From: a virus | Length of the DNA: 50,611 nucleotides | Strand: one strand, 5' to 3' | Virus record (IMG/VR): IMGVR_UViG_3300042691_008783 | Span: 1 to 50,611 of that record | In this document: one piece after another, positions 1 to 50,611 of the stretch | Position numbering within the stretch: the stretch's first letter is position 1 | Layout: every line of letters begins with the position of its first letter | Position numbers and translations under genes: made by a program | Notes under the pieces: model-generated | Databases searched by the model: none | Seen by the model: the letters and a program-made list of their open reading frames with translations, nothing else | Told to the model about the DNA's origin: nothing

Positions 1-318
1 GGAAGTGCGGCAACACTTAGCTCTCTTACAAAAGGAAAGTATACATTTAAATGGGAGAAGGGTGGTTTAGCTATATACAAAGGTATTGCTAATGATGATC
101 CAGACTTGTTGTCTTTAGAGCCAAACTCAAAGATTGCTACAGTTAAGAGTTTGGAAGATGCAGCTCAGTATTTTTATGGGTATACTGAAGCTAAAGGTAT
201 TGGTGGAGCAATAAGTAAATTTAAGGAAGAGAGAAGTCGCTATAAAGCGAACAATCAAAGTAACAACAGTCAAGCTCCAGCACAAGGAGATGCTTTATTT
301 GCAAAACCAGAACAATAA
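1..318 (+). CDS. C-terminal part of an unidentified phage protein (cut by window edge)
   Basis: The frame is open from the first base of the window, so this is the last 105 codons of a longer gene rather than a small gene starting at the internal TTG near 106. The C-terminus is lysine-rich, then low-complexity (N, Q, S, A), and ends AKPEQ. It sits 18 bases upstream of the giant polyvalent gene on the same strand, so it probably belongs to the late virion operon. No domain is recognisable in the visible part. Confidence 0.75.
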   Translation, partial: GSAATLSSLTKGKYTFKWEKGGLAIYKGIANDDPDLLSLEPNSKIATVKSLEDAAQYFYGYTEAKGIGGAISKFKEERSRYKANNQSNNSQAPAQGDALFAKPEQ

Positions 319-336
319 TATATTCAAACAAAAAGT

Positions 337-3300
337 ATGAACGACAAACTTCAAAAGATTTACGACCTATATAAGAGTTCTGGCATCATAAAGGATACAG
401 ACTTTAATACTTTTGCATCAGCTAATGATGATCAAAAGAAGAAGCTATATGAATTAGGTAAATCAAATGGATTATTTAATACAACGGACTACGGTACGTT
501 CAGTTCTGCATTCGTAAAAAAAAAAGATTCTTCGGAATCTCCTTCTCAATCGGATCCAAAAAAGTCTACATCGGTTACTCCACAACAGGAGAAGCAAAAG
601 CCTTCGGGTTCTTCTTCGATAGAAGACGGGATATATAAATATCCTTTTAAAAAGGATGCTATATATAAAAGAGAAGGTGGAAAATGGTTTATCGATCCAA
701 CTGGTGGGAATAACTTTGTAGAGGTAAAAGACCCGACTGGCGAAAGATACAGTAACTTAAATAAAGATGCTGTAAAAGTAACTAAAGAACCTAAGACTAT
801 AGATCAAAAAATAAAGGACGAAGAAGACTTAAGAGATTTATCAAATAAAGAAGCCGCTGAAATACTAGGTTGGTCAGAGGAAGAATTCAATAAAGCTGCA
901 ACAAGTAATAAGAAAAGCACTATAAAGCCAATCGCGGCTAACATTAATCCAGATGTTATTAAAGGTGATAATGCTATTAATGTTCAAGCAAACAGTTTAG
1001 CAAAAGCAAGAGTTGAATTAGGTTCAGAGGCTACTACAGAAAATATAAACAACAGGGCGAAATATTACGAAAATATAAATGTACAGAGATCACTAAAAAA
1101 CAAGGGATACGATGTTGATATTAATGGTGATATAGATAGTGAGAAAACTCAGATAGCGTTAGATAAGTTAAGTGCAGAAGAGAATTTAAAAACAAAAGAA
1201 GAAATAACTAGGGAATCATTTGTATCAGAAGTAGATAACCTAATAAATGACGACTTATTTAATTCTGGTACTTCTGTAGCTGACCTTAGAAATAATTTTT
1301 CCAAAGATGGATTTATATTTAATGAATTCGGTGGAAATGTAGCTGGTACAGGCAAACTTATAAAAGTAAAATACTCACCTTCATCTGGAGTTGTTACTAG
1401 AGAAGAAACATTTAGACTTGATGATCCAGAGATAAAGAACAAGTTAAAAATGTTCATGTCTCAATCTTATATGAAGCCTTCTGAGAAAAAGTTATTGACT
1501 GGAGGAAATGCAGACGTTTCATTAGATGAGATGGGTAGATTTGAGTACATGTCAGAACTGGTTAATAAGATGGCAGAGAATCCTCAGAAATATGGTAAAA
1601 CATTGATTTCAGAGGATCTGTTTGTTAATCACATGAAAAGTACTTACAACTATCTACGTGACGAGCAGATATCTATATCTCAAAGATACGATCAGCTAAA
1701 GCAAAAGATATCAGTATTTAATCAAAACCCTACAGAAGAAGGGAGAGAAGCTATAAATAACGAGATACACGAATTAAAAGTTAGAGAGCTTAAGTTAACT
1801 GATAAGTACGACAAAGCTAAAGTATCAGAGAAAAATTTCGCTAAAATATCTGCTGCTTACGCTGTTGAGAAATCAAAAACTGGAGGATTGTTTTCAGGTT
1901 TAGCTGCTCAGTTTGGTCAGGGAATAGCTAATATAGGTAAAATGGAGGCTAGCTTAGCTGCAGATATACTTCCTTATATTGTTGATGCTGTAGACCCAAT
2001 AACAAAAGAAAGGTTAAAAGTAGATGGGTACTCTGACGAACAAATAAGAGATTACGCATCTAAAGAAATAAAGGATGGGGTACTTAGAGATCTAAAGAAA
2101 GGAATAACAAATGTAGCGTCATTAGGGCAAGCCACTCAAGAGTATTTAGAGATTGGTGATAGAGGAGTACTTGAAGAGACTTTAGGATTCTTAGCTGAAA
2201 GTATTGGTACAGCTATGAGTGGAGGTGGATCTGGTGCTTTAACTAAGTTGGCTTTCTTTTCTCAAGCATACAATGGGATGTCTGAACAAATGACAGGTCC
2301 TGAGTTTGACGGAATATCTGAACATCAAAAGAAATTAATATCTGTACCTTATGCGTTAGCTATAGGTCAGTTAGAGAGACTAGGATTTAAGTTTACAACT
2401 AGTACGAGTAAAAATCCTGTACTAAACAAACTTATTAGTAATACAATTGCAAAAACATTTACAAGTATACCAAAAGACGCATCAATAAAAACAATAGAAA
2501 GAGCTATATCAAATAATTTAGCAGCTACAATGGTTCAAGCTGGACTTAGAATTTCTGGCGGATCTCTTGTAGAGGGTACAGTGGAAGGGACTCAACAGTT
2601 GACCGAAATAGGGATTAAAAATATAGCTAACGCTATTATAGGTGAAGATGAGCAAGGTTTTAATTTCTTTAAAGATGTTCCAGATTTAACAACTGTTGAT
2701 GGAGTAAAGGATGCACTAAAGCTTGCGTCAGTAGATTTTGCTTACGGAACACTAGGTGGATTCATAATGTCTACTGGCGAAAACGCTGTATCCGCAGTTA
2801 GGAATAAAGGTATTCAGATGAAGGCTCAAAAAGAGTTTTTGTCAATGGCTGCAACTCTAACTGACTCTAAGTTAAGAGCATTACAAGATTTAGATATACA
2901 AAGAAGAGTTTCTGAAGGTGAGATCACTCAAGAACAAGCTAATGAGATAACTGAATCAATGAATAGGGCTACTGAGGTTATAGGTAAAATACCTGATAAG
3001 CTATCAACAAAAGATAAAATAGAATCATTTAATTTATTATTAGAGAGATCTAATTTAGAAAAAGAAATACAAGGTAAAGATGAGTCTCTTTCTGTTGTAC
3101 AAAAAGAAAGAATAAAAGAAATTAATGTAGAACTTCAAAACATAAGTAGAGATGCCGTTCAAGGTCAAGTACCTGTTCAGCCAGAAGCCGAAGTTAGCGA
3201 AGAAGTGGAGGGAGGAAAACCCGAAGCAGAACCTAAAGTCGTTACCGAAGAAGAAAAAATAAACGAACTAGAATCATTGCTAGCAGAAGATGCTAGATCT

Positions 3301-6300
3301 AAGCAAGAGACTGGTACTGGAAACTTAATGCCTGAAGCTAGAACTGAGATACTTAATGAGCTAGAGCAGTTAAAATCCAAAAATACTACAGTAGAGGAAG
3401 AAATAACTCCAGAGTCATACGTAGATGAATTAAACAAGACGATAGAGTCTGACCCAGAAACGTACTGGAGTGTTAGCAAGGTAGATCTTGATACAGCTAA
3501 AAATAGTAAGATAGTAGGTGATTCTGACGGGAAAGGAATCGTCACTCCAGATGGAGATATAAAGGGTGTGTTTAAGGCTTTAAGCTCATCCATTAAAGGT
3601 GTAGCTGATAAAGTATTAGCTGCTGCAGTAAAAGCAGGAGGCATAAAGCTTGATAATTACGACAACTATCTAACAAAAACGTATACCAGAAATGGATTTA
3701 GGGTTGTGTCAAGGACTCCATTTAATGAGGAGTTCGCTCCTGATGGATGGAATAAGGAGAAACATGGCACCCCAGATGTTGTGGCTATGGTTTACGATCC
3801 TGACAACAAACTTGATATAGAAGAAAAGTCGTTTGAAGATTACGATCAAGCAATGAAATATAGAGATAGTTTTGTTGATCAAGCTAGGGAAATATATAAA
3901 ACACAAGAAACAACTGAAGCTGCAGATGTAGATGCTGAGGTAGAAGCTTTAGGAGCATTGATTGACATGTCAACAGATGAAGCGATAGAAGAATCAGTTA
4001 AAGCTAATGTTCCTGCTAAAATACAGAAGGCTGTTAAGAATGCAGCTAAAGCTTTATCTAAGGTAGCTCCTAACGTAAAAATTATTGTACATAACTCAGA
4101 TGAGGAGTACAGAAAGGCAACAAGTGAGGGTAGTAGAAAGGACTCATCTAATGGTGAGTATAATCCAAAGACAAAAACTATCCATATAAACTTGACAAAG
4201 GCTAACATGAGAACTGTAGCTCATGAGGCTTTCCATGCTATACTTTTGGAGCGCGTATCTTCTGATACTGAAGCGGCAAACGTAACTAAAAGAATGCTCG
4301 ATGCCATATCTAAAAAACTTGAGGCTGATAGTGATCTGAAGAAATACCTAGATGATTTCGCATCTAACTACAAAGAGAACATACAGAATGAAGAGAAGCT
4401 GGCAGAGCTTGTAGGAAAGTTAGCAGAAAAATATACATCAAGCCCTGAAACAGTTAAGGATATTATAACTAGATGGTTGAATGTACTTGCATCTAAGTTT
4501 GGACTTGGACCTATTAGTAGTGATGAAACATATAATGTTCTAGAGACTATAGCTAGAAAAGTTGCTACAGGCAAGACAATTAAAGAGAAGGATGTTAGTG
4601 GAATATCGGCTAAGTCAGATAAAGTTTCTGAGATGAATAAAAGATTTCAGGCTGACTTCTCAGACGTTATATCTAAACTTTCTTTTGTGTACGATACCAA
4701 TAGTGATAGATTCAAAAGTCTAGAAAAAGAAGGATACATAACTAAAGATAAGTCATTATCTGATTTCGATGAAAAATACATGTTTATACATCAGCCAGAT
4801 GCAGCGTTCTCAGGATCTATATATAAAGGTGGTGAGATATTAGTAGAAGGAAAAGGTGGTGTATTTTATCCAATAAAGTTCCATGAAGATGGTTACTTCT
4901 GGGCTAGCACATCGACTACAGCTAAAAAAATGGCTGATGACTTAAACAAAGTTCTAGAACAAAATAACGGAACCATATATATGGCTCTAACTTCAGCTCC
5001 ATATGATAAGTTGATGTCAAGCACAACAATGTCTAACGCAATACTTGATTTCTTTTCATCAAAAGCATTTGATAAGAACTTTAAATTAACAGAAGGTCAA
5101 CTTAAGACTGCGTTGATAAAGGCAGCTAAAGATGTCAAGGTAATAAAAAACAAGAATAAGAATGGAGGTATAGTTGAGAAAAACACTGGTCTTGGACTTA
5201 ATGTGTCGTCAGACATGAGTATTAGCGAAGTGAAGTCGGCTATAAAAACTGCATTGAATCCTGATAATAGTTCTTTTGGAGATAGAAAAAATTTCTCAGA
5301 AGAGCTTACAAAATTAATGGCAAATCATATAAATAAGAGTGAGATAGCGATTGACCAATTTGGTAAATTATTCTCTGAAGGTATTCAAAATAAGTACTTC
5401 AAGGGAATAACTAAGACTGGAAAACTGAAGGTGTCAGCTGCAAATATGACTCAAGCGTTGTCAGAAATGTTCACAGAACCTATTTTAAAGGAAGGTGTAG
5501 ATAGAAATAGGGGTGGACAAGTTTATGCGGTATTAGAACTTAATGGTGCAGTTAAACCAGTTGAATCAAATAAGCATGAATCATATCCAATGGCTATTCA
5601 ATCTGATAGCGAGTCTAAAACAAAGCTTCACTTACTGACTGATAGACAAAATTGGTTTGATGTGTTTGAGGACTTCGAAACTAATGACATCGTTTCTGGC
5701 GATAGGCAAATGAAAATATTCCCTACATCAGGCGTTTCTGTTAGAGGACTAAAGGTTAATACGTCTAAAGTATCACCTAGAAAGCAGTTGGATGAATTTA
5801 TATCAAGAAAGCAGCAGAAGTCAGCTAGTTCAATTGTATCTATAGCAAGAAAGAATGGATTCTCGGAAGACGCTATTAGAAAGTATTTAGCTAAGAACGG
5901 TTTCTCTGAAAGCGAGATAAAGAATGCCATGATTGTGAACAACAACATTACGATAGATGAAATATTCGAACGTAGTGAAAAGGCATTGACAGACAAGAAG
6001 AGGTCTCCATCTATTGTTCGTGCTATTAGATTCCTTAGACAAAAAATGCTAGACAGACAGTCTGACATAAAGAGAGTTGTTAAAGGAATAGGATCCAAGG
6101 AGTCAGCTAAGGCTCACGCTATGATTATTACTAAGGCTGGAGCAAAGGGATGGGCTAACTATAGATTCAAGGAAGCGGAAAAGAAAATCTACAAGGGACT
6201 AAATAACGAGGACATAGATAACTTGAATAAGATTATCTATATGAGACGTATGATAGCTATCAATGAGAACAGAGCAAGTCTTGGAATGGAAGCTTATAAG

Positions 6301-8763
6301 GGGATCGATGGATATTCTGAAGCTGAAGCTAAAAGAGATTTAGCTGCACTTGAATCTCAGATTGGAGAAAAGAAGTTCTCTAAGCTTATGGATAGAGCTG
6401 ACAACTACTTTGCTGAGTTTGCTGAAACACTAAAATCATTACGTGACTCTGGAAGAATAACAGAGGAGACATACGAAAGCTTGAAAGATGTTGAGTACTC
6501 ACCAATAGCAACAATCAAGTACATCATTGGAGACAACCTATCTGTAGATGAAATTGACCGTCAGGCTGAGGTTTATGGTATCACTAGAAAAGATATCATG
6601 AAGCTTACAGACAAGAACGAGAACGAGATCATTATGGATTCTAGATGGTTACTTATGATGAACTTAATGTCAGTTACTGGTAGAGCTTGGGAGAACAGAA
6701 TGCTGAACTCATTCTTTGATGCTTACAATTCTGCTACAGTAGAACAGAAGGAAGCAATGAGTGAGTTTATTTTGGGAGGAGGTCCAACAGGAAGAACTGG
6801 ATCAATGAAGGCACCTGCTGGATATAAAGCTATTAGCTTCTATAGGGATGGTGTAGCTCATAACATAATAGTAAGAGCTGACTTCGCTAACCAACTTTTG
6901 GATGTTAAGCATAGAGATAAAGCCTTCGAAACTTTAGGAAAACTTACTGGTGGTAGCATACTTAGGTTCTTCGCTACAGGTGGTAACCCACTATTTATAG
7001 TAGGTAACACTGCGGTGGATTTCCAGAACATACTATTCTTCTCTGATACATATAGCAGCTTCAAACCACTTGGTGCTGTTCAGTTGACGTTTGGAGTTGT
7101 TAAAAACTTCATGTCAAAGGTTATTAACAATGGGACCTATAATAAGATTAACAAGGAATACTTAGAGCATGGTGGAGGTATGGACTTCTTGTCTAACGAT
7201 GGTCTTAAAGCACTAAAGGCAATGAAGCCTGCCAATGTTGTTCTATCTGTACCTCAGAAAATCTTAGTTAACTACGGTAACGTTATGTCGTACTTAGGGG
7301 CTACTTCTGAGGCTGCATTCAGATTATCTGTGTACGAGAAGATGAAATCCAATCTTATCGAAAAGTATAAGAAGGAGAACGGATCAGAACCAACAGGTCA
7401 AGATCTTGATGATATCATGTGGGAAGCTGCAAGAGAGTCTAGAGAAACAATTGACTTCTCTCAAGGTGGAGATTGGGTGAAGAAGGCTGATTTAGTTATG
7501 CCATACCTTAATGCAGCGATGCAAGGATTTAGAAAGCCTATTGACTTTGCCAAAAAGAATCCAGCTGGTTTTGCTGTAAACATGGTTCAGGCTTCAGCTT
7601 TGGCTGGTGGGGTCGCGTACATGTCTTACGCTGCTTTGGCTGCTGCAGTTAGAGAGGATGGTGATGATGAGGATGATGTAAAGAGAAAGATGAAGGAAGC
7701 AATGAAATCTGTATCAGAACACGAGAAGGCTTCGTATCATATTATCTTTACTGGTAACAAGAAGAAAGATAATAATGGTGAGTGGACTTATGAATACTAT
7801 AGAGTAAAGAAGTTACCACTTTTGTCTGTTCTTTCAACACTATCTGAACAAATAGTAGCAGGAGAGGTGTTCGGTGCTAGTTATGATAACGAACTTACTA
7901 GAAAGACGTTGTCCATGTCTGCTCCATTCCTTCCATCTGATATTGCTGGAAGAAATCCATTAGCAGCTGGTTTAATTGCGTATGGAATAAATTATGATAC
8001 ATTTACAGATGATAAGGTATTTAGAGATAATCCTGATAAGCCTATTCGACCATTTGCTGAAGGACGATATGATGATAAAGTTGAGGACATCTATAAGGAG
8101 ATAACAAAGTATACCAAGCATATTGGACTTGAGTCCCCAATAAGAACTAAAGCGTTCTTCGAAAAGATAGTTACGAATCCATCAACGAATCCAACTATCG
8201 CAGTATTTTATGCTGCGGCAAATGGAATAATAGGAGATAAACCTTTTATTGAGTCAATGAAAGAGGTTGGAGGAGATGTAGGAGAAGCAGCTCAAAAGAA
8301 GGTCAAGAGATATACTAACAACAATGTTAAGTCCATCCAATCTGAAAGTGAGGCTGAGGAGTTTAGATTAGATCTAAACACTTACTTGTACGAGAAAGAA
8401 AACAAGATAAGAATGGAGCTGAAAAGGAAGATGGAGAAAGGTGAAGATATAACTCCTAAGTGGATCTTTGATAAGGTGGACTCTGAGTTTAACAGACCAG
8501 AAGATGTTCTGTACAAGAAGTCTCAAAAACTAAAGCACTTAAATTATGTTAAAAGAAGTGACATCGATCCTGAAGTAATATCGATATTGTTTGAATCTAA
8601 TCCAGAGATGCAAGCATACTTAATAAACAAAAGATATGGTGGTGATCTTCAGGAGTCTGAAATAAATGAAATAAGAGAGGCTATATCAAAGACTGATTTA
8701 AAGATATCAGATAAGACAGTAGCTGTATACAATTTAAAGTATAAGAAAAAGGGAGCCGAATAA
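337..8763 (+). CDS. Giant phage polyvalent protein with zincin motif (2808 aa)
   Basis: This very long protein resembles the polyvalent proteins that phages package and inject with their DNA. Residues 1-62 hold two copies of a short unit of the form LY.L.KS.GL...TDf.tF.SA, a common N-terminus in Bacteroidota phages. A low-complexity linker, long helical regions and a Glu-rich linker (about 945-1000) follow. A metallopeptidase motif HEAFH lies at residues 1296-1300, just after a beta-strand region (GEYNPKTKTIHINLT), as in polyvalent-protein zincins. Near 2217 the NPLFIVGNTAVDFQN region resembles the LPD38-type domain, and an Ala-rich hydrophobic stretch lies near 2430. The C-terminal 300 residues are charged and helical. 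It probably enters the host with the genome and may process or protect against host proteins. The zincin assignment is firm; the other domain names are inferred from pattern. Confidence 0.85.
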   Translation: MNDKLQKIYDLYKSSGIIKDTDFNTFASANDDQKKKLYELGKSNGLFNTTDYGTFSSAFVKKKDSSESPSQSDPKKSTSVTPQQEKQKPSGSSSIEDGIYKYPFKKDAIYKREGGKWFIDPTGGNNFVEVKDPTGERYSNLNKDAVKVTKEPKTIDQKIKDEEDLRDLSNKEAAEILGWSEEEFNKAATSNKKSTIKPIAANINPDVIKGDNAINVQANSLAKARVELGSEATTENINNRAKYYENINVQRSLKNKGYDVDINGDIDSEKTQIALDKLSAEENLKTKEEITRESFVSEVDNLINDDLFNSGTSVADLRNNFSKDGFIFNEFGGNVAGTGKLIKVKYSPSSGVVTREETFRLDDPEIKNKLKMFMSQSYMKPSEKKLLTGGNADVSLDEMGRFEYMSELVNKMAENPQKYGKTLISEDLFVNHMKSTYNYLRDEQISISQRYDQLKQKISVFNQNPTEEGREAINNEIHELKVRELKLTDKYDKAKVSEKNFAKISAAYAVEKSKTGGLFSGLAAQFGQGIANIGKMEASLAADILPYIVDAVDPITKERLKVDGYSDEQIRDYASKEIKDGVLRDLKKGITNVASLGQATQEYLEIGDRGVLEETLGFLAESIGTAMSGGGSGALTKLAFFSQAYNGMSEQMTGPEFDGISEHQKKLISVPYALAIGQLERLGFKFTTSTSKNPVLNKLISNTIAKTFTSIPKDASIKTIERAISNNLAATMVQAGLRISGGSLVEGTVEGTQQLTEIGIKNIANAIIGEDEQGFNFFKDVPDLTTVDGVKDALKLASVDFAYGTLGGFIMSTGENAVSAVRNKGIQMKAQKEFLSMAATLTDSKLRALQDLDIQRRVSEGEITQEQANEITESMNRATEVIGKIPDKLSTKDKIESFNLLLERSNLEKEIQGKDESLSVVQKERIKEINVELQNISRDAVQGQVPVQPEAEVSEEVEGGKPEAEPKVVTEEEKINELESLLAEDARSKQETGTGNLMPEARTEILNELEQLKSKNTTVEEEITPESYVDELNKTIESDPETYWSVSKVDLDTAKNSKIVGDSDGKGIVTPDGDIKGVFKALSSSIKGVADKVLAAAVKAGGIKLDNYDNYLTKTYTRNGFRVVSRTPFNEEFAPDGWNKEKHGTPDVVAMVYDPDNKLDIEEKSFEDYDQAMKYRDSFVDQAREIYKTQETTEAADVDAEVEALGALIDMSTDEAIEESVKANVPAKIQKAVKNAAKALSKVAPNVKIIVHNSDEEYRKATSEGSRKDSSNGEYNPKTKTIHINLTKANMRTVAHEAFHAILLERVSSDTEAANVTKRMLDAISKKLEADSDLKKYLDDFASNYKENIQNEEKLAELVGKLAEKYTSSPETVKDIITRWLNVLASKFGLGPISSDETYNVLETIARKVATGKTIKEKDVSGISAKSDKVSEMNKRFQADFSDVISKLSFVYDTNSDRFKSLEKEGYITKDKSLSDFDEKYMFIHQPDAAFSGSIYKGGEILVEGKGGVFYPIKFHEDGYFWASTSTTAKKMADDLNKVLEQNNGTIYMALTSAPYDKLMSSTTMSNAILDFFSSKAFDKNFKLTEGQLKTALIKAAKDVKVIKNKNKNGGIVEKNTGLGLNVSSDMSISEVKSAIKTALNPDNSSFGDRKNFSEELTKLMANHINKSEIAIDQFGKLFSEGIQNKYFKGITKTGKLKVSAANMTQALSEMFTEPILKEGVDRNRGGQVYAVLELNGAVKPVESNKHESYPMAIQSDSESKTKLHLLTDRQNWFDVFEDFETNDIVSGDRQMKIFPTSGVSVRGLKVNTSKVSPRKQLDEFISRKQQKSASSIVSIARKNGFSEDAIRKYLAKNGFSESEIKNAMIVNNNITIDEIFERSEKALTDKKRSPSIVRAIRFLRQKMLDRQSDIKRVVKGIGSKESAKAHAMIITKAGAKGWANYRFKEAEKKIYKGLNNEDIDNLNKIIYMRRMIAINENRASLGMEAYKGIDGYSEAEAKRDLAALESQIGEKKFSKLMDRADNYFAEFAETLKSLRDSGRITEETYESLKDVEYSPIATIKYIIGDNLSVDEIDRQAEVYGITRKDIMKLTDKNENEIIMDSRWLLMMNLMSVTGRAWENRMLNSFFDAYNSATVEQKEAMSEFILGGGPTGRTGSMKAPAGYKAISFYRDGVAHNIIVRADFANQLLDVKHRDKAFETLGKLTGGSILRFFATGGNPLFIVGNTAVDFQNILFFSDTYSSFKPLGAVQLTFGVVKNFMSKVINNGTYNKINKEYLEHGGGMDFLSNDGLKALKAMKPANVVLSVPQKILVNYGNVMSYLGATSEAAFRLSVYEKMKSNLIEKYKKENGSEPTGQDLDDIMWEAARESRETIDFSQGGDWVKKADLVMPYLNAAMQGFRKPIDFAKKNPAGFAVNMVQASALAGGVAYMSYAALAAAVREDGDDEDDVKRKMKEAMKSVSEHEKASYHIIFTGNKKKDNNGEWTYEYYRVKKLPLLSVLSTLSEQIVAGEVFGASYDNELTRKTLSMSAPFLPSDIAGRNPLAAGLIAYGINYDTFTDDKVFRDNPDKPIRPFAEGRYDDKVEDIYKEITKYTKHIGLESPIRTKAFFEKIVTNPSTNPTIAVFYAAANGIIGDKPFIESMKEVGGDVGEAAQKKVKRYTNNNVKSIQSESEAEEFRLDLNTYLYEKENKIRMELKRKMEKGEDITPKWIFDKVDSEFNRPEDVLYKKSQKLKHLNYVKRSDIDPEVISILFESNPEMQAYLINKRYGGDLQESEINEIREAISKTDLKISDKTVAVYNLKYKKKGAE

Positions 8764-8772
8764 GCTCCCTTT
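8748..8772. terminator. Bidirectional intrinsic terminator between convergent blocks
   Basis: A perfect 9-bp stem (AAAGGGAGC / GCTCCCTTT) has a 7-base loop that contains the stop codon of the polyvalent gene. An A-run precedes it and a T-rich stretch follows, so it can work in both directions. The minus-strand gene at 8775 ends directly beside it. Confidence 0.85.
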
Positions 8773-8774
8773 AA

Positions 8775-9197
8775 TTATCTATCACACCGAACTATAGCTT
8801 CGGGGTTGTCTTTTAATGCTTTGAGATATTTCTCGACGAATGGAACGAAGTTTACATAAAGACCCCATCCGTTTGGTGAATCGAACTGCTTAAAGAAATT
8901 AGGTCTTTCTTTTAGCTCAATTAATCCTTTCTCAACGATAGGAATAATGTCTTTAGCTATTACTTCGTTACTGTCTTCATATTCCCACTCAGCCTTGTGG
9001 TCATTCTCAGGGATATCATAACCTTCCTTCAATCTATGTGGTCGCCATAACGCCTCGTATATTCCAGCTGCATCAGCCATTTTATTTAGGTTGTGCGTTA
9101 TATTGCAATCAAACACTGTATCGTACTCTACCTCAAAGGTTTTCAAGTTGTCATAGCTGACGTGCTTCTTTGTTGCTAATCTTATGTCTAAGCTCAT
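8775..9197 (-). CDS. Conserved phage hypothetical protein (140 aa)
   Basis: Soluble, mixed alpha/beta protein opening MSLDIRLATKK, with IYEALWRPHRL and NGWGLYVNFVPFVEKYL segments; no catalytic motif is visible. It resembles a hypothetical family often seen in Bacteroidota phages and prophages. It is the last gene of the leftward operon. Its ATG overlaps the stop of the 41-aa gene upstream (ATGA), suggesting coupled translation. Confidence 0.8.
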   Translation of the reverse strand: MSLDIRLATKKHVSYDNLKTFEVEYDTVFDCNITHNLNKMADAAGIYEALWRPHRLKEGYDIPENDHKAEWEYEDSNEVIAKDIIPIVEKGLIELKERPNFFKQFDSPNGWGLYVNFVPFVEKYLKALKDNPEAIVRCDR

Positions 9198-9319
9198 TCT
9201 TCAGGATTTAATCGTTCAAAACTTGTATCACGTAGCCACAAGTAGCTCCACCAGTCTTTCTTTCTTTTATCTAGTCGGTTAAGGTAGTGGTAAGGTGGTA
9301 GTTGTCTGCTTCGGTTCAT
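9194..9319 (-). CDS. Small basic hypothetical protein (41 aa)
   Basis: A short gene found by reading the gap between its neighbours. It begins MNRSRQLPPYHYLNRLDKRK, continues with a Trp-rich stretch (KDWWSYLWLRD) and ends NPEE. Its start overlaps the stop of the 9316 gene as ATGA, and its own stop overlaps the start of the next gene as ATGA. That double coupling is the main evidence that it is real. Function unknown. Confidence 0.7.
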   Translation of the reverse strand: MNRSRQLPPYHYLNRLDKRKKDWWSYLWLRDTSFERLNPEE

Positions 9320-9534
9320 AGTGCTTCGATTTCTTGTTTAACTTGTTGCCAGTAATGTTTTTTATCCATGTACTCTGTTTCATCTCCATCAATAGACATA
9401 AGAATTACGCTTGGTTGTGATTCTATTATCTCATCAACTGCGATGAGTGCGCATTTTTTAGCATTAAAAATAGTGTCTTTATTATTCTTCTTGAATTTAT
9501 CAAACAGCTCTCTAGCTTTCTGTTTTGGTTCCAT
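9316..9534 (-). CDS. Phage hypothetical protein, KARELFDKF family (72 aa)
   Basis: Helical protein with KARELFDKFKK near the N-terminus, a central ALIAVDEII helix and a C-terminal YWQQVKQEIEAL helix. I chose the ATG at 9534 over an in-frame TTG three codons upstream. The same pattern (KAEEL..., VLIDQIL, FWEEVITEI) occurs in the gene at 20131-20376, so the two look like paralogues. The family is widespread in Bacteroidota phages with no known role. Confidence 0.75.
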   Translation of the reverse strand: MEPKQKARELFDKFKKNNKDTIFNAKKCALIAVDEIIESQPSVILMSIDGDETEYMDKKHYWQQVKQEIEAL

Positions 9535-9536
9535 AT

Positions 9537-9896
9537 CTACCAAGAATAAAGTTCTTTCTTTATGTGTACTGGGTTGTACTTACGTCTGACGTAATCAGTG
9601 ATGATATCAAAGTCATCTTCGTCAACGTAGTAACCTGCTTTAATTTTAACGTCAGCTACCTGACCAACCCTAGTCTCACTCCAAGGTTGTGATCTACCGT
9701 CGCCACCAAGTATGTGTTCGTACTTTTCTTCCTTTATGCTTACATCAATAAATCTATCGATGCCGTTATAAAGGTCGTTAGCTGTGACTTCAACTAACGA
9801 CTTAAGTTTTGATAGCTGTTCTTTATATATTTCAAGCCATTCTTTATAGAATACTACTTGGCTTTCAATACGTTTTACTTGCTCTTCTAGACTCAT
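9537..9896 (-). CDS. Hypothetical coiled-coil protein (119 aa)
   Basis: The N-terminal half is a predicted coiled coil (EEQVKRIESQVVFYKEWLEIYKEQ region). The C-terminal half is acidic to mixed and ends in a basic segment (YVRRKYNPVHIKKELYSW). It lies one base from the metallophosphoesterase gene in a tightly packed operon. No recognised domain. Confidence 0.7.
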   Translation of the reverse strand: MSLEEQVKRIESQVVFYKEWLEIYKEQLSKLKSLVEVTANDLYNGIDRFIDVSIKEEKYEHILGGDGRSQPWSETRVGQVADVKIKAGYYVDEDDFDIITDYVRRKYNPVHIKKELYSW

Positions 9897-9897
9897 A

Positions 9898-11022
9898 TTA
9901 GAATAAATGTGTTAATCGAGCCACCTGACCGTGGTTCTTGTGATGAATAAATGCCTCGAGGGCTGCTGGCGAGTGTTGGTACCCGTTTCGGTGGTGCCAG
10001 CTATCAGTCCCTGATGGAGATCTTAAAGTCTCTACACATACAGACATGAAATCCTTAGATGTCTTGTGGTGTACGTGGTGACCGTAGATGTATCTGTGCG
10101 GACATATAGCCCAATTGTCAGCAGCTTCGTGAGCCATAAGTAAAGGAAGGTCTGAAACCTTAGCTCCATCCATGTGAGTCATTCCAATTAGATTTTTTCC
10201 GTATCTAGTGTACTTCCTGTGAGACATGTCTCCAAAGAATTCTACCTGCTTATTATGTCTGAACCAAGCAGAGACAGAGTCAAATAACATGAACCCAGAC
10301 ATGTAGTCGTGGTTACTTGGATTGAAGTGTACCTCAACATCTGCAACTGCTGTAAGCGTCTCTATGATATCAATTAAAAGACGTTTAGCCATAAGGAAGT
10401 TATCGTACCACATACCGTCAGTATCTTGAGGAGTCCCTGATGTTGTGGTTCTCTTAGGCGTATCAGTATGTAAGATGTCGTTTCCTGCAATGAATATAAT
10501 CTTATCGATATCAAATCCACTTGATTTACTAAGAATTCCATTAAGACCTTCTAAGACTCTTTTAACTGCTATCTGTTGGTTGTATTCCTCTCCAGTCTCA
10601 AACGCGCTACAAAGCTTTCCTATATGTATATCTGCAGGACTGAACACCATGCAGTGTGGATCATCAGTGTTGTCTCTGTCTACTTTTTTATATTCAGGAC
10701 TCCACTTAGATATCTCTTCAATTAAGTCTTGCTTAAAGTCTTCATAAACAAACTGACGCTTGTTAGCATTTGAAAGTATAGAGAACTGCTTTCCTTTATG
10801 CCAGAACACAGATACGTCCTCAACGTTAAGACCAACTCTCTTGCATTCATCAATAAGAGCTTTCGACTGTCTCTTTTTACCTAGTGTCCTCTGAACAATA
10901 TTCCTAACCCAGTGAAAGTTATCGAGATTCATCTCTTTCATTATAATCCGAGAGATCTCTGCTCTACTGTCAATACCTGATTCGTACAGCTCGGAAGCTC
11001 GTTTCTTGATTTCTTTATTCAT
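9898..11022 (-). CDS. Calcineurin-like metallophosphoesterase with N-terminal helix-turn-helix-like region
   Basis: All classic metallophosphoesterase motifs are present: D131-x-H133 (ADIH), GND at 180-182, NHD at 237-239, H283 in THMDG, and GHHVH at 314-318. These residues bind two metal ions and hydrolyse phosphodiesters. Residues 1-55 form a basic helical region (RASELYESGIDSRAEISR..., ending TLGKKRQ) that could bind DNA. Phage relatives are usually found with replication genes, so a nuclease role on nucleic acid is plausible but not shown. The gene overlaps the upstream 55-aa gene by 8 bases. Confidence 0.85.
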   Translation of the reverse strand: MNKEIKKRASELYESGIDSRAEISRIIMKEMNLDNFHWVRNIVQRTLGKKRQSKALIDECKRVGLNVEDVSVFWHKGKQFSILSNANKRQFVYEDFKQDLIEEISKWSPEYKKVDRDNTDDPHCMVFSPADIHIGKLCSAFETGEEYNQQIAVKRVLEGLNGILSKSSGFDIDKIIFIAGNDILHTDTPKRTTTSGTPQDTDGMWYDNFLMAKRLLIDIIETLTAVADVEVHFNPSNHDYMSGFMLFDSVSAWFRHNKQVEFFGDMSHRKYTRYGKNLIGMTHMDGAKVSDLPLLMAHEAADNWAICPHRYIYGHHVHHKTSKDFMSVCVETLRSPSGTDSWHHRNGYQHSPAALEAFIHHKNHGQVARLTHLF

Positions 11023-11182
11023 CCTTTAATGATTTTTTAATGTCTGTGTAGACCTTGTTAAGGTTTCTGATGACGGTATTTATGTCGTCATCACTTCCAT
11101 CCATGAGAGCTTCATAAAGCTCAGAATTCAGCTCATGAATCTCATCCATGACCGAATTAATATATTGCACACTTCGATTCAT
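11015..11182 (-). CDS. Small acidic helical protein (55 aa)
   Basis: Found between two larger genes. It starts MNRSVQYINSVMDEIHELN and is a continuous charged helix ending KKSLKDE. The stop lies 8 bases inside the start of the metallophosphoesterase gene, as expected for operon packing. Function unknown. Confidence 0.65.
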   Translation of the reverse strand: MNRSVQYINSVMDEIHELNSELYEALMDGSDDDINTVIRNLNKVYTDIKKSLKDE

Positions 11183-11223
11183 GGACTCAAATATATGTGC
11201 TTTAATTTATACTGCCAAATAAA

Positions 11224-11631
11224 TTATAAAGAATCTATTAATCTATCCATGTCTGTAGACTTCATTTTAGGTCTTCCTACTCTTTTCTTTGTGAAGTATT
11301 TTGGATCTTCTGTTAACTCATACATCATTTCAACAACACCATCTACCGATATGTATACAGTCATTGGGTAAAGCCCGTTCTCAATCCAATACCACTTATT
11401 CTTTCTTACAACATCGGAAATCATTTTGTTTATCTTGAACTTCTGGTAGTGGTAAGCAGATGTCCTGTGTACGTTTAACAGTTTAGCTATACTGTTGTAG
11501 TTTACGTTTGAATCTATAAGTTCCATGCATAAGCTTCTTCTTATCTCAGTCACCCAGTCACCGTACCTTCTGTTGCCGCATTTTTGAAAGTATTCGTAAA
11601 TCTGTTTTATCCTTGCTTCGTCCATTGACAT
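11224..11631 (-). CDS. Helix-turn-helix protein, possibly DnaA domain IV-like (135 aa)
   Basis: A run at about residues 30-65 (EIRRSLCMELI, then YNSIAKLLNVHRTSAYHYQKFK) has the order of the DnaA C-terminal DNA-binding domain: an Arg-rich helix, then a turn, then an HRT-type recognition helix. No ATPase part is present. The C-terminal tail is basic (FTKKRVGRPKMK). It lies between the helicase and the phosphoesterase, so a role at the phage origin or as a regulator is plausible. A generic HTH regulator is the alternative. Confidence 0.65.
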   Translation of the reverse strand: MSMDEARIKQIYEYFQKCGNRRYGDWVTEIRRSLCMELIDSNVNYNSIAKLLNVHRTSAYHYQKFKINKMISDVVRKNKWYWIENGLYPMTVYISVDGVVEMMYELTEDPKYFTKKRVGRPKMKSTDMDRLIDSL

Positions 11632-11864
11632 TTTGTTGAAAATTTAACATTACTTAATTCATATCTAACAATATACTTCGACATGTCAGAAACTCTACCC
11701 TTCAGGTGTCTCTTTATTGTATTTATAAGCATAGACCTGTCTTCCTTCATGTCTTCATCCATCACTATTGGATATCTATTCAGCGTACCCATCAGTGGAT
11801 GTAGACGGCTTTTCTTATTCGCTGGAGTCAGCCAGTACTTTATGTCTGCTATGTGGACGTTCAT
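11607..11864 (-). CDS. Hypothetical protein overlapping the helicase 3' end (85 aa)
   Basis: Basic protein with MNVHIADIKYWLTPANKKSR at the start and a helical DRSMLINTIKRHLKGRV segment. It overlaps the helicase gene by 50 bases and the downstream HTH gene by 25 bases in other frames. No family recognised. Its length and operon position favour a real gene. Confidence 0.6.
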   Translation of the reverse strand: MNVHIADIKYWLTPANKKSRLHPLMGTLNRYPIVMDEDMKEDRSMLINTIKRHLKGRVSDMSKYIVRYELSNVKFSTKCQWTKQG

Positions 11865-13500
11865 ACATCGGTATATTTAATTTGTTCCTTAACTCTTTCT
11901 GCCTTTCGTCGAGGTTGTATATATTGCTAGACATAAACACACCTGAGTCATCAATACTTACATTAGACTCAACATGCTCTATAATCTTATACACATCATA
12001 AACGGTTTCAGCTATGAAAAACAACACGCCTCGCTGTGTCATTTCAGGAAGTGTTTTCTTCTGATGGTCAGTAAGTTTTCCATGAGGAAGCTTAAGCTCT
12101 ATACCAAAAAACAGTGAGGAAGCCTTGTAGAACACAGTGCAGTCAGGTAGTCCAGACTTTGATGCAAAGTGTACCCATCGTCCTTCCTTAAACATCTTAC
12201 CTGAGTTCTGTCGCCACCAAAAGAAGTGAGTCTTGTCGAGGTAGTTGTTCACATCTTCCTGCAGTTCAGACTCAAGCTTGTAGTACTTTCCTTCGTACAA
12301 GTCAAGCAGTGATCCTATCTGCTTTAGGTAGACCTTCTTTTCTTCTGTCAGCTCTACTGTCTGTCTTGCCTCAGCACTGATGTCAAGTCCTAGTTCTCTG
12401 TCGATAACACGTGAGATCTTCTTTCCAAAGATGAACGACTTCCTGTCATCAGGCATACCGTGTAGCTCAACGTTACCAACGAAATCAAGAAGCACACAGT
12501 CTGACTTACCGTTGGCAATTGATTCTCCAATGATACCGCCCATAAGCCTGATACCACGACCGCAGCACTGTATGTACTTAGACCAAGCTTTCGTGCCAGT
12601 AGCAAGTATCACACACTTAACTGTCGGGTCGTCGAATCCAGCAGTCAGGATCTCAATAGACAGCAGTCCTTTTATCCGTCCTTCAGCAAAGTCTTTCAGT
12701 ATTCGCTCACGTTCTTTCTTTGATGTGTCAGCCGATATAACATCAGTGTGTATCTGCCTTGATTCGAATGACTGCTTTAGTGCTTGACAGTGACGCTTAT
12801 TAACAGCAAAACATATAAACTTTCTGTCCTCACCGAACTTAATGTAGTTGTCAACAATGGAGTCGTTGATGTCCTCCTTGTTCACTTCAAGTTCAAGTTC
12901 ATTCTCATCGTAGTCGTTTCCTTTTGTCTTTACTGAAGACACATCGATTGTCATTGGTGCGTACACCTTGAACGGGACCAAATAACCAAGCTCAATTAAG
13001 TCTCTCGTCTGATATCGATCGATTATGGTATCAAATCCATCAAGAAGGTAGCCTCTATCGTCAACAGGCGTAGCAGACAGTCCGATAAACAGAGCGTTTG
13101 GAAACTTAGTAAACAGTGACTGAATCATGTTAGACTCGTAGCCGTAGTGTACCTCGTCTATTATAACGATGTTTGGTTCAGGTATCTCTGTGTTGATTAG
13201 AGTCTGCAAGGAAGCTACGATTACACCGTAGTCCTCCCTGAAGTTTTTCTTAGACCCTTGGATGTATCCGCAGTCTAAGTCAGAGAACACCTTAGCTGAC
13301 TGCTCTGCTAACGTTATCCTGTGACTCGTGAACAGCACCTTATTACCCCTTGATATTGCAGAGCTTATGATGCTGTGAGCCATTGCTGTCTTCCCTGCTC
13401 CAGTCGCTGCGAACACAAGAACTTTCTTCTTGCCTTCTTTAGCTGCCTGCCGTACTTGATGGATGATGTCCTCTTGGTATGATCTTAGTGTGAATTTCAT
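11815..13500 (-). CDS. Superfamily 2 helicase fused to a VRR-NUC nuclease domain (561 aa)
   Basis: The N-terminal 345 residues are an SF2 helicase/translocase: Walker A ATGAGKT at 32-38, DEVH at 115-118, SAT at 142-144 and motif VI QCCGRGIR at 311-317. Residues about 412-510 match the VRR-NUC fold, a PD-(D/E)XK-type nuclease: RQNSG near 430, SGLPD at 449-453, IELK at 467-470 and Q480. Together they could unwind and cut branched DNA during replication or recombination. The C-terminal 50 residues are unassigned. It is the first gene after a run of small AT-rich genes. Confidence 0.9.
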   Translation of the reverse strand: MKFTLRSYQEDIIHQVRQAAKEGKKKVLVFAATGAGKTAMAHSIISSAISRGNKVLFTSHRITLAEQSAKVFSDLDCGYIQGSKKNFREDYGVIVASLQTLINTEIPEPNIVIIDEVHYGYESNMIQSLFTKFPNALFIGLSATPVDDRGYLLDGFDTIIDRYQTRDLIELGYLVPFKVYAPMTIDVSSVKTKGNDYDENELELEVNKEDINDSIVDNYIKFGEDRKFICFAVNKRHCQALKQSFESRQIHTDVISADTSKKERERILKDFAEGRIKGLLSIEILTAGFDDPTVKCVILATGTKAWSKYIQCCGRGIRLMGGIIGESIANGKSDCVLLDFVGNVELHGMPDDRKSFIFGKKISRVIDRELGLDISAEARQTVELTEEKKVYLKQIGSLLDLYEGKYYKLESELQEDVNNYLDKTHFFWWRQNSGKMFKEGRWVHFASKSGLPDCTVFYKASSLFFGIELKLPHGKLTDHQKKTLPEMTQRGVLFFIAETVYDVYKIIEHVESNVSIDDSGVFMSSNIYNLDERQKELRNKLNIPMYERPHSRHKVLADSSE

Positions 13501-13511
13501 TTAAATGGTAT

Positions 13512-13691
13512 CTAAAAAAGTTTAATAAATACTTTGTAAGTTGGAACTAAATGAATCATAGTCAAACAAAGACTAATTAAGCTACACAAACTATCTTTAA
13601 CGTTAAATAATTCGCATATAAATAATTCGCATACTAGAATTGGGGTAATAAGATTCGAAACAAGCATTAATATTAATAGTATATTTCTCAT
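13512..13691 (-). CDS. Small two-helix membrane protein (59 aa)
   Basis: Found in the gap upstream of the helicase. Begins MRNILLILMLVSNLITPILV (one membrane helix) and has a second hydrophobic stretch near the C-terminus. Its ATG overlaps the stop of the 13688 gene as ATGA. A short direct repeat in the DNA (ATAATTCGCAT) duplicates a CELF motif. Function unknown. Confidence 0.5.
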   Translation of the reverse strand: MRNILLILMLVSNLITPILVCELFICELFNVKDSLCSLISLCLTMIHLVPTYKVFIKLF

Positions 13692-13933
13692 AACAATTCA
13701 AACTCATTTTTTAATACCTGTAAATGGTCTTTAAGGCATTTGATTAACGCATTATGTGTTGACTTGTTAAAATTAAATTCTTTATCAAGATTTGTCATTC
13801 CAGTGCCATTTGTATGAGGGTCATTTCTTCTTACTCTTACTAAATCATGATCCCTTAAATTACTAAAGAATAATTCTATTTTTTCTATCTCCCTAGATAG
13901 TTCTTTTGCTTTTTCAAAATTTTCTTTTGTCAT
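13688..13933 (-). CDS. Hypothetical protein (81 aa)
   Basis: I chose the ATG at 13933 (MTKENFEKAKELSREIEKIE); the longer form from 13984 would overlap the membrane gene upstream. The N-terminal half is a charged helix, followed by VRVRRNDPHTNGTGMTNLD and a basic C-terminal helix. AT-rich like its small neighbours. No family recognised. Confidence 0.65.
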   Translation of the reverse strand: MTKENFEKAKELSREIEKIELFFSNLRDHDLVRVRRNDPHTNGTGMTNLDKEFNFNKSTHNALIKCLKDHLQVLKNEFELL

Positions 13934-13949
13934 ATTTTTTGATTTAAAT

Positions 13950-14132
13950 TCACCAATAATTATAAATAAAATAAGCCCCTCCAAAAATAACTACACTAGC
14001 AATCGGTATTAATACAAACAATAAGCAATGCATCCAAAATTCTTTTCTATCTTTAAACCAAGATTCAAGCATTGAAAAAAATATTAGCATTAAAAATAAA
14101 GCTAAAAATAGCCACCTTCCGTATCCTTCCAT
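13950..14132 (-). CDS. Small membrane protein (60 aa)
   Basis: Two strongly hydrophobic segments (residues about 7-22 and 37-58) separated by a charged turn (SWFKDRKEFW). It lies in a group of short AT-rich accessory genes between the primase and helicase. It could be a host-takeover or exclusion factor, but nothing in the sequence says which. Confidence 0.6.
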   Translation of the reverse strand: MEGYGRWLFLALFLMLIFFSMLESWFKDRKEFWMHCLLFVLIPIASVVIFGGAYFIYNYW

Positions 14133-14136
14133 CTTC

Positions 14137-14385
14137 TCAATTATTAGTTCTCTTTAATACATAAAATCCGCCTTCAAATGCGTTATACCCAAATTCTAAA
14201 TTATATTCATCTAAGAATTTCATAACAATTGCCTTTTCAAAATCTTTTAAAGGCTTACAATCATATTTTTGAACATCACGTAAATAGTTTATTGCTATCT
14301 CTTTACCGTGTCTTTCACCTCTTTCAAAAGCTGCATTTCTAATAGCTTTTAGTTCAGCATTTGTTAAAACATTAAATCCAAACAT
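14137..14385 (-). CDS. Hypothetical protein (82 aa)
   Basis: Begins MFGFNVLTNAELKAIRNAAF, with a basic amphipathic helix and an aromatic C-terminal half (EFGYNAFEGGFYVLK). It is two bases from the coiled-coil gene upstream. No recognised domain. Confidence 0.65.
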   Translation of the reverse strand: MFGFNVLTNAELKAIRNAAFERGERHGKEIAINYLRDVQKYDCKPLKDFEKAIVMKFLDEYNLEFGYNAFEGGFYVLKRTNN

Positions 14386-14387
14386 GT

Positions 14388-14855
14388 TTATTTCTTTATA
14401 AGTTCAACTATTTTATCCAAATCATCGATAAAATCTTGCGTCATTTTTCGCATAGCAGGGATTCTAGTTTTATCTAGTGAGAAGTCATAGTATTTATTCT
14501 TCAGGTAAAGCAAAGAGTTCAATAACTCATTATTATTAAAAGAATTAGTTGTAAACATATCGTTTTCAATTTCATCTTTTACAATTGAAAGTCTTGATAT
14601 CTCACTTTTCATTGAACTCATTTCTTTTTCAATTTCTAAAATTTGCTGTCTATACTCTAGTTGCTTTTCAGTAATAAACTTGTAACGTTCTTCAGGTAAT
14701 TGCTTAGAAGATGTCCTGACTTCATGTTTTAACTCCATCATTTTAACTTCTAAATCGCCCTTTCTTGTAACTAATTTAGATCTATCTGACTTAAGTTCTG
14801 CTATCTTTCTTTCTATCTTTATTTTATCTGAACCTATAAACTCTTGCTGTCTCAT
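14388..14855 (-). CDS. Long coiled-coil protein (155 aa)
   Basis: Residues about 10-100 are an almost unbroken heptad pattern of charged residues (KIERKIAELKSDRSKLVTRK...), broken once by SSKQLPEERY. The C-terminal third is helical and ends IVELIKK. Its ATG overlaps the stop of the 47-aa gene upstream. It may be structural or an adaptor; no specific role can be read. Confidence 0.65.
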   Translation of the reverse strand: MRQQEFIGSDKIKIERKIAELKSDRSKLVTRKGDLEVKMMELKHEVRTSSKQLPEERYKFITEKQLEYRQQILEIEKEMSSMKSEISRLSIVKDEIENDMFTTNSFNNNELLNSLLYLKNKYYDFSLDKTRIPAMRKMTQDFIDDLDKIVELIKK

Positions 14856-14995
14856 AATTTCTCCAATTCTTTATTTAATTCACTTAACTGATACTCATAG
14901 TTCTCTAACTCTGGTAGCATCTCGTAGTGCTTACACTTACGGATCTTCTGCTCAATTTGAACTATCTCCCACATTATCTCTTCCTTCGTTCGCAT
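14852..14995 (-). CDS. Small helical protein (47 aa)
   Basis: Starts MRTKEEIMWEIVQIEQKIRK and ends ELNKELEKL, a charged helix that looks like a short coiled-coil partner of the next protein. Its TGA overlaps that gene's ATG. Two other ATGs in frame (15001 and 14974) are possible starts; the longer forms overlap the upstream gene. Confidence 0.55.
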   Translation of the reverse strand: MRTKEEIMWEIVQIEQKIRKCKHYEMLPELENYEYQLSELNKELEKL

Positions 14996-15335
14996 AAGCA
15001 TTTGGATTTAAGTAGTTTCTAATAATAAGCGTGTCCCTCCAGTTTGCAAACCACTGCTCAAACTTTTTGTAGTCCTGCTCATTCAAGTACCGAAGCGATA
15101 TATTTTTCATGTGCTTCGATGTCTGAATGATGCTGCCAATGTAGTAGTCATCATGATTGTGATAGTTACTAAACATACCACACCACCAAACTAAATCTCT
15201 ACCTTTCTTATTTAAGGCTTCATGGACGGCATCGACAAAATCGATACCTCCACTGTATGCCCCGAACTTATTATAAAGGAACTCTATCTCTGTGAGTTGG
15301 TTCCTTACTTCCTTGTATTCATCAACTAAACTCAT
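14952..15335 (-). CDS. Hypothetical protein (127 aa)
   Basis: Begins MSLVDEYKEVRNQLTEIEFLY. The middle has GRDLVWWCGMFSNYHNHDDYYIG, and the C-terminal half is helical with FEQWFANWRDT. The start lies inside the 3' end of the primase-helicase gene (14-base overlap). No family is recognised with confidence. Confidence 0.65.
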   Translation of the reverse strand: MSLVDEYKEVRNQLTEIEFLYNKFGAYSGGIDFVDAVHEALNKKGRDLVWWCGMFSNYHNHDDYYIGSIIQTSKHMKNISLRYLNEQDYKKFEQWFANWRDTLIIRNYLNPNAYANEGRDNVGDSSN

Positions 15336-17697
15336 CTATTCTAAGTTGTTTCTTTTCTTCATAAAAACTAATAACCTTTCCCATTGCAGATCTCTTCTCA
15401 ATGAGCTTCGTGCCGTACCTAAACTTAGCGTACTCATCAAGCCACCTGTAGAACGTCCTGTGCGTAAGCTTTATCTTGCCGTACTGACCGTAGTCAGGGT
15501 ACTTCTCCATAAAGTCATTCATCACGTTCTGTCCTATGTAGTCGATGTCTGGCTTCAGCGCGTGTTCCTTATCTTCACCCAACGCCCACTCAGCAAACTC
15601 ATGCGATGTAGCTATGTAGAACTTCCTAACTTTCAGGTTCTTAAACTTAGACTTAATCAAGCCCTTACTTAAGTACAGCTGTACGTTAGAGATCATGAAC
15701 GAATCAAATCTCGCCCACTCTTCCTCACTCCAGTCATCAAACAACGTGTGACCAAACTCATGGTAAGGTGTGAAGTTCTCAGAGTAGTACTGAGTGAATT
15801 CAACCTCCCACTTACGTCTGTTGTTCGAGTTACCGTCACCTTTGATCGCGTGGTTTGTTGTGATAATAAACTTCGCTAGGTCCTGAAACGGTATAAACAT
15901 CTCCTGCTGGTTCTTTACTTCTATCGGCATCCCTTCAGTGAGGATAGAAAACAGCGAGTCAAAAGGAAAGTTCTTCTCGATGTCCTGAAGCGCAATAACC
16001 TGAGTGTCAGGTGTTACTCGCTGGTAGGCAAACCTGTTTTTCGGATCCAAGTTCTTTCCGTTTATGTGTACGGTCTTTCGAACTTTAGAAATCGAGTTAA
16101 CAAAGATACCCTTACCAGTACCACCTTCAGGTTTATCTGAAATCGTCTCGTCGTTCAGAATGACAGCAGGGTTGTATGCAGGGTCGTTGAACCTGTGCAT
16201 CATGTACCCAAGTGTTGAGCGCATGGTGTTTAACCTGCCTTCCTCTCCTCCTGAGATATTCGAAAGGAACCTCTCAAACTCACATCCGCTGTAGTCTGTG
16301 TGACCTACATACGACCTGTCAAGGATGTTCTTCTCCCACACTATACCACCTAAGTCGCTGTAGTCAAGCTGCTCGATACTGTCCTTACCAATCCTGATAG
16401 CACAGTTCTTGTAGTAGATGTGTGAGTAGTTCCTTGTGTCTCGCATAAAGTTATTGTTCACGTTAGGCAGGAACGACAGAAAGTCTTCCTTCTGTAGCTT
16501 AGTGCTGCCCGAATACGCGTCAAAGATACGCTTATCAGATTTATTATACAAGTAGTTGATGACAAAATCTTTAATGTGATCGTCAAGAACCTGCCTGATA
16601 ATGTTACCTTCCATGTGTACAAGAACAAACGTACCGTCCCTTGATGCGTAGTACTTGTAAAAACCGTTGTCAGTAAGAAAGTCTCTGTACCTGTGGTTAA
16701 CGAACTCTACACCACCGTTCTTGTTGAAGTACCAGAAGTCTATCTCTGAGACGTTCTCTTTTATGTCGTTAATGTTATCCTCCGTCGCTTCAGGGATAAT
16801 GGCTCTAATCGTCTCTACGGGTACTGATTTAGCTACAAGACGTTCTACCTCTCTTACTGCTGCCCTGTCTTCCCACTGGCTTGTGTTAAACAGTGCCGTG
16901 TTTCGGTAAGCAGACTCAACTGTTGTAGTAATCTCTCGCTCACTGAAGTCAGGCTGCACAAACTGCAAGCATGTAGAAAGTGCCTCTGTCTTGTCTACAC
17001 CGTACTCGTTCAGTGCTGAAGCAAGGACGAACATGTTGTGGTTACGTTTTCCCGATACGAGTCCGTGAGTCCTGTTCCACCAACTTAAGATACCTATAAC
17101 TATCTTGTTAGTGTCATCTGTTGGTATCAGAACCTTTCTCTGTTCTACTGGCTTTTCTTCTATCTTCTTGTCCCACACTAACGACTGACTGTTTACAAAT
17201 ATGTTCTCGTCGTATGACTCGTAAGTGATGCGACTGATATCTGAGCATGAGTTGTCGAAGTATGTAGTGTTGTAGTACTCTTTTAGTGCCTTAAAGTACT
17301 GCTTGTATGATGTCTTGTCTGCTGGAGGGATTCGTACCACTACCTTCAGTCCGTCACCTGATGGAGACAAGAAGCAGATGTGTGTGTAGTCGTCCATCTC
17401 AAACTCGAAGCGTTTAGTCTCAAGTGCTTCTTTGGATTCGAAACCGTCGAAGTCTAAAGTCATAAGCCCTGAAGGTTCAGCTAGACCGTCCATTGAACGG
17501 GTTGTGAACTTACCGCCAAAGCATATTGCTGGCAGGCGTGACTTCAGTTTATTCCTTTCTTCCTTCTGTGGTTCCTGCCGTATGCTGTTGCATAGCTCCT
17601 TTGACTTACCGCTTCTTATCCGATTCACCACACTGTCAACAGAGATATAGTGTGGCTTATCTGTTGCGTTATAGTTTTCAAAAATGGTTATTAACAT
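15322..17697 (-). CDS. Primase-helicase: VirE/BT4734-like N-terminus plus SF3-type helicase (791 aa)
   Basis: The main replication protein of the window. The N-terminal ~175 residues match the VirE-N/BT4734-like domain, with LDFDG (D82, D84) and SPSGDGLKVVVRI near 111-123, the signature of primase-polymerase-like folds. A helical PriCT-like linker follows (SGKRNHNMFVLASALNEYG, about 215-280). The C-terminal half is an SF3/D5-type NTPase: EGGTGKG at 524-530 as Walker A, VIALQDIE as Walker B, and NNRRKWEVEF as the arginine-finger region. It would prime and unwind DNA. No DNA polymerase gene accompanies it here. Confidence 0.88.
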   Translation of the reverse strand: MLITIFENYNATDKPHYISVDSVVNRIRSGKSKELCNSIRQEPQKEERNKLKSRLPAICFGGKFTTRSMDGLAEPSGLMTLDFDGFESKEALETKRFEFEMDDYTHICFLSPSGDGLKVVVRIPPADKTSYKQYFKALKEYYNTTYFDNSCSDISRITYESYDENIFVNSQSLVWDKKIEEKPVEQRKVLIPTDDTNKIVIGILSWWNRTHGLVSGKRNHNMFVLASALNEYGVDKTEALSTCLQFVQPDFSEREITTTVESAYRNTALFNTSQWEDRAAVREVERLVAKSVPVETIRAIIPEATEDNINDIKENVSEIDFWYFNKNGGVEFVNHRYRDFLTDNGFYKYYASRDGTFVLVHMEGNIIRQVLDDHIKDFVINYLYNKSDKRIFDAYSGSTKLQKEDFLSFLPNVNNNFMRDTRNYSHIYYKNCAIRIGKDSIEQLDYSDLGGIVWEKNILDRSYVGHTDYSGCEFERFLSNISGGEEGRLNTMRSTLGYMMHRFNDPAYNPAVILNDETISDKPEGGTGKGIFVNSISKVRKTVHINGKNLDPKNRFAYQRVTPDTQVIALQDIEKNFPFDSLFSILTEGMPIEVKNQQEMFIPFQDLAKFIITTNHAIKGDGNSNNRRKWEVEFTQYYSENFTPYHEFGHTLFDDWSEEEWARFDSFMISNVQLYLSKGLIKSKFKNLKVRKFYIATSHEFAEWALGEDKEHALKPDIDYIGQNVMNDFMEKYPDYGQYGKIKLTHRTFYRWLDEYAKFRYGTKLIEKRSAMGKVISFYEEKKQLRIDEFS

Positions 17698-17749
17698 ACT
17701 TATCGGATAAAAAAATTAAAAATGGGCGGATATTTCACCGCCCGTTAGA

Positions 17750-18103
17750 TCAGAATGGAGGTTCTTCCATCAGCATATCTGAACCTGCTGACGCTACTGG
17801 AGCCGCTACAGGTGCTGATGTAAGTGCTTCAACTCTCCATGCCTCGATGGTGTTGAAGTGCTTTACCTCACCAGTGTTCTTGTCGATGTACTCGCGTCCT
17901 TTTAGATTAAATGACACCTCTACTTCGTCACCTACTGAGATAGTATTCAGCATATCTGTCTTGTCTTGTGTCGCTTCGAACGTTACGTGCTGTGGATACA
18001 TTGTGCTGTTATCCGTTACCACTAGTGTTCTTTTCTTAAACTTATCGGAAATCTGTTCTACGTCTCCAACTTGCTTTACTGTTCCTGTTAGTTTGTAACT
18101 CAT
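17750..18103 (-). CDS. Single-stranded DNA-binding protein, DUF3127 type (117 aa)
   Basis: Short OB-fold-like protein: the LTGTVKQVGDVEQ start, the VGDEVEVSFNLKGREY core and the IEAWRVE strand are typical of DUF3127 proteins that act as SSBs in Bacteroidota and their phages. The C-terminus is flexible (APVAAPVASAG) and ends in an acidic tip, MEEPPF, as in SSBs that recruit partners. It overlaps the exonuclease gene by 4 bases (ATGA). Confidence 0.85.
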   Translation of the reverse strand: MSYKLTGTVKQVGDVEQISDKFKKRTLVVTDNSTMYPQHVTFEATQDKTDMLNTISVGDEVEVSFNLKGREYIDKNTGEVKHFNTIEAWRVEALTSAPVAAPVASAGSDMLMEEPPF

Positions 18104-18900
18104 TTGTTTTTATTTAACAATTCATTATAATATAGTTCAGCATAATCAAGGGCTGCTGCTACCCTTCTTTCGATGTGCGCTATGTCAGCGTCAGTTAGTT
18201 CAAACTCTACTCTAGTCACCCTGTCCTTAAGATCCAAGTCCTCCATGTAGTGAAGCGAGTCGTCTTCGTAGTCAGGGATAAGTTCTTCAGGTGTTGTTAC
18301 AAGGACGTAAGCAAGCATAGCCTTTCTGTATGGTAAGCCAGTCATCTTTGATTTCATGTAGCAGTAAAGCTTCAGCTGCCACTCGTATGTACTGTTGCTT
18401 ATGTGTCTTGGTAGCTTTGGAAACGTCTTCTTTGTCCACGAACACTTGATGTCAGCTATCATCAGATCTATGTCGTCCTCAATGTCTGGATGTCCTTTAA
18501 GTGGACCCCAAGCGAGTGAGCTGTCTGACTTCTGATAGTTTGTGAACAGTAACGCGTTAAGTACCTCGATGCCTTCCTCTTCTGCTTGCGTACCTTTCTC
18601 TTTCTCCTTGCTGTCGTGAGTAGACTTGTACTGAAAGTGAAACTCATTTACTAGCTCCTCAACGTAAGTCTTTGCACCTGCAGACAGCTCTACTGTTTCA
18701 CAATCATCAATAGCTTTAAACTGCTCAAGCTTCTGAAGCATGTTGTCTGTCAGCTTCTTCTTTGGATCTTCTTTAGCTTGCTCTTGTCTTTCTAGTAGCG
18801 AGTCGTACTCTCTTCTCTGAGCTTCAGTCAGCCCATCAGTTCCGAGAAACAGTGGTGCCGCACCGCTTGCTCGGAACTTGATTACTTCCCTGATATTCAT
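18100..18900 (-). CDS. PD-(D/E)XK exonuclease, YqaJ/RecB-like (266 aa)
   Basis: Catalytic signature: GTQAEEEG near 103-110, GHPDI at 136-140, IADIK with D150 and K152, and a Gln/Tyr helix YEWQLKLYCYM near 172-182. Such phage nucleases degrade one DNA strand for recombination or process replication intermediates. The residues 20-75 Glu/Lys-rich helix is an extension of unknown use. ATGA-type overlaps join it to the SSB downstream and the 162-aa protein upstream. Confidence 0.85.
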   Translation of the reverse strand: MNIREVIKFRASGAAPLFLGTDGLTEAQRREYDSLLERQEQAKEDPKKKLTDNMLQKLEQFKAIDDCETVELSAGAKTYVEELVNEFHFQYKSTHDSKEKEKGTQAEEEGIEVLNALLFTNYQKSDSSLAWGPLKGHPDIEDDIDLMIADIKCSWTKKTFPKLPRHISNSTYEWQLKLYCYMKSKMTGLPYRKAMLAYVLVTTPEELIPDYEDDSLHYMEDLDLKDRVTRVEFELTDADIAHIERRVAAALDYAELYYNELLNKNK

Positions 18901-19385
18901 ACCAGCTGGGCTTTCTGTTCTGCTGTTAGTGTTCGAAGACTTTCTAGCTTTTCTACTGTTGTCTTGCCTGCTTTGAAGTTAGCTAACGCTTTCTCAAACT
19001 CTGCGTCAGTCATTGTTGGAAGTACAGCCTTCGTCTGCTGAGGTACAGGGCGTGATGAGAAACGTAATGCAGGGATAACATCACCCTTGAACTTAACGTT
19101 CTCTACTCCTAGCACGATCTGCTTACCAATATACTGCTCCCAGTCCATTGTGCCGAACAGCTTCTCCATACGTGTGAAGTTTGCAATCTGTAGCACCATT
19201 GGCTTCTGAAATTCTTTTAGCTTGGCGAAAGGCTTAGATTCTGTGCCTCCCTGCGATGTGAACTCGCCTACGTAGATCTTCTCTATTGTTACTACTACGG
19301 GTGTGTACTTCCCGTCAACCTCAAGGTCCCACGACCCTAAGTACTTCTGATCCTGAATCAGATTTCTCCAGTGTTTCTTACTCAT
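18897..19385 (-). CDS. Recombination-module conserved protein (162 aa)
   Basis: Matches by eye a phage family with the pattern KHWRNLI...YLGSWDL..DGKYTPVVVTI, then KPMVLQIANFTRMEKLFGT and a YIGKQIVLGVENVKFKGDVIPALRFSSR strand region. The family usually sits beside the recombination exonuclease. The beta-rich core suggests an OB-like fold. The C-terminal 35 residues are helical. A DNA-binding or annealing accessory role is inferred only from position. Confidence 0.75.
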   Translation of the reverse strand: MSKKHWRNLIQDQKYLGSWDLEVDGKYTPVVVTIEKIYVGEFTSQGGTESKPFAKLKEFQKPMVLQIANFTRMEKLFGTMDWEQYIGKQIVLGVENVKFKGDVIPALRFSSRPVPQQTKAVLPTMTDAEFEKALANFKAGKTTVEKLESLRTLTAEQKAQLV

Positions 19386-19402
19386 ACTTTATTTGAATTA
19401 AA

Positions 19403-19804
19403 TTATTGCGGTGTAAAATTAGACAATTTTGATGACAATTCATAGTACCTGTCCAACTTTTTTGTTAGTACTGCCTTCCTTACCATTAAATCATCTAGCG
19501 TATTTAAGTCCTTCTCGACTGATATTAAGTAGTTTACCTTGTTCAGACGTCGTGTGTATGTGTTCTGACATACAAAGTAACATCCGTCAAGCCAGCCTTC
19601 AGTCTCGAATACCTTTCTTTCTTCCTCACTGACGTCTTCGTAGTGGTCGCCTGCTAGCTGTACGTTCTTGATCTCAAACCGTCCGTCATCTGCAAACCTT
19701 TCTATCTTCACACCGTGATCGATATAGTAGTGGCTCTTAGGTTCTCTGTCGTCTCCCGTCCAGTATAGTGCTACTGTCTGTTCTAAATCTTGCCATGCTT
19801 TCAT
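19403..19804 (-). CDS. Conserved hypothetical protein (133 aa)
   Basis: The true start is taken as ATG at 19804 (MKAWQDLEQTVALYWTGDDRE) because it overlaps the stop of the 60-aa gene upstream as ATGA. The KIERFADDGRFEIKNVQLAGDHYEDVSEEERKVF region looks like a small beta/alpha fold. The C-terminus is a coiled-coil helix. No catalytic motif identified. Confidence 0.75.
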   Translation of the reverse strand: MKAWQDLEQTVALYWTGDDREPKSHYYIDHGVKIERFADDGRFEIKNVQLAGDHYEDVSEEERKVFETEGWLDGCYFVCQNTYTRRLNKVNYLISVEKDLNTLDDLMVRKAVLTKKLDRYYELSSKLSNFTPQ

Positions 19805-19983
19805 GTTAAACGAATAAAGTTGAGATCTACAATAAAATTGTCGAATATTGATATTGGACAATCGAATACTTCTGTGCTTCCATCTGTCATTAAAAATGTT
19901 ATTTTAATATGATCTGATATTTCATCTGGATAGTCATAAGTTAACTTAACTATATTTGATGGGTTTATCTGTAATGCTTTCAT
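19801..19983 (-). CDS. Small beta-rich protein (60 aa)
   Basis: Begins MKALQINPSNIVKLTYDYPD and has alternating strands (IKITFLMTDGSTEVFDCPIS). Both ends are coupled by ATGA overlaps, to the Myb-like gene upstream and the 133-aa gene downstream. Function unknown. Confidence 0.7.
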   Translation of the reverse strand: MKALQINPSNIVKLTYDYPDEISDHIKITFLMTDGSTEVFDCPISIFDNFIVDLNFIRLT

Positions 19984-20153
19984 AGCGAATTAAATTTATT
20001 TAATTTATTATAGAACCTGTTCACTATAGCATCACTGCTTCTATCAATTATTAAAGATAGTTCTTTGAATCCATTCCTAATATGATTTTTATGCTTTTCT
20101 GCATATTCCATAATGAGTTTATCTTCTTTATCAGTCCATTTTCTCATGCTCAT
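19980..20153 (-). CDS. Myb/SANT-like DNA-binding peptide (57 aa)
   Basis: A gene too short for usual calling. The sequence RKWTDKEDKLIMEYAEKH, a second helix with GFKELSLIIDRSSDAI and a third with VNRFYNKL match the Myb/SANT pattern: Trp in helix 1, a turn, and a basic recognition helix. It would be a single-repeat DNA-binding protein. Stop and next start overlap as ATGA. It could be a transcription regulator or an origin or packaging accessory factor. Confidence 0.7.
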   Translation of the reverse strand: MSMRKWTDKEDKLIMEYAEKHKNHIRNGFKELSLIIDRSSDAIVNRFYNKLNKFNSL

Positions 20154-20376
20154 AGTTTTTTATTTCTGTTATTACTTCTTCCCAGAATTCAATCTGAACT
20201 TCGTTTAAATAAACGTACTCACCTGATAATATTTGGTCAATTAATACAAGTGATGCTTGTTTTGAAGATTCTAAACCTATTGAGTCTATTGTGATACAGC
20301 CATTTTTACAATGTAAAATAGTGTGAATTACCATAAACCTACAAATTAACTCTTCTGCTTTATCTCTCGGTGTCAT
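20131..20376 (-). CDS. Phage hypothetical protein, paralogue of the 9316 gene (81 aa)
   Basis: The order KAEELICRF, SKQASLVLIDQIL, then YLNEVQIEFWEEVITEIKNYE parallels KARELFDKF, AKKCALIAVDEII and YWQQVKQEIEAL in the gene at 9316-9534. A central CKNGCITIDSIG insert is unique to this copy. Such duplicated small proteins are frequent in Bacteroidota phages; role unknown. Confidence 0.75.
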   Translation of the reverse strand: MTPRDKAEELICRFMVIHTILHCKNGCITIDSIGLESSKQASLVLIDQILSGEYVYLNEVQIEFWEEVITEIKNYEHEKMD

Positions 20377-20382
20377 GATTAT

Positions 20383-20463
20383 TTATTTAAGTAGATACCA
20401 AATTATTACTGGTGTTGTCCAAAATACCCATCCAACCCAAGATTCTTTTATGTATGCCTTCAT
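20383..20463 (-). CDS. Possible single-helix membrane peptide (26 aa)
   Basis: ATG lies two bases after the TAG of the ATPase gene. The peptide is MKAYIKESWVGWVFWTTPVI plus IWYLLK, one hydrophobic helix rich in Trp. Its position in a tight operon and its membrane character support it; its very small size limits confidence. Confidence 0.4.
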   Translation of the reverse strand: MKAYIKESWVGWVFWTTPVIIWYLLK

Positions 20464-20465
20464 AA

Positions 20466-20849
20466 CTAATTAGCTGTTAGTTTCATATCACAATCAACAA
20501 CATTAAAACGTCTCTGAAAAGCTACAGACTCCATTGGTAGCTTAACATCAGGCTTACACACAACTACTATCCTTGGATTTATGTAGAAAGGATCTTTACC
20601 TCGATGCTCAACACATACTCCATCCATAGCTGCTGCCGCAAATCGCATTAAGTTGCCAGCGTTCTTTAGTTCTTCTATTATAACTAGTTCTGTGTCTTCC
20701 TTACATCTTTGGTAGAAGAATGGATGTATTGGCTGCGTTCCATCAAGCCAAATCACATTGCTATAATCATTAGCTATCTCTTTGGCTGCTGTAGTCTTTC
20801 CACTACCTCCTGAGCCAATTATTACTGTTATCTTTTCGTGTGCTTTCAT
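20466..20849 (-). CDS. Small P-loop ATPase (127 aa)
   Basis: Walker A GSGGSGKT at residues 12-19 and a Walker B-like ELVIIEELK near 54-62. An FQRRFNVVD motif near 113-121 looks like the sensor or arginine-finger part of a minimal AAA-type domain. The protein is only one domain, so it probably acts on or with another protein. This type is common in Bacteroidota phage early operons. Confidence 0.75.
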   Translation of the reverse strand: MKAHEKITVIIGSGGSGKTTAAKEIANDYSNVIWLDGTQPIHPFFYQRCKEDTELVIIEELKNAGNLMRFAAAAMDGVCVEHRGKDPFYINPRIVVVCKPDVKLPMESVAFQRRFNVVDCDMKLTAN

Positions 20850-21229
20850 TCCTCAATAAATTTAAAACGTTTGCACTCCTTAAATGCAATGAACCCATCT
20901 TGATTAAAACAGTTATACAAAAGACCATCAAAGCTGTGGAACTCAAAAGTTCGCCACCTCTCTATTTCATGGTTTCTTACCAAAACCAACTCACCAACTT
21001 CAGGAAGTACTACTGGACGCTCCTGACTGAAGCCCTGAAGTGTGTACTCGGTGAAAGATAGGCGTGGAGGATCTTTTGGATATTGCCTACCATTGTATGT
21101 ATAGTGTTCTTCGTCAATTAAGAATTTTACAGAAACTGGATACATTCCGTCTGACCATATTCTATCAACAACTCCCCATCCGTACTTTATGTCAAACACT
21201 TTGTCTCCTACTTTAAATACTGTTTTCAT
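20846..21229 (-). CDS. Hypothetical protein with KOW/SH3-like start (127 aa)
   Basis: FKVGDKVFDIKYGWGVVDRIW at the N-terminus resembles the short barrel domains often seen in phage early proteins. A second GELVLVRNHE barrel-like segment and a strand with FNQDGFIAFKECKRFKFI follow. It overlaps the ATPase and 194-aa genes by 4 bases each. No enzymatic motif. Confidence 0.7.
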   Translation of the reverse strand: MKTVFKVGDKVFDIKYGWGVVDRIWSDGMYPVSVKFLIDEEHYTYNGRQYPKDPPRLSFTEYTLQGFSQERPVVLPEVGELVLVRNHEIERWRTFEFHSFDGLLYNCFNQDGFIAFKECKRFKFIEE

Positions 21230-21810
21230 AGTTTATCATTTAATTGTTCATACTGTCCTTCATATTTATGTTTCTGCTCTTCAAGATACAGATTAAGTAC
21301 TCGAATTGTTTTCTCTATGTCTGAAATAAATTCACCCTTCTTTCTGCTCCTTACTACGCGCTTAATTGTTTCGAATTCATACGCATTCAAGCCGTGATCC
21401 TCAGCAAATTTATACAAGCTACCGTTACTGTTGTCGTAGTGACTGTCAATGATAGTAACCTTTAGTGGTTTATTTCCAGCTGTCACATCTATCATATCCA
21501 TGCTAATAAAGAATTCAGCCCCCATATCATTTAATACGACATAGTTGTCTCCATTACTTATTCCTACTACATCGTACTCCTTTCCAACAGTTAGATAAAG
21601 TTCATCTAGTGGAGTTTTTGTTTTCTTTAACACAATTTTAAATAATACTACAGGTTCACAATCAACATAGTAGATGAACCGACCAGTGTACTTCGGAACC
21701 TCTACAAGCCATGCCTCATGCTCGTCAGACTTTCCTATGACCTCAAATTCCTTGCCCTCCATACCTGCATACCAGTGTGACTTAGGTGCGTTCTTTACTC
21801 TTACTTTCAT
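21226..21810 (-). CDS. Hypothetical protein with repeated SH3-like segments (194 aa)
   Basis: Two beta-barrel-like segments, one near residues 1-50 (HWYAGMEGKEFEVIGKSDEHEAW) and one near 70-110 (LYLTVGKEYDVVGISNGDNYV), are followed by a helical C-terminus (KKGEFISDIEKTIRVLNLYL). It may be a nucleic-acid or protein-binding adaptor. No family assigned. Confidence 0.7.
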   Translation of the reverse strand: MKVRVKNAPKSHWYAGMEGKEFEVIGKSDEHEAWLVEVPKYTGRFIYYVDCEPVVLFKIVLKKTKTPLDELYLTVGKEYDVVGISNGDNYVVLNDMGAEFFISMDMIDVTAGNKPLKVTIIDSHYDNSNGSLYKFAEDHGLNAYEFETIKRVVRSRKKGEFISDIEKTIRVLNLYLEEQKHKYEGQYEQLNDKL

Positions 21811-21922
21811 ACTTCTGTTTTAATCGATTTAATTCATCACTTTCTTTCTCTAGACCTTCCTCAAACATCATTAGCTTGAAGTACAGGTACCTTTCCATTA
21901 ACTCGGCAACATGGAAACCCAT
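21782..21922 (-). CDS. Small helical protein (46 aa)
   Basis: MGFHVAELMERYLYFKLMMF followed by a charged coiled coil ending KSKERT. It overlaps the next gene's 5' end by 29 bases in another frame and starts 17 bases after the upstream stop. No upstream ATG in frame. Function unknown. Confidence 0.55.
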   Translation of the reverse strand: MGFHVAELMERYLYFKLMMFEEGLEKESDELNRLKQKYESKSKERT

Positions 21923-21939
21923 GCTTCCTAGATCCTTGC

Positions 21940-22128
21940 CTAGTGTCTTTCATAAAAACGCTTTAGCTTGCATAGTTCCTCCTTGCTTTCTTTAGCTAGT
22001 CTGGTAGGCTGTCCTCGCTTCAGGACTTCATCTATCAGCTTTATTCTTGCTATAATCAAGAACTGATCTACCTGACTGTACTTGTTAATATCTCTAATCA
22101 TTTCCTCCCTGAGCTGCTCATAACGCAT
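21940..22128 (-). CDS. Small helical protein (62 aa)
   Basis: MRYEQLREEMIRDINKYSQV start, then a helix with FLIIARIKLIDEVLKRG and a basic tail. The 5' end overlaps the 3D-domain gene by 31 bases. No recognised motif. Confidence 0.65.
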   Translation of the reverse strand: MRYEQLREEMIRDINKYSQVDQFLIIARIKLIDEVLKRGQPTRLAKESKEELCKLKRFYERH

Positions 22129-22595
22129 ATCGCTACACCTTTAGTTACACCATTGAACGACTGTCCTTTCTCTATCAAGAAATCAATTCTGTTCTTAAAC
22201 CTAGCGTTCATGCAGTCATGTACCACCCATAGACCTTCAATACGTTTGTCCGAATGAGCAGCGTAGATAGTATCACCGTAGTCAAACTTACCACCCCAAC
22301 GTCTGAGTAGGTCGCGCGACAGTGCTACCCACCTGACGCCACGTACTACCTTACTGCCGTCTGCCGTGATGCTTGGATCGCTGTCACACTGTGCTGCCTC
22401 AGCGTTGTAGTACGTTGCAGTAACAGTGTGTATCAGCGGCTTCAGTACTACTGTCTGTGTCTCTACAGTGTGTGTGTCTTTCGGTTTGTGTCTTATTGCT
22501 GCTATTAGTAACAACGTCAGTGCTAGTATTATTCCGTGTGGCAGGTACGTTCTTCTGTAACGTAATGTCTGCCTGTTGAATTTGTATAGTTTCAT
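22098..22595 (-). CDS. Membrane-anchored 3D/RlpA-like double-psi barrel protein (165 aa)
   Basis: A basic N-terminus precedes one membrane helix (about residues 20-34). The exported domain from about 56 has TATYYNAEAAQCD, ITADGS, then DYGDTIYAAH and VVHDCMNARFKNRIDFL with Asp at 127. This is the order of the 3D domain found in lytic transglycosylases (MltA/YabE type) and RlpA-like folds. It may act on peptidoglycan from the inner membrane. Its place in the early block, away from the lysis genes, suggests a role other than final lysis, for example envelope remodelling or exclusion. Confidence 0.75.
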   Translation of the reverse strand: MKLYKFNRQTLRYRRTYLPHGIILALTLLLIAAIRHKPKDTHTVETQTVVLKPLIHTVTATYYNAEAAQCDSDPSITADGSKVVRGVRWVALSRDLLRRWGGKFDYGDTIYAAHSDKRIEGLWVVHDCMNARFKNRIDFLIEKGQSFNGVTKGVAICVMSSSGRK

Positions 22596-22762
22596 TTGTC
22601 AGCGAATTTTAATAGATATAGACCTGTAATTATGAATCCGAGTGAATACCCATCAATGAAGTTTAAGTCGAAAATTATAAATACTAATCCTGTTAGTATT
22701 GGAATTATATTTAAAGTAAACACTACTAAAAATATAAACAGTGATATTGTTTTTGTTCTCAT
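22592..22762 (-). CDS. Small membrane protein (56 aa)
   Basis: Begins MRTKTISLFIFLVVFTLNII and has a second hydrophobic helix (YSLGFIITGLYLL). Its TGA overlaps the ATG of the 3D-domain gene (ATGA), so the two are probably translated together and may act together in the inner membrane. Confidence 0.65.
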   Translation of the reverse strand: MRTKTISLFIFLVVFTLNIIPILTGLVFIIFDLNFIDGYSLGFIITGLYLLKFADK

Positions 22763-22763
22763 A

Positions 22764-22895
22764 TTATTTGGTTTGATCTTTAATTATTCCACAATGCCTG
22801 CATTTTTCTCTCCAGCAAGGAGTAAAGACAATCCAATTGTGCGTATGGTTATTGTACCAGAAGCTATACAACCAGTCTGCTATTTTTCTTTTCAT
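22764..22895 (-). CDS. Small Cys-containing protein (43 aa)
   Basis: Starts MKRKIADWLYSFWYNNHTHN and ends with PCWREKCRHCGIIKDQ. The three cysteines at 27, 32 and 35 plus His34 could hold a zinc ion. The ATG overlaps the upstream TGA, and the stop is one base from the next start. Function unknown. Confidence 0.6.
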   Translation of the reverse strand: MKRKIADWLYSFWYNNHTHNWIVFTPCWREKCRHCGIIKDQTK

Positions 22896-23443
22896 AACTT
22901 CTTAAGTATTAAATTTCCTTCTGAGTCGAGTTTTGGGCGTTGAGCCATTCTAAAATACTTTACATCCTCCATCACAATCATCACTTCTATTTCTGTTGGT
23001 TCTAAGAACGACTCTAAAGTTCTGTCTGATTCAAAATACTTTTCTTTAATCCGAATCAATTCTAATCCTTGAGAATCCATAAATGCTCCTTGGTATTCTT
23101 CACCAATGTGATTCATTATCTCATATACAACTCTACGAGTGTTCTCTTTATTCAACTCCATTGCTTTGTTGAAGCCATCTCTGAATGAACTACTGAATGC
23201 TTGGAAGTTACCTGCGCTTGACGAGTATTCTTCATTAAGTCTTTTATTTGCGTAGTCACTTGCCAACTTCTCAACATCAACTACTCCGAACAATGAATCG
23301 CAGTTTTGTTGTGAAATATAGTACATCCTGCATGACGCTCTTCTTGGTAGATAAGCTACTGGCATGTATAGATTGCTTTCTTCATCTAATTTATGCAGCT
23401 CGTAGCCATCACTTGTTTTCTTCAGTTTTGCTTTCATCTTCAA
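22892..23443 (-). CDS. Conserved phage protein (183 aa)
   Basis: The N-terminal part has KLKKTSDGYELHKLDEESNL; the middle is helical (FRDGFNKAMELNKENTRRVVYE), and the C-terminus has strands (TEIEVMIVMEDVKYF). This arrangement recurs in early regions of Bacteroidota phages without a known role. A second ATG two codons in is an equally good start. Confidence 0.7.
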   Translation of the reverse strand: MKMKAKLKKTSDGYELHKLDEESNLYMPVAYLPRRASCRMYYISQQNCDSLFGVVDVEKLASDYANKRLNEEYSSSAGNFQAFSSSFRDGFNKAMELNKENTRRVVYEIMNHIGEEYQGAFMDSQGLELIRIKEKYFESDRTLESFLEPTEIEVMIVMEDVKYFRMAQRPKLDSEGNLILKKL

Positions 23444-23699
23444 GTTGTTTTAGTTGTTGTCTTAATTGGTCTATACGCATTGATACACGGAATTTAGAAG
23501 AATCATTACCGTGAACTTTGAGCATTTCAAGAACACTTTCATTTTCTGAAATCTGTGCCTTAATCTTTTCAGCTTGTACCCATTTAGAGTTTGCTCCTGC
23601 TATGAAGTCATTTATTACATATGGCTTTAATGAGTCATCTTTTCCCATCATATAAGTCATATCGTAATGATATTCTGCTTCTTCTTCTAGTGTTCTCAT
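23409..23699 (-). CDS. Helical hypothetical protein (96 aa)
   Basis: MRTLEEEAEYHYDMTYMMGK start, YVINDFIAGANSKWVQAEKIK middle and a coiled-coil C-terminus (RIDQLRQQLKQLEDES). The FIAGA.SKWVQAEK pattern is frequent in small Bacteroidota phage proteins. It overlaps the downstream gene by 35 bases. Confidence 0.7.
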   Translation of the reverse strand: MRTLEEEAEYHYDMTYMMGKDDSLKPYVINDFIAGANSKWVQAEKIKAQISENESVLEMLKVHGNDSSKFRVSMRIDQLRQQLKQLEDESKTEENK

Positions 23700-24055
23700 A
23701 ACCCCCTATATTTAATTTCTTTCCTAATAATATCCAAGTGCCAGTCAGCCCCACCATAATCAAGGACTGCCTGAAGGTAGTCGTCGTCCATATCGCATAT
23801 CGCGATCCACGATAACGGCTGGTCACCGTTCGGTCCACGGCTTCCTCTCGTAGCATACTTCCGTACTAACTCAAAGTCGTCGTCTGCATATATACTGATC
23901 TTCTCGATGTTCTTACCACCGTAACGAGCGTAGTCAACACCTCCGTCAACCATCGCGTTTTCACACGAGCAGTGCTTGTAGTCATGCCTACTGTAGCTTA
24001 CTATAGTATCACCGCACTCGTTGCACTTTACTGCATTATAAACTAACTGTCTCAT
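23696..24055 (-). CDS. Zinc-ribbon-like phage protein, DUF7695-like (119 aa)
   Basis: Start placed at ATG 24055 (MRQLVYNAVKCNECGDTIVS) rather than an upstream TTG. Cysteines 11, 14, 29 and 31, with SRHDYKHC and DGGVDYARYGG, match a zinc-ribbon family common in phages. The C-terminal part is acidic (ICDMDDDYLQAVLDYGG). DNA or protein binding is possible; no catalytic residues are seen. Confidence 0.75.
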   Translation of the reverse strand: MRQLVYNAVKCNECGDTIVSYSRHDYKHCSCENAMVDGGVDYARYGGKNIEKISIYADDDFELVRKYATRGSRGPNGDQPLSWIAICDMDDDYLQAVLDYGGADWHLDIIRKEIKYRGL

Positions 24056-24335
24056 CTCTCTTAAATTTAGGTGAACATCCAAGATGTATGGATACTTTAA
24101 ATGCTTGCGCTTTGTACTTAGGTTTTACTTTAAATTCCTTGATAACATCATCAAGTATCTGCATGTACTCAGACTCACTAATCTCGTAAGACATAAAGTC
24201 AATGACCTTCTGTCCTTGCTCGTTTACTTCAGCTTCCTCCACTAGCTTATCAAAATCTGCTGACGGTGTTGATGCCTTGTACATCCTCCTGTAGCACTCA
24301 AACATTGCCGCTTCTTCATTTTTTGTTGCCTTCAT
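24036..24335 (-). CDS. Hypothetical protein (99 aa)
   Basis: Start set at ATG 24335 (MKATKNEEAAMFECYRRMYK) because it forms an ATGA overlap with the small membrane gene upstream. Mostly helical and acidic in the middle, basic at the end (IHLGCSPKFKRDE). No family known. Confidence 0.65.
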   Translation of the reverse strand: MKATKNEEAAMFECYRRMYKASTPSADFDKLVEEAEVNEQGQKVIDFMSYEISESEYMQILDDVIKEFKVKPKYKAQAFKVSIHLGCSPKFKRDETVSL

Positions 24336-24484
24336 AACATCATCCACTTAAACGTTAAAAACATGCCAGCAAACATACTGACAAAACCAAAGCCTATCAT
24401 GCTTAAGCGAAGCAGGCTGTACTTCTGTAATGACCCAAAGACCATGATTGTGAATCCTAAGATCCATAAAGCTAAATATATCAT
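24332..24484 (-). CDS. Small two-helix membrane protein (50 aa)
   Basis: MIYLALWILGFTIMVFGSLQ followed by a basic turn (KYSLLRL) and a second helix ending MML. ATGA coupling to the 24036 gene supports it. It is one of at least five tiny membrane proteins in this operon. Confidence 0.6.
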   Translation of the reverse strand: MIYLALWILGFTIMVFGSLQKYSLLRLSMIGFGFVSMFAGMFLTFKWMML

Positions 24485-24487
24485 AAC

Positions 24488-24712
24488 TTAAAACGGACAG
24501 TCTGGTTTAGCTATCTTAACAAGCGACTGTCTTAAGCTTGTTAGTGTGTGAAACTTACCCTTCAGTACATAACCTATAGATCCACCTTTTGTTATTTGCT
24601 TTAGTATCCTTCCTGTCTTTTTGTTTACTAAGAAGTTGTACTTCTCAACAAATACAAAATCGTGATCGAAACTAAGTGTGTATTTGCAAGTAAAAACTAA
24701 GTTAATACGCAT
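24488..24712 (-). CDS. Conserved small phage protein (74 aa)
   Basis: The pattern YNFLVNKKTGRILKQITKGG, GYVLKGKFHTLTSLR and an end in KPDCPF is a recognisable small family of Bacteroidota phages. It is basic and beta-rich, perhaps nucleic-acid binding. It is the last ordinary gene before the cassette-like array begins at about 24.73 kb. Confidence 0.7.
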   Translation of the reverse strand: MRINLVFTCKYTLSFDHDFVFVEKYNFLVNKKTGRILKQITKGGSIGYVLKGKFHTLTSLRQSLVKIAKPDCPF

Positions 24713-24730
24713 GATTCATGTTCTTTTTTA

Positions 24731-24753
24731 GTGCGCTTATACACTAGTTATGC
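24731..24753 (-). repeat. attC-like half-site S1 at the end of the 24748 gene
   Basis: On the minus strand the stop codon of the 24748-25110 gene lies inside GCATAAC, followed by TAGTGTATAAGCGCAC. This arm resembles site E (26468-26491), where GCTAAC is followed by GGCGTATAAGAG. No matching second arm is seen locally, so it looks like a half-site at the array edge. Confidence 0.45.
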
Positions 24754-25110
24754 AACATTTGACGACAACTCCAATTCGACACCTGTTAAAGCAAAGTATA
24801 GATTTTGAAGTTGATGAACGTATTTAATAGATTCTTCTAAAATAGCCCAAGAATTAAAATAAACTCTACCTTCTTTATGATACTCTAATTTATTTGCTAT
24901 TTGTATTGTTAATTTTTCTTTGTCAAATTGGCTACTTACTTTTGATTTCTTAAAACCAAACTTTAACAACCATTTTTCAGTTAATTCAATAGGCTCAATC
25001 CGTTCGGATTCGTAAATCGTATTGCTAACTTGTATTAATGAACCTCCAATTGATTCTACATCACCTTGTTTAACTAAATTTCCAATTCTTAATTCGTTTG
25101 ATTTTATCAT
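24748..25110 (-). CDS. Cassette-borne conserved protein, ELRIGNLV family (120 aa)
   Basis: Begins MIKSNELRIGNLVKQGDVES and includes IEPIELTEKWLLKFGFKK and a VHQLQNLYFALTGVELEL end. This small family is common in Bacteroidota phages and mobile DNA. The gene is AT-richer than its neighbours. It is preceded by the complete attC-like palindrome at 25144-25222, and its stop codon lies within half-site S1. Confidence 0.75.
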   Translation of the reverse strand: MIKSNELRIGNLVKQGDVESIGGSLIQVSNTIYESERIEPIELTEKWLLKFGFKKSKVSSQFDKEKLTIQIANKLEYHKEGRVYFNSWAILEESIKYVHQLQNLYFALTGVELELSSNVA

Positions 25111-25143
25111 TTTACTTAATTTTAATTGTTAAAAAAATACGTC

Positions 25144-25222
25144 GCATAACAGGTGTTTAGCAAATCGGCTCGACAAGTACGCTATGCTCAAGCCGTTTCG
25201 CTAAGCACCAAAACGTTATAAG
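25144..25222 (-). repeat. Complete attC-like imperfect palindrome (site B)
   Basis: Outer ends GCATAAC and GTTATAAG enclose paired arms GGTGTTTAGC / GCTAAGCACC (9 of 10 pair) and CGGCT / AGCCG (perfect), with a 20-base central loop. This is the layout of an integron attC site: outer R boxes, then paired L arms with short unpaired spacers. It lies between the stop of the 25272 gene and the start of the 24748 gene. A second perfect palindrome, GTTATAAG / CTTATAAC (25215-25222 and 25248-25255), adjoins it. Confidence 0.55.
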
Positions 25223-25256
25223 CAAGTGTGCGAAAATGCCCACCAGACTTATAACA

Positions 25257-25704
25257 CGGGTTAAGCAAAATTTAAACCTTGCTTCCCGCCTGTAACTCAA
25301 TTAACTTATCACACAATTCATCAATAGTCCAATCGCCTTCTTCAATTCCTTCGTGGCTAAAATTTATTGCGGTGTATTCAAATGGATTGTAACCACTTTC
25401 AAGTCCAAGTTCTTCAATTACTTTTATTGCCTCTTCGCTTTCTGAAACCATTGTTAACTCTCCATCATCTAATGGTCCGTAAACTTCGGAGTGCTTTCCT
25501 AAAACTTCACCCCAATAAATTTCAATTCCATTTTCTAAAAGAACTTTTACCTTTTCCTTTTCGGCAATAAAAACACCAGTTAATTGTCCTTGTCTTCCGC
25601 AATTAAATTTTAATCTGTAAATCGCTTTCATTTTGTTATTTGTTTTTATATTGTTAATGAGGTATTAACCCACCTCACATAAGGTTTAAACTTCGCTTAG
25701 CCCG
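25257..25704. repeat. Long inverted repeat enclosing the 25272 gene
   Basis: The 22-base arms at 25257-25278 and 25683-25704 pair at 19 of 22 positions. The gene at 25272-25631 lies between them, with its stop codon inside the left arm. GTTAGC follows the right arm at 25710-25715. The layout is that of a stem with a gene in the loop, or of terminal inverted repeats. Confidence 0.6.
25272..25631 (-). CDS. Cassette-borne hypothetical protein (119 aa)
   Basis: MKAIYRLKFNCGRQGQLTGV start, IYWGEVLGKHSEVYGPLDD core and an acidic C-terminal half (EEGDWTIDELCDKLIEL). I recognise the CGRQG...GEVLGKHSEVYG pattern as a small family spread in Bacteroidota mobile DNA; function unknown. The gene is single, AT-rich and enclosed by a 22-base inverted repeat. 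Confidence 0.75.
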   Translation of the reverse strand: MKAIYRLKFNCGRQGQLTGVFIAEKEKVKVLLENGIEIYWGEVLGKHSEVYGPLDDGELTMVSESEEAIKVIEELGLESGYNPFEYTAINFSHEGIEEGDWTIDELCDKLIELQAGSKV

Positions 25705-25709
25705 AAAAC

Positions 25710-25728
25710 GTTAGCAGATATTTTAAAA
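25710..25728 (-). repeat. attC-like R box after the 25729 gene (site C)
   Basis: On the minus strand, right after the TAG of the 25729 gene, CTGCTAACG leads into TTTTCGGGCTAAGCGAAG. The same order (TAACG, then T-rich, then GGCTTAGCGAA-like) occurs at site B and site D. Its arm pairs with 25257-25278 across the 25272 gene. Confidence 0.45.
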
Positions 25729-26130
25729 CTACTCCGCTCGATAGTTGAAGCCATAATCTTTCCAATGCTCACCAACGACAACATCTTCAAAAGATTTGAC
25801 TTTAGTTACAATCCATTTTTCAGAATCTTTACCCATAAAATCAACAGTCTTGATACCCATTACAAAATGACCATTGCCCCAGTTTTCTTCTGATACTAAT
25901 TTATTGTTGAATTCGTCCGATACAACTACCGTAAGACCGTTATTTGTACATATACCCCATTCATCAATAACGGATGTAATGACAATATCGCCAACAAATA
26001 AATCTTTACCAGTAAAATCTTTTAAAGCAGTTGGTTCGCCTATTTTACCAAGTTTACACTCGCCTGAATAAACAAAAACATCTGCTAACATCGGTTTGGC
26101 AAAATTGCCGTTTTGTTCTTTGTTTGACAT
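25729..26130 (-). CDS. Cassette-borne hypothetical protein (133 aa)
   Basis: Begins MSNKEQNGNFAKPMLADVFV. A DLFVGDIVITSVIDEW segment and GLTVVVSDEFNNKLV suggest a small beta-barrel like YopX-type phage proteins. The C-terminus is Lys/Trp-rich. It lies between site D and site C and is AT-rich. No operon overlap with its neighbours, unlike genes outside the array. Confidence 0.7.
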   Translation of the reverse strand: MSNKEQNGNFAKPMLADVFVYSGECKLGKIGEPTALKDFTGKDLFVGDIVITSVIDEWGICTNNGLTVVVSDEFNNKLVSEENWGNGHFVMGIKTVDFMGKDSEKWIVTKVKSFEDVVVGEHWKDYGFNYRAE

Positions 26131-26170
26131 TTTATCTTAATTTTAAAATTTTGTACTACTATTGAAGTTT

Positions 26171-26230
26171 TGTGTTCGGCAACTTCGCCAAGCCGAGAAC
26201 CGTTAGCAAACATTAAAACGATTTGCTAAC
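26171..26230 (-). repeat. attC-like palindromic site D
   Basis: GTTAGCAAA (26202-26210) and TTTGCTAAC (26222-26230) form a perfect 9-bp inverted repeat. Beside it, the minus strand reads TAACGGTTCTCGGCTTGGCG then AAGTTGCCGAACAC, with GTTC-GGC / GCC-GAGAAC as imperfect arms. It lies between the stop of the 26246 gene and the start of the 25729 gene. Confidence 0.5.
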
Positions 26231-26231
26231 A

Positions 26232-26480
26232 GCGTATAAGAGAAATTAAGGGGCTTTGCTTTCTCCCATATAATTTTTGTAAACATCTTCAATTTCTTTC
26301 ATTGCTCCGAAAACATAATCATCAGGAAAAACTCGATGTATATAACTTTGATCATCTTTTTCCAATGCTCTAAAAGCCCTTCTCATTTCAATTAATGTTA
26401 CTACACTTATTTCTACCTTGTCATTATACAAATCTCTACTCATAATCTCTTAAATTAGTTCATTAACTTCTCTTATACGC
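26232..26480. repeat. Long inverted repeat enclosing the 26246 gene
   Basis: A perfect 13-base inverted repeat (GCGTATAAGAGAA at 26232-26244 and its complement at 26468-26480) brackets the gene at 26246-26443. Outside each arm lies GTTAGC or GCTAAC (26225-26230 and 26486-26491). This is the same gene-in-the-loop layout as around the 25272 gene. Confidence 0.6.
26246..26443 (-). CDS. Small cassette-borne hypothetical protein (65 aa)
   Basis: MSRDLYNDKVEISVVTLIEM start and a helical body with RRAFRALEKDD, ending YKNYMGESKAP. Enclosed between the perfect 13-base inverted repeats. No family known. The start is supported by the A/T-rich upstream stretch usual here. Confidence 0.65.
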   Translation of the reverse strand: MSRDLYNDKVEISVVTLIEMRRAFRALEKDDQSYIHRVFPDDYVFGAMKEIEDVYKNYMGESKAP

Positions 26481-26486
26481 CTATCG

Positions 26487-26723
26487 TTAGCGTCCAATTT
26501 GCCCATTCCATTCACATAGAATATTAAGACATGATCTATAATCAAGTCCATCATCTTGTAATTTATTGCAACCGCATTCAGGGCAAACCGATACGCTAAC
26601 AGTAGGTTTGTGTAATTTGCCTTCAAGGAAAGAAATATACTCTTGAACAACAGCAGGCGACTTTCTTATCTCCATTCTAAGTGTCTCCGTTGCAATACCT
26701 TTTTTATCTAAGAAATGTGCCAT
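26487..26723 (-). CDS. Zinc-finger-like protein ending in an attC-like R box (78 aa)
   Basis: Start at ATG 26723; an in-frame GTG lies two codons upstream. N-terminal helices are followed by C47-P-E-C50-G-C52, then C65 and C70 in SCLNILCEWNG, a likely zinc site as in Lar/zinc-ribbon phage proteins. The TAA stop lies inside GCTAAC of site E. That is the usual position of a cassette gene's stop relative to attC. Confidence 0.7.
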   Translation of the reverse strand: MAHFLDKKGIATETLRMEIRKSPAVVQEYISFLEGKLHKPTVSVSVCPECGCNKLQDDGLDYRSCLNILCEWNGQIGR

Positions 26724-26728
26724 ATCCA

Positions 26729-26923
26729 CTAATTTAAAATTGTGTCCTCCAGTATGATATCACATTCTGACTGGCTGACTGATGTTACACTAAAAACTCC
26801 CGTCGGATCTAACTCATACAAGTACTCACCTAACGCAAGTACTGCATCACCGACATCGTTACACTCTAACGTGACGTAGAACTCATTCGGTCCGTATCTT
26901 ACTTGACATATCCAGTATCTCAT
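26729..26923 (-). CDS. Small hypothetical protein (64 aa)
   Basis: Begins MRYWICQVRYGPNEFYVTLE and continues DVGDAVLALGEYL, a compact alpha/beta sequence. Its stop is 5 bases before the start of the zinc-finger gene. It is the first gene upstream of the cassette-like array. Function unknown. Confidence 0.65.
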   Translation of the reverse strand: MRYWICQVRYGPNEFYVTLECNDVGDAVLALGEYLYELDPTGVFSVTSVSQSECDIILEDTILN

Positions 26924-26990
26924 GATGATTGTGAATTAAAATTAACGACAGTACACCGCTGTCGTACCGCTTACCTAATTAACGTTTGCG

Positions 26991-27140
26991 TGGCTCCAGC
27001 AGGAATCGAACCTACCTTGCAAGCTACATACATAAAGCCTTACCCTTTTTTATCTCCTAATGCGCATTACGGAGTGTAAGACTATGTGTCGTCACTTACC
27101 CACTCACTGCTTCGGTTGCGATCCTCACAGCTATGGAGCC
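26991..27140 (-). tRNA. Oversized tRNA-like gene (150 nt), identity unclear
   Basis: On the minus strand GGCTCCA (27140-27134) pairs perfectly with TGGAGCC (26998-26992), followed by discriminator A at 26991. The T arm GTAGG-TTCGATT-CCTGC is excellent and directly adjoins the acceptor. The middle is about 75 nt too long for a tRNA. It holds a hairpin GAGTG..TAAG / CTTACACTC and a palindrome TAATGCGCATTA, and no normal anticodon arm can be placed. It could be an interrupted tRNA, a tmRNA-like mini RNA or a decayed gene. CCA is not encoded. Confidence 0.45.
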
Positions 27141-27255
27141 ATGTACGGGTCTCTCCCCGTTTGTCACCGTTCGCCAATTTGCGCATCAACTTGGATTTGC
27201 TTCCTAAAAGCTTTTCCTCCTATCTATTGCGGCTGCGTTTCGGTCTCACCGCTCG
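27141..27255. other. Spacer between the tRNA-like genes
   Basis: No gene. A short hairpin ACGGG / CCCGT (27145-27160) may help processing. Long frames crossing this stretch on the plus strand run antisense through both tRNA-like genes and are not credible. Confidence 0.5.
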
Positions 27256-27373
27256 TAGTCAGGACAGGATTCGAACCTGTAATAAGAGAGGTAACTCACC
27301 GCTGATGGGACATACACCATCACCCTCTGTATTGCCATACCACGTTGCGTCTAACCAATTCCGCCACCTGACT
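27256..27373 (-). tRNA. Class II (Leu-like) tRNA gene, 118 nt, anticodon not resolvable
   Basis: Acceptor AGTCAGG / CCTGACT is a perfect 7-bp stem with discriminator A. The start TGGCGGAATTGGTTAGACGC is the typical D arm of tRNA-Leu. The T arm ACAGG-TTCGAAT-CCTGT is perfect. The middle is about 30 nt longer than usual. It has the hairpin TGATGG / CCATCA with an 8-base loop and a variable-arm-like GGTGAGTTACC. An additional hairpin, GTATGGCAATAC, sits where the anticodon arm is expected. Confidence 0.6.
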
Positions 27374-27461
27374 ATAATGCGGATGATAAGTCCGCTGTGT
27401 TGTGTAGCACTATTTACGTCTCTACATGTTTTTAGTGTTCCTTTATCAATGAAACAACACA

Positions 27462-27770
27462 TTAATTCCTTTTCAATACCATAAACGACGTAACATACAT
27501 CGCTAATCCTCCAATCATTCCTGCAAGATCCAAATCATTCATCGCAAATATAACGAAAGTCTGGAAGCCTAGCAATAAAGAAACAGATAAATCTACAGTC
27601 AGTGATATGCTGTCTGTTGTGTCGTGTTTGAGTACAGATTCAGAGTATATGTAAGGTGAATTCATTCCTGATAGCCTTACACCTACATATCTGTCATGAA
27701 CTGATGTTACAACTCCCTTCTTTCCTGTATAAGTGACGATTACCCTATCGCCAGTGTTGAATTTTTCCAT
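27462..27770 (-). CDS. Membrane protein with KOW/SH3-like N-terminus (102 aa)
   Basis: Residues 1-45 read as a small barrel (FNTGDRVIVTYTGKKGVVTS, VGVRLSG). Two membrane helices follow (about 57-75 and 82-98). A leftward TAnnTTTG promoter lies about 120 bases upstream among GTGTTG-type repeats. Combining a barrel with membrane helices is unusual; function unknown. Confidence 0.7.
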   Translation of the reverse strand: MEKFNTGDRVIVTYTGKKGVVTSVHDRYVGVRLSGMNSPYIYSESVLKHDTTDSISLTVDLSVSLLLGFQTFVIFAMNDLDLAGMIGGLAMYVTSFMVLKRN

Positions 27771-27980
27771 ATTTGTGTTGGTTTAGTGTTGCTGTATGCC
27801 CCGTCATTGCTGAATAGTGTCGGTTGTGCTGAATTTATTCTATATACTTTATACATTATACTATTTCTTTACACGTATTGAATAGAACAAATGTAACACA
27901 ACCGACATTAACCAATATTTACGGGACTTTCAGCGACACAGATTCGACATTAATCCGACATTTTTTGTGTTGATTCGACA
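27753..27980. repeat. GTGTTG / TGTCGGTT repeat cluster around the internal leftward promoter
   Basis: On the plus strand GTGTTGAATTT (27753), GTGTTGGTTTAGTGTTG (27776) and AGTGTCGGTTGTG (27826) face the inverted ACACAACCGACATTAACC (27896-27913), CGACACAGATTCGACATTAA and CCGACAT, up to GATTCGACAC (27972). Inverted TGTCGGTTGTG units flank the promoter box. The same family recurs at 31.43-31.72 kb, which suggests shared operators. Confidence 0.6.
27888..27915 (-). promoter_or_regulatory. Leftward Bacteroidota-type promoter
   Basis: The minus strand has TACATTTG (27895-27888), matching TAnnTTTG, with TTG 17 bases upstream (27915-27913). It would drive the 27462 gene, the tRNA-like genes and the array region. 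Spacing is slightly short of the usual 19-21. Confidence 0.5.
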
Positions 27981-28213
27981 CTGAGGATCTCTCTTAGCTG
28001 GTCTAGTGTGACTTGCTCTTCAATTGCAGCGCAATCTGTTTCAGTTAAACACCACTCATCAAAAAATGAATTAAAGTATATGTGATGATTATTGCCTCGG
28101 TAACCAAACTCAGGGAATACCTCTACGTCCTGATCGAACTCAAGCAACAAAGACTTTGCTTTATTAAACTTTTCCTCCGAGTCTATCAGTACTTTTATTT
28201 CGTCTTTTTTCAT
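27950..28213 (-). CDS. Hypothetical protein (87 aa)
   Basis: MKKDEIKVLIDSEEKFNKAK start, YRGNNHHIYFNSFFDEWCLT core and a helical VTLDQLREILSVES end. This is a small-protein layout often seen in Bacteroidota phages. Its 3' end overlaps the repeat cluster upstream of the next promoter. Confidence 0.65.
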   Translation of the reverse strand: MKKDEIKVLIDSEEKFNKAKSLLLEFDQDVEVFPEFGYRGNNHHIYFNSFFDEWCLTETDCAAIEEQVTLDQLREILSVESTQKMSD

Positions 28214-28219
28214 AACTAC

Positions 28220-28420
28220 TTAATTTAAATATAAATAATCTACATGAATAGCTACCTTCTCACTGCAACGTCTGACTGATACTATATCGTAGTCATCGCA
28301 AGTAGCTGACATTAAGCCGTGGACCTGATCAAACAAGTCAACCATTCCACTGGCTACAAAAACATATATAAGCTCCACACTATCGTACGGTAGCTTAACT
28401 GATACCCTATACTGTCTCAT
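28220..28420 (-). CDS. Hypothetical protein (66 aa)
   Basis: Start taken at ATG 28420 (MRQYRVSVKLPYDSVELIYV), not the far longer frame from 28525 that would lie across the upstream gene. It has alternating strands and a CDDYDIVSVRRCSEKVAIHV segment. The start overlaps the upstream stop by 14 bases. Confidence 0.65.
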   Translation of the reverse strand: MRQYRVSVKLPYDSVELIYVFVASGMVDLFDQVHGLMSATCDDYDIVSVRRCSEKVAIHVDYLYLN

Positions 28421-28655
28421 AATTTCCGATTGAAATAAAATACGGTCCTTTAAAAACCAACATATAAATATTTGGCTGTTCCAATAATACGCCATGATTG
28501 TGAATATGCTGCCTGATTGCATCACTGACTGACATCTTAGTATATAACTCTGTAGTCATTAGGTTGCGAGGACCAAAGATCTCACTACCGTCTCTCAGGC
28601 AGTAAGATCCAAAGCCCTCACGTTCTACTTTCTGTACTAGCTTTCTTAAGTTCAT
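28407..28655 (-). CDS. Hypothetical protein (82 aa)
   Basis: MNLRKLVQKVEREGFGSYCL start, then DAIRQHIHNHGVLLE and a hydrophobic strand IYMLVFKGPYFISIG. It overlaps the 180-aa gene by 4 bases. No recognised domain. Confidence 0.65.
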   Translation of the reverse strand: MNLRKLVQKVEREGFGSYCLRDGSEIFGPRNLMTTELYTKMSVSDAIRQHIHNHGVLLEQPNIYMLVFKGPYFISIGNYETV

Positions 28656-29194
28656 AGTTTTGAATAAAATGTTTCACCATTACTTGCCGTTCCTAATAAC
28701 TTATATGGAGTTGCGATTTTCGCAAATGCTTCCTCCATGATGTCTGTCAATTTGTCAGTCAGTACGCGTGCCATTATTTGCGCTCTTACCTGAGCAATTG
28801 CACACAAGCCTGCGTTCATGTCTGAATAGTAGCTGTCTACACTGATGTCTTCGATGCTGTCGAATTCGTATCCAAAGTCATCACTGTACTTTATGTTGTA
28901 GTCTAAACATGCTCCTTCGTAGTATCCTGCTCTCATTACTGGCTGAATTTCTACGTACAGTGTGAAGTCTCCGAATGTATAACTTAGCTGCTTGCAGCCT
29001 AGACTTCTTTCAGGGTAGGATCTGTTATCTCCTATGCGTTCGAATTCCACGCTGTCAAGACCTATTAATTCATCGATCCATTCAGCTATATTCTGTCCTT
29101 CTTCGTGATAATCGAAATATTCGTCCTCAGGAATATCCGTAAATAACGGATACAATGCCCTTGCGTTCTTGAAATAAAAATTACTTGCTCCCAT
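28652..29194 (-). CDS. Acidic hypothetical protein (180 aa)
   Basis: Strongly acidic, with PEDEYFDYHEEGQNIAEWID and YSDDFGYEFDSIEDISVDSY. A helical C-terminal part holds AQIMARVLTDKLTDIMEEAF. The high Asp/Glu/Tyr content would suit a DNA mimic such as an anti-restriction protein, but no known family motif is visible. Confidence 0.6.
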   Translation of the reverse strand: MGASNFYFKNARALYPLFTDIPEDEYFDYHEEGQNIAEWIDELIGLDSVEFERIGDNRSYPERSLGCKQLSYTFGDFTLYVEIQPVMRAGYYEGACLDYNIKYSDDFGYEFDSIEDISVDSYYSDMNAGLCAIAQVRAQIMARVLTDKLTDIMEEAFAKIATPYKLLGTASNGETFYSKL

Positions 29195-29205
29195 GATGAT
29201 TGTAA

Positions 29206-29571
29206 TTAAATAAAATATTGTTCGTCAAACTCATATCGTTCACCTGTAAAATCAGGACGATAAGCCAAATCTCCCTTTCCGCCATAACGGAAAGCAATGC
29301 AGTCTTGTGTTAAGTCTAAAGATAAGGCAGTAAGGATGTCCTTAATTGCGTCAAAGCTTCTGTCTGTCAAGCCTACTACTACTAACGTAGGCTCAACTTC
29401 TCCGTTGTACTCGCCAGTCTGTACTGAATGGCTGTCTACCCTCATGAATAACGGCAGTACGTCTAAAATTTCGTCTGCGCTGAATGGATTGTTGTTCAAT
29501 CCGATGTTCAGTCTTAATAATCTCTTGATTTGCCCGTCTGTTGTGCTAAATCCTGCTTTATCTGTTTTCAT
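29206..29571 (-). CDS. Hypothetical protein (121 aa)
   Basis: MKTDKAGFSTTDGQIKRLLR start; PTLVVVGLTDRSFDAIKDIL and GERYEFDEQYF strands suggest an alpha/beta fold. ATGA-type overlap with the 29568 gene. Function unknown. Confidence 0.65.
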   Translation of the reverse strand: MKTDKAGFSTTDGQIKRLLRLNIGLNNNPFSADEILDVLPLFMRVDSHSVQTGEYNGEVEPTLVVVGLTDRSFDAIKDILTALSLDLTQDCIAFRYGGKGDLAYRPDFTGERYEFDEQYFI

Positions 29572-29867
29572 AACTCCTGTCTTTTCTTTGTTAATAACTC
29601 AATACGCTCATTCGTGAACGTCATATCTTTTGAAATTCGCTTCCGTCCTGTCTGCTGTTTGTACTCAGCTTTTAGCTGTTCTTTCTCAGCATCAATCAGT
29701 AGATGCAGTGCTTGCTTCATTACTGACTGAAAAGCGTATGATTCCCACGTTCTGTTTAGATAATGCGCTGACGTGCTGATTTCAAACTGTCCGTCGATAT
29801 ATACTTTCGTATCGTGTGCAAATCCACTTCTTGTTGATCTGCTTCTGTTTTCAAATTCGATTTTCAT
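29568..29867 (-). CDS. Hypothetical protein (99 aa)
   Basis: Start at ATG 29867 (MKIEFENRSRSTRSGFAHDT), two codons after a weaker TTG. A beta part (KVYIDGQFEISTSAHYLNRTWES) is followed by a long charged helix. It overlaps the 48-aa gene by 17 bases. Confidence 0.65.
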   Translation of the reverse strand: MKIEFENRSRSTRSGFAHDTKVYIDGQFEISTSAHYLNRTWESYAFQSVMKQALHLLIDAEKEQLKAEYKQQTGRKRISKDMTFTNERIELLTKKRQEL

Positions 29868-29997
29868 ATCCAATAAGTTTATAGTTGTACTTTCTACTCA
29901 TTAAGGCAACAAAATTTTCCATATGCCTGTCATCTTTAAAATCACGGTGAATAACCTTGTACTCACCGTGATATGTCTTGAATGTTAGTGTTACCAT
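29851..29997 (-). CDS. Small basic protein (48 aa)
   Basis: MVTLTFKTYHGEYKVIHRDF start and a basic C-terminus with MSRKYNYKLIGYENRI. Found in the gap between larger genes and overlapping both neighbours slightly, as is usual here. Function unknown. Confidence 0.55.
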   Translation of the reverse strand: MVTLTFKTYHGEYKVIHRDFKDDRHMENFVALMSRKYNYKLIGYENRI

Positions 29998-30095
29998 AGC
30001 TTTACTCTTCTCTTACTTTCTTTAATTTTTATTCCGTTCAAGTAATATCCAATTACTTCAAATTGACCTTCAATTCTTTCGATCTTTGCGCTCAT
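29991..30095 (-). CDS. Very small basic peptide (34 aa)
   Basis: MSAKIERIEGQFEVIGYYLN then GIKIKESKRRVKLW. Overlaps the start of the 48-aa gene by 7 bases. Supported mainly by operon position and a sensible start. Confidence 0.45.
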   Translation of the reverse strand: MSAKIERIEGQFEVIGYYLNGIKIKESKRRVKLW

Positions 30096-30136
30096 AACTT
30101 ACGCGCGTTGAATAGGTCGCGCCCCCTGTTAAAATG

Positions 30137-30298
30137 TTATTTACTAAAGTGAACTGAATATATATGCTTCTTTAGTATAAACATAAAAAACACTTCTTTA
30201 TGCTTCTTATTGCCTCCAAAGCTATTTGTACTCATTATTGATTCCTTAACTAACTGCTTTAAGTTAATTATTCCGTTTATTCTGTCTGACTGATTCAT
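30137..30298 (-). CDS. Small basic protein (53 aa)
   Basis: MNQSDRINGIINLKQLVKES start, then KKHKEVFFMFILKKHIYSVH. It fills the gap between 30095 and 30323. A charged, partly hydrophobic peptide with no known family. Confidence 0.5.
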   Translation of the reverse strand: MNQSDRINGIINLKQLVKESIMSTNSFGGNKKHKEVFFMFILKKHIYSVHFSK

Positions 30299-30322
30299 AA
30301 TTTCTAGGTTTTTAGTTAGTAA

Positions 30323-30505
30323 TTAAGGTCTGAATCTAATTCCGTACTGCTCGAAAAATTCTTCGTATTCGTCAAGTGACAAAGTCCCATCTGAATGGTA
30401 TAACTCACCATCGTCCCAAAGGACTACCTTGTCATCGTTCGAAAGAACATACTCCATTCTTTCATTTGCATACTCACTGATTGACACAATTCTTATTGCT
30501 TCCAT
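30323..30505 (-). CDS. Small acidic protein, first gene of the leftward block (60 aa)
   Basis: MEAIRIVSISEYANERMEYV start, WDDGELYHSDGTLSLDEYEE and a FRP end. It is the promoter-proximal gene of the leftward operon, so it would be expressed first. Such positions often hold host-takeover proteins; nothing more specific can be read. Confidence 0.65.
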   Translation of the reverse strand: MEAIRIVSISEYANERMEYVLSNDDKVVLWDDGELYHSDGTLSLDEYEEFFEQYGIRFRP

Positions 30506-30557
30506 AATTTCTAAGTTTTAAAAGTTACACTGCATTTCACCATTTTTGGATCGTCAG

Positions 30558-30726
30558 TACTGGCACACACCAGTAAATGCGAGGGAATTGGCTTTCAAGA
30601 CTTCACAGCCCCGTTCCCTCTATCGGACATCTTTAATTGTTTTCTTTTGATTAAGCCCCATGCGTGAAAAGCTTACATTTAATCGGTTTCCCGTTTGTCC
30701 TTTGGAATTACCTTAAGAGACGCATG
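30558..30726 (-). ncRNA. Three successive hairpins in the leftward leader
   Basis: Perfect stems: TACTGG / CCAGTA (30558-30575), GAGGGAA / TTCCCTC (30581-30620, with inner GGCT / AGCC), and CATGCGT / ACGCATG (30659-30726). They lie between the leftward promoter and the first gene, so the first ~200 bases of the transcript would be structured. No T-run follows them on the minus strand. They may protect the mRNA, regulate it or be a separate RNA. Confidence 0.5.
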
Positions 30727-30773
30727 TTACAAGAAACAAAGAACTTAACAATCGATATCCTGATTGCTTGAAA

Positions 30774-30803
30774 CAAACATACAACAGGTATTTCGAATGA
30801 CAA
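30774..30803 (-). promoter_or_regulatory. Main leftward early promoter
   Basis: The minus strand has TTG (30803-30801), a 19-base spacer and TATGTTTG (30781-30774). This is a good match to the Bacteroidota consensus TTG-N19-21-TAnnTTTG. It points at the 22-kb leftward block with a ~260-base leader. Confidence 0.65.
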
Positions 30804-30885
30804 TGACTTTATGCAATTATTTTTCATTTTTTAGACGAATGACTGTTTTTCTTCGACGAATGACACCAAATGTTCGACGAATAGT
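30792..30885. repeat. Iteron-like direct repeats TTCGACGAATGAC
   Basis: Four imperfect copies on the plus strand: TTCGAATGAC (30792), AGACGAATGAC (30833), TTCGACGAATGAC (30852) and TTCGACGAATAGT (30873). The first overlaps the -33 element of the leftward promoter; the others lie upstream of it. They suit operators for a repressor/activator, or iterons of an origin. Confidence 0.6.
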
Positions 30886-31430
30886 AGAACGATTTGTTAT
30901 GCTGCTGATTATTAGTGATTTAGGTAGGCTATACGTGCGCGCGTACGTGTGTGGGTGTATTTATGCTTTGTGGTTGGGTTGGTGGATGGGGGGATAATTC
31001 AACGTCTAAGTATGCCCAGCAGGATCAAATTGCTTCCGATAATAACCGTTTGTTGTCGGCTTTGTTGCTGTCATTCAGGCAGTTAGGCATTCGATAAATA
31101 ATGCTGTCCTATAATTAGTATTATGTTAAATAGACATTGGTCCGCGATCCAAAAAGAAACAATTGCCTCCCGACGTACAAACAGCGCAGCATGCCAAACG
31201 TCAAACAGTCAGTCAGGATCAGATCACGTCAAACGTTCATGCATGCATACTGGCAGCCCGTAAATAAAAAAGCCAAAAAGTTAGAACAGAAGTTCTGAAA
31301 TCATACACCCCCGTCATCGAATTCGAACGTTTTCCTTTTAGGGTCGGGTCGATAAATTTGGGTATATTATCCAAACACTCAGCATGCGAAACCAACATGT
31401 TAAAATTTTAACAATCTGTGAAAAATGTCG
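30886..31430. other. Non-coding part of the divergent control region
   Basis: No convincing gene. It contains a G/T-rich strand (30940-30990), an alternating purine-pyrimidine GTGCGCGCGTACGTGTGTG stretch, GTCAAACG repeats near 31200-31240, and a 35-codon frame at 31191-31298 (start MPNVKQSVRIRS) that may be chance. Such a low-gene segment between divergent operons is a natural place for an origin. Confidence 0.5.
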
Positions 31431-31434
31431 GTTT

Positions 31435-31663
31435 GTGTCAATTAGTGTTGAATTAGTGTTGAATTAGTGACGCTACAACCCCCGTCAATCCTCAAAAGTG
31501 TTGAATGTGTTGAATTAGCTATTATTAGATTTGAGAAGGGAGTTAGAGGGTAAAAACAGGTAATAAGTACATATATATAATGAGTGGACTCAATTCAACA
31601 CAACCGTCAAACTTGTTGATTATCAGCACTTTAACCAACACTAAACCGACACTAATTCGACAC
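31435..31663. repeat. GTGTTGAATTA iteron-like repeats upstream of the rightward promoter
   Basis: Tandem 11-base units GTGTTGAATTA at 31445 and 31456 follow a variant GTGTCAATTA at 31435. Two more (GTGTTGAAT, GTGTTGAATTA) lie at 31498-31517. Inverted copies are at 31592-31601 and 31636-31663 (CGACACTAATTCGACAC). The family matches the cluster near 27.75-27.98 kb. Confidence 0.65.
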
Positions 31664-31690
31664 TGTTCCGTCAAACTTATTGATTATCAG
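31604..31690. repeat. 23-base direct repeat, 64-base period
   Basis: CCGTCAAACTT, one variable base, then TTGATTATCAG occurs at 31604-31626 and 31668-31690, with 22 of 23 bases identical. The second copy ends about 77 bases before the rightward -7 box. GTCAAAC also occurs further upstream near 31200-31240. Confidence 0.65.
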
Positions 31691-31767
31691 TGTTTTATGT
31701 AACACTGGGTTGAATTTTGCGAAAAATGAAGCATAAACTCAACTCACCAGTTGTTACTAAAAATACC

Positions 31768-31775
31768 TATCTTTG
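31768..31775 (+). promoter_or_regulatory. Rightward promoter box TATCTTTG
   Basis: Exact TAnnTTTG box 17 bases before the ATG of the first rightward gene, following the repeat clusters. The nearest upstream TTG is only 14 bases away, so activation through the repeats is plausible. Confidence 0.65.
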
Positions 31776-31792
31776 TAAAAAAAAAATAGATC

Positions 31793-32143
31793 ATGGGAGA
31801 TATTAGATGGGAAAAGAAAAGTACTGAATCGAAGAATAGATTACTTGGCGGACAGAAGACAACGACTGTATCTAACAGAATGGATTACGCAGGTATCACG
31901 AATAAAAATAGTAAATACAAGAAGCCAGTAAAAACTGGCGAAGCTACGACTATTACGAAGACCAACAGAAAGGGAGAGGTAGTAAGAGAGAAGAAAATCA
32001 TCACTCCTAATTCAGGACCGACTACTGTGGTAAAGACAAACAGAAGTGGTAATCAGAAGATTAAAACGAAGAATGACAGAGCTATTAAATACGACACGAA
32101 GGGTGAACCTAAGGTAAAGAATCGTCACACAAAACAAAAATGA
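31793..32143 (+). CDS. Small basic repeat protein (116 aa)
   Basis: Lys/Thr/Asn-rich, strongly basic, with a duplicated unit: TTITKTNRKGEVVREKK and TTVVKTNRSGNQKIKTK. The N-terminus is MGDIRWEKKS. It is the first rightward gene. Such basic low-complexity proteins may bind nucleic acid or be packed in the virion; no known family. Confidence 0.7.
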   Translation: MGDIRWEKKSTESKNRLLGGQKTTTVSNRMDYAGITNKNSKYKKPVKTGEATTITKTNRKGEVVREKKIITPNSGPTTVVKTNRSGNQKIKTKNDRAIKYDTKGEPKVKNRHTKQK

Positions 32144-32144
32144 T

Positions 32145-32152
32145 TATCTTTG
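32145..32152 (+). promoter_or_regulatory. Promoter box TATCTTTG before the 32181 gene
   Basis: Exact TAnnTTTG box two bases after the upstream stop and 28 bases before the next ATG. A TGGTTAACCA palindrome follows it directly (32156-32165). Confidence 0.6.
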
Positions 32153-32180
32153 CAATGGTTAACCATAAAAATAAAAAGAC

Positions 32181-32588
32181 ATGCCAACAAAACCAAAGTA
32201 TGAGAAGTTAGTCAAAGGAGAGCGAAAGGCTGTAAGAAAGTCTGGAGTTAAGAAGATGGCTAAGAAAGGAGAGGTAGGAGAGATCTACACTGCTGCAAAG
32301 GGTGGAGCCTTAGTTACATCTGGTCGTTCGAATAAAGGTACTGCATCGACTAATCAAGGTGCTGTAACACTTACTGGTAGGACACCTAAAGACAAGCTGA
32401 AGCCTGTAGTGGGTACTCAAGAAGAGAAGGCAGCACAGTTTGAGCGTCAGGCTCAGATTAATCAAGCTGGATTCGAGAAGACGAGACTTGGATCTCGCAT
32501 CACGAAGAAAGCTGAAGCTGCATCAAGAGCTAAAGGTACACCAGTTAGACGTACTACAGCTACTACAAGATCTAAGAAGAGAGGTTAA
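32181..32588 (+). CDS. Histone-like basic protein (135 aa)
   Basis: Lys/Arg/Ala-rich over its whole length, with KGERKAVRKSGVKKMAKKG at the start and RTTATTRSKKRG at the end. The central QEEKAAQFERQAQINQAGFE is helical. It may compact or coat DNA or bind virion parts. A strong terminator follows. Confidence 0.7.
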   Translation: MPTKPKYEKLVKGERKAVRKSGVKKMAKKGEVGEIYTAAKGGALVTSGRSNKGTASTNQGAVTLTGRTPKDKLKPVVGTQEEKAAQFERQAQINQAGFEKTRLGSRITKKAEAASRAKGTPVRRTTATTRSKKRG

Positions 32589-32608
32589 TTACCACTCGTC
32601 ACGAATTT

Positions 32609-32648
32609 AAACCGCTTATCATATTTTTGGTAGGCGGTTTATTTTTTG
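32609..32648 (+). terminator. Intrinsic terminator
   Basis: AAACCGC (32609-32615) pairs with GCGGTTT (32634-32640), followed by ATTTTTTG. It closes the two-gene basic-protein unit. Confidence 0.75.
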
Positions 32649-32684
32649 TATATATCTTCACGTTATAACTTTAAATTATTAGAT

Positions 32685-33086
32685 ATGAAAACGACGATCA
32701 CATTACTAGCAGCACTGTTACTTTCAGGAATGGTAACATCACAGGAGAACGTAAACAAGCACGTATTCTACTTCGGTATGGAGTTCAATGTATGGAACTA
32801 TGACGTACTAAGAGGACAGTACTCTTACTTTAACTACGCAACGGATAGCAATGAGGAGCTATACAATCAAGCGGTAGAGGTAATAGAGAAGTACGGTATG
32901 ACATTCAGTGAGCCAACAGAGGAGGATATTTACGAGACAGAGATTGTAGACATTGAGAAGTTGATTTACGAGAGAGAGACATTCGGATCCGACGCCTACA
33001 TAGACAACGTTTACGAAAACGATGATGTTCGTATAGTTGTAAAGATAAACGAGTCTCACTCATCGATTCACTTATACATAAAATAA
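32685..33086 (+). CDS. Secreted or periplasmic protein with signal peptide (133 aa)
   Basis: Start at ATG 32685. MKTTITLLAALLLSGMVTSQ is a signal peptide with likely cleavage near SQ-E. The mature part is acidic and aromatic (VFYFGMEFNVWNYD...) with no lipobox. Export to the periplasm during infection is unusual for a phage protein and could serve superinfection exclusion or envelope change. Confidence 0.7.
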   Translation: MKTTITLLAALLLSGMVTSQENVNKHVFYFGMEFNVWNYDVLRGQYSYFNYATDSNEELYNQAVEVIEKYGMTFSEPTEEDIYETEIVDIEKLIYERETFGSDAYIDNVYENDDVRIVVKINESHSSIHLYIK

Positions 33087-33090
33087 TTAC

Positions 33091-33098
33091 TATCTTTG
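33091..33098 (+). promoter_or_regulatory. Promoter box TATCTTTG, four bases from a start codon
   Basis: Exact TAnnTTTG box whose end is 4 bases from the ATG at 33103. Transcription would begin at or next to the start codon, implying a leaderless mRNA. Confidence 0.6.
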
Positions 33099-33102
33099 CA
33101 CT

Positions 33103-33738
33103 ATGACACAGATTCCATCAGGCACGAAATTCGTAGGTATCGCATCGACTGTACCTACCCCAGAGAATAAGAGTTCGCAGAACAACGCATTTCAGGAGGT
33201 ATATACCTTAGCTGACATTCAGGAGAGCGTACTGGATTTAACAACACCTCCGTCAGACGGTGATGTGTTGACTTACGACACTGGAGCGATTTCATGGCAG
33301 CCTGCTGGAGGTGGTTCAGACTACACAGAAACGATAGTAGATATTTCATCTGCTCAGATATTAGCAATGGGGGATACTCCTGTTGAATTATTAGCAGCTC
33401 CTACTGCTGGCACTTATTATGAATATTACGGATTCCTTGAGTATTCACATAACACAACTGCATATACATTTAATGATCAAATTGTAATAGGCAACTCTTC
33501 TACTTATGGTGGTTGCTACTGCCATAGTTCGTTAATTACCAATTCGGCTAATAGAGTTTTTCAATTTGATTCAACACCAGAGGGTCAAGAGCCTCAAGGC
33601 GTCTCATTAAATGTAGCGTACCCAATACCAACTGGAGAGGCTGTAAAGATATTTACATACAACGGCAACAACCCAACCCTCGGAGACGGAACACTAAGAG
33701 TTAAAATATATCACAAAACAATTACTTTCGGTGCGTAA
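33103..33738 (+). CDS. Fiber protein with shared N-terminal anchor (211 aa)
   Basis: Residues 1-39 are 30/39 identical to the start of the fiber at 37969 (IP.GTKF.GI, VPTPEN.SSQNNAFQEVYT). A GDVLTYDTGAISWQPAGGG collar, usual in phage fibers, follows. The C-terminal ~140 residues are a beta-rich tip of unknown fold. The shared start is probably the attachment part and the tip the host-binding part. Confidence 0.75.
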   Translation: MTQIPSGTKFVGIASTVPTPENKSSQNNAFQEVYTLADIQESVLDLTTPPSDGDVLTYDTGAISWQPAGGGSDYTETIVDISSAQILAMGDTPVELLAAPTAGTYYEYYGFLEYSHNTTAYTFNDQIVIGNSSTYGGCYCHSSLITNSANRVFQFDSTPEGQEPQGVSLNVAYPIPTGEAVKIFTYNGNNPTLGDGTLRVKIYHKTITFGA

Positions 33739-33865
33739 GCTCATACTCATAGCGATCCTTTTATCCTCCTGCAAAACGTCACATAATCACACACAGCAGG
33801 ACGACATCATGGAGATCCACACGGACAGCATGAAGAAATATAGCACTGTAGAGACGTTAAGATAA
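33731..33865 (+). CDS. Small lipoprotein (44 aa)
   Basis: GTG start overlapping the fiber stop. MRKLILIAILLSSC is a lipoprotein signal with lipobox LSSC (Cys14). The mature peptide is about 30 residues and His/Asp-rich (KTSHNHTQQDDIMEI). It could be an outer-membrane spanin part or an exclusion lipoprotein. A terminator follows within 35 bases. Confidence 0.6.
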   Translation: MRKLILIAILLSSCKTSHNHTQQDDIMEIHTDSMKKYSTVETLR

Positions 33866-33896
33866 CCACCCTATCCTGATTTTATTCAGATAGCCA

Positions 33897-33925
33897 AGCG
33901 GAGGATACTGTTCTCCGCTTTTTTA
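33897..33925 (+). terminator. Intrinsic terminator
   Basis: AGCGGAG (33897-33903) pairs with CTCCGCT (33913-33919), followed by TTTTT. It ends the 33.1-33.87 kb unit before the chaperonin operon. Confidence 0.8.
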
Positions 33926-34010
33926 TGCAATATAATATGCATTAAGTCGGAAAATAACCGATTATGCATAATATATTAAGCATTTTTCACAAACATTAAG
34001 CAAAAATCAC

Positions 34011-34018
34011 TATATTTG
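34011..34018 (+). promoter_or_regulatory. Promoter box TATATTTG for the chaperonin operon
   Basis: TAnnTTTG box 20 bases before groEL. Upstream lie three CATTAAG units (near 33938, 33976 and 33993), each with GCA or ACA flanks, in an AT-rich stretch. They could be binding sites for a regulator. Confidence 0.6.
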
Positions 34019-34037
34019 TCTCAAATTAAATCAAATT

Positions 34038-35612
34038 ATGATACCAAAACATGTATTTTTAGGTACTGAAGGTCACGAAAAGTTACGTTCAGGCATCAAA
34101 AAGTTAGCTGGAGCCGTAAAATCGACTTTAGGTCCATCAGGACGCCCAGTGATACTTGAAGACGAACACTCGGTCGGAGGTAAGCGCATTACGAAGGACG
34201 GAGTGACAGTAGCTAAGGCTATAAACCTGTACGACCCAGTGGAAAACATCGCGGTCAGCATCATGAAGGAGGCGTCAGCACAGACAGCCTTAATGGCAGG
34301 CGACGGTACGACAACGAGTATTGTACTAACGGAGGCTATCCTTGATGCTTCAGAGAACAACTTGAAGGGTAACGTCACTACAATTGTTAAGCACATCAAG
34401 GACTACGCAGAGCAAGTTGACGAGTACTTGAAGAAAAAATCGAAGAAAGTAACCAAGGGTAGACTGCAGAGTGTTGCTACCATCTCGGCAAACAACGATC
34501 CGAAACTAGGGAAGATGATTGCTGACATGTTCAAGAAAGTAAAGGTTGTATCTATTGAGAACTCACAGACAGAAGAGACGTACACGGAGATCATCGATGG
34601 TATGAAGTTCGACAGAGGCTACACGACGTACCACATGGTAAACAACCACGACAGAGAGACGTGCGAGCTTGACAGACCGTATATATTACTGACGGACATG
34701 GAGATTACAGACCTTACTGGATCCTTGGAGGAAGTAATTCGTGTATGCATCCAGCAAGGAAGACCGCTACTAATCGTAGGTCGTATGTCACCGAAGGCAA
34801 TGGCTACGTTCGCGTACAACATTCAGAAGGGTACTATTAAAGGGTGTCATGTGCTACCTCCTGACTTTGGGTACAGACAGAAGGAGATGATGCGAGACTT
34901 AGCTGTAGTGATGGATGCTAACTACTATAGTGAAGAGACAGGAGACGGTATGCATAACATCACGCCATCAGGACTTGGTGTAGCGAAGAGAGTAGTTATC
35001 TCGAAAGACAGGACTATTATCTACAGAGACGAGAACTTACCACAGGAACCACTTCAGGAGCGATTAGCGGAGTTGAAGGCGCGAAAGGTAAACAATCCAA
35101 GAGATAAGAAGGACAGAGACGAGAGAGTGGCTAACATTGAGGGCGGTATAGGTATTATCCATGTAGGGGCAGAGTCACCTATCGAGCAGAAGGAGAAGTA
35201 CGACCGTGTAGACGATGCCGTTAGAGCTGTTTCGGCTGCATTAGAGGAAGGAATTCTAGCTGGAGGAGGTATATCATTACTAGATGCAATAGAGTTCATT
35301 GGAGACGATAATTCAACAGAAGAAGCTACGGCAGCACTTGATATACTAAGAAATGCGCTGTACTCACCATTTGATCAGATCATGCGAAACGCAGGACTTG
35401 AGTCAAAAGAAGTGGCTAGTAATATGGTACAGCATCCATACGGCTACGGCTACGACCTGAAGAACCACAAGTACGGAGACATGATCGAGATGGGTGTAAT
35501 TGACCCGACACTTGTAACACGTTCGGCACTAAAGAATGCAGTCAGTGTTGCAACGACGATACTATCAAGTGAGGCTATTGTAACTAACATGAGAGAAGGT
35601 GATGCGAGCTAA
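34038..35612 (+). CDS. Phage-encoded GroEL-type chaperonin (524 aa)
   Basis: Group I chaperonin: LGPSGRPVIL at 31-40, KDGVTVAKAI at 53-62, the ATP site GDGTTT at 88-93 and the DAVRAVSAALEEGILAGGG region before residue 411. Length is near the usual 540. The Gly-Met tail is missing; it ends MREGDAS. The apical region (about 180-370) is the most divergent. It would fold virion proteins, perhaps the long fibers or capsid. The GroES-like gene overlaps its end. Confidence 0.9.
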   Translation: MIPKHVFLGTEGHEKLRSGIKKLAGAVKSTLGPSGRPVILEDEHSVGGKRITKDGVTVAKAINLYDPVENIAVSIMKEASAQTALMAGDGTTTSIVLTEAILDASENNLKGNVTTIVKHIKDYAEQVDEYLKKKSKKVTKGRLQSVATISANNDPKLGKMIADMFKKVKVVSIENSQTEETYTEIIDGMKFDRGYTTYHMVNNHDRETCELDRPYILLTDMEITDLTGSLEEVIRVCIQQGRPLLIVGRMSPKAMATFAYNIQKGTIKGCHVLPPDFGYRQKEMMRDLAVVMDANYYSEETGDGMHNITPSGLGVAKRVVISKDRTIIYRDENLPQEPLQERLAELKARKVNNPRDKKDRDERVANIEGGIGIIHVGAESPIEQKEKYDRVDDAVRAVSAALEEGILAGGGISLLDAIEFIGDDNSTEEATAALDILRNALYSPFDQIMRNAGLESKEVASNMVQHPYGYGYDLKNHKYGDMIEMGVIDPTLVTRSALKNAVSVATTILSSEAIVTNMREGDAS

Positions 35613-35862
35613 CGGAAAATACTTACTAGTAAACAAGATCAACGAGCAGGCAGTCCTAAAGTCAGGACTGTCGCTCACTGATACAGACATGAGCGAGCTG
35701 AGGTATCAGCGCGCGAAGATTGTAGCCAAGGGCAACTTGGTGGATGACCACTTATCGGAAGGTGACGAGGTGTACTACGACAAGGTACACTCACACGACA
35801 CGGTATTTGATGGACAGAGGTACACAGTAATTAGTGAACATCATATAGTGGCGGTGGTATGA
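35602..35862 (+). CDS. GroES-like co-chaperonin (86 aa)
   Basis: The pattern RANGKYLLVNKI, a variable loop (INEQAVLKSGLSLTDTD) where GroES has its mobile loop, then KIVAKGNLVDDHLSEGDEVY and FDGQRYTVISEHHIVAVV follows GroES order and length. It starts inside the groEL 3' end, so the two are coupled. It would cap the phage chaperonin, as gp31 does in T4. The fit is structural rather than close in sequence. Confidence 0.7.
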   Translation: MRANGKYLLVNKINEQAVLKSGLSLTDTDMSELRYQRAKIVAKGNLVDDHLSEGDEVYYDKVHSHDTVFDGQRYTVISEHHIVAVV

Positions 35863-36131
35863 TAACAAAATTTCTAAACAGATTTGGTATGTATTTCGCG
35901 ATAGCGATATGCTTGACGTTAATAATATGGTCTTACGTAGAGAAAGACTTCTATGTAGACAGTATTGACAGTCTTCCAGATAGTCCAACTTGGGGTCAAT
36001 TTTGGTATTTTGTAGGAGATGTGATCGGTTATATATTCATGAAATGGACAATATACATATTTCCGTGGGTAATTATCGGAGCGAATATTATTTGGCAATA
36101 TAAACTTATAGACAGATGGTTTGGGCGTTAG
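35859..36131 (+). CDS. Membrane protein (90 aa)
   Basis: One membrane helix at residues about 10-26 (FAIAICLTLIIWSYV) and another at about 62-78. DSIDSLPDSPTWGQFWYF lies between. ATGA-type overlap with the GroES-like gene, so it belongs to the chaperonin operon. Function unknown. Confidence 0.65.
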   Translation: MITKFLNRFGMYFAIAICLTLIIWSYVEKDFYVDSIDSLPDSPTWGQFWYFVGDVIGYIFMKWTIYIFPWVIIGANIIWQYKLIDRWFGR

Positions 36132-36475
36132 TATGGTTTTCAGTAGCAGGACTAGCTGAAGGATTTCAGTGGATGCTGCAGTTTAGGGTGGCAGAAGGAA
36201 AGGGACCAGACTGGCTTGTAATGAGTAAGTTCTGGAATCCGACATACAGCTGGGCAAATAAGTGGGAGAATCCGTGGATGGACAACCCGAAGGAGAGGTT
36301 TTGGCTGTCATCAAGACAGCTGGTATGGCTCACTGACGGCTTTCATCTAGCTCAGTTTGTGCGTACAATGAGCCTTATTGTAGGACTCTGTGGGCTTGTA
36401 ACAGTATGGCAAGCCGCGTTACTTATGTTAATTTTTAAAATACTTTTTACATTTTCGTATAATATTGTAAAATAG
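36116..36475 (+). CDS. Membrane protein (119 aa)
   Basis: The N-terminal hydrophobic helix (MVWALVWFSVAGLAEG) and a C-terminal one (about 86-112) flank a Trp-rich soluble part (FWNPTYSWANKWENPWMDNP). The family is common in Bacteroidota phages near fiber and lysis genes. It overlaps the previous gene by 16 bases. A holin role is possible but unproven. Confidence 0.65.
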   Translation: MVWALVWFSVAGLAEGFQWMLQFRVAEGKGPDWLVMSKFWNPTYSWANKWENPWMDNPKERFWLSSRQLVWLTDGFHLAQFVRTMSLIVGLCGLVTVWQAALLMLIFKILFTFSYNIVK

Positions 36476-36605
36476 TATTTACATTTGTAACATCACTGCA
36501 AGAATTGTAGATGATTTGGTGGTTACATTTGTTAACTCACGCGCGTTACCTTAAGATGCGATACCCCACCTTGAGCAAGTGGGGTTTTTTCTTTATCTTT
36601 GTGGA
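36476..36605 (+). promoter_or_regulatory. Intergenic region with terminator and stacked promoter boxes
   Basis: Two TACATTTG boxes (36480-36487 and 36525-36532) lie 45 bases apart. The terminator CCCCAC / GTGGGG + T6 follows (36564-36590). TATCTTTG (36594-36601) has TTG 20 bases upstream inside the terminator loop and ends 4 bases before ATG 36606. The short stretch between the boxes and the terminator could make a small RNA. Confidence 0.6.
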
Positions 36606-37958
36606 ATGATATCCATACGTCCACTTATAAAGATACTAGGCAAGATAATAGAACTGCCTTCTAACGCGTACTTGGATCCTAAGTCATTGGGTAGCGGTAC
36701 TCCAGACAACACGAAGTATTTAAGGGGAGACGGTTCATGGCAGACACCAGCAGGTGGAGGCGTATCGGACGGAGATAAGGGAGATATAACAGTAAGTGGG
36801 TCAGGTGCTACTTGGACGATAGACAACAATGCTGTAACTAATGCGAAGATAAACGACGTAGACGGAAGCAAGGTCACACAGTCAGCATCTTACAGACTTG
36901 TTACTGACACTGAGAAAGGTACTTGGAATGGAAAGCTTGATCCAAACACACCTATTGTTGGTGCTACAAAAACAAAAATTACTTACGACGCAGACGGACT
37001 TGTAACAGCAGGTGCAGATGCAACGACTGCAGATATTAATGACAGCCTTAATAGAAGGTATGTTACAGATGCTCAGCTAACTGTTATTGGCAACACTAGT
37101 GGTACTAACAGTGGTAACGAGACTACATCAACTATTGGTTCACTAATAAACGGATCAACAGCAGCAGTCCCGAATGATACTGATTTAGTTGCTACAGCAG
37201 ATGCTTCAGTACTAAAGAAGATTACGTGGACAAATGTTAAGGCATTCCTTAAGACATATTTCGATACATTGTATCAGGCAGTACTTGTAAGTGGGACGAA
37301 CATAAAGACCATTAACGGTTCTTCAATACTTGGCAGCGGTAACTTAACCGTTACAGGCTCAGGCGTTGCAGATGGTGACTATGGTGATATCACAGTATCT
37401 TCAAGCGGTACGGTGTGGAATATTGACGCTGCAACGGTTGGCGTAACTGAACTAAGTGCAACGGGTACGGCAAACAATACGACATTCCTTAGAGGGGATA
37501 ACACTTGGGCAGCACCAACTGGAGGAATAACAATGGGTGATGTTTACCCTGTTGGCAGTATATACATATCAGTAGTTAGTACTAATCCTGCGACTCTTTT
37601 AGGAGTTGGCACTTGGTCAGCATTTGCAACGGGGCGCACGTTGGTAGGTATAGATGCAGGGCAAACTGAATTTGATACGGTAGAGGAAACGGGAGGAGCA
37701 AAAACACACACACTTACCGAAGCTGAGATGCCTTCACATACACACGTTCAGAATGCTCACTCACACGTTCAAGGAGTTAACTCAGCTACAACGGGTGGAT
37801 TGAGTGGATACGCTCCCGATACATCAACTAACACAAGGGCTAACTCAGGTTACTCGACATCTGACACAACAGCGGTCAATCAGAATACGGGAGGCGGTGG
37901 AGCGCATAACAACCTTCAGCCGTACATAGTAGTTTATATGTGGAAACGAACAGCTTAA
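36606..37958 (+). CDS. Tail fiber/collar protein with gp12/gp10-like C-terminus (450 aa)
   Basis: Start at ATG 36606 (MISIRPLIKILGKIIEL), not the longer GTG frame. GDGSWQTPAGG and two GDITVSGSGATWTIDN-type repeats (about 55-75 and 260-280) are usual fiber units. From about 310 the protein has VYPVGSIYISV, GTWSAFATGRTLVGI, the His-rich EMPSHTHVQNAHSH and NLQPYIVVYMWKR, the pattern of T4-type short tail fiber or baseplate collar domains, whose His residues bind metal. It is probably a trimer on the baseplate. Confidence 0.8.
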   Translation: MISIRPLIKILGKIIELPSNAYLDPKSLGSGTPDNTKYLRGDGSWQTPAGGGVSDGDKGDITVSGSGATWTIDNNAVTNAKINDVDGSKVTQSASYRLVTDTEKGTWNGKLDPNTPIVGATKTKITYDADGLVTAGADATTADINDSLNRRYVTDAQLTVIGNTSGTNSGNETTSTIGSLINGSTAAVPNDTDLVATADASVLKKITWTNVKAFLKTYFDTLYQAVLVSGTNIKTINGSSILGSGNLTVTGSGVADGDYGDITVSSSGTVWNIDAATVGVTELSATGTANNTTFLRGDNTWAAPTGGITMGDVYPVGSIYISVVSTNPATLLGVGTWSAFATGRTLVGIDAGQTEFDTVEETGGAKTHTLTEAEMPSHTHVQNAHSHVQGVNSATTGGLSGYAPDTSTNTRANSGYSTSDTTAVNQNTGGGGAHNNLQPYIVVYMWKRTA

Positions 37959-37968
37959 AATAAAAGAC

Positions 37969-39246
37969 ATGACAAACATACCACAAGGAACAAAATTTAT
38001 AGGAATCGGAGCAAGTGTTCCAACGCCTGAGAATAGAAGCTCTCAGAATAACGCATTCCAAGAGGTCTACACTATTCAAGATATAGTAGGAGATTCTATA
38101 TCAGGCGGAGAGATAGTATTTGTATCGTCTCCAGCAGATCTACCAGATCCAGTTGCAGGTGTTATTACTTTAGCTGATAACGTTACTTACTTCTTCACTA
38201 CGGTAGTCGACTTATTAGGTGACAGGTTGGTATGCGGTGAGAACACGACTATTTTAGGCGGTTCATCTGAAAACTGCCGAATCAAATCAACGGGGCTTAC
38301 AGGAACAGCATTGATTACATCTGTGTATTCGTTGCCAATGCGAAACATTACAATCGAAGCAGATGTTGCACTTAACTTAGATGGAGATGGAACTACTACA
38401 GCACTCGATTGGTTCGGAGTGAACTTTACGGATTGCGGAACGGTTGGAACTATTAAGGACTACTCTAACTTCATTATGGCTGATAGTGCTTTCCTTAACT
38501 CAGGAGGGCTAACGTTCAACGGTACTATCGGAACTATTGGAGTAAGTCAGTGCTTGTTTGATTGCAACGCTACGAACACGGTGTTCATCCTTCCTGCAAC
38601 GTTAACGGTTACAAGACGTTTTAGAATTATCTACTCTTCATTCGTGGTGCTATCAGGTGAAACGGGAATAAATGTCAACGTATCTGCAACCATTCCAACA
38701 GAAAGCTACATCCTAGACACGGTTAACTTTGGTGGTGGCGGTACTTATTTAACGGGAGTAACTCATACTTCAAACGATGCGCTATTTACAAACTGCACGA
38801 ACATAACTAACTCAGCAGTTAACGGTCAGTTGTATATGCAAGGTAATGCAACAGCTACAACAATAGGTGACACTGTGACATTTGTAAAGGTTGCAGGAAC
38901 TACAACGGCAAGTACAGACAATAGTAAGTTCAGCCATAGCAATAACCGATTGACTTGTGATGCTGTGATTAGCAGAAAGTATTTGATTCAAGCTAACCTC
39001 GCATTTGCATCGGGTAACACAAATGTATGTGAGTTTGGTTTCTTTGATTCTCAACTCAATGCAGTAAGAACACCATCACGAACAAAGTCAACGGCTAACG
39101 CTTCAGGTCGTGCAGAGGGTGTAACGTTCTTTTGTGTGCTTACAATGAAAGCAGGTGACTACTTAGAAATCCACGCAAGAAACACAAGTGCGGCTAATAA
39201 TATAACGGTTGAGCAGTTAAACTTTACAATTACAGAGATTAAGTAA
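37969..39246 (+). CDS. Tail fiber/spike with beta-helix and shared anchor (425 aa)
   Basis: N-terminal anchor shared with the 33103 fiber (30/39 residues). Residues about 50-270 have the short repeating strands and Asn/Thr/Gly-rich turns of a right-handed beta-helix. The C-terminal ~140 residues (TIGDTVTFVKVAGTTTASTD..., ISRKYLIQANLAFASG..., DYLEIHARNTS) read as a TNF/C1q-like jelly roll. No catalytic residues are evident, so binding is more likely than cleavage. Confidence 0.75.
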   Translation: MTNIPQGTKFIGIGASVPTPENRSSQNNAFQEVYTIQDIVGDSISGGEIVFVSSPADLPDPVAGVITLADNVTYFFTTVVDLLGDRLVCGENTTILGGSSENCRIKSTGLTGTALITSVYSLPMRNITIEADVALNLDGDGTTTALDWFGVNFTDCGTVGTIKDYSNFIMADSAFLNSGGLTFNGTIGTIGVSQCLFDCNATNTVFILPATLTVTRRFRIIYSSFVVLSGETGINVNVSATIPTESYILDTVNFGGGGTYLTGVTHTSNDALFTNCTNITNSAVNGQLYMQGNATATTIGDTVTFVKVAGTTTASTDNSKFSHSNNRLTCDAVISRKYLIQANLAFASGNTNVCEFGFFDSQLNAVRTPSRTKSTANASGRAEGVTFFCVLTMKAGDYLEIHARNTSAANNITVEQLNFTITEIK

Positions 39247-39729
39247 TCAATACTCCGTAACCTTATATCCTTTCTTCTTTCTAACCTCTTCGTTAAACTT
39301 ACGGATAGCTAAAGCGAGGACTTTATGGGAGTACTGTAATCGATTGAATACTGGGTTGTTTTTTGGCACCTCAGAGATCTCTTCCTCCATGTTGAGCTTC
39401 TTATACATCTCGGTAATCATTCTACGCCCTTGTAGCGTTATTTCGTATAACCTGTGTTCGTTACCTACCTTATCTCGGAACATGTGGATAAACTTACGTT
39501 CTTTAAGGTCTTTAAACATGTGCCTATCGAGTCCAAATAGATTCGCGTGTTCCTTGAATTTATAGTAAGTAAACAGATGCTCTGAATACAGGAACATCAA
39601 CATCTCAAGCTGTGGTTCTTTAAGGTCGTACCGAACCATGATGTACTTTCTGACAGTACGCCAGTATTTCATGTAGTCATACTTTGGTTCTACGCGTTGG
39701 TAGCTACGTCTGTGAATCTGTTTCTTCAT
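39247..39729 (-). CDS. Winged-helix regulator-like protein on the opposite strand (160 aa)
   Basis: Start at ATG 39729 (MKKQIHRRSYQRVEPKYDYM). The helices LKEPQLEMLMFLYSEHLF, FGLDRHMFKDLKERKFIHM and the strand pair HRLYEITLQGRRMI match a MarR/PadR-type winged helix. The tail is basic. It is the only minus-strand gene in the late block; its stop touches the stop of the fiber gene. Its own promoter lies back to back with that of the next rightward gene, so it may control that switch. Confidence 0.75.
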   Translation of the reverse strand: MKKQIHRRSYQRVEPKYDYMKYWRTVRKYIMVRYDLKEPQLEMLMFLYSEHLFTYYKFKEHANLFGLDRHMFKDLKERKFIHMFRDKVGNEHRLYEITLQGRRMITEMYKKLNMEEEISEVPKNNPVFNRLQYSHKVLALAIRKFNEEVRKKKGYKVTEY

Positions 39730-39734
39730 AACGA

Positions 39735-39765
39735 CAAATTTACTATCTTTGTGGTAGAAATGCAA
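39735..39765. promoter_or_regulatory. Back-to-back divergent promoters
   Basis: Leftward TAAATTTG (39742-39735) has TTG 20 bases upstream (39765-39763). Rightward TATCTTTG (39744-39751) lies one base away. Because the two boxes adjoin, RNA polymerase could occupy only one direction at a time. The leftward -33 lies within the start of the rightward gene. Confidence 0.65.
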
Positions 39766-39969
39766 ATACGACTAATAAAAAAGCATAAAGGCTTAGGTGA
39801 CACCGTGGAATCGTTAGCAAAACTGACGGGAATGAACCATGTAGCCGATGCAATTGCGAAGGGAGTAGGAGCAGAAGACTGTGGGTGTGGGGCAAGAAAG
39901 GATACATTAAATAATCCTGACTTGCTTATTAACAAGATGTTTTATGGCAGCGATAGGAAAGACAGCTAA
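39760..39969 (+). CDS. Conserved small phage protein (69 aa)
   Basis: Start at ATG 39760 (MQIRLIKKHKGLGDTVESLA), 8 bases after a TATCTTTG box. GMNHVADAIAKGVGAEDCGC then GARKDTLNNPDLLINK is a recognisable small Bacteroidota phage family with a CGCGARKD core. It usually lies near packaging genes; role unknown. Confidence 0.75.
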   Translation: MQIRLIKKHKGLGDTVESLAKLTGMNHVADAIAKGVGAEDCGCGARKDTLNNPDLLINKMFYGSDRKDS

Positions 39970-40246
39970 ATACTATAGAGAAAATCCAGAAGCAAGGAAG
40001 AAGCATCAAGCTACGTCTAAGAAATGGAACGAGAGCGAGAAGGGTAGGGCATACAAGAAAGCGAAGAATGCCACCGAGGAGGAGAAGGATAAAAGAGTAA
40101 AGAGAGCGAAGGCGAGAGTTCTTGTTGGAGCTAAGAAGGGAGAGACGGTAGACCACAAGGTACCGTTAGCAAAAGGAGGATCAAACAGCAAGTCGAACTT
40201 AAGAAAGGTTTCGGCACATACTAACTTTACAAAGAACAAGAAATGA
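39944..40246 (+). CDS. HNH-like basic protein (100 aa)
   Basis: The Lys-rich N-terminal half (KTAKYYRENPEARKKHQATS) is followed by an HNH-type end: ETVDHKVPLAKGGSNSKSNL with DH, N and a closing HTNFTKNKK. HNH proteins next to terminase genes often take part in DNA packaging. The usual Cys pairs are absent, so activity is uncertain. It overlaps the previous gene by 26 bases. Confidence 0.75.
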   Translation: MAAIGKTAKYYRENPEARKKHQATSKKWNESEKGRAYKKAKNATEEEKDKRVKRAKARVLVGAKKGETVDHKVPLAKGGSNSKSNLRKVSAHTNFTKNKK

Positions 40247-40521
40247 GTCTAAGAACTTGGAACGAGATTTTAACTGCATCAGCAGGTACTATCATCATTA
40301 ATGATACAGATGCATACACGGCAAAGCCAGTGTACGCTGTATACGTTGTTGAAGACACGGTATTTAACGTACTTACTGACGACGCTGGTAACGATAAGGA
40401 TGACTACATCACTACGGCAGCTACAGCAGTGAAGGCAGGTGTGCTTATTACACCATTTGACAAGCAGAAACCATTTGTTAATATCGACCTTACATCAGGG
40501 TCAGTAGTAGCTATTTTGTGA
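40243..40521 (+). CDS. Small virion-type protein (92 aa)
   Basis: Beta-rich with IIINDTDAYTAKPVYAVYVV and ITPFDKQKPFVNIDLTSGSV, like small fiber or head-decoration proteins in Bacteroidota phages. Starts with an ATGA overlap. The precise location in the virion cannot be read. Confidence 0.65.
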   Translation: MSLRTWNEILTASAGTIIINDTDAYTAKPVYAVYVVEDTVFNVLTDDAGNDKDDYITTAATAVKAGVLITPFDKQKPFVNIDLTSGSVVAIL

Positions 40522-40751
40522 TGCTGTCAGCGTTAGATGCAATAAATAAGTACGGCATTCCAGCAGGAATGGCTATAGCTATCGTTTGGTTTAACAACAG
40601 ACTGAACGTTGTAGAGGAGAGACTGTACGACTGCTATGAGCAGAGAGTATTTACGTCGGCACCTGTATCACATAAGAAGCAAGTAGAGAAGAACTTTATG
40701 TTTGCGATTATACCATCAGATCCAGTAGGAAAAGTTAAGGAGAATGTTTGA
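40521..40751 (+). CDS. Holin-like membrane protein (76 aa)
   Basis: Start at ATG 40521 (TGATG overlap with the upstream stop). One membrane helix (YGIPAGMAIAIVWF) is followed by a charged, Cys-containing tail (VVEERLYDCYEQRV). The layout matches small BhlA/UviB-like holins. It lies three genes before the spanin and endolysin. Confidence 0.6.
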   Translation: MLSALDAINKYGIPAGMAIAIVWFNNRLNVVEERLYDCYEQRVFTSAPVSHKKQVEKNFMFAIIPSDPVGKVKENV

Positions 40752-40980
40752 TCTATTAAATGAGATAGCTGCTGACACCCTCATGAAAAGAGATGAGGAC
40801 GGTGTGTTAAGATGGTCGCGTACATCGCTGACTATGTTTACTGCCATGTTTTTTGTCGTGGTATTTGCAGTGGCTGATTTCATTATGAACGGACTTCGAT
40901 TTGACGTGTGGGCTACATTTGTGGCTATGTCTATGGGTATTAAGGTAACGGACGCTTGGAGTAAAAAGTTAGGAAGATAA
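40744..40980 (+). CDS. Second holin-like membrane protein (78 aa)
   Basis: Two membrane helices (about 30-47 and 52-68) after a charged N-terminus; the end is DAWSKKLGR. This family is usual beside endolysins in Bacteroidota phages. It may form the pore together with the 40521 protein. Overlaps it by 8 bases. Confidence 0.6.
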   Translation: MFDLLNEIAADTLMKRDEDGVLRWSRTSLTMFTAMFFVVVFAVADFIMNGLRFDVWATFVAMSMGIKVTDAWSKKLGR

Positions 40981-41012
40981 TGTACGGATACGGAGGAAAA
41001 TTAGTAATACAG
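40972..41012 (+). repeat. 41-base direct repeat, copy 1
   Basis: Identical over 41 bases to 43049-43089. It spans the end of the upstream gene, the ATG and the first 11 codons (MYGYGGKLVIQ) of the receptor-binding-type gene. The copies are 2077 bases apart and bracket the lysis genes. Confidence 0.9.
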
Positions 41013-41606
41013 GCATCTGCTGCTCCCGTTGGTGCAACACTAATGAAAACGGGGCAAACTACTTCTTATAGAACGGGCGATGACGGTGACTTAGAAGCAG
41101 GTAGAGCAACCGACTTTTTGACGCTTGACGCTGCACCTTTACACAACGATGGAAGCGCAACTTTAAACACTACAACGGAACGTTTTACAGACACTTTAGG
41201 TGGTTCTACTTATGCAGATGACTGGGTACTTGATTGGTCGACTTGGAACGGCTCAACTTTGTTGGGGTATTATAGGGTTGTTCAAGGTGTTGGTGCAACT
41301 AATTGGAATACTGCGATAGATAATTCACTTGGTACATTTGGCGGGTATTCTGGGTGCAGACTTCCCAACCTAATGGAGTTGCTTAACATTGTTGATTATG
41401 GGTTAAGTTTAACAACGGGATATGCGCCATTTAATCATATATCAACAGCATATTGGACAAGTACAACCGCACCAAATGCAACTACAACAGCCTTTCGAGT
41501 AGCATCAACGGGAGGTACTCCTGTGACAACCGCTAAAACAGACGCAACAAGAAGTTATATGCCTATTCGCACCTTTTCACTTTCAACTTTAAATGTATTA
41601 TCATGA
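40980..41606 (+). CDS. Receptor-binding-type protein with DUF1566/C-lectin-like domain (208 aa)
   Basis: The N-terminus MYGYGGKLVIQ is shared with the 43057 gene. From about residue 120, GYSGCRLPNLMELLNIVDYG, STAYWTSTT and ATRSYMPIRTF form the DUF1566 (Lcl-type) pattern, related to the C-type lectin/FGE fold that phages use for host binding. The fold tolerates variation, but no retroelement is present in the window. Probably a virion tip protein. Confidence 0.75.
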   Translation: MYGYGGKLVIQASAAPVGATLMKTGQTTSYRTGDDGDLEAGRATDFLTLDAAPLHNDGSATLNTTTERFTDTLGGSTYADDWVLDWSTWNGSTLLGYYRVVQGVGATNWNTAIDNSLGTFGGYSGCRLPNLMELLNIVDYGLSLTTGYAPFNHISTAYWTSTTAPNATTTAFRVASTGGTPVTTAKTDATRSYMPIRTFSLSTLNVLS

Positions 41607-41842
41607 CCTATAAATTCCCACAATTTAACGTAGAGATTTCAAATCCTACAATCTCGGTAGACCTTAACACGATTCAAGATAGGGCTATTGACAAAATCCT
41701 AAAGGTAGGATTTACTTTAGTGACAGATTCAGCATCATTCGGGATGAGTCCTGAAGATGTCGATATGCCTTATACAGATACTTGGGAAGATAGCGAGGTG
41801 GAAGGAATGGTTGTCGAATGGTTAACACAGTTTATTGTATGA
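41603..41842 (+). CDS. Small acidic protein, possibly fiber-associated (79 aa)
   Basis: FPQFNVEISNPTISVDLNTI, then a C-terminal acidic half (PYTDTWEDSEVEGMV). ATGA overlaps at both ends. Its position after a receptor-binding gene suggests an assembly or fiber-associated role; unproven. Confidence 0.65.
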   Translation: MTYKFPQFNVEISNPTISVDLNTIQDRAIDKILKVGFTLVTDSASFGMSPEDVDMPYTDTWEDSEVEGMVVEWLTQFIV

Positions 41843-42360
41843 CAGAAAAAATAACAGGCATACTACTGTACGTTCTAGCGTTAGTTCTTTTAGGGCTGAT
41901 GGTGCTTTCATCATGCGCGACACCTAACCCGAAGAAACAAAAGAAGCACTGGGATAAGTTCGTATACTACGGAGGGAAGGTAGACACTGTAGAGAGGACT
42001 ATAAGAATCACGGATACTATTAAGGGTAAGGACGGAAGAGACTCTATTATCTACAGAGACATTGAAGTAAAATGTCCAGAACCAAAGATTGAGTACAAGG
42101 ACAGATGGCATATCAGACGTTTAGACAGACAGACTGAAGACAGCTTGAAGCACGTAGAGAAGATGGCGAAGTACCGTCATGCATTCGTTGAGGATAGCTT
42201 GAGTAAAATCATTAAGATAGAGCGTCAGAAATCTAAGCAGTCAGCAAGCGATGCTAGGCAAGCTAAATATGAAAAATCAGGTGGATGGTCAAATCCAGTT
42301 ATATGGATCATAATTGCACTTATGGCTATAGTATCAATTTATTTAATTAAAACACAATGA
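41839..42360 (+). CDS. Unimolecular spanin candidate (173 aa)
   Basis: Start at ATG 41839 by ATGA overlap. An N-terminal lipoprotein signal ends in LMVLSSC (Cys26), a long periplasmic helix with Lys/Asp/Glu follows, and a C-terminal membrane helix (about 152-170, NPVIWIIIALMAIVSIYLI) closes it. A lipid anchor at one end and a membrane helix at the other is the u-spanin layout, linking outer and inner membranes for the last lysis step. It directly precedes the endolysin (ATGA). Confidence 0.8.
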   Translation: MTEKITGILLYVLALVLLGLMVLSSCATPNPKKQKKHWDKFVYYGGKVDTVERTIRITDTIKGKDGRDSIIYRDIEVKCPEPKIEYKDRWHIRRLDRQTEDSLKHVEKMAKYRHAFVEDSLSKIIKIERQKSKQSASDARQAKYEKSGGWSNPVIWIIIALMAIVSIYLIKTQ

Positions 42361-42917
42361 GCGATTTAAAGAAGTACATAGAGTTTGTAAGAAAGTGGGA
42401 AGGTTCTCACGGAAGAAGTGTTGAAGACTCATCAAGTAGGTTTCCATGCCCAACACCATTTAAGGGTCAGACAGGATGGCACACTTCAAGCGGTGTAGCA
42501 TATAAGACTTGGGTGTCTGAATACGGCACAAAGAAAGACGCAGAGTTTTTTTCGATGCCAGAGGATATGTGGTGGAAGATTTTCAAGAAGAGATTTTGGA
42601 ATAAAGTAAGCGGTGATAGCTTTAACTTCGGTGTAGCTGTCCTTATGACAGACGCTGCATGGATGAGTGGTCCGTCGGTAGGCATTGAATTACTTCAGGA
42701 CGCATGTAATGTTTTAGGATCCAAGATTAAGGATGACGGAGATATGGGACCGAAGACAATAGCTGCAGGAAACTCACACGACCCACAAGCACTTTTTGAT
42801 GAGATGATAAAGTTACGTGCTAGATTCTACAAGGCAATTGCTGTAGGAAAGAATCAGAAGTGGTATAAAGGATGGATGAACAGACTTAATGATATCAACG
42901 CTAAATTCAGACCATAA
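42357..42917 (+). CDS. GH108-type endolysin (186 aa)
   Basis: Residue 15 is the catalytic Glu in KWEGSHG. GWHTSSGVAYKTW near 41-53 and FWNKVSGDSF are the GH108 lysozyme-like pattern. The C-terminal half (LLQDACNVLGSKIKDDGDMG..., the PG_binding_3 type) is a wall-binding region. It cuts peptidoglycan glycan strands. No signal peptide, so release depends on the holin-like proteins. Confidence 0.88.
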   Translation: MSDLKKYIEFVRKWEGSHGRSVEDSSSRFPCPTPFKGQTGWHTSSGVAYKTWVSEYGTKKDAEFFSMPEDMWWKIFKKRFWNKVSGDSFNFGVAVLMTDAAWMSGPSVGIELLQDACNVLGSKIKDDGDMGPKTIAAGNSHDPQALFDEMIKLRARFYKAIAVGKNQKWYKGWMNRLNDINAKFRP

Positions 42918-43057
42918 TGTCAAAAAAGAAAGCAGACGCGATAGTAAGAATAGAGAAGCCAAAGGTTAGCCGTCCGAACGTTCATTCGAAAAAGAAGACG
43001 TCTAAACTTAAGACAAGCAAGAATTACAAGAAGTCATACAACAGACAGGGAAGATAA
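42917..43057 (+). CDS. Small basic conserved protein (46 aa)
   Basis: MSKKKADAIVRIEKPKVSRP, then NVHSKKKTSKLKTSKNYKK and a GR end. The NVH.K.KTSK.K.SKNY pattern recurs in Bacteroidota phages after the lysis genes. Its TAA overlaps the next ATG. Confidence 0.75.
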   Translation: MSKKKADAIVRIEKPKVSRPNVHSKKKTSKLKTSKNYKKSYNRQGR

Positions 43058-43089
43058 TGTACGGATACGGAGGAAAATTAGTAATACAG
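43049..43089 (+). repeat. 41-base direct repeat, copy 2
   Basis: Identical to 40972-41012. It gives the gene at 43057 the same upstream bases and the same first 11 codons as the gene at 40980. Recombination between the copies would delete or swap the segment with the lysis genes. Confidence 0.9.
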
Positions 43090-43863
43090 TCTGGGGGAAG
43101 CACTATAGACTCAGATGCGGAAGCGTTCTTGTTAGCTGCTTCAATTACAGACGCTACAATAACAACGGCTGTAAACGACTTGGTTGTAGGATTAAAGACT
43201 AACTATCTTTGGAATAAGATGAGGGCGTTATATCCGTTTGTCGGAGGTACGGCAACAACTCATAAATGGAATCTTAAAGACCCAAGAGATTTAGATGCTG
43301 CTTATCGTTTAACTTTCTTTGGTGGTATCACCCACAGCGCAACGGGCGCAGACCCTAATGGAACAACGGGGTATGCTGATACTCATATTTATCCTAATTA
43401 TTTTGGTTTATCTGACATACATCTTTCTTTCTATTCAAGAGAAAACACTCATTCAGGTGGAGATGATTTTGATATAGGTACTGTTACAGGTGCTGTAAAT
43501 AGATTTTGGCTATCATCAGGTTTATCAAATACTAATAGTCCTACAAGTGGATTAGGTTCTGTTCTAGCAAGTTCAACTGGTTCAACTGATGGATTTTTTG
43601 TAGGTTCATTAACAGGAACAGCTCTTATTAATAATACAAATAAATTATATAAAAATGGGTCTTTGTTAGCCACATCAGTTTCATCAATGTCTATAACTAA
43701 TAATGCATCGATAGCTTTATTTAGGGCTAACGGAATAGACGATGGTTATTCAAACCGTGAATGTGCTTTTGCTTCAATAGGGCTTGGTCTTAGTGATGCA
43801 GATGTAACAGCGTTAAATACTTTAGTTCAGGCATTCAACACAACTTTATCTCGAAACGTATAA
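43057..43863 (+). CDS. Receptor-binding-type LamG/concanavalin-like protein (268 aa)
   Basis: Starts MYGYGGKLVIQ as in the 40980 gene. A recognisable Bacteroidota phage module follows: DADAEAFLLAAS-like helix, LWNKMRALYPFVGGTATTHK, NLKDPRDLDAAYRL. Then come strand-rich repeats (GFFVGSLTGTALINNTNKLY) like a concanavalin-type lectin sandwich. It ends in a helix ALNTLVQAFNTTL. It probably binds surface glycan at the virion tip. Confidence 0.78.
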   Translation: MYGYGGKLVIQSGGSTIDSDAEAFLLAASITDATITTAVNDLVVGLKTNYLWNKMRALYPFVGGTATTHKWNLKDPRDLDAAYRLTFFGGITHSATGADPNGTTGYADTHIYPNYFGLSDIHLSFYSRENTHSGGDDFDIGTVTGAVNRFWLSSGLSNTNSPTSGLGSVLASSTGSTDGFFVGSLTGTALINNTNKLYKNGSLLATSVSSMSITNNASIALFRANGIDDGYSNRECAFASIGLGLSDADVTALNTLVQAFNTTLSRNV

Positions 43864-44063
43864 TGGTAGCACTTTTAACACAGCAACAAGCGGAAGCACT
43901 TCAAGGGGTTGAGGTGGTAGCTGACAATTTCTTCAATCCTATCCAAGACAAGAACGGTAATTGGATTATATCACTTGAAGAGGTTGAGCAATGTAGTATC
44001 GAGTGGGTGAAGAACCTACCTCAAATCACTTACGAACCTATTGAAGTAACGTTACCTATCTAA
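43863..44063 (+). CDS. Small conserved protein after receptor-binding gene (66 aa)
   Basis: MVALLTQQQAEALQGVEVVA, then DNFFNPIQDKNGNWIISLEE. This small acidic family often follows the LamG-type gene in Bacteroidota phages and may be its chaperone. TAATG overlap with the previous gene. Confidence 0.7.
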   Translation: MVALLTQQQAEALQGVEVVADNFFNPIQDKNGNWIISLEEVEQCSIEWVKNLPQITYEPIEVTLPI

Positions 44064-44071
44064 TTTTTCCT

Positions 44072-44079
44072 TATATTTG
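44072..44079 (+). promoter_or_regulatory. Promoter box TATATTTG for the packaging genes
   Basis: TAnnTTTG box 19 bases before the ATG at 44099, in the only gap of this stretch (35 bases). It would begin a unit running through terminase and portal. Confidence 0.6.
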
Positions 44080-44098
44080 CATATAAAAATCAAATCAA

Positions 44099-44341
44099 AT
44101 GGGAAAAGTTAAAGAATTGAATCCAAAAGGAATCACAAAAGAAGAGCTAGAAGACCTTAAGGGTTTAAATCAGTCATACGTGCAGATTAGAGGCAGGGTA
44201 GCTGATGCAGCACTATTTCAAAAGAGAGCAGTTGATGCTCTAGATCACGTAGAGTCAAGACTGGCAGATTTTCAGAACGCACTAGCTAAGAAGTACGGTG
44301 AAGACAAGAAGATCGACATGACAACAGGCGAATTCAAGTGA
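44099..44341 (+). CDS. Small helical protein (80 aa)
   Basis: Charged, helical (GITKEELEDLKGLNQSYVQI, then DALDHVESRLADFQNALAKK), ending KIDMTTGEFK. This is a common small family upstream of terminase in Bacteroidota phages. Role unknown. Confidence 0.7.
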   Translation: MGKVKELNPKGITKEELEDLKGLNQSYVQIRGRVADAALFQKRAVDALDHVESRLADFQNALAKKYGEDKKIDMTTGEFK

Positions 44342-44342
44342 T

Positions 44343-44561
44343 ATGTACATCAGAAAGATTTCAGTAGGCACTGACCCTCTAAAGGCAATGCACTATCAAG
44401 TTGGCTCTAATGTTCAGAACGGGACCCATATGATTCAATGCATTGAGTTTGGAGAAAAAGGATACGATGTTTGGATAAAGAACGGTGCCAATGAGGTATT
44501 CAAATGGAAGACTGTAAACCCACACATGCCAGTTATTGTTGAGTATAATCTTGATTTCTAA
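44343..44561 (+). CDS. Small beta-rich conserved protein (72 aa)
   Basis: MYIRKISVGTDPLKAMHYQV, then GTHMIQCIEFGEKGYDVWIK and a strand VIVEYNLDF. This compact family is found repeatedly near terminase genes of Bacteroidota phages. One base separates it from the previous gene and it overlaps the next. Confidence 0.7.
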   Translation: MYIRKISVGTDPLKAMHYQVGSNVQNGTHMIQCIEFGEKGYDVWIKNGANEVFKWKTVNPHMPVIVEYNLDF

Positions 44562-45118
44562 TGAGGTCACTAAACTGCTTTATCGTAACACCAAAGGACG
44601 GTAAGCGGTACGACAACACTAAAGAAGTCGCTGGAGTAGAGCTGAGTGTTTCCTCATCGCAGGAAGACCACAAGTTCACTCAGCGTGTAGCTTTAGTTGA
44701 ATCTGTTCCGCTTAAGTACAACGGACCAATCAAGGACGGTGATGAGATCGTCGTACACCACAACACGTTCAGAGTAATGAACGACATGAGAGGTAAAGAG
44801 AAGTCATCATGGTCACACTTGTTTGGAGACAAGTACCTAATCGACAGTGGTGAAGTATTCGCTTACAGAAGAAATAACGGCAAGTGGTGCGCTATTGCAC
44901 CATTCTGTTTTGTTGAGCCTATAAAATCAGACGGCATTGAATCTGAAGAACCGCTAGTAGGAATAATGGTATACCCGAACGAAGACCAGCCAAACATTAA
45001 GTCAGGCGACTTGGTGGGATTCCTTCCTGACAGCGAGTATGAGTTCAACATTGAAGGCAAGAAGTTATACAGGATGAAAACAAACATGATATGCTTAGTA
45101 AAAGAGAGCAAATCCTAG
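44561..45118 (+). CDS. Conserved protein with GroES-like segments (185 aa)
   Basis: Two regions have GroES-like order: VALVESVPLKYNGPIKDGDE with IVVHHNTFRV (about 45-75), and KSGDLVGFLPDSEYEFNIEG with a closing MICLVKE strand (about 148-180). Overall it is a beta-rich phage family of unknown role upstream of terminase. A co-chaperonin-related fold is only a suggestion. Confidence 0.65.
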   Translation: MRSLNCFIVTPKDGKRYDNTKEVAGVELSVSSSQEDHKFTQRVALVESVPLKYNGPIKDGDEIVVHHNTFRVMNDMRGKEKSSWSHLFGDKYLIDSGEVFAYRRNNGKWCAIAPFCFVEPIKSDGIESEEPLVGIMVYPNEDQPNIKSGDLVGFLPDSEYEFNIEGKKLYRMKTNMICLVKESKS

Positions 45119-45363
45119 AGGCAGGAAGAATAGCAGTTGATGAGCTTATTAAAGTACTGAAGGATCCGATTATAACAGGTCTTGAAGGCGACCTTTCTGC
45201 TGACAAGATGAAGACAGCTGCTGCAGCTAAGAGACTAGCGTTCGAGGATGCTTTAGCTATGCTTGAAAAGATTGAGCAAGAAAGCCCGTCAGAAGATCAG
45301 GCAGCTATAGCAAAGAAAGCAGAATCAATACCTAAAACATTCGCAGAGTCGCGAGCAAAATAA
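45091..45363 (+). CDS. Putative small terminase subunit (90 aa)
   Basis: Helical and acidic, with MLSKREQILEAGRIAVDELI and a KMKTAAAAKRLAFEDALAML helix. Its position directly before the large terminase and its helical character suit a small terminase, but no clear HTH is visible. Overlaps the previous gene by 28 bases. Confidence 0.55.
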   Translation: MLSKREQILEAGRIAVDELIKVLKDPIITGLEGDLSADKMKTAAAAKRLAFEDALAMLEKIEQESPSEDQAAIAKKAESIPKTFAESRAK

Positions 45364-45364
45364 A

Positions 45365-47572
45365 ATGAGTCTATACTCCGTCATAGAAGATTACATACCT
45401 CGTCAAGCCAGAGAGAAACGAAAGTGGGTCTACGGCTACGACGACCAGTACGATATTGTAATTATATCGAAGGACGGTACATTGGGTGAGGTGTACGAGA
45501 TTAACGGACTAAAGATAGGACTACCGAAGTTACCAAAGAGTAACTTACCGAAAGGTAACAACAAATGGAAGCCAGAAGAGTACCCAAAAGAACTTGCTCG
45601 AATAAAATCTATCTTCGAGTGGAATCAGATGTCTGTAGAATTCAAGGTAAAGTGGGTAGACTACATAGAGAACGAGTTCTCACGCAGAGAGTCGGGACAC
45701 TGGTTCGTAAATAACGGCAAGCCAACATATATAACAGGAAGCCACTACATGTACCTTCAGTGGTCAAAGATTGATGTCGGTCTACCAGACTTCCGTGAAT
45801 CAAACAGAATATTTTGGATATTTTGGGAGGCGTGCGTAGCTGATGATAGATGTTACGGCATGTGCTACCTAAAGAATAGACGTTCGGGGTTCTCGTTCAT
45901 GTCATCTTCTGAGACATCTAACACAGGTACACTTGCAAAGGATGCAAAACTTGGCATACTATCCAAGACGGGACCCGATGCTAAGGAGATGTTTACAAAT
46001 AAGGTTGTGCCTATTGTAAGGAACTACCCATTCTTCTTTAAACCCGTACAGGACGGTATGGATAATCCAAAGACAGAGCTTTCGTTTAGATTGCCTGCCA
46101 AGAAGATCACCAAAAAGAACATGACCGAGAAGGACGACGAGTCAATAACAGGACTTGACACTACCATCGACTGGTTAAATACAGCAGACAACTCATACGA
46201 TGGTCAGAAGCTACTAAGACTAGTTCATGACGAATCAGGAAAATGGCTCGCACCGAATAACATCCTAAATAACTGGCGTGTAACTAAGACATGTCTACGT
46301 CTTGGTAGCCGTATTGTAGGGAAGTGCATGATGGGTTCTACTGTTAACGCACTACAGAAAGGTGGTCAGAACTTTAAGGACATGTACTACGACTCTAATC
46401 CACGCAAGAGGAACGCCAACGGTCAGACGAAGTCTGGACTGTATGCGCTCTTTATACCGATGGATTATAACTTCGAAGGCTTCATTGACGAGTACGGGTT
46501 CGCTGTAATAGATGACCCAGCTACGCCTGTGATGGGAATCGATGGCAGAATGATACGCACAGGAGTTGTGTCTTACTGGGAAAACGAAGTTGCAGCACTA
46601 AAGAACGACCCTGATGCATTGAATGAATTTTACCGTCAGTACCCACGAACTGAGTCACACGCGTTCAGAGATGAATCAAAGCAGTCACTGTACAACTTAA
46701 CGAAGATATACCAGCAGATCGACTACAATGACGGTCTAATGAAACATAAGGTACTTACACGCGGTTCATTCCATTGGAAGAATGGTGTAGTTGACAGTAC
46801 GGTTGTTTGGTCGCCAGATCCGAGAGGAAGGTTTATTGTGTCGTGGATTCCACCAGCAGATCTTCAGAATAACATGATTGTGAAGGATGGGTACAAGTCT
46901 CCAGCGAACGAGGACGACGGTGCGTTTGGCTGTGACTCCTATGACATCTCAGGTGTAGTAGGCGGTGGCGGATCGAACGGAGCGTTGCATGGACTTACGG
47001 GTTCAAGCCTTAACCCAGACATACCATCCAACATGTTTTTCTTAGAGTACATAGCGAGACCTCAGACACCTGAAGACTTCTATGAGGATGTACTGATGGC
47101 TTGTGTATTTTACGGTATGCCAGTACTTGCGGAGAACAACAAACCGAGATTACTGTATCACTTTAAGAATAGAGGCTACAGGAAGTACTCAATGAATAGA
47201 CCTGATAAGTCATGGAACGATTTATCAAAGTCTGAAAAGGAACTTGGCGGAATTCCCAACACGTCTGAAGATGTTAAGCAGACTCACGCAGGAGGAATAA
47301 AGACATACATTGAGCAGTACGTTGGATTAGATGTAGATGGAACGTACAGAGATCCAGAAGCGATGGGTACGATGTATTTTAACAGGACGTTAGAGGATTG
47401 GGCTAGATTTGATATCAACAACAGAACAAAACACGATGCCTCGATATCGTCAGGTCTAGCCATAATGGGTGTCAGACGGCACATGTTTAAGGTGAAAAAA
47501 GAAAAGTCAAAAATAATGGTTAACTTTGGGAGATATAATCAGAGTGGTTCAAACAGTGAATTAATCGAATGA
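45365..47572 (+). CDS. Terminase large subunit (735 aa)
   Basis: Packaging motor with an atypical Walker A (KNRRSGFSF, about 168-178), Walker B LLRLVHDESG (about 283-291) and a C-terminal nuclease with GCDSYDISG (about 522-530). GSHYMYLQWSKID and TESHAFRDESKQS are shared with Bacteroidota phage terminases. It cuts and pumps DNA into the head through the portal. Longer than the usual 450-600 aa. It ends in an ATGA overlap with the portal. Confidence 0.85.
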   Translation: MSLYSVIEDYIPRQAREKRKWVYGYDDQYDIVIISKDGTLGEVYEINGLKIGLPKLPKSNLPKGNNKWKPEEYPKELARIKSIFEWNQMSVEFKVKWVDYIENEFSRRESGHWFVNNGKPTYITGSHYMYLQWSKIDVGLPDFRESNRIFWIFWEACVADDRCYGMCYLKNRRSGFSFMSSSETSNTGTLAKDAKLGILSKTGPDAKEMFTNKVVPIVRNYPFFFKPVQDGMDNPKTELSFRLPAKKITKKNMTEKDDESITGLDTTIDWLNTADNSYDGQKLLRLVHDESGKWLAPNNILNNWRVTKTCLRLGSRIVGKCMMGSTVNALQKGGQNFKDMYYDSNPRKRNANGQTKSGLYALFIPMDYNFEGFIDEYGFAVIDDPATPVMGIDGRMIRTGVVSYWENEVAALKNDPDALNEFYRQYPRTESHAFRDESKQSLYNLTKIYQQIDYNDGLMKHKVLTRGSFHWKNGVVDSTVVWSPDPRGRFIVSWIPPADLQNNMIVKDGYKSPANEDDGAFGCDSYDISGVVGGGGSNGALHGLTGSSLNPDIPSNMFFLEYIARPQTPEDFYEDVLMACVFYGMPVLAENNKPRLLYHFKNRGYRKYSMNRPDKSWNDLSKSEKELGGIPNTSEDVKQTHAGGIKTYIEQYVGLDVDGTYRDPEAMGTMYFNRTLEDWARFDINNRTKHDASISSGLAIMGVRRHMFKVKKEKSKIMVNFGRYNQSGSNSELIE

Positions 47573-50010
47573 AAAGCGACGAAATAAAAGTACACATTTC
47601 AAACTCTCCGTTTCCTTCAGTGACGGCTACAGATGCTCAGAAAAGAAGCACTGCTTACGGACTGAGTGTAGCAAAAGCTATTGAGAATGAATGGTTTAAT
47701 AGAAGTGGTGCAACTTGTCGTTACTACGATCAGTACGCTGAGTTCCACATGCTAAGATTATATGCTCGCGGACAGCAGCCAATACAGAAGTACAAGAACG
47801 AGTTAGCTATTGATGGCGACCTTTCTTACCTGAATCTTAACTGGCAGATTGTACCTATCATACCAAAGTTCGAAGATGTCGTGGTAAACGGCATGGCTGA
47901 GAGGGTGTATAAGATTCGGGCTACGGCTCAGGATGCACTTTCTGCAGAGAAGAAGAACTTGTATCAGGACATGGTTGAGGCTGACATGGTAGCAAAGGAT
48001 TTTCTTTTAGCTACTAAGGAGCAGTTTGGTGTTGACGCATTTAACGTTGACCCGAAAGATTTACCAAACAACGACGAAGAATTGAATCTCTACATGGAGC
48101 TTAACTATAAGCCTTCGATAGAGATTGCAGAAGAGATAGCGATTGACAACCTACTAGAGATGAATGACTACAAGGTTATTCAGTCTCAGGCTGACAAGGA
48201 TCAGTTTGAGATAGGTGTGTCATTTGCAAAGCATGAGTTTGTAAGAGGAGAGGGAGTTAGAATTGACTACGTAGATCCAGCTACTATGGTATGGAGCTAC
48301 ACAGAAAAGCCTGACTTCTCAGACTGTTTTTATTTTGGAGAGGTTAAACAGGTTCACTACACTGAGCTTCGTAAGATTAATCCAGACATTACAGACGAGC
48401 AGCTAGAAGAAATTAAGCAGTACGGAGCTGCGTGGTATAACGCCTACGATGGCGCACGAAGATTCTACGATGATGCATTCCTCGGAGAGGTAGTTACGTT
48501 ACTTTACTTTAACTACAAGACCGAGAAGAAATTTGTATATAAGGAAAAGAAGACCAAGGTTGGTGGACTTAAGCTTATAGAAAAGGATGACTCATTCAAG
48601 CCAGAGGAGAATGACTTGTTTAGAGTTGTGGAGATACCGAAAGAGGTATGGTACGAAGGAGTACTTATCTGTGGTTCTAATCACCTACTTAAGTGGGAGA
48701 TGATGAAGAACATGGTACGCCCTAAGTCTGCAACACAAAAAGCACTACCGTCATACGTTGGTTTTGCACCAAGAATGTACAAAGGGAAGATTGACTCTTT
48801 AGTTAAGAGAATGATTCCACACGCTGATCAGATTCAGTTGATTAGCTTGAAGATGCAGCAGGTACTTAACAGGATGGTCCCTGATGGTGTATTTATTGAT
48901 GTTGATGGATTAAATGAGATCGACTTAGGAAAAGGTCAGGCGTACAACCCATCTGAAGCACTTAAGTTATTCTATCAGACAGGTTCCGTTGTAGGACGTT
49001 CATTCACAGAGGATGGAGGATTTAATAACGGACGTATTCCAATCCAAGAGCTTAGTTCGAATAACGGAGGAGGAAAGATTCAGTCGCTTATTGCAGCTTA
49101 CAACTTTGAGATTAACATGCTCAGAGATGTTACTGGAATAAATGAAGCAAGAGACGGATCTACACCACACCCTGACGCACTAGTTGGAGTACAGAAGCTA
49201 GCAGCACTAAGTAGCAACACAGCAACTAGACACATACTTGAAGGTCGTCTTATGATGACGCGCAGACTTGCACAAGGTCTTTCATTGAGAATGGCAGACA
49301 TACTTGAGTACGCTGACTTTAAGGAGCAGTTTGCTATGCAGATTGGTAAGTACAACTTATCGATTATTGAGGATATTAAGGACTTGTACTTATATGATTT
49401 TGGTATTTATATCGATCTTGCTCCTGACGAGGAAGAGAAGCAGCTACTTGAAGCCAACATACAGATATCGCTTCAAAGGGATCAAATAGAACTTGAGGAC
49501 GCTATTGATATCCGAAAGGTAGGAAACATAAAGCTAGCGAACGAGCTGCTTAAGATGAAGCGTAGAAGAAAGCTTGAAGACATGCGTGCAAGAGAGGATC
49601 AGCAGATGCAGATGCAAGCTGAAATTAACGCGCAGTCACAGCAGATGGCAGCTGAGTCAAAGATGCAGCAAGCACAGATGGAAGCACAGGCTAAGATGCA
49701 AATTAAAGAGAACGAGGTAGCACTCGAAATCAAGAAGATGCAGTTCGAGGTTGAGATGAAAAAAGAGTTGATGCAGATTGAGTTCAGTTACAACATGGAA
49801 CTTAAGGGTATTGAGACTGACGGTCTGATGAAGCGCGAGAAAGAGAAGGAAGACAGAAAGGATAAACGCACTGAGCTTCAGGCTACGCAGCAGTCAGAAC
49901 TTGTTGAGCAGAGACAAAAGCAGCTACCAGCAAAGAACTTTGAAAGCTCAGGTAACGATACAATAACTGGAGACGGGTCGTTTGACTTAGAATCATTTAT
50001 GCCGAAGTAA
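47569..50010 (+). CDS. Portal protein (813 aa)
   Basis: Large portal of the Bacteroidota type: an N-terminal AEFHMLRLYARGQQPIQKYK, then the LNLNWQIVPIIPKFEDVVVNG core and the long helix with MLRDVTGINEARDGS, a typical portal crown region. From about 665 the chain becomes a Gln/Met/Lys-rich coiled coil (QMQMQAEINAQSQQMA...), and it ends with an acidic LESFMPK tail. It forms the ring through which DNA passes. Coupled to the terminase by ATGA. Confidence 0.85.
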   Translation: MKSDEIKVHISNSPFPSVTATDAQKRSTAYGLSVAKAIENEWFNRSGATCRYYDQYAEFHMLRLYARGQQPIQKYKNELAIDGDLSYLNLNWQIVPIIPKFEDVVVNGMAERVYKIRATAQDALSAEKKNLYQDMVEADMVAKDFLLATKEQFGVDAFNVDPKDLPNNDEELNLYMELNYKPSIEIAEEIAIDNLLEMNDYKVIQSQADKDQFEIGVSFAKHEFVRGEGVRIDYVDPATMVWSYTEKPDFSDCFYFGEVKQVHYTELRKINPDITDEQLEEIKQYGAAWYNAYDGARRFYDDAFLGEVVTLLYFNYKTEKKFVYKEKKTKVGGLKLIEKDDSFKPEENDLFRVVEIPKEVWYEGVLICGSNHLLKWEMMKNMVRPKSATQKALPSYVGFAPRMYKGKIDSLVKRMIPHADQIQLISLKMQQVLNRMVPDGVFIDVDGLNEIDLGKGQAYNPSEALKLFYQTGSVVGRSFTEDGGFNNGRIPIQELSSNNGGGKIQSLIAAYNFEINMLRDVTGINEARDGSTPHPDALVGVQKLAALSSNTATRHILEGRLMMTRRLAQGLSLRMADILEYADFKEQFAMQIGKYNLSIIEDIKDLYLYDFGIYIDLAPDEEEKQLLEANIQISLQRDQIELEDAIDIRKVGNIKLANELLKMKRRRKLEDMRAREDQQMQMQAEINAQSQQMAAESKMQQAQMEAQAKMQIKENEVALEIKKMQFEVEMKKELMQIEFSYNMELKGIETDGLMKREKEKEDRKDKRTELQATQQSELVEQRQKQLPAKNFESSGNDTITGDGSFDLESFMPK

Positions 50011-50270
50011 TGGATAAGAAATCAATGAAGTGTAACTCTCCGAAGAAGACACCTAGTCATCCAACGAAGAGTCATGTGGTTAAAGCGTGTGAGAACGGCA
50101 AAGAGAAGATTGTCAGATTCGGTCAACAGGGAGTCGTAGGATCACCAAAGAAAGAAGGCGAATCTGAGGCTGAAAGAAATCGAAGAAAGTCATTTAATGC
50201 GAGACATAAGTGTGGTACTGCCAACAGTAAGCTTACAGCTAGACATTGGTCATGTAAGCACAAATGGTGA
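50010..50270 (+). CDS. Small Cys/His-rich basic protein, DUF6321-like (86 aa)
   Basis: GKEKIVRFGQQGVVGSPKKE and RRKSFNARHKCGTANSKLTA, ending ARHWSCKHKW. The pattern GKEK..RFGQQGV.GSP and RRKSF.ARH is a known small phage domain beside the portal. Cys and His pairs near the end could bind zinc. TAATG overlap with the portal. Confidence 0.8.
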   Translation: MDKKSMKCNSPKKTPSHPTKSHVVKACENGKEKIVRFGQQGVVGSPKKEGESEAERNRRKSFNARHKCGTANSKLTARHWSCKHKW

Positions 50271-50287
50271 GATATCAAACTTTTTGT

Positions 50288-50295
50288 TAATTTTG
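50288..50295 (+). promoter_or_regulatory. Promoter box TAATTTTG
   Basis: TAnnTTTG box 23 bases before the ATG at 50319, in the 48-base gap after the portal unit. It would drive the scaffold and capsid genes to the right. Confidence 0.5.
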
Positions 50296-50318
50296 TAACA
50301 ATTAAATTCAATTCATAA

Positions 50319-50611
50319 ATGGAAATCAAAGCAGTTCGTATTGTTGATGGCGAAGAGAAATCAGCAGTACAGATAGAAAAAGAGTTAATCGAACAGCATG
50401 AAAAGGAGCTTGAAGAAAAGCAAGAGCCTATCGTTGAGGAGATTAAGGAGCCAGCTCCAATAGAATTAAAAGAAGAAGACGTTCTTTCATTTATTAAGAG
50501 CAAAAAGAATATAGAGGTTAACTCTTTGGATGAGTTTGAGGCATTGCTAAAGAAAGGCAGTGAGGTAGAACTTCCTGAAGATGTGAAGGCTTTTTTGGAT
50601 TACAAGAAAGA
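50319..50611 (+). CDS. Scaffold-like protein, N-terminal part (cut by window edge)
   Basis: At least 97 aa: MEIKAVRIVDGEEKSAVQIE, a long Glu/Lys helix, then VLSFIKSKKNIEVNSLDEFE and LPEDVKAFLDYKK. The last pattern is typical of prohead scaffolds in Bacteroidota phages, and the place after the portal fits. The C-terminus and the capsid gene should lie to the right of the window. Confidence 0.7.
   Translation, partial: MEIKAVRIVDGEEKSAVQIEKELIEQHEKELEEKQEPIVEEIKEPAPIELKEEDVLSFIKSKKNIEVNSLDEFEALLKKGSEVELPEDVKAFLDYKK

Follow-up and report, generated by a model that had tools for sequence, protein, structure and literature searches.

Introduction

Capture of gene cassettes by integrons is thought to require an insert in the integrase IntI that reads the extrahelical bases of a folded attC site. 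Sedentary chromosomal integrons such as those of Vibrio comprise attC, attI and IntI; canonical attC is cut in its R' box only, and its reported length ranges from 57 to 142 nt (PMC2727003). In Bacteroidetes proper, the IntegronFinder 2.0 survey recorded a complete integron only in Salinibacter, a single case (PMC9024848). Clusters of attC sites in phages are already known as CALINs, one of their carriers being Polaribacter phage P12002L, and the text of Qi et al. 2023 reports that five of six phage sites tested recombined with IntI1 (PMC9892861).

The locus described here resembles these phage CALINs in its integrase-less clustering of attC-like sites, and its family shares with them methyltransferase cassettes and some Bacteroidota hosts; the main text of that report, however, describes no uniform ORF inversion, genes within hairpins, exact gain and loss between sister phages or linked Xer-like recombinase in Bacteroidota phages. 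With the Vibrio integrons it shares the cassette unit, crossover at one box and the matching of box-flanking letters within a cassette, but the array-linked recombinase lacks the insert of ~42 aa, the sites lack the canonical bulged bases and the phage genes are inverted. The linked Xer-like recombinase, the inverted phage cassettes with start codons in the site, the genes inside hairpins and the exact exchange between sister phages appear to be new; open-licence papers yielded no literature on these sites in Flavobacteriales, and an earlier description is possible.

Results

A cassette array on the minus strand of a phage genome

The window, that is, the whole stretch of DNA analysed, is the 50.6-kb IMG/VR virus record IMGVR_UViG_3300042691_008783, and the array lies on its minus strand. 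A Bacteroidota host is probable, since the terminase relatives known from an annotated phage collection have hosts in Flavobacterium, Cellulophaga, Tenacibaculum and Maribacter. Judged by eye, the operon style differs in the array region, where the genes stand as single units between palindromes. We read positions 24747-26621 (Table 1) as an integrase-less integron-type cassette array, in which a tyrosine recombinase from outside would exchange cassettes at TAACG|TT on a folded single strand, and we put the probability of this reading at about 0.85.

Table 1. Features of the cassette array and its flanks in the window.
Feature	Positions	Strand	Basis	Remarks
Conserved phage flank gene, downstream of array	24488-24712	-		homologue in sibling phage L462, 6952-7176
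Array end, GCATAAC box	24747-24753	-		contains stop of 24748 gene; phage flank follows
Cassette gene, 120 aa	24748-25110	-		phrog_10066; end of array
S4, attC-like site, 76 nt	25145-25220	-	model R2, fold	site B of original prediction
S3-cassette mini-body	25221-25249	-		with boxes gives GTTATAAG...CTTATAAC
S3, attC-like site	25250-25715	-	arm pairing	arms 400 nt apart, gene in loop; left arm is site C
Gene within S3 hairpin, 119 aa	25272-25631	-		phrog_5848; relatives in many phages
Cassette gene, 133 aa	25729-26130	-		first codons are S2 loop and right arm
S2, attC-like site, 124 nt	26084-26207	-	model R2, fold	left arm is site D
S1-cassette mini-body	26208-26224	-		with boxes gives GTTAGCAAA...TTTGCTAAC
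S1, attC-like site	26225-26491	-	inverted-repeat arms	gene in loop
Gene within S1 hairpin, 65 aa	26246-26443	-		
First array gene, 80 aa	26487-26729	-		part shared with sibling phage; stop in GCTAAC box
S0, right half of a site	26597-26621	-	by eye	GGCAAATTACACAAACCTAC TGTTA; left half absent; sibling phage has S0 too
Conserved phage flank gene, upstream of array	26729-26923	-		

The palindromes B, C and D of the original prediction are all retained, B as a complete hairpin and the other two as single arms of larger sites, and the arm order noticed as common to them is that of arm family D1. The placing of two stop codons, those of the 26487 and 24748 genes, inside GCTAAC and GCATAAC is likewise confirmed. 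On the gene-sense strand, the single-stranded DNA fold of S4 has an energy of -17.0 kcal/mol (z -5.2), and that of the compact S2 has a z of -3.1. In S1 and S3 a gene stands between arms several hundred bases apart; the S3 arms are 24 nt long and 88% complementary, the partner arm lying past the gene. The array's left edge (S0) is only half a site, which counts against the reading given above. At the opposite end the sibling phage has GCTAAC|TA, and the GCATAAC|TA edge of the array is a candidate, and only a candidate, for attI. A Pfam search of the window's cassette genes returned no match.

The sites belong to a family that behaves like attC

The covariance model R2, the second to be made, was built without sequences from the window or P12002L. 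In the window it recovers S2 with 119.5 bits (E 1.2e-23) and S4 with 49.2 bits (E 6.6e-8), and it finds nothing else there except the opposite strand of S2. In an alignment of 25 sites both sides vary in 18 of 25 pairs, with a covariation of 0.31 against 0.12 after shuffling. S2 also shares 72% identity, over 124 nt, with a site located between two methyltransferase genes in Muminvirus, a Flavobacterium phage, and Rfam has no match for the palindromes. By these sequence tests the palindromes are attC-like cassette recombination sites, beyond what chance would give.

The sites have the form of attC, a folded imperfect palindrome with R and L boxes and an asymmetric unpaired spacer, which is one-sided (5 nt vs 1). 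The extrahelical bases of the canonical L'' arm were looked for and not seen in 25 sites, whose arms are equal in length, and we therefore call the sites attC-like; a C-A mismatch occurs in an arm of 15 of the 25. Because R2 is silent on the canonical attC of the Vibrio and TJE1 phages, we claim no identity with canonical attC at the sequence level, and the assignment is kept at attC-like for sites that behave like attC in sequence tests.

More than 119 viral contigs carry the strict left-arm motif, as do more than 120 contigs from genomes, most of those with a name belonging to Bacteroidota; R2 sites are present in 54 of 148 Bacteroidota genomes compared with 1 of 101 from another phylum. A genome labelled as a Limnohabitans MAG (L264, G247), supposedly a betaproteobacterium, holds 59 sites of the family, probably on mis-binned Bacteroidota contigs. 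In P12002L (L007) R2 detects only a weak, different site (28.9 bits) and misses many hairpins at 31-41 kb that have another arm family (TATATG-type) and the same box geometry; by their sequence these would be a second class of site in flavobacterial phages. Five loci (L111, L125, L134, L166 and L103) have sites with gene-free loops of ~190-200 nt and a distinct arm type.

Cassettes are gained and lost exactly at one box

The original prediction was staked on gene order varying among related phages, and both a sibling phage and the Muminvirus isolates show that the order is not fixed: cassettes turn over at the boxes. The sibling, L462 (second copy L389), has flanks 85-94% identical to those of the window, and the array that they enclose is different throughout. 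Homology ends at window position 26580 and restarts at 24589, and all cassettes between differ; the sibling's genes (253, 81, 70, 215, 124 and 50 aa) come with other sites of the same family. In L390 and L391 homologues of both flank genes lie ~360 bp apart with no site between them. Among ~55 other loci of relatives scanned, sites occur, besides the sibling's second copy, only in L397 and L424, and a scan of 20 related-terminase phages found sites in none.

The Muminvirus isolates resolve such events to the nucleotide. Exactly 506 bp, corresponding to one cassette, is present in mumin6-1 and absent from mumin6-3, and its gene belongs to the same family, phrog_10066, as the last cassette gene of the window. 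Filifjonk9-1 is longer than mumin6-1 by 1581 bp, and the junctions of both pairs lie within a shared TAACGTT; in tooticki6-1 and mymlan6-1, too, the breaks are at TAACG. Gain and loss in Muminvirus is thus always within the TAACG|TT box, as is expected of integron cassettes, whole units coming and going by crossover at G|TT of the R' box. The arrays of the family also consist, as expected, of single-gene units, each with a site in fixed relation to it.

Box-flanking letters and gene orientation

A circular intermediate would require the letters outside a cassette's end box to match the start of that cassette and not the linear partner. Full complementarity over four letters outside the boxes is found within the same cassette in 78% of phage and 86% of bacterial cases, compared with 9% and 16% for the linear partner and 7% at random; a true Vibrio integron in a phage, taken as control, gives 14/14 within the cassette and 1/15 across the site. 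R'' thus complements the beginning of the cassette to which it belongs, as in the circular form, and the rule is visible in the window as GTTAGCAGATGTTTT...AAAATATCTGCTAAC around the gene at 25729-26130.

Given that junctions occur only at the TAACG end and that attC is cut only in R', the TAACG end corresponds to R', and our model has to be reverse-complemented to give the canonical orientation. Genes of the bacterial arrays agree with the canonical site orientation in 80 of 91 clear cases, whereas those of the phage arrays are inverted relative to the site in 148 of 148. Several genes of the window and of Muminvirus begin in the site loop and read through the right arm. A first reading in which phage genes run with the site was dropped once the chromosomal arrays and the crossover box were considered. 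Nearly all of the 11 bacterial exceptions come from L279 and L281, two loci with the appearance of binned phage contigs. These two, binned as Staskawiczbacteria and 'uncultured bacterium', hold phage-oriented arrays and are probably phage contigs; the genome of L281 has a recombinase frame with TGA stops, and TGA may be recoded.

Genes inside the hairpin

A scan for arm pairs with long loops was noisy until filtered for TAACG/TGTTA, after which 22 pairs were found in phage array loci and 1 in 452 kb of control sequence. Ten of the stronger pairs, nine of them in viral loci and one in L279, have an ORF of 61 aa or more between their arms, and these ORFs share one direction; S1 and S3 are the examples in the window. 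Their length far exceeds the range reported for attC. At 9 of 9 gene-in-loop sites for which the next site is known, the body left outside the hairpin (the mini-body) measures 20-61 nt, and no ordinary site (0/171) has a body below 70 nt. These tiny outside bodies imply that a cassette is one gene, placed either outside or inside its hairpin.

An Xer-like recombinase adjoins related arrays

The original prediction saw no integrase gene, and a PF00589 search for tyrosine recombinases in the 50.6-kb record indeed gives none. Canonical IntI above the TIGR02249 cut-off is encoded in 0 of 39 motif-bearing genomes, and no complete integron, with an insert-bearing IntI in the same genome, was seen. 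The best sub-threshold matches to the IntI model in these genomes led us to XerA-like proteins at or near NF040815. Sites lie around 17 of 20 recombinases of this type (56 matches in 286 kb); the 320 kb surrounding 20 recombinases of Xer type from the same genomes contains none. These figures differ from prevalence because genomes were picked for the motif, recombinase regions for best score and bacterial loci as motif carriers. Of 40 viral contigs with arrays, 11 code for a tyrosine recombinase; the best eight are of the NF040815 kind, seven with a site within ~1 kb.

In an alignment to the Vibrio IntI structure 2a3v, residues 247-268 of the linked protein take the place of residues 176-239 of IntI, and the protein therefore lacks ~40-42 residues of the integron-integrase insert. 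It scores best against XerA-type proteins (NF040815; 4a8e, 5hxy). In a tree, the array-linked enzymes stand apart from the Xer controls (support 100/99), the phage enzymes forming two separate clades, and the multi-copy hairpin sites of the array-linked enzymes in arrays differ from the one dif of XerA or XerC-D. From its sequence the array enzyme is likely an Xer-like tyrosine recombinase and not a canonical IntI. Two individual loci may be mentioned here. In L358 (8187-10790) the recombinase is directly followed by a nucleotidyltransferase-like (CD-NTase-type) first cassette, and in L328 (569-698 and 802-2767) a short tyrosine recombinase is preceded by a site and followed by an IS91-like transposase frame.

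Discussion

Taking the site family, the cassette unit, its exact gain and loss, the crossover box, the inversion and the in-loop genes as the sequences present them, we propose the following scheme. The unit of the array would be one gene with one hairpin site, the gene lying either outside the hairpin (S2, S4) or wholly within it (S1, S3). A tyrosine recombinase coming from elsewhere, either the host or a co-infecting phage, would recognise the single strand folded in vivo and swap cassettes at the TAACG|TT box, which would correspond to the R' box (CGTTA on the other strand). Phage cassettes would be turned round relative to chromosomal arrays, with genes against the attC orientation, and their start codons would consequently often fall in the attC loop. 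The benefit may be a stock of accessory and anti-restriction genes that can be exchanged. The original prediction of an integrase-less attC cluster in a phage therefore stands as to the integron-like array and its gain and loss at boxes, but it missed the genes inside hairpins, the inversion of the ORFs and the non-IntI recombinase.

It had also suggested that the sites were gained from a host integron. The corresponding alternative, a canonical array captured from the host chromosome and mobilised by canonical IntI, is the one that survives best, given that the same overall rules operate as in integrons and that IntI1 can use phage attC sites according to the text of Qi et al. (PMC9892861); we nevertheless hold it to be very unlikely, as the phage ORFs are inverted relative to chromosomal cassettes, the cassette contents differ, canonical IntI above the cut-off is missing from the 39 motif-bearing genomes and the linked recombinase has no IntI insert. 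Because of the inversion and the differing gene contents, a pool of cassettes borne by phages is, from sequence comparison, the likelier source.

A reading of the palindromes as terminators or RNA hairpins between small morons, with the differences among phages produced by homologous or illegitimate recombination in short repeats, is very unlikely in our judgement. In phages the strand of the hairpin has mRNA sense, the shared TAACGTT would serve as microhomology, and attC sites are themselves thought to be weak terminators, as the text of Qi et al. puts it (PMC9892861). Such recombination does not account for breaks that always use one of two boxes, for box letters that agree inside a cassette but disagree across a site, a pattern shared with a true Vibrio integron, or for the same sites adjoining a dedicated recombinase clade. 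Weakest of all, a transposase-moved small transposon for each gene, with terminal inverted repeats (GTTAGC...GCTAAC), would explain the matching inverted ends on every cassette but is scarcely credible for units that lack a transposase, follow one another strictly head to tail, a structured hairpin separating each from the next, are gained and lost seamlessly at one box and have no noticed target-site duplication.

Beyond the preferred reading of the window as an outside-mobilised cassette array, we lean towards a broader proposal: Bacteroidota and their phages may share an integron lineage without canonical IntI, in which an insert-less XerA-like recombinase acts on hairpins with one-sided spacers. 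Its phage branch would have its own recombinase clades, inverted cassettes, start codons in the hairpin, in-loop genes and rapid exchange of anti-restriction and accessory genes. As the linked recombinase lacks the IntI insert, the evolution of single-strand hairpin recombination becomes directly testable.

The 138 phage cassette genes include 14 N6/N4 and 5 C5 methyltransferases, together with MT-A70, YopX and glycosyltransferase domains; the bacterial cassettes carry streptomycin adenylyltransferase, restriction, Fic, AbiLi-like and oligonucleotide-cyclase genes. Since the presence or absence of one methyltransferase in Muminvirus has been associated with how efficiently the phage plates on strain LMO6 (PMC7077304), cassette exchange may explain changes of host range, in a system that is tractable in the laboratory.

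Elsewhere in the window, a tRNA-like match (RF00005, 37.4 bits) whose middle contains a long additional segment lies at 27256-27373 on the minus strand; ARAGORN calls no tRNA there, and the element is possibly a tRNA with an insertion. On the plus strand, positions 34038-35612 encode a phage GroEL-like chaperonin (phrog_5725, E 1.5e-124).
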